Assembly (NCBI GenBank): GCA_011523425.1
Contig: WTGU01000035.1
Coordinates: 1 to 46,344, forward strand
DNA length: 46,344 bases
Reading direction: 5' to 3'
From: Alphaproteobacteria bacterium
GTDB taxonomy: Bacteria; Pseudomonadota; Alphaproteobacteria; UBA828
Shown here: positions 1 to 46,344 of the stretch, piece by piece
Layout of the letters: the number at the start of each line of letters is the position of its first letter
Position numbering within the stretch: the first letter of the stretch is position 1
Notes under the pieces: generated by a model
Seen by the model: the letters and a program-made list of their open reading frames with translations, nothing else
Database searches by the model: none
Told to the model about the DNA's origin: nothing
Program-made: the position numbers and the translations under genes

Positions 1-565
1 GCGCCGGCACGTCGGTGAAGCCGCCGGTGATGTTGGAGCAGTGGCCGAAGCAGACGAGGCGGGTGCGCTCGCTCAGCAGCGCTTCAAGCCGCTCCGGCTC
101 CAGCGTGAAGGTCTCCCGCTCGAAGCGCCACTCGCGCAGCGTGATGCCGTCGCCTGCGAGCCGGCGCCAGGCGCCGACATTCGCCTCGTGGTCGAGGTCG
201 GTGACGACGATCTCGTCGCCCTCGCGCAGGCCCGGCCTGAGCGCCTGCGCGAGGAGGAAGACGTTCATCGTCGTCGACGGCCCGATCATCACTTCTTCCG
301 GCGAGGCGTTGATCATGGCGGCCATCTCCCGGTGGCTCTCCGCGATCATCGCGGCCGCGCGGGCAGACGCCGGGTAGGCCGCGCCGGGCTGCACCTGGCA
401 CTCGTCCATGTAGCTGCGGATGCGCTCCAGAACGGGGTCTGCGGCCAGCGTGCCGCCGGCGTTCTCGAACAGCGCCCAGGGGCCGGCGAGGGCCGGGAAG
501 TGCGTGCGGGCGAAGTCCGTATCGAGCGGCGCGGCCGGAGGGTCCGCCGCCCGGCGCGTCGTCAT
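1..565 (-). CDS. Class V aminotransferase, cysteine desulfurase-like (3' end outside window)
   Basis: The reading frame starts at ATG 565 and runs off the left edge, giving about 188 N-terminal residues. It reads FENAGGTLAADPVLERI near the start, then SPEEVMIGPSTTMNVFLLAQ, TDLDHEANVGAWRRLA and LVCFGHCSNITGG. These are the fold-type I PLP enzyme blocks seen in the SufS/CsdA-like family of class V aminotransferases; the DxxHEANV and HCSNxTG segments bind PLP. The lysine that carries PLP would lie beyond the edge. The start overlaps the stop of the upstream rhodanese gene (ATGA at 562-565), so the two are probably translationally coupled. Sulfur transfer between them is plausible, but this subgroup may act on another amino acid. 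Confidence 0.85.
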   Translation of the reverse strand, partial: MTTRRAADPPAAPLDTDFARTHFPALAGPWALFENAGGTLAADPVLERIRSYMDECQVQPGAAYPASARAAAMIAESHREMAAMINASPEEVMIGPSTTMNVFLLAQALRPGLREGDEIVVTDLDHEANVGAWRRLAGDGITLREWRFERETFTLEPERLEALLSERTRLVCFGHCSNITGGFTDVPA

Positions 566-936
566 TCGGTGGGACCGCCCGCCTCGCTCCAGGCCTGGAA
601 GCCGCCGGTGAGGTTCGCGACGTCTGCGTACCCCATGTCCTGCAGGGTCTTGGCGGCGAGCGCGGAGCGACCGCCCGAGGCGCAGTAGATCACCAGCCTC
701 TTGCCGGCAGAGAGCGCCGGGTCGTGCATCGGCGAGCCCGGGTCGGCGATGAACTCCAGGAAGCCGCGCGGCGCGGCGACCGAACCTGCGATCGTGCCGG
801 CAGCGTGCTCGGCGCGTTCGCGCACGTCGACGAAGACGGCATCGTCGCCGCCTGCGAGCGCCAGCGCGTCGTCCACCGAGATGCTGGCGACCTCGGCCAG
901 TGCCTCGCCGATCAGTTGCATGGATGGCGTTACCAT
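562..936 (-). CDS. Single-domain rhodanese-like sulfurtransferase
   Basis: A 124-aa protein with one rhodanese domain. The VFVDVRE segment lies at residues 34-40 and the active-site loop YCASGGRSA at 84-92, with C85 as the likely persulfide-carrying cysteine. TLQDMGYADVANLTGGFQAW is the typical C-terminal rhodanese helix and strand. It has no signal peptide, so it should be cytosolic. It overlaps the downstream PLP enzyme by four bases and follows a RidA gene, which suggests a shared transcript with the upstream hydantoinase-type genes. The acceptor of its sulfur cannot be told from the sequence. Confidence 0.9.
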   Translation of the reverse strand: MVTPSMQLIGEALAEVASISVDDALALAGGDDAVFVDVRERAEHAAGTIAGSVAAPRGFLEFIADPGSPMHDPALSAGKRLVIYCASGGRSALAAKTLQDMGYADVANLTGGFQAWSEAGGPTE

Positions 937-982
937 TGTCCCTCCGCTCCCGCGTCAGGCGCGGGCCGGGCCTGCGGCCCGC

Positions 983-1375
983 TCAGTCCACCTTCGCGGC
1001 CACAGCCTCGATCTCGACCACCCATTCCGTCAGCGCCAGCGCCGGCACGATGATGGCGGTCGACGCCGGGCGCACGCCGCCGAGCGCCTTCTTCCGCGCC
1101 GCCGCGTAGGCCGGGAAGTTCTCGTGGCCGACGATGTAGCCGGTGATCTTGACGATATCCTCCACCCCCATGCCGCCCTCGGCGAGCAGCGCGAGGATGT
1201 TGGCCCAGGTCTGGTCGGCCTGGGCGGCGAAGCCCTCTGCCGTGGTGCCGTCCGGCGCCACCCCCACCTGGCCTGCGGTGTAGACGAGCCGGGCACCCGC
1301 CGGGATCTCGAGCGCCTGGCTGTAGCCGCCGCCGAAGGCCTCGACGACGGTGGCCGGATTGTGCCGCTTCAGCAT
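983..1375 (-). CDS. RidA/YjgF/Rid family protein
   Basis: A 130-aa protein of normal RidA length. It contains YTAGQVGVAPDG (32-43), a central helix FAAQADQTWANILALL, the segment DIVKITGYI, and RPASTAIIVPALA near the end. The last holds the conserved arginine (R102) that contacts the carboxylate of imine or enamine substrates in RidA. Family members hydrolyse reactive imines or enamines, and the RutC branch acts in pyrimidine breakdown. It sits directly downstream of an LLM flavin enzyme, echoing the RutA/RutC pairing. A role in clearing an unstable intermediate of the same pathway is inferred. Confidence 0.9.
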   Translation of the reverse strand: MLKRHNPATVVEAFGGGYSQALEIPAGARLVYTAGQVGVAPDGTTAEGFAAQADQTWANILALLAEGGMGVEDIVKITGYIVGHENFPAYAAARKKALGGVRPASTAIIVPALALTEWVVEIEAVAAKVD

Positions 1376-1441
1376 GGTGCCTCCTCCTCGGTCTGGTCTC
1401 GTGTTCGCTTAGCGCGATCGCCCGCCCGCTTCCGGGCCGGC

Positions 1442-2464
1442 TCAGCGGAAGTGCGGGATCACGTGGTCGCCGTAGTCGGCGACGATACGCTCCTCCGCGC
1501 CGTTGGTGAGATAGATGGTGAACTGGGTCACGCCTGCCTTCTGAAGCGCCTTGAGCTTGGCCACGTGCTCGTCCGGCTCGCCCAGGACGCAGAAGGAATC
1601 GGTGATCTCCGGCGTGATGTAATAGGTGTTGTCGGAGACCTTGTCGGCGTGCTGGCGGTAGTTGTAGCCCTCGCCGCCGGCGCCCGCGCCGCGCCGCGCC
1701 TCGATGTAGGCGGTGAGGCTGTCGGGCACGAGGTCGGTGCCGGCGCCGTACTTCTCCACGATGTCGGCCACGTGGTTGCCGACCAGCGCCGGGAACCACT
1801 TGGTCTGGGCGACGCCGGCCTCCTTGTCGCCGACCCAGACGGGCGCGGCAGAGAGCACCCGGTAGCCGCTCGTGTCGCGACCCGCGGCCTCGCCCGCCGC
1901 CTTGGCCTGGCCGCCGAACCATTCGCAGAGGCCCACGTCGGCGAGCTGGATGATGAGACCGTCGCCCACCTCGCCGGCGGTCTTGAGCGCCTTCGGCCCG
2001 TAGGCCGCGAACCAGACAGGCAGGGGGTGGCCGGCGACCCAGTCCATGTAGACGGGCTCCGGGCAGTCGGCGTACTGCACGGTCTCGCCCGCCACCATGC
2101 CCCGCATCGCCTGGCAGAACTCGGCGGTGTAGGCCAGCGTCGCCGGTGACTTGCCCATGACCCGCATGGAGCTGTCGCCGCGCCCGACCGCGATGTCGAA
2201 GCGCCCGCGCCCGATGTCGCTCAACGTCGCGAAGAGGCTGGCCGCCACCGACCAGTCGCGCACCTTCGGATTGGTCACCAGCGGGCCGAAGCGCACCCGC
2301 TCGGTATGCGCCATGCAGACCGCCATCTTGGTGTAGCAGTCGGACCAGAGGATGTGGGAATCGAAGAACCAGACGTAGTCGAAGCCTGCCGCCTCGCACT
2401 GGCGCGCGATCGCGACCGTGCGCTCCATCCCGATGTCGCCCTTGAAGGCAATGCCGAACTCCAT
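1442..2464 (-). CDS. LLM-class (luciferase-like) flavin-dependent oxidoreductase 1
   Basis: A 340-aa TIM-barrel flavin enzyme. The start is ATG 2464, preceded by a GGGAGG ribosome site; the frame stays open upstream, but the protein MEFGIAFKGDIGMERTVAIA begins exactly where this family begins. Visible family features are FDYVWFFDSH (28-37), FGPLVTNP, the loop FDIAVGRGDSS, and TVQYADCPEPVYMDW. It resembles the Mer-like subfamily often labelled methylenetetrahydromethanopterin reductase or F420-dependent. FMN is as likely as F420, because nothing in this window shows F420 synthesis. The gene lies 28 bp after hyuB and ahead of ridA in one minus-strand run, which suggests an oxidation or reduction step paired with amide-ring hydrolysis. 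Confidence 0.88.
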   Translation of the reverse strand: MEFGIAFKGDIGMERTVAIARQCEAAGFDYVWFFDSHILWSDCYTKMAVCMAHTERVRFGPLVTNPKVRDWSVAASLFATLSDIGRGRFDIAVGRGDSSMRVMGKSPATLAYTAEFCQAMRGMVAGETVQYADCPEPVYMDWVAGHPLPVWFAAYGPKALKTAGEVGDGLIIQLADVGLCEWFGGQAKAAGEAAGRDTSGYRVLSAAPVWVGDKEAGVAQTKWFPALVGNHVADIVEKYGAGTDLVPDSLTAYIEARRGAGAGGEGYNYRQHADKVSDNTYYITPEITDSFCVLGEPDEHVAKLKALQKAGVTQFTIYLTNGAEERIVADYGDHVIPHFR

Positions 2465-2492
2465 GCCGAACCTCCCGGTACTCGTCTGCTCG

Positions 2493-4358
2493 TTATCCGT
2501 GCGTTCCGGCGCCCGCCCCGTTTCCGGGCGCCTTGAGAAGCCGCCCCAGCGGATGCACCTCGCCCGGCCCGTAGCCTTCCGCCGGCGGCCGGGCGCCCGC
2601 CCGTTGCGCCGCTGTCGCCGCCTCGTCGATGCGCAAGGGCTCGCCCGCGCCGTTGCCGCCGGCCACCACGACGCCATAGACCCGCTCGGCCTTCGCGCGC
2701 GTGATCCAGCCCTGCTCGATGTCCGCCAGCACGGCCTCGGGCGGCCTCGCCAGCGGGTCGCCGAATCCGCCGCCGCCGTTCGAGCGGTAGATGAGCTGGT
2801 CGCCGGGCGCGAGCCGGATGCCCATGGCGTGCATGCCGAGCTCCTCCTCCTCGCCCGGCGCGGCGGCACGCCGGAGCCGGAGCGTGTTGGGGCCGCCGTT
2901 GGTGCCGCCGGCGAGGCCGAAGGGGGTCACCTCGGCACGGTCGCCGTGCATGGTCATGGTCATGGCGCCGAGGGTCTTGAAGCTCCGGTCGATCCCCACC
3001 CCGCCGCGCCAGGTGCCGTCGCCGCAGGAATCCGTGACCCCCTCGCAGTTGGTGTAGAGCAGCGGGTACCAGCGCTCCAGGATCTCCACCGGCTGGTTGG
3101 TGGCGCCGCCGATGAAGATCATCATCTGGAAGGGGTTGCCGTCCTTGTAGCTGCGCGCGCCCTGACCGCCCTCGTTCCAGAGATAGTTGACGTAGTGCTT
3201 GCCGGTCTTCGGGTGGACGCCGCCGATGCAGAGGTTCGCGAGGTTGATGCCGGCGGCGTGCATGCGCTTCGGGTCGGTATCCTGGAACGCCGCCGCCCAG
3301 CAGGCCATGGTGACCGCCGCCACCTTCTCGTAGGCGCCGCTGGCATAACCCGACGCCGGCGTCGGCTCCTCGATATGGACGCAGCTTCCGGGCGTCGACA
3401 GCACGTCGACCGCCCGGCTCAGCCCGTGGTTGAGCGGCGCGAGCTGGGGGAAGCAGTGCAGCGTGCCGTCGAAGACGGCGGTCTCCAGCGAGGCGCGCGG
3501 GAAGCCGAAGGGGCCGACCGGGGCCGCATCGCTCTCGCGAAAGTCGAAGCTCGCGCGGTCGCCCTCGATGGTGAGCCGGCAGTGCACCCGGATGCGCGGC
3601 GTCTCCGGGTGCATGATGTCCTTGTCCGAGAAATCCTCGAACTCGAAAGTCCCGTCCGGAAGCTGGGCGACCTGGGCGCGGAAGCGCTCCTCGGTGTAGT
3701 CGAAGATGTCCTCGAAGAGCGCCTCGATGGTGTCTGCGCCATGGCGGGCGTAGAGCTCCAGCAGGCGGTCCTCGATCAGCGAGCCGGCCTGGCGCTGGGC
3801 GTGGATGTCGGCGATGCGCTCGCGGCCCGTGCGCATGTTGTACTCGATGAGCGTCATCACCGTGCGGTCGAGCTCGCCCTCGTGGAAGAGCCGCATCGGC
3901 GGCATGCGCAGCCCCTCCGAGTAGCAGTCCACCGCGCGCGGGTTGAAGCTGCCCGGCAGCGCGCCGCCCACGTCGGGCCAGTGGCCGGTGCTGGAGTTGA
4001 AGGCGACGAGGCGGCCCTCGTGGTGGATCGGCCGGATCAGCTTCACGTCGTTGCAGTGGATGCCGCCGGTGTAGGGGTCGTTGAAGATGTAGATGTCGCC
4101 GGGCTCGAACTCGCCCACCCACTCCTTCACCACCTGCACCGAGGGCTCGAAGGAGCCGATATGCGGCGCCTGATCCCGGTTGCCGTGGGCGACCAGCCGG
4201 CCGGCCGCCGTCAGCAGCGCGCAGGAGTGGTCGTGGCCCTCGCTGATGGTCGGCGCGTAGGCGAGGCGGGCGATCATCTCGCTCCCCTCGTCGCACATGC
4301 TGCCGAGAGCGTTGCGCAGCACCTCGAAGGTGATGGGGTCCAGCTGCATGGTCTTCAC
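2493..4358 (-). CDS. hyuB: Hydantoinase B/oxoprolinase-family subunit (HyuB)
   Basis: A 621-aa HyuB subunit. It starts ITFEVLRNALGSMCDEGSEM and carries the family blocks SEGHDHSCALLTAAG, GDIYIFNDPYTGGIHCND, FNSSTGHWPDVGG, and near the end YPLLYTNCEGVTDSCGDGTWRGG and SNGGGGFGDPL. The NDPY-GG-H region is the metal-binding part of the family. HyuB works with HyuA to open cyclic amides such as hydantoins or 5-oxoproline, using ATP. The GTG start at 4358 overlaps the hyuA stop (GTGA); an ATG at 4349 is an alternative. The hyuA-hyuB-LLM-ridA order points to catabolism of a cyclic amide of unknown identity. Confidence 0.92.
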   Translation of the reverse strand: MKTMQLDPITFEVLRNALGSMCDEGSEMIARLAYAPTISEGHDHSCALLTAAGRLVAHGNRDQAPHIGSFEPSVQVVKEWVGEFEPGDIYIFNDPYTGGIHCNDVKLIRPIHHEGRLVAFNSSTGHWPDVGGALPGSFNPRAVDCYSEGLRMPPMRLFHEGELDRTVMTLIEYNMRTGRERIADIHAQRQAGSLIEDRLLELYARHGADTIEALFEDIFDYTEERFRAQVAQLPDGTFEFEDFSDKDIMHPETPRIRVHCRLTIEGDRASFDFRESDAAPVGPFGFPRASLETAVFDGTLHCFPQLAPLNHGLSRAVDVLSTPGSCVHIEEPTPASGYASGAYEKVAAVTMACWAAAFQDTDPKRMHAAGINLANLCIGGVHPKTGKHYVNYLWNEGGQGARSYKDGNPFQMMIFIGGATNQPVEILERWYPLLYTNCEGVTDSCGDGTWRGGVGIDRSFKTLGAMTMTMHGDRAEVTPFGLAGGTNGGPNTLRLRRAAAPGEEEELGMHAMGIRLAPGDQLIYRSNGGGGFGDPLARPPEAVLADIEQGWITRAKAERVYGVVVAGGNGAGEPLRIDEAATAAQRAGARPPAEGYGPGEVHPLGRLLKAPGNGAGAGTHG

Positions 4359-6421
4359 CCGCTCGTGCAGATCAGGTTGAAGCGCTCGTCCACCCGGGCC
4401 GCCGAGCCGGGGACGAGCAGGGTCGTGCTGTCCAGCTGCTCGATGATGGCAGGGCCGGGAATGGCGAAGCCGACGGGCAGCGTCGTGCGCTCGTAGACCG
4501 GCGCCTCCAGCCAGCCTTCGCTTTCGTCGAACATCTTCCGGCGCCCTCTCGGCGCAGGCTCGCCCGCGCCGTTCGCGCCGAACCTCGGCTCCGCACCGGC
4601 CGTGGCGCGGGCCTCCGCGGCGACGCGAGCGTTGACGATCTCGAGCTCGGCAAGGTCCTCCGGCAGGGTATAGCCATAGTCCTCGGTGTGACGCTCGTGG
4701 AAGGCGCGGAAGAGGCCCCTTATGTCCTCGTCGTCGAGCGCGCCCGCCTTGACCGGAAGCGTGAGCCCGCCCGAGACCTGGCCATAGTAGCGCACATCGA
4801 TCTCGCGACGGAGCGCCACATCCTCGGCCGCCACGCCGTCCCGGCCGAGGCGGGCGTGGGCTCGCGCTTCAAGTCCGGCGAAGGCATCGTTGATCTCGGC
4901 CGCATCGAAGCGCTCGTCGGTGGCGAAGATCGACTGCACGAAGTCGTGTCGCACCTCCACGTGGAGCACGCCGGTGGCCGAGCCGAGGCCGGGGCGGAAC
5001 GGCACGATCACCTCGGGGATGCCGAGCTCGCGGGCGAGCTCGACCGCGTAGAGCGGGCCTGCGCCACCGAAGGCGACGAGCGCGAAGTCGCGCGGGTCGT
5101 GGCCGCGCTTCACCGACATCAGCCTGATCGCGCCCGCCATGTTGGCGCGCATGACGCGCAGGATGCCGGCCGCGGCCTCCGCCCGGGAGTAGCCGAGCGG
5201 CTCCGCGATGCCGTCGATCGCCCGCTCGGCGAGCGCCGGGCTGAGCGCGACGCGGCCGGCGAGCTTCATGTCCGCGCCGAGGCGGCCGAGCACGAGGTTC
5301 GCATCGGTCGCGGTCGGCTCGCTCCCGCCGAGGCCGTAGCAGGCCGGCCCGGGCCGCGCGCCCGCGCTCTCCGGCCCCACCTTGAGCACGCCGCCCTCGT
5401 CGATGCGCGCGATGGAGCCGCCGCCCGCGCCGATGGTGGTGACGTCCACCGAGGGGAAGCTGATGACGATGTTGAACTCGATGTTCCACTCGGGCCTGAC
5501 CAGCGGGCGCCCCCGGCGGGAGAGGGAGACGTCGGCGCTGGTGCCGCCCACGTCGAGCACGATCACGTCGGGCCTTTCCGCCAGCCGGCCGATGGCGGCG
5601 CCTGCCATCACGCCCGCCGCCGGCCCCGACTGGCAGATGCGCGCCGGAATGCGCCGCGCCGCCTCGATCGACATCACGCCGCCGCCGGAATGGGTGATGA
5701 GCACCGGCCCCGCGTAGCCGATGCCCTCGAGGCGGGCGATAAGGGAGGCGAGATAGCGCTCCAGCACCGGGCCGAGATAGGCGTTGGCGACGGTGGTGCT
5801 GGTGCGCTCGAACTCGCGGATCTCGGGCAGGATGTCGGAGGAGCGGCAGACATAGCCCTGCGGCATCTCCTCGCCGAGTATCTCCTGGGCCCTCTGCTCG
5901 TGCGCATCGTTGATGTAGCTGTGGAGGAAGCTCACCGCCACCGCCTCGACGCCGCGTTCGCGCAGCCGCGCGGCGACGGCGCGCAGGCCCGCCTCGTCCA
6001 GCGGCTCCAGCTCCTCGCCCTCGTAGGTGGTGCGCTGGGCGACGGTCATGGTGTCGCGGCGGTCCACCAGCGCCGGCGCCGGGTCCCAGTCGGAATCGTA
6101 GAGGGTGGGCCGGGCCGCGCGGGCGGCGTGCAGCACGTCGGTGAAGCCCGCCGTCGTCACCAGCGCGGTGCGCGCGCCGGTACGCATGATGACCGTGTTG
6201 GTGGCGATGGTGGTGCCGATCTTGATGAGCTTGATCCGGGACGGCCTGGCGCCGACGGCGGCGATGCCGTCCAGCATGCCGTCGATGAAGTCGGGCGGGG
6301 TGGAGGCGGTCTTCGCCACCTCGACCGCGCCGGTCTCCGTATCGTGGCGGATCACGTCGGTGAAGGTGCCGCCGACATCGACGGCGAGCACGAAACGGGC
6401 GCTGTCGGCTCCGCTGCTCAT
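4355..6421 (-). CDS. hyuA: Hydantoinase A/oxoprolinase-family subunit (HyuA)
   Basis: A 688-aa protein with the two-part HyuA fold. The N-terminal Hydant_A_N region begins FVLAVDVGGTFTDVIRHD (about 11-28), the phosphate-binding signature of ASKHA-type ATPases. The hydantoinase A region includes VIVLDVGGTSADVSLSRRG and GAGGGSIARID. FGGAGPLYAVELARELGI follows, leading to a C-terminal domain ending in AIPGPAIIEQLDSTTLL. It should phosphorylate or activate the cyclic amide that HyuB hydrolyses. It is the first gene of the leftward run, and its start is divergent from an oligopeptidase gene over 155 bp that contains a perfect 10-bp palindrome. The substrate is unknown; 5-oxoproline, hydantoin and N-methylhydantoin are all possible. 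Confidence 0.93.
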   Translation of the reverse strand: MSSGADSARFVLAVDVGGTFTDVIRHDTETGAVEVAKTASTPPDFIDGMLDGIAAVGARPSRIKLIKIGTTIATNTVIMRTGARTALVTTAGFTDVLHAARAARPTLYDSDWDPAPALVDRRDTMTVAQRTTYEGEELEPLDEAGLRAVAARLRERGVEAVAVSFLHSYINDAHEQRAQEILGEEMPQGYVCRSSDILPEIREFERTSTTVANAYLGPVLERYLASLIARLEGIGYAGPVLITHSGGGVMSIEAARRIPARICQSGPAAGVMAGAAIGRLAERPDVIVLDVGGTSADVSLSRRGRPLVRPEWNIEFNIVISFPSVDVTTIGAGGGSIARIDEGGVLKVGPESAGARPGPACYGLGGSEPTATDANLVLGRLGADMKLAGRVALSPALAERAIDGIAEPLGYSRAEAAAGILRVMRANMAGAIRLMSVKRGHDPRDFALVAFGGAGPLYAVELARELGIPEVIVPFRPGLGSATGVLHVEVRHDFVQSIFATDERFDAAEINDAFAGLEARAHARLGRDGVAAEDVALRREIDVRYYGQVSGGLTLPVKAGALDDEDIRGLFRAFHERHTEDYGYTLPEDLAELEIVNARVAAEARATAGAEPRFGANGAGEPAPRGRRKMFDESEGWLEAPVYERTTLPVGFAIPGPAIIEQLDSTTLLVPGSAARVDERFNLICTSG

Positions 6422-6459
6422 CTGCTCTCACGCTCCTGCGGCACGGCATTGCCCCGCGC

Positions 6460-6469
6460 TGTCGCGACA
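6460..6469. promoter_or_regulatory. Perfect palindrome TGTCGCGACA in divergent intergenic region
   Basis: A 10-bp perfect inverted repeat lies 38 bp upstream of the hyuA start and about 107 bp upstream of the oligopeptidase start. Its position suits an operator for the hyuA run. No regulator gene is adjacent, and GC-rich DNA gives such palindromes by chance, so the call is tentative. Confidence 0.25.
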
Positions 6470-6576
6470 AGCCGCGCACGATAGTCGCCCGCCGCGCCCG
6501 CGCCAAGCCGGCGCGGGCTGTGCGAAGCGGCCGGCATGCGCTAGGAGTCCGCTGCCGAGCCCAGGAGAGACCCACG

Positions 6577-8667
6577 ATGGCGGCATCCCCGCCCAAGCCC
6601 CCCATTGCTGCGCGCAGGCCCGTCGCCACGACCCTGCACGGGACGGCGCGCAGCGACGACTATGCCTGGCTCAAGGACCCCGACTGGCAGCGGGTCATGC
6701 GGGAGCCGGATGCGCTCGACCCCGATATCCGCGCCTATCTCGAGGCGGAGAACGCCTACACCGATGCCGTCCTCGCGCCTCACGGGGCGCTGCGAGAGGC
6801 GCTCTACGCCGAGATGCGCGGGCGCATGAAGGAGGACGAGTCATCGGTGCCCGCGCCCGACGGGGAATGGTCCTACTTCGTGCGCCATGTCGAGGGCGGC
6901 GAGCATCCGCTCTACTACCGCGCCTCGCGCGAGGACGAGGCCGCGGAAGAGGTGCTGCTCGACGGCAACCGCGAGGCCGAGGGCCAGGCCTATTTCAGGA
7001 TCGGGGGCTGCGAGCACAGCCCCGACCACCGCCGCCTCGCCTATGCGCTCGACCTCAACGGCTCGGAGCGCTACCGCCTCTTCGTCCGCGACATCGAGGC
7101 GGGCGCGGTCATTGACGGGCCGATCGAGGATGCGCGCGGCGACGTCGTCTGGGCGGCCGACGGCGAGACCGTCTTCTACACCGTGCTCGACGAGAACCAC
7201 CGCCCCTACCAGGTGCGCCGGCACCGGGTCGGCAGCGAGCCGGCCGCGGACCCCGTGGTCTACGAGGAGGCCGACCCCGGCTTCTTCGTCGCCCTCGGCA
7301 AGACCGAGAGCGGGCGCTTCGTCACGGTCTCGGCCCACGACCACACCACCGCCGAGGTCCACCTGATCGAAGCCGCCCGGCCGGAGCGCGCGCCCCGCCT
7401 CATCGCCGCACGCGAGCGCGGCATCGAGTACGACGTCGCCCACCGGGGCGGGCTGCTCTACATCCTGACCAACGCCGGCGGCGCGACCGACTTCAGGATC
7501 GTCACCGCGCCGGTGAACTCGCCCGGCAGGCAGGGGTGGCGGGAATGGCTCGCCCACGAGCCCGGCACCTACGTTCGGGCCCAGCTCCTCTTCGCCGGCC
7601 ACCACGTCAGGCTGGAGCGCGCGCACGGCCTGCCGCGCATCGTCGTCACCGATCTGGAGAGCGGCGAGGCCCACACCATCGCCTTCGACGAGGAGGCCTA
7701 CGACCTCGCGCTCGTGCCCGGCTACGAGTTCGAGACCGAAACACTGCGCTTCGTCTACAGCTCGATGACGACGCCGCGTCAGACCTTCGACTACGACATG
7801 GCCGGGCGCCGCCGCACGCTGCGCAAGACGCAGGAGGTGCCGAGCGGGCACGACCCCGCCGCCTACGTCACCCGCCGACTCTCGGCCACGAGCCATGACG
7901 GGGCGGCCGTGCCCGTCTCCCTCCTCCATCGCCGCGACACCCCGCTCGACGGCTCGGCGCCGCTGCTGCTCTATGGCTACGGCGCCTACGGCCACGCCAT
8001 GCCGGCCGCGTTCTCCACCAATCGCCTCAGCCTGGTGGATCGCGGCATCGTCTACGCCATCGCCCATGTGCGCGGCGGCAGCGATTGCGGCTACGGCTGG
8101 TATCTCGACGGCAAGCTCGCGAAGAAGACCAACAGCTTCGCCGACTACATCGCCGCCGCCGAGCACCTGATCGCGGCGGGCTACACGGCGAAGGGGCGGA
8201 TCGCCGGCCACGGCGGCAGCGCCGGCGGCATGCTGATGGGAGCCGTCGCCAACATGCGGCCCGATCTCTTCGCCGCCGTCGTCGCCGAGGTGCCCTTCGT
8301 CGACGTGCTCAACACCATGTGCGACGCGGACCTGCCGCTGACCCCGCCGGAATGGCCGGAATGGGGCAACCCCATCGAGGACGAAGCGGCCTTTCGCGCC
8401 ATCGCGGCCTACGCGCCCTACGAGAACGTGGCGGCCAGGGCCTACCCCGCGATCTTCGCCACCGCTGGGCTGACGGACCCGCGGGTGACCTACTGGGAGC
8501 CGACCAAGTGGGTGGCGAAGCTGCGCCGGCTCAAGACCGACGACAATCCGCTGCTGCTGCACACCAACATGGAGGCGGGCCATGGCGGGGCCTCCGGCCG
8601 CTTCCGCCGGCTGGAAGAGGTGGCGATGGCCTACGCCTTCGTGCTGGCCGTCACTGGCCGCGCCTGA
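6577..8667 (+). CDS. S9A prolyl oligopeptidase / oligopeptidase B-like peptidase
   Basis: A 696-aa serine peptidase. An AGGAG at 6563-6567 sets the start at ATG 6577; the frame is open further upstream, but the conserved sequence begins here. The N-terminal part (roughly 75-420) is the beta-propeller; the C-terminal part is an alpha/beta hydrolase. The nucleophile is S548 in GGSAGG, with D634 (GLTDPRV) and H669 (EAGHGG) completing the triad. The YGYGAYGHAMPAAFSTNRLSL and VRGGSDCGYGWYLDGK blocks are typical of oligopeptidase B, which cleaves short peptides after basic residues. No signal peptide is seen, so it is cytosolic. It ends only 17 bp before the convergent LLM gene. Confidence 0.93.
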   Translation: MAASPPKPPIAARRPVATTLHGTARSDDYAWLKDPDWQRVMREPDALDPDIRAYLEAENAYTDAVLAPHGALREALYAEMRGRMKEDESSVPAPDGEWSYFVRHVEGGEHPLYYRASREDEAAEEVLLDGNREAEGQAYFRIGGCEHSPDHRRLAYALDLNGSERYRLFVRDIEAGAVIDGPIEDARGDVVWAADGETVFYTVLDENHRPYQVRRHRVGSEPAADPVVYEEADPGFFVALGKTESGRFVTVSAHDHTTAEVHLIEAARPERAPRLIAARERGIEYDVAHRGGLLYILTNAGGATDFRIVTAPVNSPGRQGWREWLAHEPGTYVRAQLLFAGHHVRLERAHGLPRIVVTDLESGEAHTIAFDEEAYDLALVPGYEFETETLRFVYSSMTTPRQTFDYDMAGRRRTLRKTQEVPSGHDPAAYVTRRLSATSHDGAAVPVSLLHRRDTPLDGSAPLLLYGYGAYGHAMPAAFSTNRLSLVDRGIVYAIAHVRGGSDCGYGWYLDGKLAKKTNSFADYIAAAEHLIAAGYTAKGRIAGHGGSAGGMLMGAVANMRPDLFAAVVAEVPFVDVLNTMCDADLPLTPPEWPEWGNPIEDEAAFRAIAAYAPYENVAARAYPAIFATAGLTDPRVTYWEPTKWVAKLRRLKTDDNPLLLHTNMEAGHGGASGRFRRLEEVAMAYAFVLAVTGRA

Positions 8668-8684
8668 CGGCGTGGGAGCGCCGC

Positions 8685-9761
8685 TCACACCAGCGGGATC
8701 ACCTCGCGGGCGAAGCGCTCCATCGAGCGCCGCCGGCTCTCCTTGGGCCGGCCGGGCTGGGCCGTGTTGATGGCGAACTGGGTGACGCCGATCTCGCGGT
8801 AGCGCCGCACCTGGGCCGCCACCTGCGCGGGCGTGCCGACGAGCTGGTGCGCGAGGAAGGGCGGCAGGTTGGCGGCCTGGGCCATCGCCTCCATCCGCTC
8901 CATCTGCTGCACGTTGCGCTCGTAGGTGGGCACGCCCCTCCACGGGTCGGCGTGGGTCTCGTAGTGCGCCACCACCGCGCGGAAGAAGCTGACGAGATGG
9001 GTGATCGCCTCCTCCCTCGCGTCCTCCTCGCTGTCGGCGATGAAACAGTGGATCCAGAGCGGAACGTTGGCCCCGGCGCTGCCGCCGTCGGCCGCCGCGA
9101 TCGTCTTCCACGCCGCGATGGAGCCGGCGTTCTGCTCGAACGGCGAGGCCGAGGTGCAGAGCAGGCCGAGGCCCATCTCCGCCATGCGCTCGGCGGTGCC
9201 GGGATTGTTGCAGGCGCCGTAGAGGTGGATGCGCTCCCGCGCAGGCCCCGGCCGGAGCGTCACCTCGCGCGGGATCGTCGCGTGCGTGCCCGCGTAGCGG
9301 AAGGGCTCACCGCTCAAGAGCCCGCGCGCGATCTCGTAGTGCTCGCGGAAGAGTTCGCGCGAGTGCGCCATGTCGATGGCGCGCGCCTCGTACTCGATCC
9401 GCGCGACACCGCGCCCGAGGCCGATGTGCAGCTCGCCGTCGGTCATCAGGCTCAGCATCGCCACTTCCTCGGCGAAGCGCACCGGCTCGTACCAGGGCAG
9501 CACGATCACCGCGGTGCCCAAGCCCAGGCCGGGGCAGGCCGCGGCGACGTGGCTGAGGAAGAGGAGCGGGGAGGGCGAGGGGTAGTAGTCGGTGAAGTGG
9601 TGCTCCAGCGCCCACACGCTGCCGAACCCGAGCGCCTGCCCGAAGCGGCAGTCCTCCAGCATCTCGCGGTAGCGCTCGCGATCGCCGGCCGGGCCTTCCC
9701 GCGATGCCGGCATCACCGGGCCGACGGTGAAGCCGAAGGTCGCCTCCGCGCGCTCGCTCAT
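8685..9761 (-). CDS. LLM-class flavin-dependent oxidoreductase 2
   Basis: A 358-aa luciferase-like TIM-barrel protein. It begins with the strand ATFGFTVGPVMPAS, then FGSVWALEHHFTDYYPSPSPL, the luciferase alpha-type flavin region. GTAVIVLPWYEPVRFAEEVA and LHIGLGRGVARIEYEA follow, and later FLAHQLVGTPAQVAAQVRRY. It is closer to the bacterial luciferase/alkanal monooxygenase branch than LLM 1. Such proteins oxidise or reduce varied substrates with FMN supplied by a partner; no flavin reductase is adjacent. It is 95 bp downstream of sodC on the same strand and may be cotranscribed or separate. Confidence 0.87.
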   Translation of the reverse strand: MSERAEATFGFTVGPVMPASREGPAGDRERYREMLEDCRFGQALGFGSVWALEHHFTDYYPSPSPLLFLSHVAAACPGLGLGTAVIVLPWYEPVRFAEEVAMLSLMTDGELHIGLGRGVARIEYEARAIDMAHSRELFREHYEIARGLLSGEPFRYAGTHATIPREVTLRPGPARERIHLYGACNNPGTAERMAEMGLGLLCTSASPFEQNAGSIAAWKTIAAADGGSAGANVPLWIHCFIADSEEDAREEAITHLVSFFRAVVAHYETHADPWRGVPTYERNVQQMERMEAMAQAANLPPFLAHQLVGTPAQVAAQVRRYREIGVTQFAINTAQPGRPKESRRRSMERFAREVIPLV

Positions 9762-9856
9762 CGCCCAGTCCTAGCGAACCCGGCGTGGGTGCCGCAACCG
9801 CGCGACCCGCCGCGGCCGAGGGGAGGGGCTGCGCGTCAGCGGCCCCCGCTCCGTCC

Positions 9857-10369
9857 TTACTCGAGGATCACGCCGCAGGCGATGCGGGGGCCCGCCGCGC
9901 CCGCCGGATCGGACACGTAGTCGTCCGGCCCTTCGTGGATCACGATCGCCGCGCCGTCCTCGTCGAAGAGCGCGGCATCGAGGCTCACCAGCGTGTTCAG
10001 CACCTCGATCTCCAGCGCGCCCGAGGCCGGCACATGGATGTTGGGCATGTCGCCCGCATGCATGCCTTCGGGGTTTTCGATCCCGTGCTTCGCGCCCGTC
10101 GGGTTGTAGTGGCCGCCCGCCGACTTGAACGGCGGCTCGCAGACACCCACGGCATGGATGTGGAAGGCGTGGGCGCCCGCCGGCAGGTTCTGCAGCGTCG
10201 CGTGCAGCAGCGTGCCCTGCGGCGTCGCGCGCAGCGCGACGGTGCCGACGGACTCGCCGTTCGCGTTCATCATCTCCGCGCTCGCCCGGTCGGCCGCGCC
10301 TGCCGTCTGGGATGCCGCGACGAGCACGAAGCCGGCCGCGAGCATGGTGACGCCGATGCGTCTCATCAT
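9857..10369 (-). CDS. sodC: Periplasmic Cu/Zn superoxide dismutase
   Basis: A 170-aa protein. A signal peptide spans residues 1 to about 25 (hydrophobic VTMLAAGFVLVAASQ, cleavage near AGA-AD). The mature part has the Cu/Zn-SOD signatures HAFHIHAVGVCEPPFKSAGG, GHYNPTG, HAGDMPNIHV and VIHEGPDDY, giving the copper and zinc histidines and the zinc aspartate. A cysteine pair (VGVCEPP and RIACGVI) should form the usual disulfide. The enzyme disproportionates superoxide in the periplasm. The ATG is preceded by GGGGAG. It is the third gene after cueR and cytochrome c, all leftward, so copper-induced expression is likely. Confidence 0.95.
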   Translation of the reverse strand: MMRRIGVTMLAAGFVLVAASQTAGAADRASAEMMNANGESVGTVALRATPQGTLLHATLQNLPAGAHAFHIHAVGVCEPPFKSAGGHYNPTGAKHGIENPEGMHAGDMPNIHVPASGALEIEVLNTLVSLDAALFDEDGAAIVIHEGPDDYVSDPAGAAGPRIACGVILE

Positions 10370-10435
10370 CGCTCTGTCTCCCCTTTCACCGTCAGGTGCC
10401 GCCGCGATCCGGCGCGTGCCGGGCGGGGCGCCCGC

Positions 10436-10861
10436 TCATTCTATGCCATTGGCCCGCTGAAGCTCCCGCACGTAACGCGTGATCTTCGCCACGTCCTCCT
10501 GCGAGACGCCTCCCACCGGCGCCATGTCGCCGAAGCGCCAGTGATGGGCGCGGACCCCGTACAGCACGGCGCGCAGGAAGGAGACGTCGCCGTGGTGATT
10601 GGGCTCGTAGATCCTGTGGACCAGCGGCGGCCCCTGCTCCGTGCCGGTGGCGTGCTTGCCATGACAGGCGATGCAGTTCTCCTCGAACAGCGCCTGGCCC
10701 GCCGCCGCGTCCGCCGAGAGCGCCGGGATCGTCAGCGTGGCGGCGGCGCCGTCGGAGTGCGCGTGGTCGTCGTCGAACCACTGCATCCAGCCGACCACGC
10801 CCACCACCACGGCGACGGCGATCGCCGCCAGGTAGAGCCTGTCCGTCAGCTTCTTCGGCAT
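10436..10861 (-). CDS. Membrane-anchored c-type cytochrome
   Basis: A 141-aa protein. The N-terminus has one transmembrane helix (about residues 9-25, LYLAAIAVAVVVGVVGW) that should act as an uncleaved anchor, followed by a His/Asp-rich linker DDDHAHSD. The class I cytochrome domain has the heme site CIACH (C63, C66, H67) and M113 in GDMAPVGGVS as the likely sixth ligand. Its ATG overlaps the cueR stop (ATGA at 10860-10863), so the two are coupled. Placement in a copper operon suggests electron transfer linked to a copper protein, or a heme protein protected from copper stress. No partner oxidase is visible. Confidence 0.9.
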   Translation of the reverse strand: MPKKLTDRLYLAAIAVAVVVGVVGWMQWFDDDHAHSDGAAATLTIPALSADAAAGQALFEENCIACHGKHATGTEQGPPLVHRIYEPNHHGDVSFLRAVLYGVRAHHWRFGDMAPVGGVSQEDVAKITRYVRELQRANGIE

Positions 10862-11268
10862 CAGTCGTCGTCGGCGTGCGGGCCCGCGAGGTCGTCGAGG
10901 ATCGGGCAGTCCGGCCGCGCGTCGCCGTGGCAGCGCGCCACCAGGTTCCCCAGCGTGCCGCGCAGGCCCTCCAGCTCCGCGATCTTGCGGTCGATCCGAC
11001 GCAGGTGAGCCTCCGCCACCGCCTTGACGTCGGCGCTGGCGCGGCTGCGGTCCTCGTAGAGCGAGAGAAGCGTGCGGCATTCCTCGATCGAGAACCCGAG
11101 CGAGCGAGCGCGGGCGATGAAGGCGAGCTTGTGGACATCGGCCTCGGCGAACGCGCGATAGTCGTTCTCGCCCCGGGCCGGCCGGATCAGGCCGATGTCC
11201 TCGTAGTAGCGGATCGTCTTCGCGGTCAGGCCGCTCGCCTGCGCAACATCGCCGATCTTCATGGCCAC
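10861..11268 (-). CDS. cueR: CueR/HmrR-type MerR-family copper-responsive regulator
   Basis: A 135-aa MerR-family activator. The winged helix covers IGDVAQASGLTAKTIRYYED (residues 5-24) and NDYRAF. A long dimerisation helix spans about 75-111. The metal loop is CHGDARPDCPIL, with C113 and C121 matching the two cysteines that bind a single Cu(I) in CueR. This identifies it as a monovalent-metal sensor (Cu, possibly Ag or Au). It is divergent from a Cu(+) ATPase, and both flanking promoters carry the 19-bp spacer such activators correct by DNA distortion. Autoregulation is expected. Confidence 0.93.
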   Translation of the reverse strand: MAMKIGDVAQASGLTAKTIRYYEDIGLIRPARGENDYRAFAEADVHKLAFIARARSLGFSIEECRTLLSLYEDRSRASADVKAVAEAHLRRIDRKIAELEGLRGTLGNLVARCHGDARPDCPILDDLAGPHADDD

Positions 11269-11280
11269 CTCCGCTCCGTG

Positions 11281-11311
11281 ACCATAAAGGTTCTAGCAGC
11301 AGGAAGGTCAA
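11281..11311 (-). promoter_or_regulatory. MerR-type promoter/operator for cueR-cytochrome c-sodC
   Basis: On the minus strand, TTGACC (11306-11311) and TATGGT (11281-11286) are separated by 19 bp. That over-long spacing is typical of CueR/MerR-activated promoters. The spacer carries the sequence TTCC...GAACCTT, an imperfect dyad resembling known CueR/HmrR boxes (ACCTTCC...GGAAGGT). The -10 ends 12 bp before the cueR start. Confidence 0.8.
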
Positions 11312-11350
11312 GGACCGGCGCGCGTCGGATCGGCCGGGGTCTCCTTTCCC

Positions 11351-11381
11351 TTGACCTTCCCGTCGCTGGAATTCCTACCTT
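11351..11381 (+). promoter_or_regulatory. MerR-type promoter/operator for the copper ATPase
   Basis: TTGACC (11351-11356) and TACCTT (11376-11381) flank a 19-bp spacer with CTTCC...GGAAT dyad halves. The first ten bases, TTGACCTTCC, are identical to those of the divergent cueR promoter. This strongly suggests that both are bound by the same CueR-like protein. Confidence 0.8.
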
Positions 11382-11414
11382 GCCTTCGGGGAGAAGGATC
11401 GACAGGGGCCGGCA

Positions 11415-13739
11415 GTGGCGCAGGATGTATCCGCCGGAGAGGTGGCGCGCGATCCCGTCTGCGGCATGACGGTGGAGCGGGCCGGCGCCAGGCACACGGC
11501 CCGGCACAGGCGGCAGACCTACTACTTCTGCTCGGCCCGGTGCCGGGAGCGCTTCGTCGCGGCGCCTGCGGACTTCCTGAACGGCCGCGCCGGCCCGCGT
11601 GCCGAAGCGGAGCCCGCGCCGGAGGGAAGCCTCTACACCTGCCCGATGGACCCCGAGGTGGTGCAATCGGTGCCGGGGGACTGCCCGAAGTGCGGCATGG
11701 CGCTCGAGCCCATGACGCCCGCGGCCGACGCCGGGCCGAGCCCCGAGCTGATCGACCTCCGACGCCGGCTGTGGCTGGCGGCGCCCTTCGCCGCCGCGGT
11801 GTTCGCGCTGGAGATGGGCAGCCACGCGGGCATTCCCTTCGCTGCCTGGGTCGGGCCGCGCCCCTTCATCGCCCTGCAGTGCCTGCTGGCGACGCCGGTG
11901 CTGTGGATCGCGCGCGCCTTCTTCCTGCGCGGGCTTGCATCGGTGCGGAACCGCTCGCCCAACATGTGGACGCTGATCGCGCTCGGCACCGGCGCCGCCT
12001 GGCTCTTCAGCCTCGCCGGGCTGCTGGCGCCGGGCGCCTTCCCCGCGGCGGTGCTCGCCGCGAGCGGGCAGCCGCCGGCCTATTTCGAGGCGGCGGCGGT
12101 CATCCTCGTGCTCGTGCTGGCCGGACAGGTCATGGAGAGCGCCGCCCGCGAGCGCACCGGCGACGCGATCCGCGCGCTCATGGGACTTGCGCCCCGGACG
12201 GCGCGGCGGCTGGAGGAGGGCGGCGAGGCCGACGTGCCGCTCGATGGGGTCCGCGCCGGCGACCGGCTCCGCGTGCGCCCCGGCGAGAGCGTGCCGGTGG
12301 ACGGCGTCGTGACCGAGGGCCGCTCTGCCGTCGACGAGAGCATGCTGACGGGCGAGCCCCTGCCGCTGGAGAAGGGGCCGGGCGATGCGCTCACCGGCGG
12401 CACGCTCAATGGCTCGGGCGCCCTCGTCATGCGGGCGGAGAGGGTCGGGTCCGAGACCACGCTCGCCCGCATCGTCGCCCTGGTGGCGCGGGCCCAGCGC
12501 AGCCGCGCGCCGGTGCAGGCGCTGGCCGACCGCGTCGCCCGCGTCTTCGTGCCGGCGGTGGTTGCGATCGCGGTCCTCGCGGCGATCGGCTGGGCGGTGG
12601 CCGGCCCGTCGCCCGCCCTGGCTCTCGCGTTGAGCACGACGGTGAGCGTGCTGATCATCGCCTGCCCCTGCGCGCTCGGGCTGGCGACGCCGATGTCGAT
12701 CATGGTGGCGGCCGGGCGCGGTGCCCGGGCCGGCGTGCTGGTGCGCGACGCCGAGGCGCTGGAGCGCCTCGCCAGGGCGAACCTGCTGGTGGTCGACAAG
12801 ACCGGCACGCTGACCGAGGGCCGGCCGGCCGTGACCGACCTCGTCGGCGCAGACAGCGACGATGGCGACCGCCAGCGCCTGCTCGCGCTCGCCGCGGCGC
12901 TCGAGCGGGGTGCGCAGCACCCGCTCGCGGATGCGGTCGTGGCCGCGGCGGAGATTGCCGGTGCTCCCTACCTCGCGGCGGAAGAGGTGGAGACCGTCGC
13001 CGGCCGGGGCGTGCAGGGCCGAGTGGCCGGCCACGCGGTCGCCCTCGGCAACGACGCCATGATGCGGGCCCTCGGCATCGCCCCCGACGATCACACGGCG
13101 CAGGCCGAAAGGCTCGCGGCAGCCGGCAGGACGGCGATGTTCGTCGCGGTGGACGGCACCGTCCGGGGCGTGATCGGGGTCGCCGACGCGGTGAGGGAGA
13201 CCGCGCCTGCCGCCATGCGCGCCCTGCGGGCACGGGGCCTGCGCGTCGTGATGGCCACCGGCGACAGCGAGGCCGCAGCCCGGATCGTGGCGGACGCGCT
13301 CGGCATCGACGAGGTGCACGCCCGGCTCGGGCCGGAGGAGAAGGGCGCGCTCGTCGAGCGGCTCCGCCAACAGGGCCTGACGGTCGCCATGGCGGGCGAC
13401 GGGGTGAACGACGCGCCGGCGCTGGCGCTCGCCGATGTCGGCATCGCCATCGGCAGCGGCGCGGACATCGCCCTGGAGAGCGCGGGCATCACGCTGGTCC
13501 GGGGCGATCTCGGCGGCATCCTGCGCGCACGCAGGCTGGCGCAGGCGACCATGGGCAACGTGCGCCAGAACCTCTTCCTCGCCTTCGTCTACAATGCGGC
13601 CGCCATCCCCATCGCCGCCGGCGTGCTGTTCCCTCCGTTCGGGATCCTGCTGTCGCCGATGATCGCCGCCGCTGTCATGAGCCTCTCCTCGGTCTCCGTC
13701 ATCGGCAACGCGCTCCGCCTGCGCGCTTCGCGCCTCTGA
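11415..13739 (+). CDS. copA: Cu(+)-exporting P1B-type ATPase with YHS and heavy-metal-binding domains
   Basis: A 774-aa P1B-ATPase with a GTG start. In place of the common N-terminal HMA domain it has a YHS domain (DPVCGMTV at 13-20, [12 protein letters not shown] at 36-47), then a heavy-metal-binding domain ([11 protein letters not shown]...GDCPKCGM, 74-95). The transport core has [10 protein letters not shown], the membrane metal site CPC (C417, C419) in [10 protein letters not shown], the phosphorylation site D461 in DKTGTLTEG, the nucleotide-site HP in [10 protein letters not shown], and [10 protein letters not shown]. This pattern predicts ATP-driven Cu(I) export to the periplasm. The adjacent CueR-type regulator and promoter support copper as substrate. 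Confidence 0.94.
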
Positions 13740-13814
13740 GGGGAGCGGCGCCGCTGCAGGCTGGCCCAGCCCATGCGAATGGGCCACCATGGCGCCGCCA
13801 ACCGTGGAGTCCCG

Positions 13815-15020
13815 ATGGAATCGCGGCCGAGGGCGGCGCTGCGCCCTTACTTCCCGCTCGCGGCAGGGGTCCTGATCAATCTCGCGATCGGGAATCTCTA
13901 CGCCTGGAGCGTCTTCGTCGAACCGCTGGAAGCCGCACTCGATACCGGCCGGGCGACGGTGAGCGGGGCGCAGTCGCTCTGCCTGTTTGTCGCGACGATC
14001 GGCACGTACGTGATGTACCGGCTGCTGCACTGGTTCACGCTCCCGCAGCTCACCCTGATCATGGGTGCGGTGACGGCAGGCGGTCTCGTGCTCGCCGGCT
14101 TCGGCCAGTCGATCGCCGGGCTCTATGTCGGCTACGGCATCTTCTACGGGTTCGCCATCGGCGTCCTCTATTTCGTCGCGATGACGGCGGCCAGCATCGA
14201 CGGGCCGGTAAGGCCCAGCATCGCCATGAGCATCAACATGTCGGCCGTCGCCATCGGCGGCATCGCCTGGGCGCCGGGCCTGGCCGCCGCGATCGATGCG
14301 GTGGGGCCGGCGACGGCCTTCGGCATGTCGGCCGCAATCGTCCTCGCCGCAGTAGCGGTCAGCGCTGCGCTCATCGCGCTCTCCGGCAGGAAGCCGCCCG
14401 CCACCGGCACGACCGGGCTGTTCGAGGACGTCCTGACCGACCGGCCCCGGGTGGTGATCGCGATCTTCCTCGGCTTCCTCTGCATCGCCTTCACCGGGCT
14501 CGCCGTCATCGGCCATGCGGCGACGATGATGGCCTCCTGGGGCGCGTCCGCCGGTCAGACCCAGTTCGCGCCGATGCTTTCCAGCGCCGGCTACGTGGCC
14601 GGCGCGCTGATCGGCGGCCCGCTCACCGATGCGCTGACCGGCCGGCGTGTGCTCGCGGGCGTCGGGCTCGCGATGGGGGTGTTCCTGCTGGCGCTCTTCC
14701 TCGCCCCCGGCGTCATCATGGGGCTCGTTGCCATCGGCGCGGTCGGCATGGCCTTCGGTGTGCTCGCGAGCGCGCATCCCGTGACCATCGCCGGGTACTA
14801 CGGCGCCGCCGCGCTGCCGCGGGTCTTCGGCCGCATCGCGCTTGCCTATGGCCTCGGCGGCCTGCTCGGCCCGTTCAGCGCCGGCGCGATCTACGACGCG
14901 GACCAGCACTACGGCAGCGTCGTCGTCCTGATGACCGTCCTCGGCTTCGCCGGCGCGGCGTCCTACGCCTGCCTGCCCCGCCGCGAGCGGCTCGGCGCAT
15001 CGGCGGGGCGGGCCGCCTGA
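13815..15020 (+). CDS. MFS transporter, oxalate/formate antiporter (OFA)-like
   Basis: A 401-aa membrane protein with about twelve hydrophobic helices. TGGAG at 13805-13809 sets the start at ATG 13815. The first helix region reads INLAIGNLYAWSVFVEPLE, the N-terminal OFA-family signature (IGxxYAWSVF). The second half carries MASWGASAGQTQFAPMLSSA and FGRIALAYGLGGLLGPFSAG, matching the same family. OFA proteins exchange or take up small monocarboxylates and dicarboxylates. It follows the copper ATPase by 75 bp, but nothing ties it to copper. The substrate cannot be assigned. Confidence 0.86.
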   Translation: MESRPRAALRPYFPLAAGVLINLAIGNLYAWSVFVEPLEAALDTGRATVSGAQSLCLFVATIGTYVMYRLLHWFTLPQLTLIMGAVTAGGLVLAGFGQSIAGLYVGYGIFYGFAIGVLYFVAMTAASIDGPVRPSIAMSINMSAVAIGGIAWAPGLAAAIDAVGPATAFGMSAAIVLAAVAVSAALIALSGRKPPATGTTGLFEDVLTDRPRVVIAIFLGFLCIAFTGLAVIGHAATMMASWGASAGQTQFAPMLSSAGYVAGALIGGPLTDALTGRRVLAGVGLAMGVFLLALFLAPGVIMGLVAIGAVGMAFGVLASAHPVTIAGYYGAAALPRVFGRIALAYGLGGLLGPFSAGAIYDADQHYGSVVVLMTVLGFAGAASYACLPRRERLGASAGRAA

Positions 15021-15055
15021 GGGGCGCGCCGACGAGGCGGAGAGGGGAGGGGAGC

Positions 15056-15883
15056 ATGCCGCACATCGTCACCAACGACGGAGTCCGCCTCCACTACGTC
15101 GAGCGGGGCAGCGGCGCACCGCTCGTCATGATCCCCGGCTGGTCGCAGTCGGCCGCGCAGTTCGAGGCCCAGACGGAAGCGCTCTCGGCCGGGCGTCGGG
15201 TCATCGCCATCGACATGCGGGGGCATGGCGAGTCCGACAAGCCGGAGCACGGCTACAAGATCCAGCGCCTCGCCATGGACGTGCGCAACGCGATCGAGGC
15301 GCTCGGGCTGGCGCGGGCGAGCCTGCTCGGTCACTCCATGGGGTGCTCGGTGATCTGGTGCTACCTCGACCTCTTCGGCGACGAGGGACTGGAGCGGCTC
15401 GTTCTCGTCGACCAGATGCCCTGTGCCGCCGCGCGGAGCGAATGGTCGGAGCAGGAGAGGCAGGACGCCGGTGCGATCTTCGACGGCGCGGGCCTCTACG
15501 AGACCATCGCCGCGCTCGCCGGGGCGGACGGGGTGGAGACGACGAAGGGCTTCGTCGGCTCCATGTTCACCGACGGCTTCCCGGCCGAGCGGGTGGCCTG
15601 GGTGATCGAGCGCAACCTCATGATGCCGCGCCGCCACGCGGCCTCGCTCCTCCTCAACCACGCCATGCAGGACTGGCGCGACCTGATCCCCCGCATCGCC
15701 CTGCCGACGCTGATCGTCGGCGGCCGCGCGAGCCTGATCGACTGGCGCTCGCAGGAATGGATGCAGCGACAGATCGCCGGCTCCCAGCTCGAGATCTTCG
15801 AGGAGGCCGACGGCGGCAATCACTTCATGTTCATGGAGAATCCCGAGCGCTTCAATCGTCTGGTGGACGATTTCGTGCGCTAG
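15056..15883 (+). CDS. Alpha/beta-fold hydrolase
   Basis: A 275-aa cytosolic alpha/beta hydrolase. A strong GGGAGGGGAG precedes ATG 15056. The core reads VMIPGWSQSAAQF (oxyanion loop), IAIDMRGHGESDKP, then the nucleophile elbow GHSMGCS with S94, and GGNHFMFMENPERF holding the catalytic histidine. The catalytic acid is likely D in VGGRASLIDW or nearby, which is less clear. It resembles the haloperoxidase/lactone-hydrolase branch. It is 35 bp after the MFS gene, so the pair may share a transcript and a carboxylate or ester substrate. The TAG stop is also the first three bases of the adjoining repeat element. Confidence 0.87.
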   Translation: MPHIVTNDGVRLHYVERGSGAPLVMIPGWSQSAAQFEAQTEALSAGRRVIAIDMRGHGESDKPEHGYKIQRLAMDVRNAIEALGLARASLLGHSMGCSVIWCYLDLFGDEGLERLVLVDQMPCAAARSEWSEQERQDAGAIFDGAGLYETIAALAGADGVETTKGFVGSMFTDGFPAERVAWVIERNLMMPRRHAASLLLNHAMQDWRDLIPRIALPTLIVGGRASLIDWRSQEWMQRQIAGSQLEIFEEADGGNHFMFMENPERFNRLVDDFVR

Positions 15884-16104
15884 AGCACTTTTCGTTCAGA
15901 CACGATCGCAGCGAGTTGCTGCGAGTGCCCAATCTTCGTGCGGTGTTGCCCGATCTTCCCCCACCTCACCCCGGCCCTCTCCGCCCCCAGGGGCGGAGAG
16001 GGAGAGAAGGCGGCGCCCTCACGTTCCCCCTCCGCCTTTGGGGGAGGGGGACAGGGGGAGGTGGGAGTCGCCGTGGTGACCTCGTAAGGTCGGATAATGC
16101 TCTA
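15881..16104. repeat. Intergenic palindromic repeat element with short terminal inverted repeats
   Basis: The element is bounded by TAGAGCA (15881-15887) and TGCTCTA (16098-16104). Inside, CCCACCTC (15960-15967) can pair with GAGGTGGG (16058-16065) to close a structure containing two hairpins. The first is CCCTCTCCGCCCC (15975-15987) with its complement at 15990-16002; the second is CCCCCTCC (16026-16033) with GGAGGGGG (16043-16050). It fills the space between two convergent genes and may act as a bidirectional terminator. The C/G-rich hairpins look like dispersed palindromes common in alphaproteobacterial genomes. That comparison is from memory and was not searched. Confidence 0.65.
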
Positions 16105-16108
16105 ACCC

Positions 16109-17875
16109 TCAACTCCGGCCGGGTGCCGGGGTGTCCACGCGGATCGTGACGATGTCGGTGTCGTGATACTGCTGGTGGCGGACCGAGGACGCGAGGTGCC
16201 GCAGCAGCCTGAGCGAGACCTCATGCTCGGGCGCGCCGTCGGCCTGCTCGCTCATCACGGCGATCCGGTCCTCCAGATTGTCGTCGCCGGGCGCGGCGAT
16301 GAACTCCAGCACCGCGCCGCCGCCCTCCCTGTGGGCGGTGAGAAGCAGGCGCCGCTTCCGGGCCGCCGCGCCGCCCTCTTCCTCGCCTTCGCCTTCGCGC
16401 AGCAGCGTCAGCAGCGCCTCCTCGGCGGCGGCATCGAGGCGCTGCGCCATCGCCGCGCTCCAGCCGCTGCGTGAGGCGAAGCGCTCGAGAAACGCCCTGA
16501 TCTCGGGCAGCGACGCGACCTCGAAGGGCGCCTGCATGCGGCGTCGGCGGGGCGAGGTCAGCTCCACGAAGAGGGTGAGCAGGATCGCCACCAGGCCGCC
16601 GCCGGTCATGCCGTTCTCCAGCAGGCCGCCGGCGATGCCGGAGACGTGCTCGGGGAAGATCACGCCGTTCTGCAGGCCGACCCCGATCCAGAACGAGATG
16701 CCGGCGATCAGGCCCTTGCGGTAGTCGAGCCCGTCCTGCACGACGATCCGCATGCCGACGACGAAGAGCAGCCCCAGCAGCACGGTGATGTAGGCCGCCG
16801 CCACCGGCCCCGGTATCGCCATTACCACGGCGAGCGCCTTGGGGATGAACGCCACCGCGACGAAGACGATGCCGAGCGCGATGCCGACGCTGCGGGCGCC
16901 GACCCCGGTGAGCGCGGTGACGGATATGCTCGTCGAATAGGTCGTGTTCGGTACCGTCCCCATCAGGCCGGAGAGCAGGTTGCCGACGCCGTCCGCGCCG
17001 ACCGCGCCCTGCACCGCGCGGAAGTCCACCGCCCGGGGCTTGCGCCAGGAAACGCGCTGGATGGCGACCCCGTCGCCCACCGTCTCGATGGCGCCGACCA
17101 GGGTCACGAAGACGAAGGCCGGCAGCAGCCCCCAGAAGACCGGCCCGAAATCGAGATCGAAGCCGGGCCACGCGCCTTCGGGCAGACCGACCCACGCGGC
17201 ATTGGCGATGCGCTCGACCTCGTAGAGGCCGAAATAGCCGGCGACCCCGCAGCCGGCGACGATGCCGATGACCGGCGCCCAGAGGCGGAGCGCTCCCGTC
17301 GCCTTCAGCGCGATGGCGGCGATAACCAGCGCCGTCACCAGCGCAGACAGCGGCGCCGCCAGCGCCGGCGAGCCCTCCGGCACCTGACTCAGCATGCCGA
17401 AGACGATGGGCATCACCGTGACCGGGATCAGCATGATGACGGTGCCCGCGACCGTGGGCGTCAGAATCCGGCGCAGCAGCGACAGCCGCCACGCCAGCAG
17501 GAACTGGAAGAGGGACGAGATCACCACCAGGGTGGCCAGCATGGCCGGTCCGCCCTGGGCGATGGCGGCGACGCAGATCGCGATGAAGGCGCCCGAGGTG
17601 CCCATGACGAGGACGTAGCCGGCGCCGATCCGCCCAATGCGGCGCGCCTGCAGCACCGTGCTCACGCCGCTCACCAGGACCGCGGCGAAGACGGCCCACG
17701 TCAGGTAGGATTCGCTGCCGCCGGCGGCGCGGACCACGATCGCCGGCGCGAGCGCGACCCCGGCGATGCAGAGGATCGCGAGCTGCAGGCCGAGTCCGCC
17801 GCTGAGGAGTATCGGCGGCCGTTCGTCAGGCTGATAGCGAACGCCGCCGGGCCGCTCCGAGCCGCCCGTCGTCAT
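16109..17875 (-). CDS. NCS2-family nucleobase permease with C-terminal RsbW-like (degenerate HATPase) domain
   Basis: A 588-aa protein. Residues 1 to about 440 form a multi-helix uracil/xanthine permease (NCS2). The substrate helix is TLVGAIETVGDGVAIQRVSW, and the second half-helix is LSGLMGTVPNTTYSTSIS followed by LTGVGARSVG. Residues about 450-580 are soluble and resemble the anti-sigma/RsbW form of the histidine-kinase ATPase fold: FLERFASRSGW...AAAEEALLTLL, then LEFIAAPGDDNLED, then VSLRLLRHLASSVRHQQYHDTDIVTIRV. The N-box asparagine and the GxG loop are missing, so it may not bind ATP. It should import a purine or pyrimidine, with an attached sensory or regulatory domain. The SLC23/NCS2 call is firm; the C-terminal assignment is moderate. 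Confidence 0.85.
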   Translation of the reverse strand: MTTGGSERPGGVRYQPDERPPILLSGGLGLQLAILCIAGVALAPAIVVRAAGGSESYLTWAVFAAVLVSGVSTVLQARRIGRIGAGYVLVMGTSGAFIAICVAAIAQGGPAMLATLVVISSLFQFLLAWRLSLLRRILTPTVAGTVIMLIPVTVMPIVFGMLSQVPEGSPALAAPLSALVTALVIAAIALKATGALRLWAPVIGIVAGCGVAGYFGLYEVERIANAAWVGLPEGAWPGFDLDFGPVFWGLLPAFVFVTLVGAIETVGDGVAIQRVSWRKPRAVDFRAVQGAVGADGVGNLLSGLMGTVPNTTYSTSISVTALTGVGARSVGIALGIVFVAVAFIPKALAVVMAIPGPVAAAYITVLLGLLFVVGMRIVVQDGLDYRKGLIAGISFWIGVGLQNGVIFPEHVSGIAGGLLENGMTGGGLVAILLTLFVELTSPRRRRMQAPFEVASLPEIRAFLERFASRSGWSAAMAQRLDAAAEEALLTLLREGEGEEEGGAAARKRRLLLTAHREGGGAVLEFIAAPGDDNLEDRIAVMSEQADGAPEHEVSLRLLRHLASSVRHQQYHDTDIVTIRVDTPAPGRS

Positions 17876-17999
17876 GCCGCACCCTCCCTGTCCTCGAGTG
17901 CGGACGGAAGGGTGACACAGATTCGCGCGGGATCGAAGGGCCGGCCCGTCCCGCGGGGCCGTGCGGCGGCGACGCCGGCCGCCCTTCCGTGCGCGCCGC

Positions 18000-18734
18000 T
18001 CAGCCGGCCACTCCCGAGACGGCCATCTTCACGTTGTGCTCGATGTCCGAGATCGCGCCCGCCAGCTCGCGGCCGATCAGGTCCATGTTCCGCAGCTGCT
18101 CAACGCGCGGGCGCAGGGCCTCCATCTTCCGGTCGGGGAAGACGTCGCCCAGGATGTCGCAGGCGTCCGCGAGGCCGATCAACGCCACGTCGCGGGGGTC
18201 GGGGATGTCGTCGGTGAGCAACACCCTGCCTATGCGCCGCTTGACCTCGCGCTCGGCCTCAACGTCGATCGTGCGGTAGCGCCGGACGTCGAGGGCCCGG
18301 AGGAAGCTTTTCTCCCCCCGCTCCAGGACGCCGAGTCCCGGCTGGAAGGCCGAGCGGAAGCTGTCCGGCCGTTGCGCCAGGACGCCCTGCAAGACGAGCC
18401 CCTGCAGCGCCTGCTCGCGGATGGACTCCGCGTCCTCGACCGAGAGCAGCTTGATCCAGCTGCGGGTGTCCATCGCCTCCTTCCGGGCCCCGATCTTCGC
18501 GAGCGCCTGGTCGAGCATGGGAGTGCCGGTGGGAGTCCGGTTGGTGACCGTGAGCGTCTGAAGATCGGTGTCGATCCGGTTGGCGAAGGCGAGGTCCATC
18601 AGCACGGCGCCGGCCAGCGCGCATGTGAGGCTGGTCCTGGGGATGGGGACGAAGGTTCCGGTCTCGTCGTCCAGCAGGAGCAGCAGCATCTGTTCAGTAA
18701 AGGTGAGCACGGCGCAGTCCAGCCGGAGGGTCAT
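18000..18734 (-). CDS. GPP34 (GOLPH3/Vps74-like) family protein
   Basis: A 244-aa protein with the GPP34 pattern: LTFTEQMLLLLLDDETGTFVP at the start, then TCALAGAVLMDLAFANRIDTD and LTVTNRTPTGTPMLDQALAKI, followed by an all-helical C-terminus. The eukaryotic relatives bind PI4P on Golgi membranes. In bacteria the family is known mainly from actinobacteria and its role is unclear. ATG 18734 was chosen because the family homology starts there; a TTG at 18806 would add 24 residues that look unconserved. The ribosome site is weak. It lies downstream of era on the minus strand, 95 bp away, so readthrough is possible. Confidence 0.75.
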   Translation of the reverse strand: MTLRLDCAVLTFTEQMLLLLLDDETGTFVPIPRTSLTCALAGAVLMDLAFANRIDTDLQTLTVTNRTPTGTPMLDQALAKIGARKEAMDTRSWIKLLSVEDAESIREQALQGLVLQGVLAQRPDSFRSAFQPGLGVLERGEKSFLRALDVRRYRTIDVEAEREVKRRIGRVLLTDDIPDPRDVALIGLADACDILGDVFPDRKMEALRPRVEQLRNMDLIGRELAGAISDIEHNVKMAVSGVAG

Positions 18735-18829
18735 CCCAGGGCCGTGCAATCGTCGAACACCGGGCACCGGCCTGTCAACGGCGTCGCGCGATCCGGTGAC
18801 GTGCAAGGCGGTCCGACGCCGGGTCCGCC

Positions 18830-19732
18830 TCAGACGTCGTACTCGAGTCCGATATCGCGGTAGCGCTCCGGGTCCTCGGGCCAGCGCTGGCGCACCTTCA
18901 CGAAGAGCTTGAGGTCCACCGGACGGCCGAGGGCCTCGGCGAGCCCGGCGCGCGCGGCCGTGCCGATCGCCCTGATCTGCTGCCCGCCCTTGCCGAGGAC
19001 GATGCCCTTGTGGGTCTCGCGCTGCACGTAGATCACCTGCTCCACCCGCACCGCCCCGCCGCGGGCGGCAGTCCAGCCCTCGGTCTCGACCGCGACGGCG
19101 TAGGGGAGCTCCTGGCGCAGTTGCAGGAAGAGCTGCTCGCGCGTGATCTCCGCCGCCAGCAGGCGCTCCGAAATGTCCGCGAGCTGGTCTTCGGGATAGA
19201 GCCAGGGGCCCGGCGGCATGCGGTCCTTGAGGACTGCCAGGAGGTGGTCGACCCCGTTGCCGTCGAGCGCCGATACCATGAAGATCTCGGCAGCGAGGCC
19301 GGTCTCCTCCACTGCGGCCGCGAGCGGCAGCAGCCGCTGCCGGGGCACCAGGTCGATCTTGTTGAGGGCGATCAGGGCCTCGCGCCCGGACTCCTTCAGC
19401 CTCTCGATGATCGCCCCGGTCTCGCCCGTCAGCCCGCGCCGCGCGTCGACCAGCAGGAGGATGGCGTCGGCGTCGTGGGCGCCGCTCCAGGCGGCGTGGA
19501 CCATCGCGCGCTCGAAGCGCCGCTTCGCGGCAAAGATGCCGGGCGTGTCGACGAAGACGATCTGGACCTCGTCGACCACGCGGATCCCGCGCAGCCGGCT
19601 GCGGGTGGTCTGCACCTTGGGCGAGACGATCGCCACCTTGGCCCCCACCAGCCGGTTGACCAGGGTCGACTTGCCGACATTGGGCGCGCCCAGCACGGCC
19701 ACGAAGCCCGCGCGCATGCCGGCCTCAGCCAT
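18830..19732 (-). CDS. era: GTPase Era
   Basis: A 300-aa GTPase that binds the 3' end of 16S rRNA and assists 30S assembly. The G domain has GAPNVGKSTL (G1, about 14-23), DTPGI (G3), and NKIDLV (G4). The C-terminal KH domain includes IYVQRETHKGIVLGKGGQQIRAIG, the RNA-binding GxxG loop. The length is normal. Its start overlaps the rnc stop by 8 bp, the usual rnc-era coupling. It belongs to the leftward DUF2062-acpS-lepB-rnc-era block. Confidence 0.97.
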   Translation of the reverse strand: MAEAGMRAGFVAVLGAPNVGKSTLVNRLVGAKVAIVSPKVQTTRSRLRGIRVVDEVQIVFVDTPGIFAAKRRFERAMVHAAWSGAHDADAILLLVDARRGLTGETGAIIERLKESGREALIALNKIDLVPRQRLLPLAAAVEETGLAAEIFMVSALDGNGVDHLLAVLKDRMPPGPWLYPEDQLADISERLLAAEITREQLFLQLRQELPYAVAVETEGWTAARGGAVRVEQVIYVQRETHKGIVLGKGGQQIRAIGTAARAGLAEALGRPVDLKLFVKVRQRWPEDPERYRDIGLEYDV

Positions 19733-20462
19733 CGTCGGCTGCGCGAGCGCCGTCCGCCGCCCGTTCCGTGCGCGCGAGCAGGGCGCCTGCTGCGCCCTGC
19801 TCGGCGGCGCGCTTGGTGGTGCCGGCGGCGACCGCGCTGCCGAGCCCGGCGACCGACGCCTCCACCTCGAAGAGCGGCGCGTGGTCCGGCCCGCTCGACG
19901 ACAGCGTGCGGTAGGCGGGCAGCCCCAGGCTCCGCGCCTGCGTCCACTCCTGCAGCTTCGTCTTGGCATCGCGCGGGGGCCGGACGTCGGCGCCCATCGC
20001 CGGCTCCCAGTGGCGGCGGACGAAGCGCTCGGCAGCCGCGAGCCCGCCGTCGATGTAGAGGGCGCCGATGACCGCCTCGCAGGCGTCTGCCAGGTAGGCC
20101 GGATTGTCGCGACCGCCGGCCGCGCCCTCGCCGCCGCCGAGCACGAGGTGGCGCCCGAGCGCGAGCCGGCGGGCCACGTCCTCCAGCGCCTGCCTGCGCA
20201 CCAGCGCGGCGTATCGCTGCGAGAGCGCACCTTCGGCCTCGTTCGGAAAGGCCTCGTACAGCATCGCCGCCACCACCATGCCGAGCACCCGGTCGCCCAG
20301 GAACTCCAGGCGCTGATTGCTGCCGGCCTGCCCGGCCGCGCTGGGGTGGCCGAGCGCGAGTGCCAGCAGCGCGGGTCGCGCGAAGCAGTGGCCGAGCGCC
20401 TCTTCGAGGCGGCGCGCGGAGTCTTCCGCCGCGTCCGGCGGCGCTAGTCGATCGCCTTGAAT
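19725..20462 (-). CDS. rnc: Ribonuclease III (start codon unclear)
   Basis: RNase III cuts double-stranded RNA in rRNA and mRNA processing. The signature NQRLEFLGDRVLG is present, where Q replaces the more usual E, as is common in alphaproteobacteria. ACEAVIGALYIDGG carries the second set of acidic metal ligands. The C-terminal dsRNA-binding domain follows (KLQEWTQARSLGLP...EVEASVAG). No ATG, GTG or TTG exists in frame near the expected N-terminus. Between the end of lepB and LEEALGHCF the only candidates are ATT at 20462 and CTG at 20492 or 20498. The start given is therefore a guess; everything from about 20429 downward is secure. Confidence 0.9.
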   Translation of the reverse strand: MQGDRLAPPDAAEDSARRLEEALGHCFARPALLALALGHPSAAGQAGSNQRLEFLGDRVLGMVVAAMLYEAFPNEAEGALSQRYAALVRRQALEDVARRLALGRHLVLGGGEGAAGGRDNPAYLADACEAVIGALYIDGGLAAAERFVRRHWEPAMGADVRPPRDAKTKLQEWTQARSLGLPAYRTLSSSGPDHAPLFEVEASVAGLGSAVAAGTTKRAAEQGAAGALLARTERAADGARAADDG

Positions 20463-21211
20463 ATGCGCTCGTCCCGTGTCGCGCCCGGCCAGTTCCAGAC
20501 CTCCCCGATGCTGGTGCCGTCCTCCAGCGAGTGGAAGATGAACTCGGCCCGGCCCACCAGGTTCTCGGCCGGGATGAAGCCGACCGAGTGCACGCGGCTG
20601 TCGAGCGAGTTGTCGCGGTTGTCGCCCATGGCGAAATAGTGGTCGGGGGGCACGGTGAAGATCTGCGTGTCGTCGAGGCCGCCGGTGGGCGTGGCGTCGA
20701 GTGTCATGTACGAGGCTCCGTTCGGCAGCGTCTCGCGATACTGGCGCAGGACGCGCTCGCGGCCGTAGCGGTCGTGGTAGCTGTAGTCGTCCACCCGCTC
20801 GCGCCGGACCGGCGTACCGTTGATGTGGAGCACGCCGCGCAGCACCTGGATACGATCGCCCGGAAGCCCGACGATGCGCTTGATGTAGTCGGTCTCGTTG
20901 TCGCTGGGCAGCTTGAAGACCGCGACGTCGCCGCGCTCGGGCGGGCTGTCCAGAATGCGCCCGTCGAAGATCGTGAGGTTCCACGGCAGCGAGTAGGTGC
21001 TATAGCCGTAGGCGTATTTCGAGACGAACAGGTAGTCGCCGACCAGCAGGGTCGGGATCATCGAGCCGGACGGGATGTTGAAGGGCTCGATGGCCACGGT
21101 GCGCACGACCAGCGCCGCGAGCACGGCGTAGATGAGGGTCCGGACGGTATCCCAGAGACCGCCGAAGCGTCGCTTGGCCGTGCCCTTGCCTTGGATCTTG
21201 GCGCGCCCCAT
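20444..21211 (-). CDS. lepB: Signal peptidase I
   Basis: A 255-aa membrane peptidase that removes signal peptides from exported proteins. One N-terminal transmembrane helix (about 23-41, VRTLIYAVLAALVVRTVA) is followed by the nucleophile S50 in PSGSMIPTL and the general-base K111 in DYIKRIVGLPGD. The later box GDNRDNSLDSR is also typical. The catalytic domain lies in the periplasm. Its 3' end overlaps the probable 5' end of rnc. The neighbours are acpS upstream and rnc-era downstream, a standard alphaproteobacterial order. Confidence 0.97.
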   Translation of the reverse strand: MGRAKIQGKGTAKRRFGGLWDTVRTLIYAVLAALVVRTVAIEPFNIPSGSMIPTLLVGDYLFVSKYAYGYSTYSLPWNLTIFDGRILDSPPERGDVAVFKLPSDNETDYIKRIVGLPGDRIQVLRGVLHINGTPVRRERVDDYSYHDRYGRERVLRQYRETLPNGASYMTLDATPTGGLDDTQIFTVPPDHYFAMGDNRDNSLDSRVHSVGFIPAENLVGRAEFIFHSLEDGTSIGEVWNWPGATRDERIFKAID

Positions 21212-21281
21212 GTGCGGTCGCTCAGCGGTCGGTTCGGTTCCAGCCAGTCGCGGCCCGGGCCGCCCGCAGCCCTCGTTGCCG

Positions 21282-21686
21282 TCACTCGCTCGCGGGCATC
21301 GCCGTGATCACCACGATGGCCTGGGCGATCGGCGGCTCATCGGTCAGGGTCACGTCGATGCGGCACCTCATGCCCGAAGGCGTGAGCGATTGCAAGCGCC
21401 TGAGCGCGCCGCCGCTGAGCTCGATGGTCGGCTGGCCGGTGGGAAGGTTGACCACCGCCATGTCGCGCCAGAAGACGCCGTTGCGCAGCCCGGTGCCGAG
21501 CGCCTTGGCGCAGGCCTCCTTGGCGGCGAAGCGGCGGGCATAGGTCTGCTCCGGCCGCAGGCGGCGTTCGGCGCGGGCGCGCTCGGTCTCGGTGAAGACG
21601 CGATGGGTGAAGCGCGGGCCGAAGCGTTCGAGCGTTTTCGCGATCCGCCTGATATCGACGATGTCGGAGCCGAGGCCGACGATCAT
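21282..21686 (-). CDS. acpS: Holo-[acyl-carrier-protein] synthase
   Basis: A 134-aa AcpS that transfers 4'-phosphopantetheine from CoA to apo-ACP for fatty-acid synthesis. The N-terminal [12 protein letters not shown] contains the Mg-binding aspartate D8. [14 protein letters not shown] holds the conserved glutamate and lysine. ATG 21686 overlaps the stop of the DUF2062 gene (ATGA). The length is normal for the trimeric AcpS type. Confidence 0.96.
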
Positions 21687-22366
21687 CGGCCGCGGTCGAC
21701 GTACACCTGGTCGAGGTGGGTCACGTTGGCGGCGACCGGCTCGGCCCCTTGCGCGGGCGCGACATCGGGAATGGTGATGTCGTCCTCCGCCTGCGCCGCC
21801 TCGAGCCTGGAGCGCTTCTCCTCGTCGAGCGCCCGCCGGCGGCGCAGGCGCCTGGTCATGCGGTGGTGCTGGTAGTTGGCGACCACCCGGCGGATCGGGA
21901 AGAAGAAGAGCAGCCACACCAGCGTCGCCACCGGCAGCCCGCCCACGAGCATCGGCAGCAGCACCGTCCCCGGCTCCTCGAAGATGGTGCCGAAGGTGAC
22001 TTCCTCCGGCAGCTCCTGGCCGCGCTCGTAGCCGAGGATCCAGGTGCCGATCCAGAGGATGCCGGCCCAGATGAAGGGGAAGGTCCACGGATTGCCCACG
22101 GCGGTGCCGATCGCCGACGCGATGACATTGCCGCGCAGCGCCCAGGCGAGCACCGCGGCAAGGATGAAGTGGAAGCCGATGAAGGGCGTGAACGAGACCG
22201 CCGCCCCGCAGGCGAAGCCGCAGGCGATGGCATAGGGCGAGCCCTGCAGCCGCTTGAGCCTGAAGGTCCAGAACCTGAGGGCGCGGCCCCAGCCCATGCG
22301 CGGCCAGAGAAAGCCCTGGACGCGCGCCCACGGGCTCAGCTTCTCGCGGCGGCGGAAGAGGCTCAC
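21683..22366 (-). CDS. DUF2062 membrane protein
   Basis: A 227-aa protein with a GTG start. The DUF2062 core reads [29 protein letters not shown], then [25 protein letters not shown], with three or four hydrophobic helices between about 45 and 165. A charged, Arg-rich C-terminal tail ([17 protein letters not shown]) follows. The function of the family is not established. It usually precedes acpS or sits near cell-envelope genes in alphaproteobacteria, as here. Confidence 0.9.
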
Positions 22367-22724
22367 CTTGCCCCCCGCTTCAGCCGGCGCCCGACACGGC
22401 GAGTCCTGCCGGCGGCGCGCCCGGCGCGCATTCGTGAAGCGGCGCCTCTCTCACCAATCCCCCCAAACCGCGGGACGACCCTTCTTCTTTTTTGTCCCAG
22501 ATACGGACAGTTAGCCCAAGAGCCGGCCACCGCGCAAGAGCCTGTCCGCCTCCCGGCCCGTCCGTCCGGCGCTGCGGCCGGTCCGGCACGGGGGCCAACG
22601 GTTGCCAAGCCCGGCTTGCATTTCGTGGGTGCTACTGTATATTGCGGTTTTGGGACAGGGCATCTCTAGATTTTGAATGACACTGTCAAGGGGTGCATGC
22701 CCGGCACCGGACGGAGGTACGGTT
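22367..22724. other. Divergent intergenic region between DUF2062 gene and gcrA
   Basis: This is the longest gene-free stretch of the window (358 bp) and has lower G+C toward the gcrA side. It must contain promoters for the leftward DUF2062-era block and for gcrA. A gcrA promoter is visible at 22616-22643. A pyrimidine run lies at about 22483-22496. No tRNA, small conserved RNA or convincing short gene was seen. Confidence 0.6.
22616..22643 (+). promoter_or_regulatory. Sigma-70-type promoter of gcrA
   Basis: TTGCAT (22616-22621) and TATATT (22638-22643) are separated by 16 bp. It lies in a noticeably AT-richer patch, about 80 bp upstream of the GcrA start. Assignment rests on hexamer match and spacing only. 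Confidence 0.55.
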
Positions 22725-23150
22725 ATGACAACCTGGACACCGGAACGGATCGCCGCCGTGACCCGGCTGTGGAACGAGGGACTCACGACCGCCGAGATCG
22801 GACGCGCCATCGGCATGTCCAAGAATGCCGTCGTCGGCAAGGCCCACCGATTGCAGCTTCCGCCGCGCCCGTCGCCGATCAGGCACGGCAAGAGCGTTCA
22901 GAGGACGACCCGGGCGCCAGGCGCGCCGAAGCGGGCTCCGGCGTCGGTCTCGGTCCTGCCGCAGGCCCGGCCGCGGGCGCCTGCGCCGCCAATCGCCGTC
23001 GGCAACACGGCGTGCAAGTGGCCCATCGGCCATCCCGACGAGCCGCACTTCCACTTCTGTGGGGAGCGCGCGCTCCTCGGCAAGCCCTATTGCCTGGAGC
23101 ACTACAGGCGGGCCTACGTGGCGGCGAAGCCGCGCTCCGACGCGGCCTGA
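22725..23150 (+). CDS. gcrA: Cell-cycle regulator GcrA
   Basis: A 141-aa GcrA protein. The DNA-binding N-terminus reads WTPERIAAVTRLWNEGLTTA and MSKNAVVGKAHRL (residues 4-42). A Pro/Arg-rich linker follows, and the C-terminal sigma-70-contacting domain has CKWPIGHPDEPHFHFCG and KPYCLEHYRRAY. GcrA works with sigma-70 at promoters carrying CcrM-methylated GANTC sites to drive S-phase genes. GGAGGT at 22712-22717 sets ATG 22725; an upstream in-frame ATG at 22677 has no ribosome site. The gene is diagnostic for Alphaproteobacteria. Confidence 0.96.
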   Translation: MTTWTPERIAAVTRLWNEGLTTAEIGRAIGMSKNAVVGKAHRLQLPPRPSPIRHGKSVQRTTRAPGAPKRAPASVSVLPQARPRAPAPPIAVGNTACKWPIGHPDEPHFHFCGERALLGKPYCLEHYRRAYVAAKPRSDAA

Positions 23151-23173
23151 ACACACGCGCCCTGTGCTGCGCC

Positions 23174-23199
23174 GGCGCCGCCTCTAGGGCGTCGGCGCC
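23174..23199. terminator. Hairpin between convergent gcrA and DUF962 genes
   Basis: GGCGCCG (23174-23180) pairs perfectly with CGGCGCC (23193-23199) over a 12-base loop. It overlaps the last codons and stop of the DUF962 gene and lies 24 bp after the gcrA stop. It could terminate both genes, but neither side has a clear T-run. Confidence 0.4.
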
Positions 23200-23534
23200 T
23201 CGGGCTTGGCGGCGGCCACCCGCTCCGCCTCCGCGTCCATGCGGCCCTGCCACATCAGCGCCCACATGTGGAAGTCGCCGGCCAGGCTGAACAGTGGATA
23301 GGTGAAGGTCGCCGGCCGGTTGCGCTCGATCAGGAGGTGGCTGAGCCAGGCGAAGAAATAGCCGCAGACGAGCGCGGCCGGCAGCAGCAGCGGCTCGCGC
23401 AGGGCGGCAGCGGCGACCACCAGGGCGACGGCGCCCGTGGTGCCGACGAAGTGCATCCGGCGGGTCCAGCGCCGGCTGTGCTCGCCCACGTAGAAGGGCC
23501 AGAATTCCCGGTACCGTCCTATGCGCTCGCTCAT
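23184..23534 (-). CDS. DUF962/Mpo1-like small membrane protein
   Basis: A 116-aa protein with the DUF962 signature: FWPFYVGEHSRRWTRRMHFVGT at the start, two central hydrophobic helices (about 31-65), then WLSHLLIERNRPATFTYPLFSLAGDFHMW. Conserved histidines in YVGEHS, RRMHFVG, SHLLIE and DFHMW match the metal-binding set. The yeast relative Mpo1 is an iron-dependent dioxygenase of 2-hydroxy fatty acids, but the bacterial role is unproven. It is convergent with gcrA. Confidence 0.85.
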   Translation of the reverse strand: MSERIGRYREFWPFYVGEHSRRWTRRMHFVGTTGAVALVVAAAALREPLLLPAALVCGYFFAWLSHLLIERNRPATFTYPLFSLAGDFHMWALMWQGRMDAEAERVAAAKPEAPTP

Positions 23535-23653
23535 GATCGTTGCCCTGTCGTCGCGTCCGCCTCGTTGCGTTTTCGGGCGATGTTTGTGATCCTACACCAT
23601 TGTCCTGAACGTGCGATCGCGCGGCGGCCAGCCGCGGCAGGGAGACAGTGCCC

Positions 23654-24211
23654 ATGGCGGCGATGACCACCCCCCTCTGCGATGTCGGCTGGAGAGCGCC
23701 CGACTTCAGTCTCGGGGGAACCGACGGAAAGAGCTACACGCTGGAGGACTGCCGCGGCGAGCGGGCCACGCTCGTGATGTTCCTCTGCAACCACTGTCCG
23801 TTCGTGAAGGCCGTCATCGACCGCATCGTGCGCGACGTGGACGAGCTCGCCGGCTGGGGCATCGGCGCGGTCGCGATCATGCCCAACGATACCGACGCCT
23901 ATCCCGCCGATTCCTTCGAGAACATGACGCTCTTCGCCGCCGAGAACGGGTTCGGCTTCCCCTACCTCATCGACCCGACCCAGGCGACGGCGCGCGCCTA
24001 CGACGCGGTGTGCACGCCGGACTTCTTCGGCTTCGACGGCGCGCTCGGCCTGCAGTACCGGGGCCGGCTGGACGCCTCCCGGATGGAGCCGGTGCCTGGC
24101 GCGCGGCGCGAGCTCTACGAGGCCATGCTCCGTATCGCCGAGACCGGGAGCGGGCCCGAGGAGCAGCTTCCGTCGATGGGCTGCTCGATCAAGTGGCGCG
24201 AGGCCGCCTGA
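23654..24211 (+). CDS. Thioredoxin-fold redoxin (AhpC/TSA-like) protein
   Basis: A 185-aa redoxin. GGAGA at 23641-23645 supports ATG 23654. It has GWRAPDFSLGGTDGKSYTLED, then VMFLCNHCPFVKAV with a CxxC pair (C45, C48), and later IMPNDTDAYPADSF and CTPDFFGFD. This matches the family of thioredoxin-like proteins with a CNHCPFV motif, thought to be peroxiredoxin-like or disulfide reductases. No signal peptide is seen. The substrate is unknown. Confidence 0.85.
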   Translation: MAAMTTPLCDVGWRAPDFSLGGTDGKSYTLEDCRGERATLVMFLCNHCPFVKAVIDRIVRDVDELAGWGIGAVAIMPNDTDAYPADSFENMTLFAAENGFGFPYLIDPTQATARAYDAVCTPDFFGFDGALGLQYRGRLDASRMEPVPGARRELYEAMLRIAETGSGPEEQLPSMGCSIKWREAA

Positions 24212-24269
24212 GCCAGGTCCCCCCTCGGGACGGGCCGGCAGGGCAGCGACGCTCACGGAGGCGCGGGCG

Positions 24270-24998
24270 GTGGCGGACATCTTCCGAGAGGTCGACGAGG
24301 ACCTTCGGCATGAGCGCTATCTCAAGCTGTGGCGGCGCTGGCGCTACTGGCTGCTCGGCGTCGGCGTGGCGGCGCTCGGCGTCGCGGTCGCCTTCGTCCT
24401 GATCGACAACGCCAGGGAAAGCGCCCGCGAGGCCGAGGGGCGGCAGTTCGCCGCCGCGATCGCAGGCATCGAGGCCGGCCGCGGCTCGGAGGCGGTGGAG
24501 CGCCTCGCCGCACTGGCCGCCGATTCCGAGACCGGTTACGCCGCGCTCGCCCGGCTCGCCGAGGCCGACGCCCGTGCCCGGCGCGGAGACGTCAGCGGCG
24601 CCGTGCATACCTACGACATCATGGCCGGCGACAGCCGGCTCGACCCGCTCTACCGCGATCTCGCGACCCTGCTGGCGGCGCAGCGGCTGGTCGACCGGGC
24701 GCAGGTGGCGGAAATCAACCAGCGGCTCGCTCCCCTGCTCGCCGGCGGCTCCCCCTGGCGGCCGCTTGCGGTCGAGCTCGCCGCGCTCGCCGAGATGCGC
24801 GCCGGCAACGACGCCGCGGCGCGGGCCGCCTTCGCCGAGCTGGTGCGCGATCCGGCCGCGCCGTTCAGCCAGCGCCAGCGGGCGGCGGAGCTGTTGCTGA
24901 GCCTCGGCGGCAATCTCGAGGAGGCGATGGCCGGCGGCGCGGACGCGGCCTGGGACGACGACGCGGCCGGCGCAGAGACCGACGCAGCGGCGGAATGA
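24270..24998 (+). CDS. YfgM-like membrane-anchored tetratricopeptide protein
   Basis: A 242-aa protein with a GTG start. It has an N-terminal charged stretch (DIFREVDEDLRHERYLKLWRR), one transmembrane helix at about 28-46, and a periplasmic Ala-rich helical part that resembles TPR repeats. In gammaproteobacteria YfgM is an ancillary SecYEG/PpiD partner encoded just upstream of bamB and der, exactly as here. It overlaps bamB by ATGA. The role as a periplasmic chaperone platform is inferred from family and position. Confidence 0.82.
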   Translation: MADIFREVDEDLRHERYLKLWRRWRYWLLGVGVAALGVAVAFVLIDNARESAREAEGRQFAAAIAGIEAGRGSEAVERLAALAADSETGYAALARLAEADARARRGDVSGAVHTYDIMAGDSRLDPLYRDLATLLAAQRLVDRAQVAEINQRLAPLLAGGSPWRPLAVELAALAEMRAGNDAAARAAFAELVRDPAAPFSQRQRAAELLLSLGGNLEEAMAGGADAAWDDDAAGAETDAAAE

Positions 24999-26350
24999 GC
25001 GGCGCCTTTCTGCCGGCGGTCGCGCGCGGCATTGCCCTGACGGGCCTCTGTCTCTCCTTCGGCCTCGCCGGCTGCGACACCGTCTCGGACCTGTTCGGCG
25101 GCAGCGAGCCGTCGGAGCTGGAGGGCGAGCGGCTCTCGGTGATCCTGCTCGACCGCGCGCTCGAGCCGGACCCCGAGACTGCCGGGATCACGGTGCGCCT
25201 GCCCGCGCCCACCCTGAACGACGACTGGCCGCAGGCCGGCGGCAATCCCAGCCACGCCATGCACCACCTCGCCTCGGCCGACGCGCTCGCCGAGAGCTGG
25301 CGGGTCGATATCGGCAGCCCCATCGACGACGAGGGGCCCCTGCTGACGCCGCCGGTGATTGCCGGCGGCCGCGTCTTCACCATGGATTCGACGAGCCTGA
25401 TCGCGGCCTTCGACGCTAAGACCGGCGCCCGGCTCTGGGCCGCCCGGCCGCTCGCCGGCGGGGATGAGGAGGGCGGCTTCGGCGGCGGTCTGGCGGTGGC
25501 GGGCGAGACCCTCTTCGCCACCACCGGCCTCGGCAGCGTCGTGGCGCTGGAGGCTGCGACCGGGGCGGTCATGTGGCGCCACGCGATCGGCGTTCCCGTC
25601 CGCGCGCCGCCTGCGGTCTCCGGCGGCCGCGTCTTCGTCATCAGCCACGACAACCGGATCACGGTGCTGGATGCCGCCACCGGCGCCGTGCAGTGGAGCC
25701 ACGGCGGGATCGTGGAGAACGCAGGCCTGCTCGGAGGCGCGAGCCCGGCGGTCGACGGCGGCATCGTCATCGCGCCCTTCTCGTCGGGCGAGCTGACCGC
25801 GCTCAGGGTCGAGAACGGCCGTACGGTCTGGGCGGACATCCTCGCCGTCCAGGGCATCCGGGTGGGCGCGATCGCGACCTTCAACGACATCAACGGCAGC
25901 CCCGTGATCGACCGGGGCATCGTGTTCGCGATCGGCCACGGCGGGCGCCTGGTCGCCATCGACCTGAGAAGCGGCCGCCGCGCCTGGGAGCGGGAGATCG
26001 CCGGTCTCGATACCCCGTGGGTCGCCGGCGACTTCCTGTTCGTGCTGAGCGCCGACGGAGAGCTCGTCTGCATCGAGCGGCAGAGCGGCGGCATCGTCTG
26101 GGTGCAGGCGCTGCCGCGCTTCCGCGATCCCGACGACCGGGAAGACGCGATCTTCTGGACCGGCCCCGTGCTCGTCGGCGACCGGCTGGTGGTCGCCGGC
26201 TCCGACGGCAGGGTGCTCTCGGTCTCGCCCTACGACGGCCGGCGGCTGGGGGAGCATGCGGCCAGGGGCCCCGTCCGCGTGCCGCCGGTGGTCGCCGACG
26301 GGACGCTCTACATCCTGACCGACCGCGCGGAACTGATCGCCCTGCGCTGA
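24995..26350 (+). CDS. bamB: Outer-membrane assembly lipoprotein BamB
   Basis: A 451-aa lipoprotein of the BAM complex. The signal peptide ends in a lipobox LAGC with lipidated C27. An eight-bladed PQQ-like beta-propeller follows, with repeated blocks such as VVALEAATGAVMWRH, ITVLDAATGAVQWSH and LVAIDLRSGRRAWERE. BamB supports BamA in inserting beta-barrel proteins. It overlaps the YfgM-like gene and precedes der by 9 bp; yfgM-bamB-der is a widely conserved order. Confidence 0.93.
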   Translation: MSGAFLPAVARGIALTGLCLSFGLAGCDTVSDLFGGSEPSELEGERLSVILLDRALEPDPETAGITVRLPAPTLNDDWPQAGGNPSHAMHHLASADALAESWRVDIGSPIDDEGPLLTPPVIAGGRVFTMDSTSLIAAFDAKTGARLWAARPLAGGDEEGGFGGGLAVAGETLFATTGLGSVVALEAATGAVMWRHAIGVPVRAPPAVSGGRVFVISHDNRITVLDAATGAVQWSHGGIVENAGLLGGASPAVDGGIVIAPFSSGELTALRVENGRTVWADILAVQGIRVGAIATFNDINGSPVIDRGIVFAIGHGGRLVAIDLRSGRRAWEREIAGLDTPWVAGDFLFVLSADGELVCIERQSGGIVWVQALPRFRDPDDREDAIFWTGPVLVGDRLVVAGSDGRVLSVSPYDGRRLGEHAARGPVRVPPVVADGTLYILTDRAELIALR

Positions 26351-26359
26351 GACGGGCCC

Positions 26360-27691
26360 GTGGGCTTCACCGTCGCCATCGTGGGCCGCCCCAACGTCGG
26401 CAAGTCGACGCTCTTCAACCGGCTCGTCGGCCGGCGGGCCGCCCTGGTGGCGCCCACGCCCGGCGTGACCCGGGACCGCCGCGAGGGCTGGGCGCGGATC
26501 GGCCCGCTCAGGTTCCGCGCCATCGACACCGCCGGCCTCGAGGAGGCCGCGCCGGAGACGCTCGAGGGCCGCATGATGGCGCAGACGGAGCGTGCGCTCG
26601 CCGAGGCCGACGTCGCCCTGCTGCTGATCGACGGGCGGGCCGGCGTGACGCCTGCCGACGAGTTCTTCGCCAGGCAGCTGCGGCGGCTGCGGCTACCGGT
26701 GATCCTCGCCGTCAACAAGTGCGAGGGCGCTGCCGCCGAGGGCGGCATCGCCGAGAGCCATGGCCTCGGCCTCGGCGTGCCGATCCCGATCTCGGCCGAG
26801 CACGGCGACGGCATGGCGGATCTCCACGATGCGCTCAGCCCCTTCGAGCCCGACGAAGCCTCGGCCGCGCCTCCGGCGGACGACGTGCTCAGGCTCGCCA
26901 TCGTCGGCCGGCCCAACGTCGGCAAGTCGACGCTGCTCAACCGGCTGGTCGGCGAGGCGCGGGTCATCACCGGCGCGGAGCCGGGCCTCACCCGCGATTC
27001 GATCGCCGTGCGCTGGTCCTGCGAGGGCCGCGCCGTCGAGCTGGTAGACACCGCCGGCCTGCGCCGCCGTGCCAGGACCACGGCCTCGCTCGACAAGCTG
27101 TCGGCGCGGGACGCCGAGCGGGCGCTGGGCCAGGCGGCGGTCGTGCTGGTCGTGCTCGACGCGGCCGAGCCCGCCGGCCGCCAGGACATGACCATCGCCG
27201 CCCGGGTAGCCGAGGAGGGGCGTGCCCCGGTCATCCTGCTCAACAAGTGGGACCTGGTGCGGGACCGCAAGGCCGTGCGCGCCGCCCTCGACGACCGGCT
27301 CGAGAATGCGCTGGCGCAGGCGAAGGGGGTTCCGGTCGTGACCTGCTCGGCGCTCACAGGCGCCGGCACGGAAAGGGTCATGCCGGCGGTGTTCGCGGCC
27401 TTCGACACGTGGAACCGCCGCGTGCCCACCGCCCGGCTCAACCGCTGGCTGGAGGCGGCCGTCGAGCACCATCCGCCGCCGCTCGCGGCAGGCCGCAGGC
27501 TGAAGCTCCGCTACATCACCCAGGTGAAGGCCCGGCCGCCGACCTTCGCCCTCTTCGTCAGCAAGCCGTCGGCGCTGCCGGAGAGCTATCGCCGCTACCT
27601 GGCGAACGGGATCGGCGCGGAGTTCGGCCTTGCAGGCGTGCCCATCCGCCTGCTGCTGCGCGCGGGAAAGAACCCCTACGCGCCGGGCTGA
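26360..27691 (+). CDS. der: Ribosome-assembly GTPase Der (EngA)
   Basis: A 443-aa protein with two tandem GTPase domains. The first has GRPNVGKSTLFNRL, DTAGLEE and NKCEG; the second has GRPNVGKSTLLNRL, DTAGLRRR and NKWDLV. A C-terminal KH-like domain follows (FVSKPSALPESYRRYLANG). Der acts in 50S subunit maturation. The GTG start at 26360 gives the normal N-terminus GFTVAIVGRPN. It is cotranscribed with bamB. Confidence 0.97.
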   Translation: MGFTVAIVGRPNVGKSTLFNRLVGRRAALVAPTPGVTRDRREGWARIGPLRFRAIDTAGLEEAAPETLEGRMMAQTERALAEADVALLLIDGRAGVTPADEFFARQLRRLRLPVILAVNKCEGAAAEGGIAESHGLGLGVPIPISAEHGDGMADLHDALSPFEPDEASAAPPADDVLRLAIVGRPNVGKSTLLNRLVGEARVITGAEPGLTRDSIAVRWSCEGRAVELVDTAGLRRRARTTASLDKLSARDAERALGQAAVVLVVLDAAEPAGRQDMTIAARVAEEGRAPVILLNKWDLVRDRKAVRAALDDRLENALAQAKGVPVVTCSALTGAGTERVMPAVFAAFDTWNRRVPTARLNRWLEAAVEHHPPPLAAGRRLKLRYITQVKARPPTFALFVSKPSALPESYRRYLANGIGAEFGLAGVPIRLLLRAGKNPYAPG

Positions 27692-27701
27692 AGCCGCGCG
27701 A

Positions 27702-29240
27702 CTACGCTCCGGCCTCCGCTTCCAGCTCGTCGCGGAGCGAGCGCTTGAGCACCTTGCCGTAGTTGTTCTTGGGCAGGCCGTCCACGATGCGGTAGGCGCG
27801 CGGGCGCTTGAAGCGGGCGATGCTCTCCAGGCAGAGCCGGTCCAGCCGCTCCGCGGTGACGCTCCGGCCCTCGTGGGGCACGACGAAGGCCACCACCTCC
27901 TCGCCCCATTCGGGGTGGGCGCGGCCGATGACCGCGGCCTCGCGCACCGCCTCGTCGGTCAGCAGCACCTCCTCGATCTCGCGCGGATAGATGTTGGTCC
28001 CGCCGGAGATGATCATGTCCTTGGCGCGGTCGAGCAGGGTGAGGAAGCCGTCCTCGTCGAAGCGGCCGACATCGCCGGTGTGCAGCCAGCCGCCCCTGAG
28101 CGCCTGCGCCGTGGCCTCCGGGTTCTCCCAGTAGCCGCGCATCACCACGTCGCCGCGCACGACGATCTCGCCGGTCTCGCCCGCCGGCAGCGTCCGGTCG
28201 TCCTCGTCGACCACCCGCACCTCGACGTCTGTGCGCGCGACCCCGGCGGAGCCCAGGCGCTCGCGGTAGCGCGCATGCCCGCTCTCGCCGTGGCGGGCGC
28301 GGGAGAGCGCGGTGATGGTCATGGGCGCTTCGCCCTGGCCGTAGATCTGGGCGAGCTTGGGGCCGAAGGCGGCGAGCGCGCGCTCCACGTCGGCGACGTA
28401 CATCGGGCCGCCGCCATAGATGATGAGGTCGAGGTTGGCGGTATCGGCGCCGGCGAGAGCCGGGCTGTCCAGCAGCCGCACCACCATGGTGGGGGCGGCG
28501 AACATGCTGAGGCCCGGATGGCGCTCGATCAGGGCCAGCACCTCCGCCGGCTCGAAGCCGCCGCTCTCCGGGATCACGTTGCCCGCGCCCATGGCGACGA
28601 AGGGCAACGCATAGAGGCCGGAGCCGTGGGAGAGGGGCGCGGCGTGGAGCACGCAGTCGTCTGCCGTGACGCGGTTCAGGTCGGCGAAGTAGCTCAGCGT
28701 CATCACCAGCAGGTTGCGATGGGTGATGGTCGCCCCCTTGGGCCGGCCGGTGGTGCCGCTGGTGTAGAAGAGCCAGGCGGCGTCGTCGGACCGGGCGTCC
28801 GCGGGCGCGGCCGGATCGTGGCCGAGCATGGCGCGCCAGTCGTCGGCGCCGGCGATCACCGGCGGCGCCAGGCCGGGCAGGTCGGCGCGCACGCCCTCGA
28901 TCCCGTCCGCATGGGCTTCGTCGGCGATGCAGAGCCGGCATCCGGCATTGCCCAGGATGTAGGCGACCTCGCGCGGGTGCAGCTTGGCGTTGACGGGGAC
29001 GGCGACCAGGCCCGCGTACCAGATGCCGAAGAGCGCCTCGAGGTAGTCCGGCCGGTTGGCCATGACGATCGCCACCCGCTCGCCGGGCGCGAGCCCGTGC
29101 CTCCGGCGCAGCGCACCGGCGATCGCACCGGCCCGCGCGTGGAGCGCGCCGTAGCGGACAGCGACCCGGTCGCCGAGCGAGACCGCCGGCCGCTCGGGCA
29201 GGGTCCGGGCGGTCTTGGTCAGGAGCGCCGCGATGTTCAT
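27702..29240 (-). CDS. AMP-forming acyl-CoA ligase/synthetase
   Basis: A 512-aa ANL-family ligase that adenylates a carboxylic acid and transfers it to CoA. ATG 29240 starts the conserved MNIAALLTKTARTLPERPAV. Motifs are YTSGTTGRPKG (159-169), YGQGEAPMTITAL, GWLHTGDVGRFDEDGFL, DRAKDMIISGGTNIYP and the C-terminal GKVLKRSL with the adenylating lysine. The acid is not predictable; medium-chain and aromatic acids are typical for close relatives. It is divergent from the tungsten aldehyde oxidoreductase operon over 168 bp, so it could activate the acid made there. It converges on der with only 10 bp between stops. Confidence 0.92.
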   Translation of the reverse strand: MNIAALLTKTARTLPERPAVSLGDRVAVRYGALHARAGAIAGALRRRHGLAPGERVAIVMANRPDYLEALFGIWYAGLVAVPVNAKLHPREVAYILGNAGCRLCIADEAHADGIEGVRADLPGLAPPVIAGADDWRAMLGHDPAAPADARSDDAAWLFYTSGTTGRPKGATITHRNLLVMTLSYFADLNRVTADDCVLHAAPLSHGSGLYALPFVAMGAGNVIPESGGFEPAEVLALIERHPGLSMFAAPTMVVRLLDSPALAGADTANLDLIIYGGGPMYVADVERALAAFGPKLAQIYGQGEAPMTITALSRARHGESGHARYRERLGSAGVARTDVEVRVVDEDDRTLPAGETGEIVVRGDVVMRGYWENPEATAQALRGGWLHTGDVGRFDEDGFLTLLDRAKDMIISGGTNIYPREIEEVLLTDEAVREAAVIGRAHPEWGEEVVAFVVPHEGRSVTAERLDRLCLESIARFKRPRAYRIVDGLPKNNYGKVLKRSLRDELEAEAGA

Positions 29241-29277
29241 GGCTGTGTTCCGCTCACCCGTCTCTCGTTCGCGCGCC

Positions 29278-29301
29278 ATCCTATACCGGCATCCTATACC
29301 G
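29278..29301. repeat. Tandem 13-bp direct repeat in the ligase/aor divergent region
   Basis: ATCCTATACCG occurs at 29278-29288 and 29291-29301, a 13-bp period. Read on the minus strand each copy contains TATAGGAT, which resembles a -10 element. It lies 38-61 bp upstream of the ligase start. It may be a doubled -10 or a pair of regulator half-sites spaced a little more than one helical turn. Confidence 0.4.
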
Positions 29302-29342
29302 CCGGGGCGGGGCCGGTGCCACCGGTGTCGGGCACAAACGCT

Positions 29343-29371
29343 TTGTCCGCCATGCGGGTCGGAGGTATTCT
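29343..29371 (+). promoter_or_regulatory. Candidate sigma-70 promoter of the aor operon
   Basis: TTGTCC (29343-29348) and TATTCT (29366-29371) with a 17-bp spacer lie 38 bp upstream of the first operon gene. The call rests on hexamer match and spacing; another promoter could lie just before the ferredoxin gene. Confidence 0.45.
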
Positions 29372-29408
29372 CCCCGGCGTATGTGAATAAACGGCCGGCG
29401 GAGGCGGC

Positions 29409-29882
29409 GTGTCCCAGGTTCAGGTCGAAATGACCGTCAACGGCGAAGCGGTCGCGCGCGAGGTCTCGACCCGCACCTTGCTCGTCGAGTTCCTGCGCTA
29501 CGATCTCGGTCTCACCGGGACCCACGTGGGCTGCGACACGAGCCAGTGCGGCGCCTGCAACGTGCATGTGGGGGGCGAATGCGTGAAGGCCTGCACCATG
29601 CTAGCCGTGCAGGCCGACGGTGCCGACGTGCTCACCATCGAGGGCGTGGCGGACGGCGATGCGCTGCACCCCATGCAGGCGGCGTTCAAGGAGCATCACG
29701 CGCTGCAGTGCGGCTTCTGTACGCCCGGCATGGTGATGTGCGCGCTCGACCTGGTGAAGCGGAACGAAAGCCCCAGCGAAGCAGAGATACGCGCCTATCT
29801 GGAGGGCAATTTCTGCCGCTGCACCGGCTACCACAACATCGTGAAGGCCATCGCCGCCGGCGCCGAGGCGATGGCGGGCTAG
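29409..29882 (+). CDS. CoxS-like (2Fe-2S)-binding protein, orphan of the xanthine-oxidase family
   Basis: A 157-aa protein with a GTG start. It has a plant-type 2Fe-2S set (C42, C47, C50, C62 in [10 protein letters not shown]...C...C) and an alpha-helical 2Fe-2S set (C101, C104 in CGFCTPG; C136, C138 in FCRCTG). This is the whole small subunit of CO dehydrogenase/xanthine-dehydrogenase-type enzymes. No molybdenum large subunit or FAD medium subunit is adjacent, which is unusual. Instead it stands 104 bp ahead of a ferredoxin and a tungsten aldehyde oxidoreductase. It may carry electrons in that system or serve a large subunit encoded elsewhere. Confidence 0.92.
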
Positions 29883-29986
29883 GGGATCAAGGCGCAGATT
29901 GTCCGCTGCATGGCGGGCCGCAAGTGGTGTAGAGTGTAGGCAGAGTGTCAGTGAGCGCCCGAGGGGCGCGTAGGGGGGTTACGAAC

Positions 29987-30466
29987 GTGCTGAAATCGCT
30001 TCACATCGACCCGGACAAGTGTACCGGTTGCCTGCAATGCGAGCTGGCGTGCTCCCACGTGAACGAGGGGGTGTTCAACCCCGCCAAGTCTCGCATCAAG
30101 GTGTTCAACTTCCATGACCAGGGGCGGATGGTCCCCTACACCTGCACCCAGTGCGACGAGGCCTGGTGCATGCAGGCCTGCCCGGTCGACGCGATCACGC
30201 TCGACGCCGAGACCGGCGCCAAGGTGGTCTCAGACGCGCTCTGCGTCGGCTGCAAGGTGTGCACCATCGCCTGCCCCTTCGGGACGGTGAACTACAACGC
30301 GTCCACCGGCAAGGTGATCAAGTGCGACCTCTGCGGCGGCGATCCGGAGTGCGCCAAGGCCTGCCCCACGGCGGCGATCACCTATGTGGACGCGAACTGG
30401 ACCGGCCTCGATCGCATGCGCCAGTGGGCGGCCAAGACCGACGCCGGCGCGCAGGCCGAGGCCTAG
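29987..30466 (+). CDS. Four-cluster ferredoxin subunit of aldehyde oxidoreductase (AorA-like)
   Basis: A 159-aa electron-transfer protein. The start is GTG 29987, eight bases after a GGGGGG run; upstream GTGs would add unconserved residues. Sixteen cysteines form four groups: C12/15/18/22, C53/56/61/65, C86/89/92/96 and C113/116/122/126. This predicts four 4Fe-4S clusters in the DMSO-reductase-type iron-sulfur fold (CTGCLQCELAC, CMQACPVDAI, CVGCKVCTIACP). It sits 12 bp before the aldehyde oxidoreductase gene, like AorA of Aromatoleum, which forms a complex with the catalytic subunit. Confidence 0.92.
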   Translation: MLKSLHIDPDKCTGCLQCELACSHVNEGVFNPAKSRIKVFNFHDQGRMVPYTCTQCDEAWCMQACPVDAITLDAETGAKVVSDALCVGCKVCTIACPFGTVNYNASTGKVIKCDLCGGDPECAKACPTAAITYVDANWTGLDRMRQWAAKTDAGAQAEA

Positions 30467-30478
30467 GGAGGGCTAGTC

Positions 30479-32323
30479 ATGGCGTGGGCAAGGAACGTAC
30501 TGCGGGTCAACCTCACCGAGGGCACCTGCAAGAACGAGCCGTTGAACATGGAGTGGGCCCAGAAGTACCTGGGCCAGCGCGGGCTCGCGACCAAGTATCT
30601 GGTCGAGGAGACCGACCCCAAGGTCGACCCGCTCTCCCCCGACAACAAGATGATCATGACCACCGGTCCGCTGACGGGCACCTGCGCGTCCACGGCCGGG
30701 CGCTACTCGGTCGTGACCAAGGGCGCGCTCACCGGCGCCATCGCGTGCTCGAATTCCGGCGGCTTCTTCGGCAACGAGATGAAGAACGCCGGCTACGACA
30801 TGATCATCTTCGAGGGCCGCGCGCCCGAGCCGGTCTACCTCCTGGTGGAGAACGAGAACGTCCGGCTGCTTGACGCCGGCGAGTACTGGGGCAAGTCGGT
30901 CTGGGATACCGAGGAGGGGATCAAGGCCAAGCATCAGGATCCCCTGATCCGCGTCGCCTCGATCGGCGTCGCCGGCGAGCAGGGCGTCAAGTTCGCCTGC
31001 GTGGTGAACGACATGCACCGGGCCGCCGGGCGCTCCGGCGTCGGCACGGTGATGGGGTCGAAGAACCTCAAGGCCGTCGCGATCCGCGGCACCCTCGGCG
31101 TCTCCGTCGAGGACGTCGGCAGCTTCATGCAGGCGACCGCAGACGGCAAGAAGACCCTCGCCGAGAACCCGGTCACGGGCCAGGGCCTGCCGGCCTTCGG
31201 CACCCAGGTGCTGATGAACGTCATCAACGAGGTCGGCGCGCTGCCGACACACAACCACCGCGACGTGCAGTTCGACGGTGCGAAGAACATCTCGGCCGAG
31301 GCGATGGCCGAGCCGCGCGCCGACGGCAAGCCGAACCTGGTGACCAACGCCGCCTGCTTCGGCTGCACCATCGCCTGCGGGCGGGTCTCCACGGTCGAGC
31401 GCAGCCACTACACGGTGGCGGAGCGTCCGCAGTACCAGATCGCCTCCGGCGGCCTCGAGTACGAGGCGGCCTGGGCGCTGGGCGCGGCCACCGGCGTCGA
31501 CGATCTCGACGCGCTCACCTTCGCCAACTTCATCTGCAACGAGCAGGGCATCGACCCGATCTCCTTCGGCGCCACCGTCGGTGCCGCCATGGAGCTCTAC
31601 GAGGAAGGCGTGATCGGCGACGCCCAGACCGGCGGCATCGAGTGCAAATTCGGCTCCGCCAAGGCGCTGACCGATCTCGCCGAGCTCACCGGCAAGGGCG
31701 AGGGCTTCGGCGCGGAGATCGGTCTCGGCTCCAAGCGGTTGTGCGAGAAGTACGGCAGGCCGGAGCTTTCGATGTCGGTCAAGGGCCAGGAGTTCCCGGC
31801 CTACGATTCGCGCGGCATCCAGGGCATGGGCCTCGCGTACGCGACGGCGAACCGGGGCGCCTGCCACCTCAGGGCCTACACCGTCTCGTCCGAGATTCTC
31901 GGCGTGCCGGAGAAGACCGATCCGCACGTGACCGAGGGCAAGGCCGGGCTGGTCAAGGCCTTCCAGGACGCGACCTCGGCGGTGGATTCGACGGGGCTCT
32001 GCGTCTTCACCACCTTCGCCTGGTCGCTCGACGACATCGCGCCGCAGGTCAACGCGGCCTGCGAGGGCGACTGGACCGCCGAGCGGCTGCTCGAGGTCGG
32101 CGAGCGGATCTGGAACCTGGAGCGGCAGTACAACACGGCGGCCGGCTTCACGGGCAAGGACGACACCCTGCCCGCGCGTCTCCTGAAGGACGCGGCGAAG
32201 ACCGGCCCGGCGGAGGGGCTCACCAACGGCCTCGACAAGATGCTACCGGAATACTACGAGGTGCGCGGCTGGACCGACGACGGCGTTCCCAGCAACGAGA
32301 CAGTGGAGCGTCTCGCGCTCTAG
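30479..32323 (+). CDS. Aldehyde ferredoxin oxidoreductase, tungsten-dependent (AorB-like)
   Basis: A 614-aa AOR-family enzyme. It has the N-terminal tungstopterin domain (VLRVNLTEGT, YLGQRGLATKYL, TGPLTGTCASTAGRYSVV). The 4Fe-4S ligands are C293, C296 and C300 in CFGCTIAC plus C508 in DSTGLC (503-508), matching the CxxCxxxC...DxxGLC pattern of the Pyrococcus enzyme. YEAAWALGA and CHLRAY match catalytic-site segments. It should oxidise aldehydes to acids. The family holds tungsten bis-pterin. AGGGAGG at 30465-30471 precedes ATG 30479. Subfamily placement by neighbours favours the AorABC type over benzoyl-CoA reductase BamB. Confidence 0.94.
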   Translation: MAWARNVLRVNLTEGTCKNEPLNMEWAQKYLGQRGLATKYLVEETDPKVDPLSPDNKMIMTTGPLTGTCASTAGRYSVVTKGALTGAIACSNSGGFFGNEMKNAGYDMIIFEGRAPEPVYLLVENENVRLLDAGEYWGKSVWDTEEGIKAKHQDPLIRVASIGVAGEQGVKFACVVNDMHRAAGRSGVGTVMGSKNLKAVAIRGTLGVSVEDVGSFMQATADGKKTLAENPVTGQGLPAFGTQVLMNVINEVGALPTHNHRDVQFDGAKNISAEAMAEPRADGKPNLVTNAACFGCTIACGRVSTVERSHYTVAERPQYQIASGGLEYEAAWALGAATGVDDLDALTFANFICNEQGIDPISFGATVGAAMELYEEGVIGDAQTGGIECKFGSAKALTDLAELTGKGEGFGAEIGLGSKRLCEKYGRPELSMSVKGQEFPAYDSRGIQGMGLAYATANRGACHLRAYTVSSEILGVPEKTDPHVTEGKAGLVKAFQDATSAVDSTGLCVFTTFAWSLDDIAPQVNAACEGDWTAERLLEVGERIWNLERQYNTAAGFTGKDDTLPARLLKDAAKTGPAEGLTNGLDKMLPEYYEVRGWTDDGVPSNETVERLAL

Positions 32324-32388
32324 GCCGGGGACGGCCGGCCGTCGGGTGTCCCATCCGGCGCCGGATCAATCGTCATTCTCGTGACGGC

Positions 32389-32425
32389 GGGGGGCCGGAC
32401 GTGCCGATCAGGGCACCGGCCCCCC
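32389..32425. repeat. Strong hairpin between AOR and flavoprotein genes
   Basis: GGGGGGCCGG (32389-32398) pairs perfectly with CCGGCCCCCC (32416-32425). The 17-base loop can itself form a short GTGCC/GGCAC pairing. It lies in the 208-bp gap between the catalytic subunit and the flavoprotein. It has no T-run, so it fits RNA processing or partial termination that lowers downstream expression better than a full intrinsic terminator. Confidence 0.5.
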
Positions 32426-32531
32426 GGCTCGCATCGGGGGTGGCGGGAGTGAGCACGACGAAACGGGCCGCAGCCGGCCGCACCTCCGCAGGTGCCGGCA
32501 GGGCGGCGCGAAGAGCCAAGCGGGAGCCAAC

Positions 32532-33779
32532 ATGCAGCATGTGATCGTGGGTGCCGGCCCGGCCGGCGTGGTTGCTGCCGAAACCCTGCGCAAGGGAGAC
32601 CGGAACGCCGGGATCGTGCTGATCGGCGACGAGCCGGAGCCGCCCTATTCCCGGATGGCGATCCCCTATGTCCTCGAGGGCATGATCGAGCAGAGCGGGA
32701 CCTACCTGCGCAAGGCGGACGGCCACTACGAGGGCCTCGGCATCGAGTACCGCCAGGGCCGGGCCGAATCGCTGGCGCCGGCGGACGGCGCGCTCACACT
32801 CAGCGGCGGCGACAAGGTGGCCTACGACCGGCTGCTGATCGCCACCGGCGCGACGCCGCTCAGCCCGCCGGTGCCCGGCCTCGATTCGCCTGGCGTGCAC
32901 AACTGCTGGACGCTGGCGGACTGCCGCGAGATCGCGGCGCTGCTGAACGACGACGCCAACGTCGTGCTGATCGGCGCCGGCTTCATCGGCTGCATCATCA
33001 TGGAAGCGCTGGCCAAGCGCTGCGGCACCCTCTCCGTGGTGGAGATGGAGGACCGCATGGTCTCGCGCATGATGGACGCGACGGCCGGCGGCATGCTGGA
33101 GCGCTGGTGCGCGGCCAGGAACATCCGGGTGCTCACGTCTACGCGGGTCACCGGAATCGAGGCCGCGTCGGGCGCAGGCGGCGACAAGGCGGTGGTGCTC
33201 GACAGCGGCGAGAGGCTCGAAGCCCACCTCGTCGTGCTCGCCGTCGGCGTCGCCCCCAATATCGGCTTCCTCGAGGGGAGCGGCATCAAGACCGACCACG
33301 GCGTGCTGGTCGACCAGCACCTGGAGACGAGCGCCGAAGGCGTGTTCGCCGCAGGCGACGTGGCCCAGGGCCTCGATTTCTCCACCGGCGAGTACTCGGT
33401 GCACGCGATCCAGCCGACCGCGACCGAGCACGGCCGCATCGCGGCGCTCAACATGCTGGGGCGACAGGCCCAGTACAAGGGCAGCCTCAACATGAACGTG
33501 CTCGCCACCGTGGGCCTCGTCTCCAGCTCCTTCGGTAGCTGGGACGGCGTCGCCGGCGGCGACAGCGGCGTCGTCGTGGACGAAGACCAGTTCAAGTATC
33601 TCCGGCTCGAGTTCGACGGCGACCGACTCGTCGGCGCGCTCGGCCTCGGGCTCACCGACCATGTCGGCGTGATCCGCGGCCTGATCCAGAATCAGACGGC
33701 GCTCGCCGACTGGAAGGAGAAGCTGCTGGAGAACCCGCACCGGGTGATGGAGGCCTACGTCGCGCACAGCCAGACCTGA
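32532..33779 (+). CDS. FAD/NAD(P)-dependent oxidoreductase (AorC-like)
   Basis: A 415-aa two-Rossmann flavoprotein. The FAD-binding GAGPAG lies at 7-12 and the NAD(P)-binding GAGFIG at 148-153; VFAAGDVAQG completes the FAD site. ATGATPLSPPVPGL is also typical. It resembles the nitrite reductase/NADH oxidase/rubredoxin reductase group but lacks the redox cysteine of NADH oxidase. Its place after the AOR genes matches AorC of Aromatoleum, which passes electrons from the AorAB unit to NAD(+). That role is inferred. It is separated from the AOR gene by a strong hairpin. Confidence 0.9.
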   Translation: MQHVIVGAGPAGVVAAETLRKGDRNAGIVLIGDEPEPPYSRMAIPYVLEGMIEQSGTYLRKADGHYEGLGIEYRQGRAESLAPADGALTLSGGDKVAYDRLLIATGATPLSPPVPGLDSPGVHNCWTLADCREIAALLNDDANVVLIGAGFIGCIIMEALAKRCGTLSVVEMEDRMVSRMMDATAGGMLERWCAARNIRVLTSTRVTGIEAASGAGGDKAVVLDSGERLEAHLVVLAVGVAPNIGFLEGSGIKTDHGVLVDQHLETSAEGVFAAGDVAQGLDFSTGEYSVHAIQPTATEHGRIAALNMLGRQAQYKGSLNMNVLATVGLVSSSFGSWDGVAGGDSGVVVDEDQFKYLRLEFDGDRLVGALGLGLTDHVGVIRGLIQNQTALADWKEKLLENPHRVMEAYVAHSQT

Positions 33780-33838
33780 GCGGCGGGAGAGCGATGGGCG
33801 CTGAGACGGCGGCTCCCTGACGGCGCCGGACCGACGCC

Positions 33839-34090
33839 ATGAAGGTCAACGTCAAGCTCTACGCGCTGCTGAGCGACTATCTGCCGGCGGGCGCCGTCGA
33901 CAACCAGGTCGAGCTGGAGCTGGACGACGGCACCACGCCGGAGGACGTCTTCGCCAGGTTCGGCCTGCCGCGCCAGTACTGCTCCATCGTGCTGGTGAAC
34001 GGCGTCTACGTGGAGCCGAGCGAGCGCGCCTCCCACGCGCTGAGGGAGAACGACACGCTGGCGGTCTGGCCGCCGGTGGCCGGCGGCTGA
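33839..34090 (+). CDS. MoaD/ThiS-family sulfur carrier
   Basis: An 83-aa ubiquitin-like protein ending in the double glycine GG that is adenylated and thiocarboxylated in this family. Segments VKLYALLSDYLP, LVNGVYVEP and ENDTLAVWPPVAGG match MoaD. MoaD supplies sulfur for the dithiolene of molybdo- or tungstopterin. Dedicated MoaD-like genes often accompany AOR genes, and this copy likely serves the tungsten cofactor of the adjacent enzyme. It lies 60 bp after the flavoprotein gene. Confidence 0.9.
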   Translation: MKVNVKLYALLSDYLPAGAVDNQVELELDDGTTPEDVFARFGLPRQYCSIVLVNGVYVEPSERASHALRENDTLAVWPPVAGG

Positions 34091-34144
34091 GCCGGCGCCC
34101 GGCCCGAGCGCGCGCCGGCGCCCGCCCGAGCACGAAGAGCGCCC

Positions 34145-34432
34145 GTGGCCCGCTCGCTCACCGTCGAAAAGGAGATGACGATCGAGCGCAGCGCGTTCCT
34201 GCGCACCCTGGAGCGCGCGCTCCCGCATGCGCGCATCGCCTCGGACGGCGACAGGATCACGGTGGAGGACGACGACGGCACGCTGGAGATCACCCTCTCG
34301 GACGAGCGCGTGCGCCGCATCGCGTCGCTCGCGCTGCCCGTCCTCACCGCGCGCTTCCGCTACGTCGACCACGCGGACCCGGCGGGGCACCTCGCCCGGC
34401 TCGAAGTCTCCTTCCAGCGGGGCGGGGGGTAG
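34145..34432 (+). CDS. Small protein of unknown function in the aor operon
   Basis: A 95-aa protein not recognised. It reads FLRTLERALPHARIASDGDRITVEDDDGTLEITLSD early (long runs split here) and ends RYVDHADPAGHLARLEVSFQRGGG. The pattern suggests one helix, then antiparallel strands. It has no signal, no membrane helix and no cysteines. GTG 34145 was taken because GAAGAG precedes it at a fair distance; ATG 34175 has AAGGAG directly abutting it. Its position between the MoaD-like and SRPBCC genes and the intact frame support a real gene. Confidence 0.65.
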   Translation: MARSLTVEKEMTIERSAFLRTLERALPHARIASDGDRITVEDDDGTLEITLSDERVRRIASLALPVLTARFRYVDHADPAGHLARLEVSFQRGGG

Positions 34433-34520
34433 GCGTATCCGTGCCAGATCGCGCGTTGCGCTGGCCGCGCTTTGCGTCCACCATTCCGGCGCGCCGCAAA
34501 CAACGAACGGAGGGAGGGCA

Positions 34521-34964
34521 ATGGCGTACACGCGAGCGAAGGTGGTCGAGGAGATCAGCGCATCGGCCGACCGAGTCTTCGGCGAGTTGGGCGCGTTCAA
34601 CAATCTGCCCGTGATCATGGCCGGCGCCATCACCAGGAGCACGCTCAACAAGAAGGGCACGGTGCGGACGCTCAGGATCAAGGGGATGAAGGGCACGCTC
34701 GACGAGACCCTGTTGAAGTACGACACGGCGACCCGCACGCAGATCTACAGGATCACCGACGACCCGAACGACCTGGTGCCCTTCAACGACTACACCGCCA
34801 CCATCAAGGTGAAGCCGATCACCTCGCGGCGCTGTCAGGTGGAATGGACCAGCCGCTTCGTGCCGAAGAGAGGCAAGACCAAGGCGGAATGCCTGGAGTT
34901 CGTCGACGGCATCTACCGCGGCGGCATCCAGGGGACGCGGGAGGTCCTCGGGGTCAAGAAGTAG
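34521..34964 (+). CDS. SRPBCC-superfamily protein (CoxG-like)
   Basis: A 147-aa protein that begins YTRAKVVEEISASADRVFGELG, the first strand and helix of the SRPBCC (START/Bet v1-like) fold. Later strands TRTQIYRITDD and RRCQVEWTSRFVPK lead to a long C-terminal helix. GGAGGGAGG precedes the ATG. SRPBCC proteins bind hydrophobic ligands. The CoxG branch is found beside CO-dehydrogenase-type operons, and here a CoxS-like gene begins the same operon. A ligand or membrane-recruiting role for the aldehyde system is inferred. It is the last gene of the operon. Confidence 0.8.
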   Translation: MAYTRAKVVEEISASADRVFGELGAFNNLPVIMAGAITRSTLNKKGTVRTLRIKGMKGTLDETLLKYDTATRTQIYRITDDPNDLVPFNDYTATIKVKPITSRRCQVEWTSRFVPKRGKTKAECLEFVDGIYRGGIQGTREVLGVKK

Positions 34965-34973
34965 CACGCCCCG

Positions 34974-35005
34974 CGCCGCCGTCCGTTTCGCCAGGCGCGG
35001 CGGCG
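34974..35005. terminator. Hairpin between convergent SRPBCC and truA genes
   Basis: CGCCGCCG (34974-34981) pairs with CGGCGGCG (34998-35005) over a 16-base loop, just after the SRPBCC stop and next to the truA stop. It could terminate both operons. No clear T-run follows on either strand. Confidence 0.4.
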
Positions 35006-35006
35006 A

Positions 35007-35756
35007 TCAGCACGCGGGCGGATAGAGCACCGCCTCCAGATAGAGGCCGTAGGCCGGAGCGGTCGGGCCGCTCCGGCTGCGGTCGCAGGCCGCGAGCGCG
35101 GCGCCCACGTCGGCCGGTGTCCGCCGTCCCTCGCCCACCTCTGCCAGCGTTCCCACCATCGCGCGCACCTGGTGGTGGAGGAAGGAGCGCGCCCAGGCAC
35201 GGATGACGATCTCCTCGCCGCAGCGCCTGACGGCGAGGCTCTGCAGGGTGCGGACCGGCGATGCCGCCTGGCACTGGGCGGCGCGAAAGGTCGTGAAGTC
35301 GTGGGTGCCCTCGAGCCGGCGCGCGGCGTCTGCCATGGCGCCCGTGTCGAGCGGTCGCGGCAGGTGCCAGGCGCGCTTGCGGGCGAGCGCCGGCGGCGCC
35401 TTGCGGTTCACGATCCGGTAGAGGTAGACGCGCATCGTCGCGTCGCGCCTGGCGTCGAAGCCGGGCGCCGCCTCGGCCGCATGGGTCACGACCGCCGGCG
35501 CGGGCCGGAGATGCGCATTCAGCGCCTCGCGCAGGACCTTCGGGCGGACCGTGCGGGCGAGGTCCAGGTGGCAGCACTGGCCGAGCGCGTGCACGCCCGA
35601 ATCGGTCCGGCCGGCGCCGTGAACCCTGACCCGCTCGCCGGAGAAGCGCTCGACCGCCCGCTCCAGCGCCTCCTGCACCGAGCGCCCGTCGCCCTGGTGC
35701 TGCCAGCCGACGAAGCCGGTGCCGTCGTATTCGAGGGTCAGCCTGTAGCGGGGCAT
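35007..35756 (-). CDS. truA: tRNA pseudouridine(38-40) synthase
   Basis: A 249-aa TruA that makes pseudouridine at positions 38-40 of the tRNA anticodon arm. The catalytic aspartate is D52 in [11 protein letters not shown]. Other family blocks are [22 protein letters not shown] and [14 protein letters not shown]. The length is normal. Its start overlaps the fmt 3' end by 19 bp, so it is the last gene of a leftward def-fmt-truA unit. Confidence 0.96.
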
Positions 35757-36667
35757 GGCAGAAGCGTGCCCGCTGCGATCGGCCGGCCGCGCAGGAAGGC
35801 GTCCCTACCCATCGGCGCCTTGCCGGCGCGCTGGAGCCGGGTCGGGCTGAGCGCCGCGCCGTCGCCGCAGGCGATGGTGAGCGCATGATCGAGAACGGTT
35901 CCGGGCGGCGCGTGGGCGTCCGCCTCGATCGCTGCCGCTGCCAGCAGCTTGATGCGCGTGCCTTCCAGGGTGAACCAGGCGCCCGGCGCAGGCGCCAGCG
36001 CGCGCACCTTGCGCTCGATCTCGGCCGCCGGCGCGCGCCAGTCGATGGCGGCCTCGTGCTTCTCCAGCTTCGCGGCATAGGTGGCGCCGCCGGCGGGCTG
36101 GGGCGTCTCCGCGAGACCGCCCGCGGCGAGCGCGTCGACTGCCGCGACCATCATCCGGGCCGAGAGCGCGGCGAGCGTGTCGTGGAGCGCGCCTCCCGTG
36201 GTCTCCGGCCCGATGGACACGCGCTCGGTGCCGAGGACGGGGCCGGTATCCAGCCCCTCGTCCATGCGCATGATGGTGACGCCGGTCTCCTCGTCGCCCG
36301 CCATGATGGCCCGCTGGATGGGCGCGGCGCCGCGCCAGCGGGGCAGCAGCGAGGCGTGGGCGTTGATGCAGCCGAGGCGGGGCGCGGTCAGCACGGCGGG
36401 CGGCAGGATCAGGCCGTAGGCGACGGTGACGGCGAGGTCCGCGCCGAGCGCCGCGAACGCCGCCTGCGCCTCCGCCGGCCGGAGGCTCGCGGGCGTTCTC
36501 ACCTCGATCCCGGCGGCGTCCGCGCGCACCGCCACCGGCGTCGGTCGCAGCTTTTGCCCGCGCGCGCCCGTGCGCGGCGGCTGGGTGTAGACCGCGGCGA
36601 CGGCATGGCCGCACGCCGCGAGCGCATCGAGGGTGGGCACCGCGAAAGCCGGCGTTCCCATGAACAC
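35738..36667 (-). CDS. fmt: Methionyl-tRNA formyltransferase (true start probably upstream)
   Basis: Fmt formylates initiator Met-tRNA using 10-formyl-THF. The 309 residues from GTG 36667 read [15 protein letters not shown], then [20 protein letters not shown], the catalytic Asn-His pair and folate-binding loop, and [20 protein letters not shown] with the catalytic Asp. The usual first strand (LRLVFMGTP) is cut by this start. The codons before it encode EPLRLV in frame, so the protein likely begins 8-10 codons earlier, where only CTG (36697) is available. It sits between def and truA. Confidence 0.94.
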
Positions 36668-36725
36668 CAGCCTGAGCGGCTCAGGGGACTCCGGCAGCGG
36701 CGCGGCCCCGCTTGCGACGGGAGCC

Positions 36726-37244
36726 TCAGGCGCCGGCGGCGGCGCGGCGCGCCTTGGTCAGCTTGCGCAGGATGATGCTGCGCTTGACCAGCGACAGGTA
36801 GTCCACGAAGAGCACCCCCTCCAGATGGTCGATCTCGTGCTGGAGGCAGACGGCGAGCGTGCCCACCGCCGTCACCTCCTGCGCCGTGCCGGTCTCGTCC
36901 CGATAGGCCACCGTCACCGATTCCGGCCGCTCCACCTCCGCATAGTGGTCGGGGAAGGAGAGGCAGCCCTCCTCGCGGCTGACCCGCTCGTCCGAGCGCC
37001 ACACGATCTCCGGATTGACCAGCTTGAGCGGCGTCGGCGGCTCGTCCGCCATGTGCACGTCGGCCACGATGCAGCGCTTCGGCACGCCGACCTGGATGGC
37101 GGCGAGGCCGATCCCGTCGGCGGCGTACATGGTCTCCAGCATGTCGTCGAGGAGCGCGCGCACCTCGTCGTCGACGCTGTCGACCGGCTGCGAGCGCGCC
37201 TTCAGCCGCTTGTCGGGCGCGGTGATGATCGGGCGTACAGCCAT
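36726..37244 (-). CDS. def: Peptide deformylase
   Basis: A 172-aa metallo-hydrolase that removes the N-formyl group from new proteins. All three motifs are intact: GIGLAA (44-49), EGCLSFP with metal ligand C94, and QHEIDH with H136 and H140 and the catalytic glutamate between. The length is normal. It starts the def-fmt-truA group and follows an LLM oxidoreductase gene by 67 bp on the same strand. Confidence 0.97.
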
Positions 37245-37311
37245 CGCTTTCGACCGAAGCAGGGTCGTCGTCTAGCTATGACGGCCGACGATCGAGGTCA
37301 AGCGCGCGCAT

Positions 37312-38280
37312 TCACCCGTCGGCCTTGGGGCGCACCTCCTCGGCGAACTGGGTGATGGCGTCCAGCGTCTCCTCGATGGTCGGGCGCAGCATCTGCAGCA
37401 CCAGGTGGCGCACGCCGAGCTCGCGCATCGCCTTGATGTCGCTCGCGATGTCGTCGGCCGAGCCCGAGATCAGCATGCGCTCGCCGGTATCCGTCAGGAT
37501 CGGCTCCTCGCTGGCGCCGTACCAGACGGCCCAGAAGGCGACGTCGATACTGGCAGGATCGCGGCCCTCCGCCTCCGCCATGACGCGCACGTCGTCGAGC
37601 CCGGCGGCGAAGCGGCCGATCGTGTCCATCGGGAAGCGCGGGTTGCAGCCGATGGGGAACCAGGCGTCGCCGTAGCGGGCGGTGCGTCGCTTTGCCGGCT
37701 TGCTCTCGCCGCCGACCCAGATCGGCGGGTGCGGCTTCTGCACCGGCTTGGGATGGAACAGGATGTTGTCGAAGGAGGTGAACTCGCCCTCGTAGCTGGG
37801 CGCGTCTGCGGTCCAGAGCTCCTTGTAGATGCGCAGGTACTCGTCGGTCGCCCGCCCCCGCGCGTCGAAGGGCGGCGCGCCGACGGGCGGGAACTCCTCG
37901 GCCATCCAGCCGGCGCCGACTCCCACCACCGCGCGCCCGCCGGAGAGCAGGTCGATGGTCGACAGCAGCTTGGCCGTCAGCACCGGCTGGCGGTAGGGGA
38001 CCACCATCACCGAGGTGAGCAGCCGCATCTCGCTGGTGATGCCGGCGAGATAGGCCATCAGCGCGATCGGCTCCAGGCACTCGCCGGCGAGCAGCGTCGG
38101 GAAGTTGAGCGTGCCGTCGGGCGAGTAGGGGTAGGGCGAATCGATGCCCTTGGGCACCACGATGTGGTCCGGGATCGCCAGGATGCGATAGCCCATCTTC
38201 TCGCCGTGCCGGGCGATGGTGCCGATGTGCTCCGGCACGGCCAGCGGCCCGCCGTTCGGTACGTTGAAGCCGTATTCCAT
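37312..38280 (-). CDS. LLM-class flavin-dependent oxidoreductase 3
   Basis: A 322-aa luciferase-like protein. AGGGGA precedes ATG 38280. It reads MEYGFNVPNGGPLAVPEHIG, LAIPDHIVVP, LLTSVMVVPYRQPVLTAK, then GRAVVGVGAGWMAEEFPPVG, and HPPIWVGGESKPAKRRTARY. This is the TIGR03619-like branch often labelled F420-dependent, though the cofactor is unproven. It differs strongly from the other three LLM proteins in the window, so they are not recent duplicates. Its substrate is unknown. It stands between a lipid-related pair and def. Confidence 0.87.
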   Translation of the reverse strand: MEYGFNVPNGGPLAVPEHIGTIARHGEKMGYRILAIPDHIVVPKGIDSPYPYSPDGTLNFPTLLAGECLEPIALMAYLAGITSEMRLLTSVMVVPYRQPVLTAKLLSTIDLLSGGRAVVGVGAGWMAEEFPPVGAPPFDARGRATDEYLRIYKELWTADAPSYEGEFTSFDNILFHPKPVQKPHPPIWVGGESKPAKRRTARYGDAWFPIGCNPRFPMDTIGRFAAGLDDVRVMAEAEGRDPASIDVAFWAVWYGASEEPILTDTGERMLISGSADDIASDIKAMRELGVRHLVLQMLRPTIEETLDAITQFAEEVRPKADG

Positions 38281-38392
38281 TCCCCTGTCCCGTCCTGTCA
38301 TGTCTGGTTGTCGCCGCGATACGGCGGCCGTGAGCGATGGCGCCCGTTCTAGCCCGGATGTCTCGCCGGAGTCACGGCCCGCGCCGGGCCGC

Positions 38393-39379
38393 TCACAGGT
38401 AGCCGTTGGCGCGGAACCAGGCGAGCGCGTCGGCCAGCGCCTCCTCGGCCGGCCGGGCCGCGTAGCCGAGTTCGCGCGCGGCCTTGGCGGACGAGAAGAA
38501 CATCATCTTGCGCGCCATCCGCAGGCTGTCGCGGGTGAGCCTGGGCTCGCTGCCGGCGAGCCTCGCCCAGGCCTCGGCAGCGACGGCCACGGGCGCCAGC
38601 ACCCGATGCGAGAGCCTGATGCCGGGCGGCTTCCGCCCGCTGAGCCGCGCCAGGCACTCGAGGATCTGGCGCAGCGTCATGTCCTCGCCGCCGAGGATGT
38701 AGCGCTCGCCGATCGCCCCCCTCTCCAGCGCCAGCAGGTGGCCGGCGGCGCAGTCGTCGACGTGGACGACGTTGAGGCCGGTATCGACGTAGGCCGGCAT
38801 GCGGCCGGCGGCGAAGTCGACGATGATCCGCCCGGTTGGCGTCGGCTTGATGTCGCGCGGGCCGATGGGGGCCGACGGGTTGACGATGACCGCCGGCACG
38901 CCCTCGTCGCGGACGAGCGCGCGCACCGCCTCCTCGGCCAGGTACTTCGAGCGCTTGTAGTGGCCGATCATGGCGGCCTCGGTGACCGGCGTCTCCTCGT
39001 CGGCGGGCGAGTGATCGGCGTTGAGGCCGAGGGTGGCGACCGACGAGGTGTAGACGATGCGCGTGGCGCCGGCTTCCGCCGCGGCCCGCAGCAGGTCGCG
39101 GCTGCCCTCCACGTTGGTGCGGTAGACGGCGGCGGGATCCGGAATCCAGAGGCGATAGTCGGCCGCCACGTGGAACAGGGTATCGCAGCCCCTGGCCGCT
39201 CGCTCCAGCGAGGGGCGGTCGGTGAGATCGCCCGTGGCGCGGTCCACGTCGAGGCCGTCGATGTTGCGCGTGTCCGCGCGCGCCCGCGCTAGCACACGCA
39301 CGGCGTGGCCGGCATCGAGCAGCGCGCGGGCGACCGCCGAGCCGAGAAAGCCGGTAGCGCCGGTGACCAGCGTGGTCAT
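38393..39379 (-). CDS. hpnA: Hopanoid-associated sugar epimerase (HpnA-like)
   Basis: A 328-aa extended short-chain dehydrogenase. The NAD(P)-binding GATGFLG lies at 7-13 and the catalytic Y141-x3-K145 in GHYKRSKYLAEE. Characteristic HpnA blocks follow: VNPSAPIGPRDIKPTPTGRI, MPAYVDTGLNVVHVDD and GERYILGGEDMTL. HpnA is encoded in hopanoid clusters and may act on hopanoid head-group sugars. No squalene-hopene cyclase is present in this window, so the link is by family only. The start overlaps the phosphatidyltransferase stop (ATGA). Confidence 0.88.
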   Translation of the reverse strand: MTTLVTGATGFLGSAVARALLDAGHAVRVLARARADTRNIDGLDVDRATGDLTDRPSLERAARGCDTLFHVAADYRLWIPDPAAVYRTNVEGSRDLLRAAAEAGATRIVYTSSVATLGLNADHSPADEETPVTEAAMIGHYKRSKYLAEEAVRALVRDEGVPAVIVNPSAPIGPRDIKPTPTGRIIVDFAAGRMPAYVDTGLNVVHVDDCAAGHLLALERGAIGERYILGGEDMTLRQILECLARLSGRKPPGIRLSHRVLAPVAVAAEAWARLAGSEPRLTRDSLRMARKMMFFSSAKAARELGYAARPAEEALADALAWFRANGYL

Positions 39380-40071
39380 GGCTGGGCCGCCGGCCGCTTG
39401 CCGAAGAGCAGGCCGCGCTCCTTCCAGGCGAGCCAGGCCACGTAGAGCGGCGGCAGGGCGACGCCGGCAAGCAGCAGCACGATCAGACCGCCGCTCCAGG
39501 TGATGGGTCCGATGAAGTACATCGCGTCCTCCAGGTGGATTCCCTTGAACATCGGCTGACGCGCCTGGCGCGTGCCGGCGCGCTGCTCGATCCGCCAGAA
39601 CATGAGGAAGAGCGCGGAGACCGAGACGCCGGCGATGAGTCCGAGCCAGGGCGCCCAGTCGCCGATCCAGCTCTCCTGCAGGCCGATGCCGATGCAGACG
39701 AAGAGCGCGACGTGGAGGAAGGCATCGGAGTAGTTGTCGTAGTGATAGCCGAAGCGGCTCGACTTGCCAGAGAGCCTGGCCAGCTCGCCGTCCATGTGAT
39801 CGACGAAGTTCGACAGCATGAAGAGCCCGGCGGCGTAGAGGATCTCGGGCCGCGTTCCCATCGCGAAGAGCCCGCAGGCCGCGAGCCCGAGGAGGAGCCG
39901 GACCGTGGTGATGTGGTTGGGCGTGACCGGCGTGTGCACCAGCGGCCGCACCATCCAGCGGGCGAGCCGCTGATCCCAGGCCACGCGCGGCTTCTTCTCG
40001 GCAGCCGTGCCGGCCTCGTCGCCCGGGCCTGCGCCGGAGGCCTCGTCCTCACCCGTCTTGCGTTCGACCAT
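39376..40071 (-). CDS. CDP-alcohol phosphatidyltransferase-family membrane enzyme
   Basis: A 231-aa protein. The CDP-alcohol transferase signature is complete: D94-G95-x2-A98-R99-x8-G108-x3-D112-x3-D116. Several hydrophobic helices surround it. These enzymes join a CDP-activated group to an alcohol to make a phospholipid or similar lipid. The start ATG 40071 has a promoter so close that the transcript may be leaderless. A divergent nucleotidyltransferase 51 bp away could make the CDP-activated precursor. The polar head group is unknown. Confidence 0.88.
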   Translation of the reverse strand: MVERKTGEDEASGAGPGDEAGTAAEKKPRVAWDQRLARWMVRPLVHTPVTPNHITTVRLLLGLAACGLFAMGTRPEILYAAGLFMLSNFVDHMDGELARLSGKSSRFGYHYDNYSDAFLHVALFVCIGIGLQESWIGDWAPWLGLIAGVSVSALFLMFWRIEQRAGTRQARQPMFKGIHLEDAMYFIGPITWSGGLIVLLLAGVALPPLYVAWLAWKERGLLFGKRPAAQP

Positions 40072-40078
40072 GCGCCGA

Positions 40079-40106
40079 CATATAGCCGGAATCGGGGTCG
40101 TGACAA
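40079..40106 (-). promoter_or_regulatory. Sigma-70-type promoter for the phosphatidyltransferase-hpnA genes
   Basis: On the minus strand TTGTCA (40101-40106) and TATATG (40079-40084) are separated by 16 bp. The -10 ends 7 bp before the ATG, so transcription would start at or within a base or two of the start codon, giving a leaderless mRNA. Confidence 0.5.
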
Positions 40107-40122
40107 CGCCGAACGTTCCGCC

Positions 40123-40857
40123 ATGCGCGCCGTCATGCTCGCCGCCGGCGTCGGCCGGCGCCTGGGACAATCAACGCCGAAGGTGCTGCTCAGCTTCGGC
40201 GGGCGCAGCCTGTTGCACCGTCACCTCGCCATTCTCGACGCCCTCGGCGTGAGCGAGCTCGTGATCGGCATCGGCCACGAGGCGCTGGCGATCGAGCGGG
40301 CGCTCACGGCGCTCGGCCGGAGCGAGGTCTCGACCGTCTACAACCCGGAATACGAGCAAGGCAGCATCCTCACGCTCTGGTGCGTGCGCGAGGCGCTCAC
40401 GGCAGGCGGCCCGGTGCTGCTGATGGACGGCGACGTGCTCTACGACCGGCGCGTGCTCGCGCCCCTGATCGAGACGCGCCATGCCGACTGCCTGCTGGTG
40501 GATCGCGCCTGGGAGCCGGGCGAGGAGCCGGTCAAGCTCGGCCTCAAGGGAGGCGTGCCCGCCGATTTCGGCAAGACCATCGACCCGGCGACCGAGGTGC
40601 TGGGCGAATCGGTCGGCTTCTTCCGGCTGAGCGAGGGGACGGCGGCGGCGCTGGTCGCCACCGCCGGGCGGATGATCGATGACGGCGGCACGGAGCGCCC
40701 CATGGAGGATGCCGTCGCCGCGGTCCTCCGCGCTGCGGCGCCGCCCTTCGGCTTCGAGGACGTCACCGGCCTGCCCTGGATCGAGATCGACTTTCCGGAA
40801 GACGTGACCCGCGCCGAGAGCGAGATCCTGCCCCTGCTCGTGGGCGACGAGAGCTGA
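40123..40857 (+). CDS. Sugar/phosphoalcohol nucleotidyltransferase (NTP_transferase)
   Basis: A 244-aa nucleotidyltransferase. The N-terminal signature MLAAGVGRRLGQSTPKVLL (residues 5-23) binds NTP. LLMDGDVLYD carries the metal-binding aspartates, and PWIEIDFPEDVTRAE closes the active site. The size and pattern resemble phosphocholine or phosphoethanolamine-type cytidylyltransferases as well as inositol-phosphate cytidylyltransferase. Divergence from a CDP-alcohol phosphatidyltransferase supports CTP as cosubstrate. The exact alcohol is not predictable. Confidence 0.85.
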   Translation: MRAVMLAAGVGRRLGQSTPKVLLSFGGRSLLHRHLAILDALGVSELVIGIGHEALAIERALTALGRSEVSTVYNPEYEQGSILTLWCVREALTAGGPVLLMDGDVLYDRRVLAPLIETRHADCLLVDRAWEPGEEPVKLGLKGGVPADFGKTIDPATEVLGESVGFFRLSEGTAAALVATAGRMIDDGGTERPMEDAVAAVLRAAAPPFGFEDVTGLPWIEIDFPEDVTRAESEILPLLVGDES

Positions 40858-40897
40858 CGCGGGGCCCCATCGGAGGCGATCTGCCACCCCTCGTCGA

Positions 40898-40927
40898 TTG
40901 GACTGACACGGGCCGCCTCCCCATAAT
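40898..40927 (+). promoter_or_regulatory. Sigma-70-type promoter of LLM oxidoreductase 4
   Basis: TTGGAC (40898-40903) and CATAAT (40922-40927) have an 18-bp spacer and lie 39 bp upstream of the LLM 4 start, after the nucleotidyltransferase stop. The hexamers are good for such GC-rich DNA. Confidence 0.5.
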
Positions 40928-40966
40928 GGAGCCCGCGCGGGGGAATAGACGCGGGGGAGGCGCACG

Positions 40967-42070
40967 ATGAAGCTCGGCATGTTCATGCACCCGATCCAGG
41001 ACTTCCGTCGGGGCTATCACACGCTGCTCAAGGAAGACTTCGAGATCATCACGTGCGCCGACGCGGTCGGCTTCGACGAGGTCTGGCTGGGCGAGCATTT
41101 CGCGCTTCCCTCCGAGCCGATCCAGTCGCCGCTCATGCTGTTCGCGGCGCTGGTGCCCCAGACCGAGCGGATCAAGTTCGGCTCCGGCGTCCTCTGCCTG
41201 CCCTATCAGCACCCGGCGATCGTCGCCGGCCAGGCGGCGCAGTTCGACCATATCTCCGAGGGCCGCTTCCTGATGGGGATCGGGCCCGGCGCCACGCCGC
41301 CCGACTTCGAGATGTTCAAGATCACCGACCTCGACCGCATGGAGATGCTGGTCGAATCGATCGACATGATCCACGGCATCTGGGCCTCGGACCCGCCCTA
41401 CGAGTTCCACGGCAAGTACTGGGACTTCGTGATCAAGGACAACGTGCTGCCCGACATCGGCGTCGGCGCCATGGGCAAGCCCTACCAGAAGCCCCACCCG
41501 CCGGTGATGATCCCGGCCATGAGCCGCGGCTCCGGCAGCATCCGGCTCGCAGCCCAGCGGGGCTGGAGCTGCATCTCCGCCAACTTCGTGCCCGACGAGG
41601 TGCTCAAGGGCCACTGGCGCGACTATCTGGACGAGTGCAAGAAGCTCGGGAAGCAGCCCGACCCGTCCATGTGGAAGGCGGGCCGCACGCTGCTGATCAC
41701 CGAGACCGACGAGGAGGCGCGCCAGTATCTCAGGCGCGAGGACAACGCCTTCCGCTGGTACTTCGAGTACATTATCGGCGTCACCAGCCACGGCGGCTTC
41801 GTCCACATGCTGAAGTCCGACCCCGACATGCCGGACGAGGAGGTGACGCCCGAATACTGCATCGACACCATCGTCACCGCCGGCAGCCCCAAGACGGTGG
41901 CCAAGAAGATCGCCGAATTCCGGGACGAGACCGGGCCCTTCGAGACCCTGATCGTCTCGCATCACGACTGGGTCCATAAGGACCTGTGGCGGCGCCACAT
42001 GGAGTTGACCGCGACCGAGCTGATGCCGAGACTCCGCGCCGAGATCGGCTGGCAGGCGGCGGCGGAGTAG
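40967..42070 (+). CDS. LLM-class flavin-dependent oxidoreductase 4
   Basis: A 367-aa luciferase-like protein: KLGMFMHPIQDFRRGYHTLL, FDEVWLGEHFALPSEPIQSP, FGSGVLCLPYQHPAIVAGQA and GRFLMGIGPGATPPDFEMF. The EVWLGEHF block and the cis-peptide flavin region match the limonene-monooxygenase/alkanal-monooxygenase-like branch. A GGGGGAGG run precedes the ATG. It is preceded by its own promoter and followed by a convergent SNase gene, so it is probably monocistronic. FMN is the likely cofactor; the substrate is unknown. Confidence 0.88.
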   Translation: MKLGMFMHPIQDFRRGYHTLLKEDFEIITCADAVGFDEVWLGEHFALPSEPIQSPLMLFAALVPQTERIKFGSGVLCLPYQHPAIVAGQAAQFDHISEGRFLMGIGPGATPPDFEMFKITDLDRMEMLVESIDMIHGIWASDPPYEFHGKYWDFVIKDNVLPDIGVGAMGKPYQKPHPPVMIPAMSRGSGSIRLAAQRGWSCISANFVPDEVLKGHWRDYLDECKKLGKQPDPSMWKAGRTLLITETDEEARQYLRREDNAFRWYFEYIIGVTSHGGFVHMLKSDPDMPDEEVTPEYCIDTIVTAGSPKTVAKKIAEFRDETGPFETLIVSHHDWVHKDLWRRHMELTATELMPRLRAEIGWQAAAE

Positions 42071-42099
42071 GGCGCGGCGGCGGCCCGGGCGGAGGCGCA

Positions 42100-42912
42100 C
42101 TACTCGAGCACCTCGATCTGCTCCGGATGGGTGGCCTCGATCATGGGGCCGTTGAAGGACTCGATCCAGCCGCGCACGCGCACCAGGCGCCCCTCGTAGT
42201 CGCCGACGGCGATGCCCGCAGCCTCGAAGCGCCGGCGGTCGCGGGGCGCGATCGAGACCGTGAAGTCGCTGCGCCAGTCCGCGCCGAAGTTCAGGTAGCC
42301 GCGGCCGCGCACGACTGCCGCGCGCCTCACCCGCCCCTCCACCAGGCCGAAGCTGCGGAGTCCTTCGCCTGCCTCGGCTGCTGCCAGCACCCGGTAGCGA
42401 GGCTCGGCCCAGAGGCCGCGCCGCGCTGCGCGCGCGCTGCGCTCGTGCGCCAGCATCTCGGCAACCGCCGCTCTCTCCTGGGCGAGGCTCATCACCCGCG
42501 CGAGGCCGGCCTCGATCAGGGTTCCCTGTATCCAGGCGCCGTCGTCTGCTCGCACGAGGTGGGCGCGCAGCCGGCCGTGGCGATCCCGCCGGATGTCGTC
42601 GAACGCGAGGCCCACGAGGCGGCCCTGCACCAGCCCGGCGAGCGCCTGGTGCGCCTCTGCCGCGAGCCGCGCCCCGGCCGATCCCGTGCCGGTCCCGTCC
42701 CGCTCCGGGTGCGGGACCCGGATGCCGGCAAGCCGCACCGTTTCGCCATCGTCGAGCAGCATCGTGGCGCCGTCGATCACGTCCGCCACCCGCGCCTCGC
42801 CCGCGAGCGTGAGCCCGGCCGGCGACGGGACGATGGGGATGGCGCCGCCGGCCGCGGTGCCCGCGCCCGGCAGGGCGATCAGCAGGAGGGCAGTCAGGAC
42901 GAGGCGGGCCAT
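42100..42912 (-). CDS. Exported SNase-like (thermonuclease-domain) protein
   Basis: A 270-aa protein with a signal peptide (about 1-21, LVLTALLLIALPGAGTAA). The SNase fold reads DVIDGATMLLDDGETVRLAGIRVPHPE, then RRDRHGRLRAHLV and IQGTLIEAGLARV. Arginines equivalent to R35 and R87 of staphylococcal nuclease can be placed, but the catalytic Glu region is altered (HPERDG), so activity is uncertain. The last 70 residues form an extra strand-rich part of unknown role. A TATAGT lies 6 bp before the ATG on its strand. Confidence 0.8.
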   Translation of the reverse strand: MARLVLTALLLIALPGAGTAAGGAIPIVPSPAGLTLAGEARVADVIDGATMLLDDGETVRLAGIRVPHPERDGTGTGSAGARLAAEAHQALAGLVQGRLVGLAFDDIRRDRHGRLRAHLVRADDGAWIQGTLIEAGLARVMSLAQERAAVAEMLAHERSARAARRGLWAEPRYRVLAAAEAGEGLRSFGLVEGRVRRAAVVRGRGYLNFGADWRSDFTVSIAPRDRRRFEAAGIAVGDYEGRLVRVRGWIESFNGPMIEATHPEQIEVLE

Positions 42913-43019
42913 CGCAGGACTATAGCGTGCACCTCGCCTGCCGACGCCGGCCGTGACCCTGGCGCGACATCCGGGCTATTGTCGGCGCCGGGCGCGGCCG
43001 AGCGCGGGGAGGGCGCAGC

Positions 43020-44711
43020 ATGGACATGGTGACGATGAACATCATCGATTCGTCGATGGTGTCGATCTGCCGGGAAATGGGCATCACCCTGATGAAGACG
43101 TCCTATTCGACGATCTTCAACGAAGGCCTCGACTTCACCTGCGCCATCGCCGACACCGACGGCGAGATGGTCTCGGTCGCCGAGTTCTGCCCGGCGCAGA
43201 TCGGCGGCATGCCGCTCCTCATCAAGACCTGCGCCGAGGAGATCCCGATCGACGAGATCGAGGAAGGCGACGTCATCATCCACAACGACCCCTACAGGGG
43301 CGGCCTGCACGTGCCGGAGCACACGCTGTTCAAGCCGGTCTACGCCGACGGCAAGCTGCTCGCCTTCGTCGTCGCCATCGGCCACATCGCCGAGGTCGGC
43401 GGCATGGTGCCCGGCGGCTTCGCCGGCGAGGCGACGGAGATCTTCCACGAGGGCGTGCGGGTGCCGCCGGTCAAGATCATGAAGCGCGGGCAGGACGTGG
43501 ATTCGGTGTGGAAGCTGATCCTCGCGAACGTCCGCACGCCCCGCTACAACTACGGCGACCTGCGCGCCATGATCGGCGCGCTCGACCTCGGCGAGGCGCG
43601 GCTGAAGGAGATGGTCGCCAAGTACGGCCGCGCGCTCTGGCGCGAGACCTGCAACGACCTGATGGACTATTCGGAGCGGCGCATGCGCGCCGAGATCGCG
43701 CAGTTCCCCGACGGCCGCTACCACTTCGAGGATACCGTCGAGAACGACGGGATCGAGGACAAGCCCTACCAGCTCCGGGTCGACGTCTTCGTCCAGGGGG
43801 ACGAGCTGATCGCCGACTTCTCAGGCACCGACGACCAGGCGAAGGGGCCGATCAACGCCACCCTCGGCGTTACCTGGTCGGCCACCTACAACGCGCTCTT
43901 CCACATGACCGATCCGTCGATCCCGAAGAACTCGGGCTGCTTCCGCCCGATCAAGATCGTGGCGCGGCCCGGCACGGTCGCCAATGTCGACTATCCGGCG
44001 CCCGAGGTGGCGGGCAATACCGAGACCCACCCGAGGCTCGCGCTCATCGTCATCGGCGCGCTGGCCCAGGGCGCGCCGGAGCGGGCGATGGCGGCGGAAA
44101 GCGGCACCGGCGGCAACTTCGTGTTCGGCGGCCATCACCCGGAATACGACGAGTACTTCGCCTGCTACGACCTGATCTCCGGCGGCTGGGGCGGGCGCGA
44201 CTTCGCCGACGGCAACGACTGCGTCATCGCCATCAACGGCAACTGCCGCTTCAACCCGGTCGAGGTGTTTGAGACCCGCTTTCCCTTCCAGGTCGAGGAC
44301 TTCGCGATGACGCCCGATTCCGGCGGCCCCGGCCGGCATCGCGGCGGGCTGGGCTATCGCAAGACGCTGCGCACGCTCTCAGCGGAAATCACCGCGAGCC
44401 AGTGCACCGACCGGCACCGGATCAAGACCTGGGGCCTCTTCGGCGGCAAGGAGGGCGCGGTCGGCGCGACGCTGGTGCGGCCGGAGGGCGCGGACGAGTG
44501 GCGCCCCGTGACCGAGACCCACGGCAAGGCATCGTCGTCGAAGTACGCCAACATCCGCCTCCGTCCCGGCGACCGCGTGCGGCTCATCGTGCCGGGCGGC
44601 GGCGGCTACGGCGAGCCGCACGAGCGCGCCCGCGACGCGGTGGAAGAAGACCTGGCGGAGGGCTACGTCACGCCCGCAGCCGCCAGCCGCGACTACGGCT
44701 ATACCGCCTGA
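43020..44711 (+). CDS. Lone hydantoinase B/oxoprolinase-family protein
   Basis: A 563-aa HyuB-like protein. Family blocks are FNEGLDFTCAIADTDG, GDVIIHNDPYRGGLHVPEHT, VAIGHIAEVGGMVPGG, ESGTGGNFVFGGHH and PGGGGYGEPHERA near the end. Unlike the pair at 2.5-6.4 kb it has no HyuA next to it; flanking genes read the other way. It is shorter and divergent in sequence from the first HyuB. It may pair with a HyuA encoded elsewhere, or belong to a carboxylase-type (acetone or acetophenone carboxylase-like) complex. The start sits after GGGGAGGG. Confidence 0.88.
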   Translation: MDMVTMNIIDSSMVSICREMGITLMKTSYSTIFNEGLDFTCAIADTDGEMVSVAEFCPAQIGGMPLLIKTCAEEIPIDEIEEGDVIIHNDPYRGGLHVPEHTLFKPVYADGKLLAFVVAIGHIAEVGGMVPGGFAGEATEIFHEGVRVPPVKIMKRGQDVDSVWKLILANVRTPRYNYGDLRAMIGALDLGEARLKEMVAKYGRALWRETCNDLMDYSERRMRAEIAQFPDGRYHFEDTVENDGIEDKPYQLRVDVFVQGDELIADFSGTDDQAKGPINATLGVTWSATYNALFHMTDPSIPKNSGCFRPIKIVARPGTVANVDYPAPEVAGNTETHPRLALIVIGALAQGAPERAMAAESGTGGNFVFGGHHPEYDEYFACYDLISGGWGGRDFADGNDCVIAINGNCRFNPVEVFETRFPFQVEDFAMTPDSGGPGRHRGGLGYRKTLRTLSAEITASQCTDRHRIKTWGLFGGKEGAVGATLVRPEGADEWRPVTETHGKASSSKYANIRLRPGDRVRLIVPGGGGYGEPHERARDAVEEDLAEGYVTPAAASRDYGYTA

Positions 44712-44736
44712 CCCGAGAGCGGCCCTGCGTCCCCGC

Positions 44737-45729
44737 TCACGGCGCGGGCAGGGTACCGTCCAGAAAATCCAGGATCTGGCCGTCGATCTCGGCGAGGAAG
44801 GCGCGCCGGTCGAAGCCCGCCGGATCGCGCGCCGGCGCGCCCACGCCATCGACCATCGCGTCCGGGAACGGCGTGATGAACGCGAAGTGGTGGGCCGCCG
44901 GGTGGACTATCAGGCGCGCGCGATCGCCCAGCAGCGCCGCGATGTTCTCCGCGTGCCACGGCTCGCGCAGGACCCGGTCTTCGGCGAGGCGATGGATTTG
45001 CGCCGGTACCGTGACGTCTGCGAACGCACCTTCGCCGAAGAGCGCACCGACGGGTGCAACGGCCGCAACGGCACCCACCCGCGGGTCCGAAAGGCTCGGC
45101 ATTGCGCTCGGCAACGCAGTGTCGTCTTGCCCGCCGGGCCGGCCATAGGCGCAGAACTGCGGGTCCTCGTCGCGGTGACGGGTGCAGTGATGCAAGAGGG
45201 ACGTCAGGTCGGCCCGTCCGCCGACCAGGGCGAGCACGCTGTAGCCCCCGGCCGAGTGCCCGATGGCCCCGATCCGCGCCGGGTCGATGCGGGGGCCGAG
45301 CTCGGCGTCGCCGATGAGCCGGTCCAGAACTGCGCTGAGCTGGCGCGGGCGCCGGCGCCAATTCTCCGCCGTGCCGCTGTACGTGCCGTCGCGCCAACTG
45401 TCGCCGGCGTGTTCCGGCGCCGCCACGATATAGCCGCCCTCGGCGAGACGGATCGCCGTCTCACGGTGGTTCAGGCGGCCGCCTCCGGTCCCGTGCGAGA
45501 TCAGGACGAGGCCGTATGGCCCGGCTCCCGGCGATGCATCCCTGGTCGCGTTCATGGTGAACGGCCCGACGGTCGTCCGTTCGCTCGCCGCTTCGGTCGG
45601 ATACCAGAGCGCGGTGCGAAGCCTCTCGCCGCCGGCCTCGACGAGGACGTCGCGGAAACCCACGCCTTCTGCTCTCGCGCTCCCGACCGAGAAGGCGACC
45701 GCGATGGCGAATATGGCCAGCAACTTCAT
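44737..45729 (-). CDS. Exported alpha/beta hydrolase (dienelactone/PAF-acetylhydrolase-like)
   Basis: A 330-aa protein with a signal peptide (about 1-20, LLAIFAIAVAFSVGSARA). The hydrolase core has LVLISHGTGGGRLNHR, the nucleophile S159 in GHSAGGYS, and PAAHHFAFITPFPD with the likely catalytic histidine. An extra loop with CTRHRDEDPQFC may form a disulfide in the periplasm. It resembles periplasmic PAF-acetylhydrolase or dienelactone-hydrolase-like esterases. It converges on the lone HyuB gene with 25 bp between stops. Confidence 0.86.
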   Translation of the reverse strand: MKLLAIFAIAVAFSVGSARAEGVGFRDVLVEAGGERLRTALWYPTEAASERTTVGPFTMNATRDASPGAGPYGLVLISHGTGGGRLNHRETAIRLAEGGYIVAAPEHAGDSWRDGTYSGTAENWRRRPRQLSAVLDRLIGDAELGPRIDPARIGAIGHSAGGYSVLALVGGRADLTSLLHHCTRHRDEDPQFCAYGRPGGQDDTALPSAMPSLSDPRVGAVAAVAPVGALFGEGAFADVTVPAQIHRLAEDRVLREPWHAENIAALLGDRARLIVHPAAHHFAFITPFPDAMVDGVGAPARDPAGFDRRAFLAEIDGQILDFLDGTLPAP

Positions 45730-45869
45730 CGGCCGTGTTCCGACTCCTGGCGCGGCGGGGCCGCCTTGGTAGCAATCGCTCCCCGGTGTGACAATCGGGC
45801 GGCGTCACGGGAGCGTGCGCGGGAGCGTGCTTGCGCGCCGGATTTTTTCGGCGACAATCGACAAGGCGC

Positions 45870-46344
45870 ATGAGCCGGGAATCGATGGAATTCGACGTGG
45901 TGATCGTCGGCGCGGGCCCCGCCGGGCTCGCCGCCGCCATACGCCTGCGTCAGCTCGCTCAGGAGACCGGCCGCGAGATCACCGTCACCGTGCTCGAGAA
46001 GGGCTCGGAGGTGGGCGCCCACATCCTCTCGGGCGCCGTCTTCGAGCCGCGCGCGCTGGACGAGCTGATCCCCGACTGGAAGGAGAAGGGCGCACCGCTC
46101 GACACGCCGGCGCGCACGGACGAGTTCCGCTACCTCACCCGCAAGGGCGGCATCAGGATGCCCGGCGCGCTGCTGCCGCCGGCCATGCGCAACCACGGCA
46201 ACTACATCATCAGCCTCGGCAATCTCTGCCGCTGGCTGGGCCAGCAGGCCGAAGAGCTCGGCGTCGAGATCTACCCCGGCTTCGCCGCCGCCGAGGTGCT
46301 CTACCACGAGGACGGCCGGGTCAAGGGCGTCGCCACCGGCGACA
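45870..46344 (+). CDS. Electron-transfer flavoprotein-ubiquinone oxidoreductase (5' part)
   Basis: The first 158 residues of ETF-QO, running off the right edge. [20 protein letters not shown] (about 8-27) binds [26 protein letters not shown] and [20 protein letters not shown] match ETF-QO closely. The enzyme passes electrons from ETF-linked acyl-CoA dehydrogenases to ubiquinone at the inner membrane. ATG 45870 was chosen; ATG 45885 is a close alternative. The 4Fe-4S cysteines would lie beyond the edge. Confidence 0.93.

Follow-up and report, generated by a model that had tools for sequence, protein, structure and literature searches.

NCS2-type permeases with a predicted RsbW-like pseudo-ATPase tail: an apparently undescribed fusion family found in an alphaproteobacterial genome and under the names of other phyla

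In a passage of PMC6497670, the SLC23 family, to which the NCS2/NAT transporters UraA and UapA belong, is stated to have no C-terminal domain, and SLC26 transporters, which have the same 7TMIR fold, are described as carrying a STAS domain at the C-terminus, with transport impaired when this domain is deleted. The same source states that SLC4 and SLC23 relatives are dimers and that NCS2 dimers with an inactive protomer may be active (UraA) or inactive (UapA). The protein described here has the membrane half of one of these systems and, at its C-terminus, a domain whose predicted fold is that of anti-sigma-system proteins.

Layout of the fusion and its permease half

The window analyzed in this work is the whole 46,344-nucleotide stretch of contig WTGU01000035.1 (assembly GCA_011523425.1, Alphaproteobacteria bacterium). 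Its minus strand contains the fusion gene, and the plus-strand reading of the same coordinates (16109-17875) contains a stop. The features of the gene are given below.

16109..17875, minus strand: fusion gene, 588 aa plus stop (ATG-started ORF, Pfam)
16565..17818, minus strand: NCS2/UraA-fold permease domain, residues 20-437 (Pfam PF00860, E 3.7e-46; model Z 39.6 to UraA 5xls over 396 residues)
17072..17086, minus strand: TM8 Glu264 to Asp268 (ETVGD), kept here and changed in both paralogues of the same genome (UapA alignment)
16922..16933, minus strand: residues 315-318, TSIS, at the NAT signature site, which reads QNNG in UapA and ENIG in uracil permease 8omz (profile alignment)
16529..16564, minus strand: basic membrane-proximal linker, residues 438-449, with RRRR at 443-446 (conservation, 90 members)
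16127..16543, minus strand: RsbW-like putative pseudo-ATPase tail, residues 445-583 (model pLDDT 85; Foldseek and VIA matches)
16406..16423, minus strand: degenerate N-box, residues 485-490, EEALLT, with Glu486 kept and Thr490 at the Asn site (hhalign register)
16208..16222, minus strand: EVSLR, residues 552-556, degenerate ATP lid at the site of the canonical glycine loop (alignment)
16154..16177, minus strand: family motif HQQYHDTD, residues 567-574 (His567 in 144/144, Tyr570 in 138/144)

The Pfam scan of the whole protein (E <= 10) matched only Xan_ur_permease (residues 28-401, E 3.7e-46) and HATPase_c_2 (residues 450-569, E 3.7e-4), and no C-terminal STAS domain. The HATPase_c_2 match of 20.9 bits, as well as that of the tail alone (25.5 bits), lies under the Pfam gathering score of 27.4. 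The same two-part split was given by the NCBIfam model RsbA_anti_sig, matched at residues 444-579 (E 2.5e-4) far under its cut-off. An earlier note on this DNA, made from the sequence alone, had proposed a nucleobase permease fused to an RsbW-like domain, and this layout was confirmed by the Pfam split together with the matches of the tail model to RsbW, SpoIIAB and UsfX. Its author knew of no characterized protein of this kind, and in open-licence papers neither such a protein nor any description of an NCS2 permease fused to an RsbW-like tail was found, so the layout is apparently undescribed in the searched literature.

Two trivial origins of the fusion were ruled out. Full-length relatives occur under several phylum names on contigs that are complete or very long, which excludes an artefact of one assembly, and one open frame runs across both domains in each of the 80 loci compared, which excludes misassembly or a frameshift. 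The exceptions to full coverage among these loci are L050, where the match stops at query residue 571, and L080 and L082, which start at query residues 33 and 20 at a contig edge.

Concerning the membrane half, the earlier note spoke of a standard uracil/xanthine permease. The NCS2 family and the UraA fold were upheld, as the whole-protein model superposes on UraA 5xls with Z 39.6 (residues 13-443 of the window protein) and on 5i6c_A with Z 33.9, but the word "standard" was not. The NAT signature, located in TM10, has Asn at its second position. In the profile alignment, QNNGVIALTR of UapA and ENIGVMAITR of 8omz align with TSVSVTELTG of the fusion family, and the second position is occupied by S, G, A, T or I in 144/144 fusion proteins and by Asn in 0/144. 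TM8 Glu264 and Asp268 are kept in the window protein. With the signature replaced, naming the protein a uracil or xanthine permease is unjustified. Judging by the modelled fold, a nucleobase or a related small molecule is the likely substrate.

Fold and residue pattern of the tail

Modelled alone with AlphaFold on the aligned sequences of 37 family tails, the domain reached a mean pLDDT of 85 and a pTM of 0.80. A Foldseek search against PDB returned 18 matches at E <= 0.001, all of them chains of UsfX, RsbW or SpoIIAB entries, and the best VIA-align match was 6m37_C of the Bacillus subtilis RsbV/RsbW complex (Z 14.5, 2.3 A, 112 residues). The RsbW-type domain suggested in the earlier note is thus what the model of the isolated tail presents, neither an unrelated fold nor disorder. 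Confidence in the tail drops when the whole protein is modelled, with residues 531-556 under pLDDT 50. HATPase_c_2 is matched by 17 of the 37 family tails alone at E <= 1. A PDB sequence search with the tail profile retrieved only three designed proteins and a histone, which were taken as composition noise.

The residues were counted in an alignment of 144 distinct fused proteins (window protein included). The register of the N-box and lid was taken from hhalign of the tails against two canonical RsbW-like proteins that the window genome also encodes; with a probability of 2.6% and E 0.017, that alignment provides the register only, and homology rests on structure. The lack of the N-box asparagine and of the glycine loop, remarked on in the earlier note for one protein, extends to the whole family: the asparagine site 490 is Thr in 113/144, Ser in 14/144 and Asn in 0/144, and position 554, which faces the canonical lid glycine, is Ser in 134/144 and Gly in 2/144. 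At positions 527-528, DD in both canonical proteins, an acidic residue occurs in 0/144. In turn, Glu486, Asn533 and His567 are invariant (each 144/144), and Arg479 (143/144) and Arg556 (141/144) nearly so. The mean share of the commonest residue among the first 90 members is 0.68 in the tail and 0.78-0.82 in the membrane part. This conservation, together with the counts in 144 proteins, suggests that the tail is under selection, and the occurrence of close relatives in unrelated bacterial groups, many of them from marine sponges, makes it probable that the tail is functional. To judge from the model and the residue pattern, the tail is a degenerate and presumably catalytically dead domain of RsbW/SpoIIAB type that has lost its nucleotide-binding motifs. 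We infer that it is a pseudo-ATPase conserved for something other than catalysis.

Distribution, copies and neighbourhoods of the fusion

One scan of contigs found 280 relatives of the fusion, and the best 80 of these 280 are 62-88% identical to the window protein over nearly the full length; their named rows span ten phyla by NCBI labels, and a few rows are unlabelled. Era of the window served as a yardstick in 12 of the best-80 genomes; in ten it was 36-45% identical, where the fusion was 62-71% identical (best segment). These ten loci (L025, L030, L033, L041, L053, L055, L063, L075, L076, and L083) belong to other phyla or to Gammaproteobacteria. The values were 86% for Era and 88% for the fusion in L004, and 57% and 72%, respectively, in the alphaproteobacterial L016. 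The identity of the fusion, far above that of Era across phyla, points to lateral spread. The strong clustering of phylum labels on a quick tree (13 changes against a minimum of 9 and a shuffled mean of 30.4; SH-aLRT support only) suggests that transfers were infrequent or ancient, and not rampant. On that tree, Gemmatimonadota split into two groups, one joined to Latescibacterota and one to Acidobacteriota (support 100 for both), and Dadabacteria cluster with eight rows of Alphaproteobacteria (support 100). In our reading, the gene was transferred laterally several times long ago and has since stayed in its lineages, with the reservation that paralogues or bin errors can also split groups.

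Within the family of the window genome, the tail is present in 8/8 genomes of the same genus (own included) and in 0/13 genomes of other genera, as well as in 0/39 more distant genomes. With up to 10 candidates scored per genome, an even draw from the phylum gave at least 6 matching genomes of 398 (2 strong, including the own genome, and 4 weak), and a draw from the class at least 18 of 385, comprising the own genome, 10 strong matches, 6 distant fusions (L128-L133, 39-50% identical), and 1 weak match. In the phylum of the Dadabacteria-titled genome the tail was matched in 12/57 genomes; the 14 genomes listed with sizes of 0.8-1.1 Mb gave no match. With up to 20 candidates scored per genome, at least 32 of 200 genomes matched in the phylum of the Gemmatimonadota-titled genome, one of them with at least 12 tail matches that include free tails, and at least 9 of 198 (7 strong) in that of the Nitrospira-titled genome. 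An excess of xanP in marine Gemmatimonadetes is mentioned in PMC11596202; this excess could partly reflect an expansion of the fusion family.

Most of the best 80 of the 280 relatives carry labels of sponge MAGs, partly inferred, and 17 of the 80 titles have no placed habitat; two of these 17 are labelled Plut, presumably a coral label. The words "Spongia" and "sponge" occur in one title each. The label jk18x, an Ircinia MAG label according to a passage of PMC9531527, occurs in 18/80 titles, and 277c, given in a passage of PMC8941161 as a specimen label of Petrosia ficiformis, in 4/80. A further 22/80 contain RHO, COS or APA, initials that fit the species list in a part of PMC8163846, and p16x (9/80) and SB06xx (8/80) are likely sponge bins, based on naming style or on a mention in PMC12203066. 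As counted from these titles, the sponge link of the family looks strong; the counts speak for such a link and not for a restriction to sponges.

A PF00860 search of the window genome found three proteins, all of them tail-bearing. The window copy has the Glu264/Asp268 pair and the two others do not: the copy on contig C25 (QG paralogue) has Gln/Gly in TM8 and MPLGFRPTGASM in TM10, and the copy on C103 (RS paralogue) has Arg/Ser in TM8. The TM8 pair is intact in 97/144 tail-bearing proteins, and exactly one intact copy is present in 14/14 alphaproteobacterial genomes in which at least two full-length copies were read, fragments excluded (G000-G003, G005-G007, G096, G205, G298, G305, G375, G382, and G384). 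Most copies were found via the tail, so that outside the genomes searched with PF00860 this count would miss altered tail-less permeases. A general rule of a single intact copy in each genome does not hold: the pattern breaks in Gemmatimonadota, with failures in G980 (4 intact of 8 read) and G408 (2 of 6). The changed TM8 residues may also mean another substrate or coupling ion instead of a loss of transport.

Four tail-less PF00860 proteins (L210-L213, ORFs of 450-505 aa), encoded in genomes that also have the fusion, gave no match to the family profile or to the tail profile, and the same applies to L209, a PF00860 match in G403. By their motif we take L210-L213 to be of adenine/hypoxanthine type. 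L214 (G002) matched both PF00860 and, in BLAST, the window protein only weakly.

The tail also occurs without a permease. Six genomes were read, and in 4 of them, which belong to the same phylum as the Gemmatimonadota-titled genome (G845, G925, G966, and G980), a tail anchored by one helix, a membrane-spanning stretch judged by reading the sequence, adjoins a second, tail-only gene. Only the anchored form is seen in G1020, and in G1025 the contig breaks off at the place expected for the partner gene. These pairs are located at L185:8175-9101, L186:7224-8267, L189:9337-10411, and L173:1679-2812. The N-box asparagine is absent from the free-tail sequences shown, and the end of the G845 tail-only protein departs from the fusion family. 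The G845 pair is preceded by genes with semialdehyde dehydrogenase, DHDPS and THDPS_N_2 family matches. The scans of Gemmatimonadota and Nitrospirota also gave short ORFs (L177, L179, L180, L181, and L183) that may be split or partial fusions. The existence of tails without a permease indicates that the tail is a module and not a mere extension of the permease. It is poorly covered by annotation: the window protein stays under the HATPase_c_2 cut-off, and three free-standing tails (L185:8175-8678 and L186:7224-7667 among them) gave no Pfam match at E <= 0.01.

An explanation by operon logic was rejected, because the main copy has no conserved neighbour beyond its close relatives. Pfam scans of 57 chosen neighbours revealed no sigma-factor, STAS or PP2C gene and no purine-catabolism cluster; several neighbours had no Pfam match, and one, near L025, matched HATPase_c_3, a different ATPase family. 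The window genome as a whole has 9 STAS matches, and ORFs of 114-213 aa account for 7 of these. In the window, a GPP34 (Golgi phosphoprotein 3-like) gene (18000-18806, minus strand) lies immediately upstream of the fusion; its homologues are close to the fusion in L043, L059 and L066 and at a greater distance in L046.

In the window genome (L146:9039-13859), the QG paralogue follows the TRAP transporter genes DctP and DctM, its frame starting about 25 bases past DctM; genes encoding DctM-like proteins, 31-33% identical, occur in six other loci (L019, L020, L071, L075, L083, and L149), possibly by chance, as this is a common family. A YCII-like gene (L146:8687-8986) adjoins the QG-type paralogue in 8 genomes (L146, L093, L094, L123, L135, L136, L139, and L143). 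Within a few kb of the QG paralogue lies an ABC set of purine-nucleoside type (Bmp, ABC, BPD), and a PfkB kinase gene follows the RS paralogue; PfkB, Bmp and BPD were found beside no other copy, where most paralogue loci held only about 1.5 kb of flank. In L071 (5164-10497), L075 and L083, contigs titled Gemmatimonadota and Latescibacterota, two fusions stand between two PhyH genes, and in L069 one fusion does; the PhyH proteins of these four loci are 85-91% identical. Some PhyH relatives demethylate 2'-O-methyl nucleosides, as described in a passage of PMC12709175, and the PhyH neighbours may be a lead to the substrate of the fusion.

Proposed role and comparison with known systems

RsbW-type domains pair with each other. 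By analogy, the tails of the fusion might do the same, and paired tails would then link the intact permease with its transport-altered paralogues, or with free tails anchored in the membrane, and would set transport activity or location, comparably to STAS on SLC26 transporters. The reading that we favour is that the non-catalytic tail would be an assembly or regulatory module joining permeases and transport-altered paralogues, and it is held tentatively (probability about 0.45). It draws on the folds of tail and permease, the pseudo-ATPase residue pattern, the one-intact-copy pattern, the tail on all three PF00860 proteins of the window genome, and the free tails, together with the precedents of STAS in SLC26 and of NCS2 dimers with an inactive protomer. 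It is weakened by the pairing being an analogy, by the failure of the one-intact-copy rule in G980 and G408, by the recovery of most copies via the tail, and by the TM8 changes, which may mean another substrate or ion. The low pLDDT of residues 531-556 in the full-length model and the divergent end of the G845 tail-only protein weaken it as well.

A transceptor, an option raised in the earlier note beside the sequestering of a regulator according to substrate, is possible but doubtful. The tail would bind STAS or another regulator according to the transport state and report uptake to gene expression, with the altered paralogues as pure sensors. RsbW-type domains do bind STAS and sigma partners (such complexes are among the Foldseek matches), the window genome encodes possible partners in its 9 STAS matches beside two canonical RsbW-like proteins, the altered paralogues keep the tail, and the family-specific invariant residues suggest a conserved binding surface; however, no regulator gene was linked to the fusion in the scanned neighbours, and the context of the main copy is not conserved beyond close relatives. 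A plain structural domain, which would only stabilize the folding or the homodimer of the permease without any regulation, we consider unlikely: the dimeric state of SLC4/SLC23 relatives (according to the cited passage of PMC6497670) and the high conservation of the tail in intact and altered copies alike agree with it, but free-standing tails and the split between intact and altered copies ask for more than homodimer stability. Highly improbable is a tail whose former pocket still takes up a nucleotide or a different small ligand by an unconventional mode of binding and which gates transport by sensing that ligand, as the N-box asparagine, the acidic G1 residue (527/528, 0/144) and the lid glycine are gone, even though Glu486 at the N-box glutamate site and Asn533 near the former G1 box are both kept in 144/144.

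The assembly reading can be carried further, to an undescribed pseudo-GHKL family in which active permeases, transport-dead sensor permeases and anchored free tails would form heteromers, passed between phyla of sponge symbionts for uptake and sensing of nucleobase-like compounds of the host. We regard this extension as speculative, and rather against the odds. The spread of the fusion family raises the question of which compound matters enough for a transporter to cross phyla and multiply.

Compared with UraA and UapA, the fusion protein has the same fold, the same Pfam family (Xan_ur_permease), and TM8 Glu and Asp at the UapA-aligned sites. The second of these residues is His in uracil permease 8omz, in contrast to Asp in the window protein and in UapA. 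The window protein differs from UraA and UapA in its NAT signature (TSIS in place of QNNG/ENIG) and in the added C-terminal domain. With the tail-less PF00860 proteins of fusion-bearing genomes it shares PF00860, whereas those proteins match neither the family nor the tail profile. The modelled tail resembles RsbW, SpoIIAB and UsfX (HATPase_c_2) in fold, in a weak sequence match and in the kept N-box glutamate; unlike them, it has no N-box asparagine or acidic G1 residue, its lid glycine is replaced, and it is fused to a permease or membrane-anchored. The SLC26/SulP transporters share with the fusion the membrane fold class (SLC26Dg) and a C-terminal cytoplasmic domain of an anti-sigma-system fold, but the membrane half of the fusion is NCS2 and its tail is of the RsbW side, the partner of STAS, and not STAS itself. 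It can be tested whether transporters of the 7TMIR fold are controlled by an RsbW-type domain as SLC26 proteins are by STAS. If this is true, anti-sigma-system folds would be linked to the 7TMIR fold twice, once per partner side, and the fusion family would stand out as exceptional among SLC23 proteins, carrying the fold of the STAS partner where SLC26 carries STAS.
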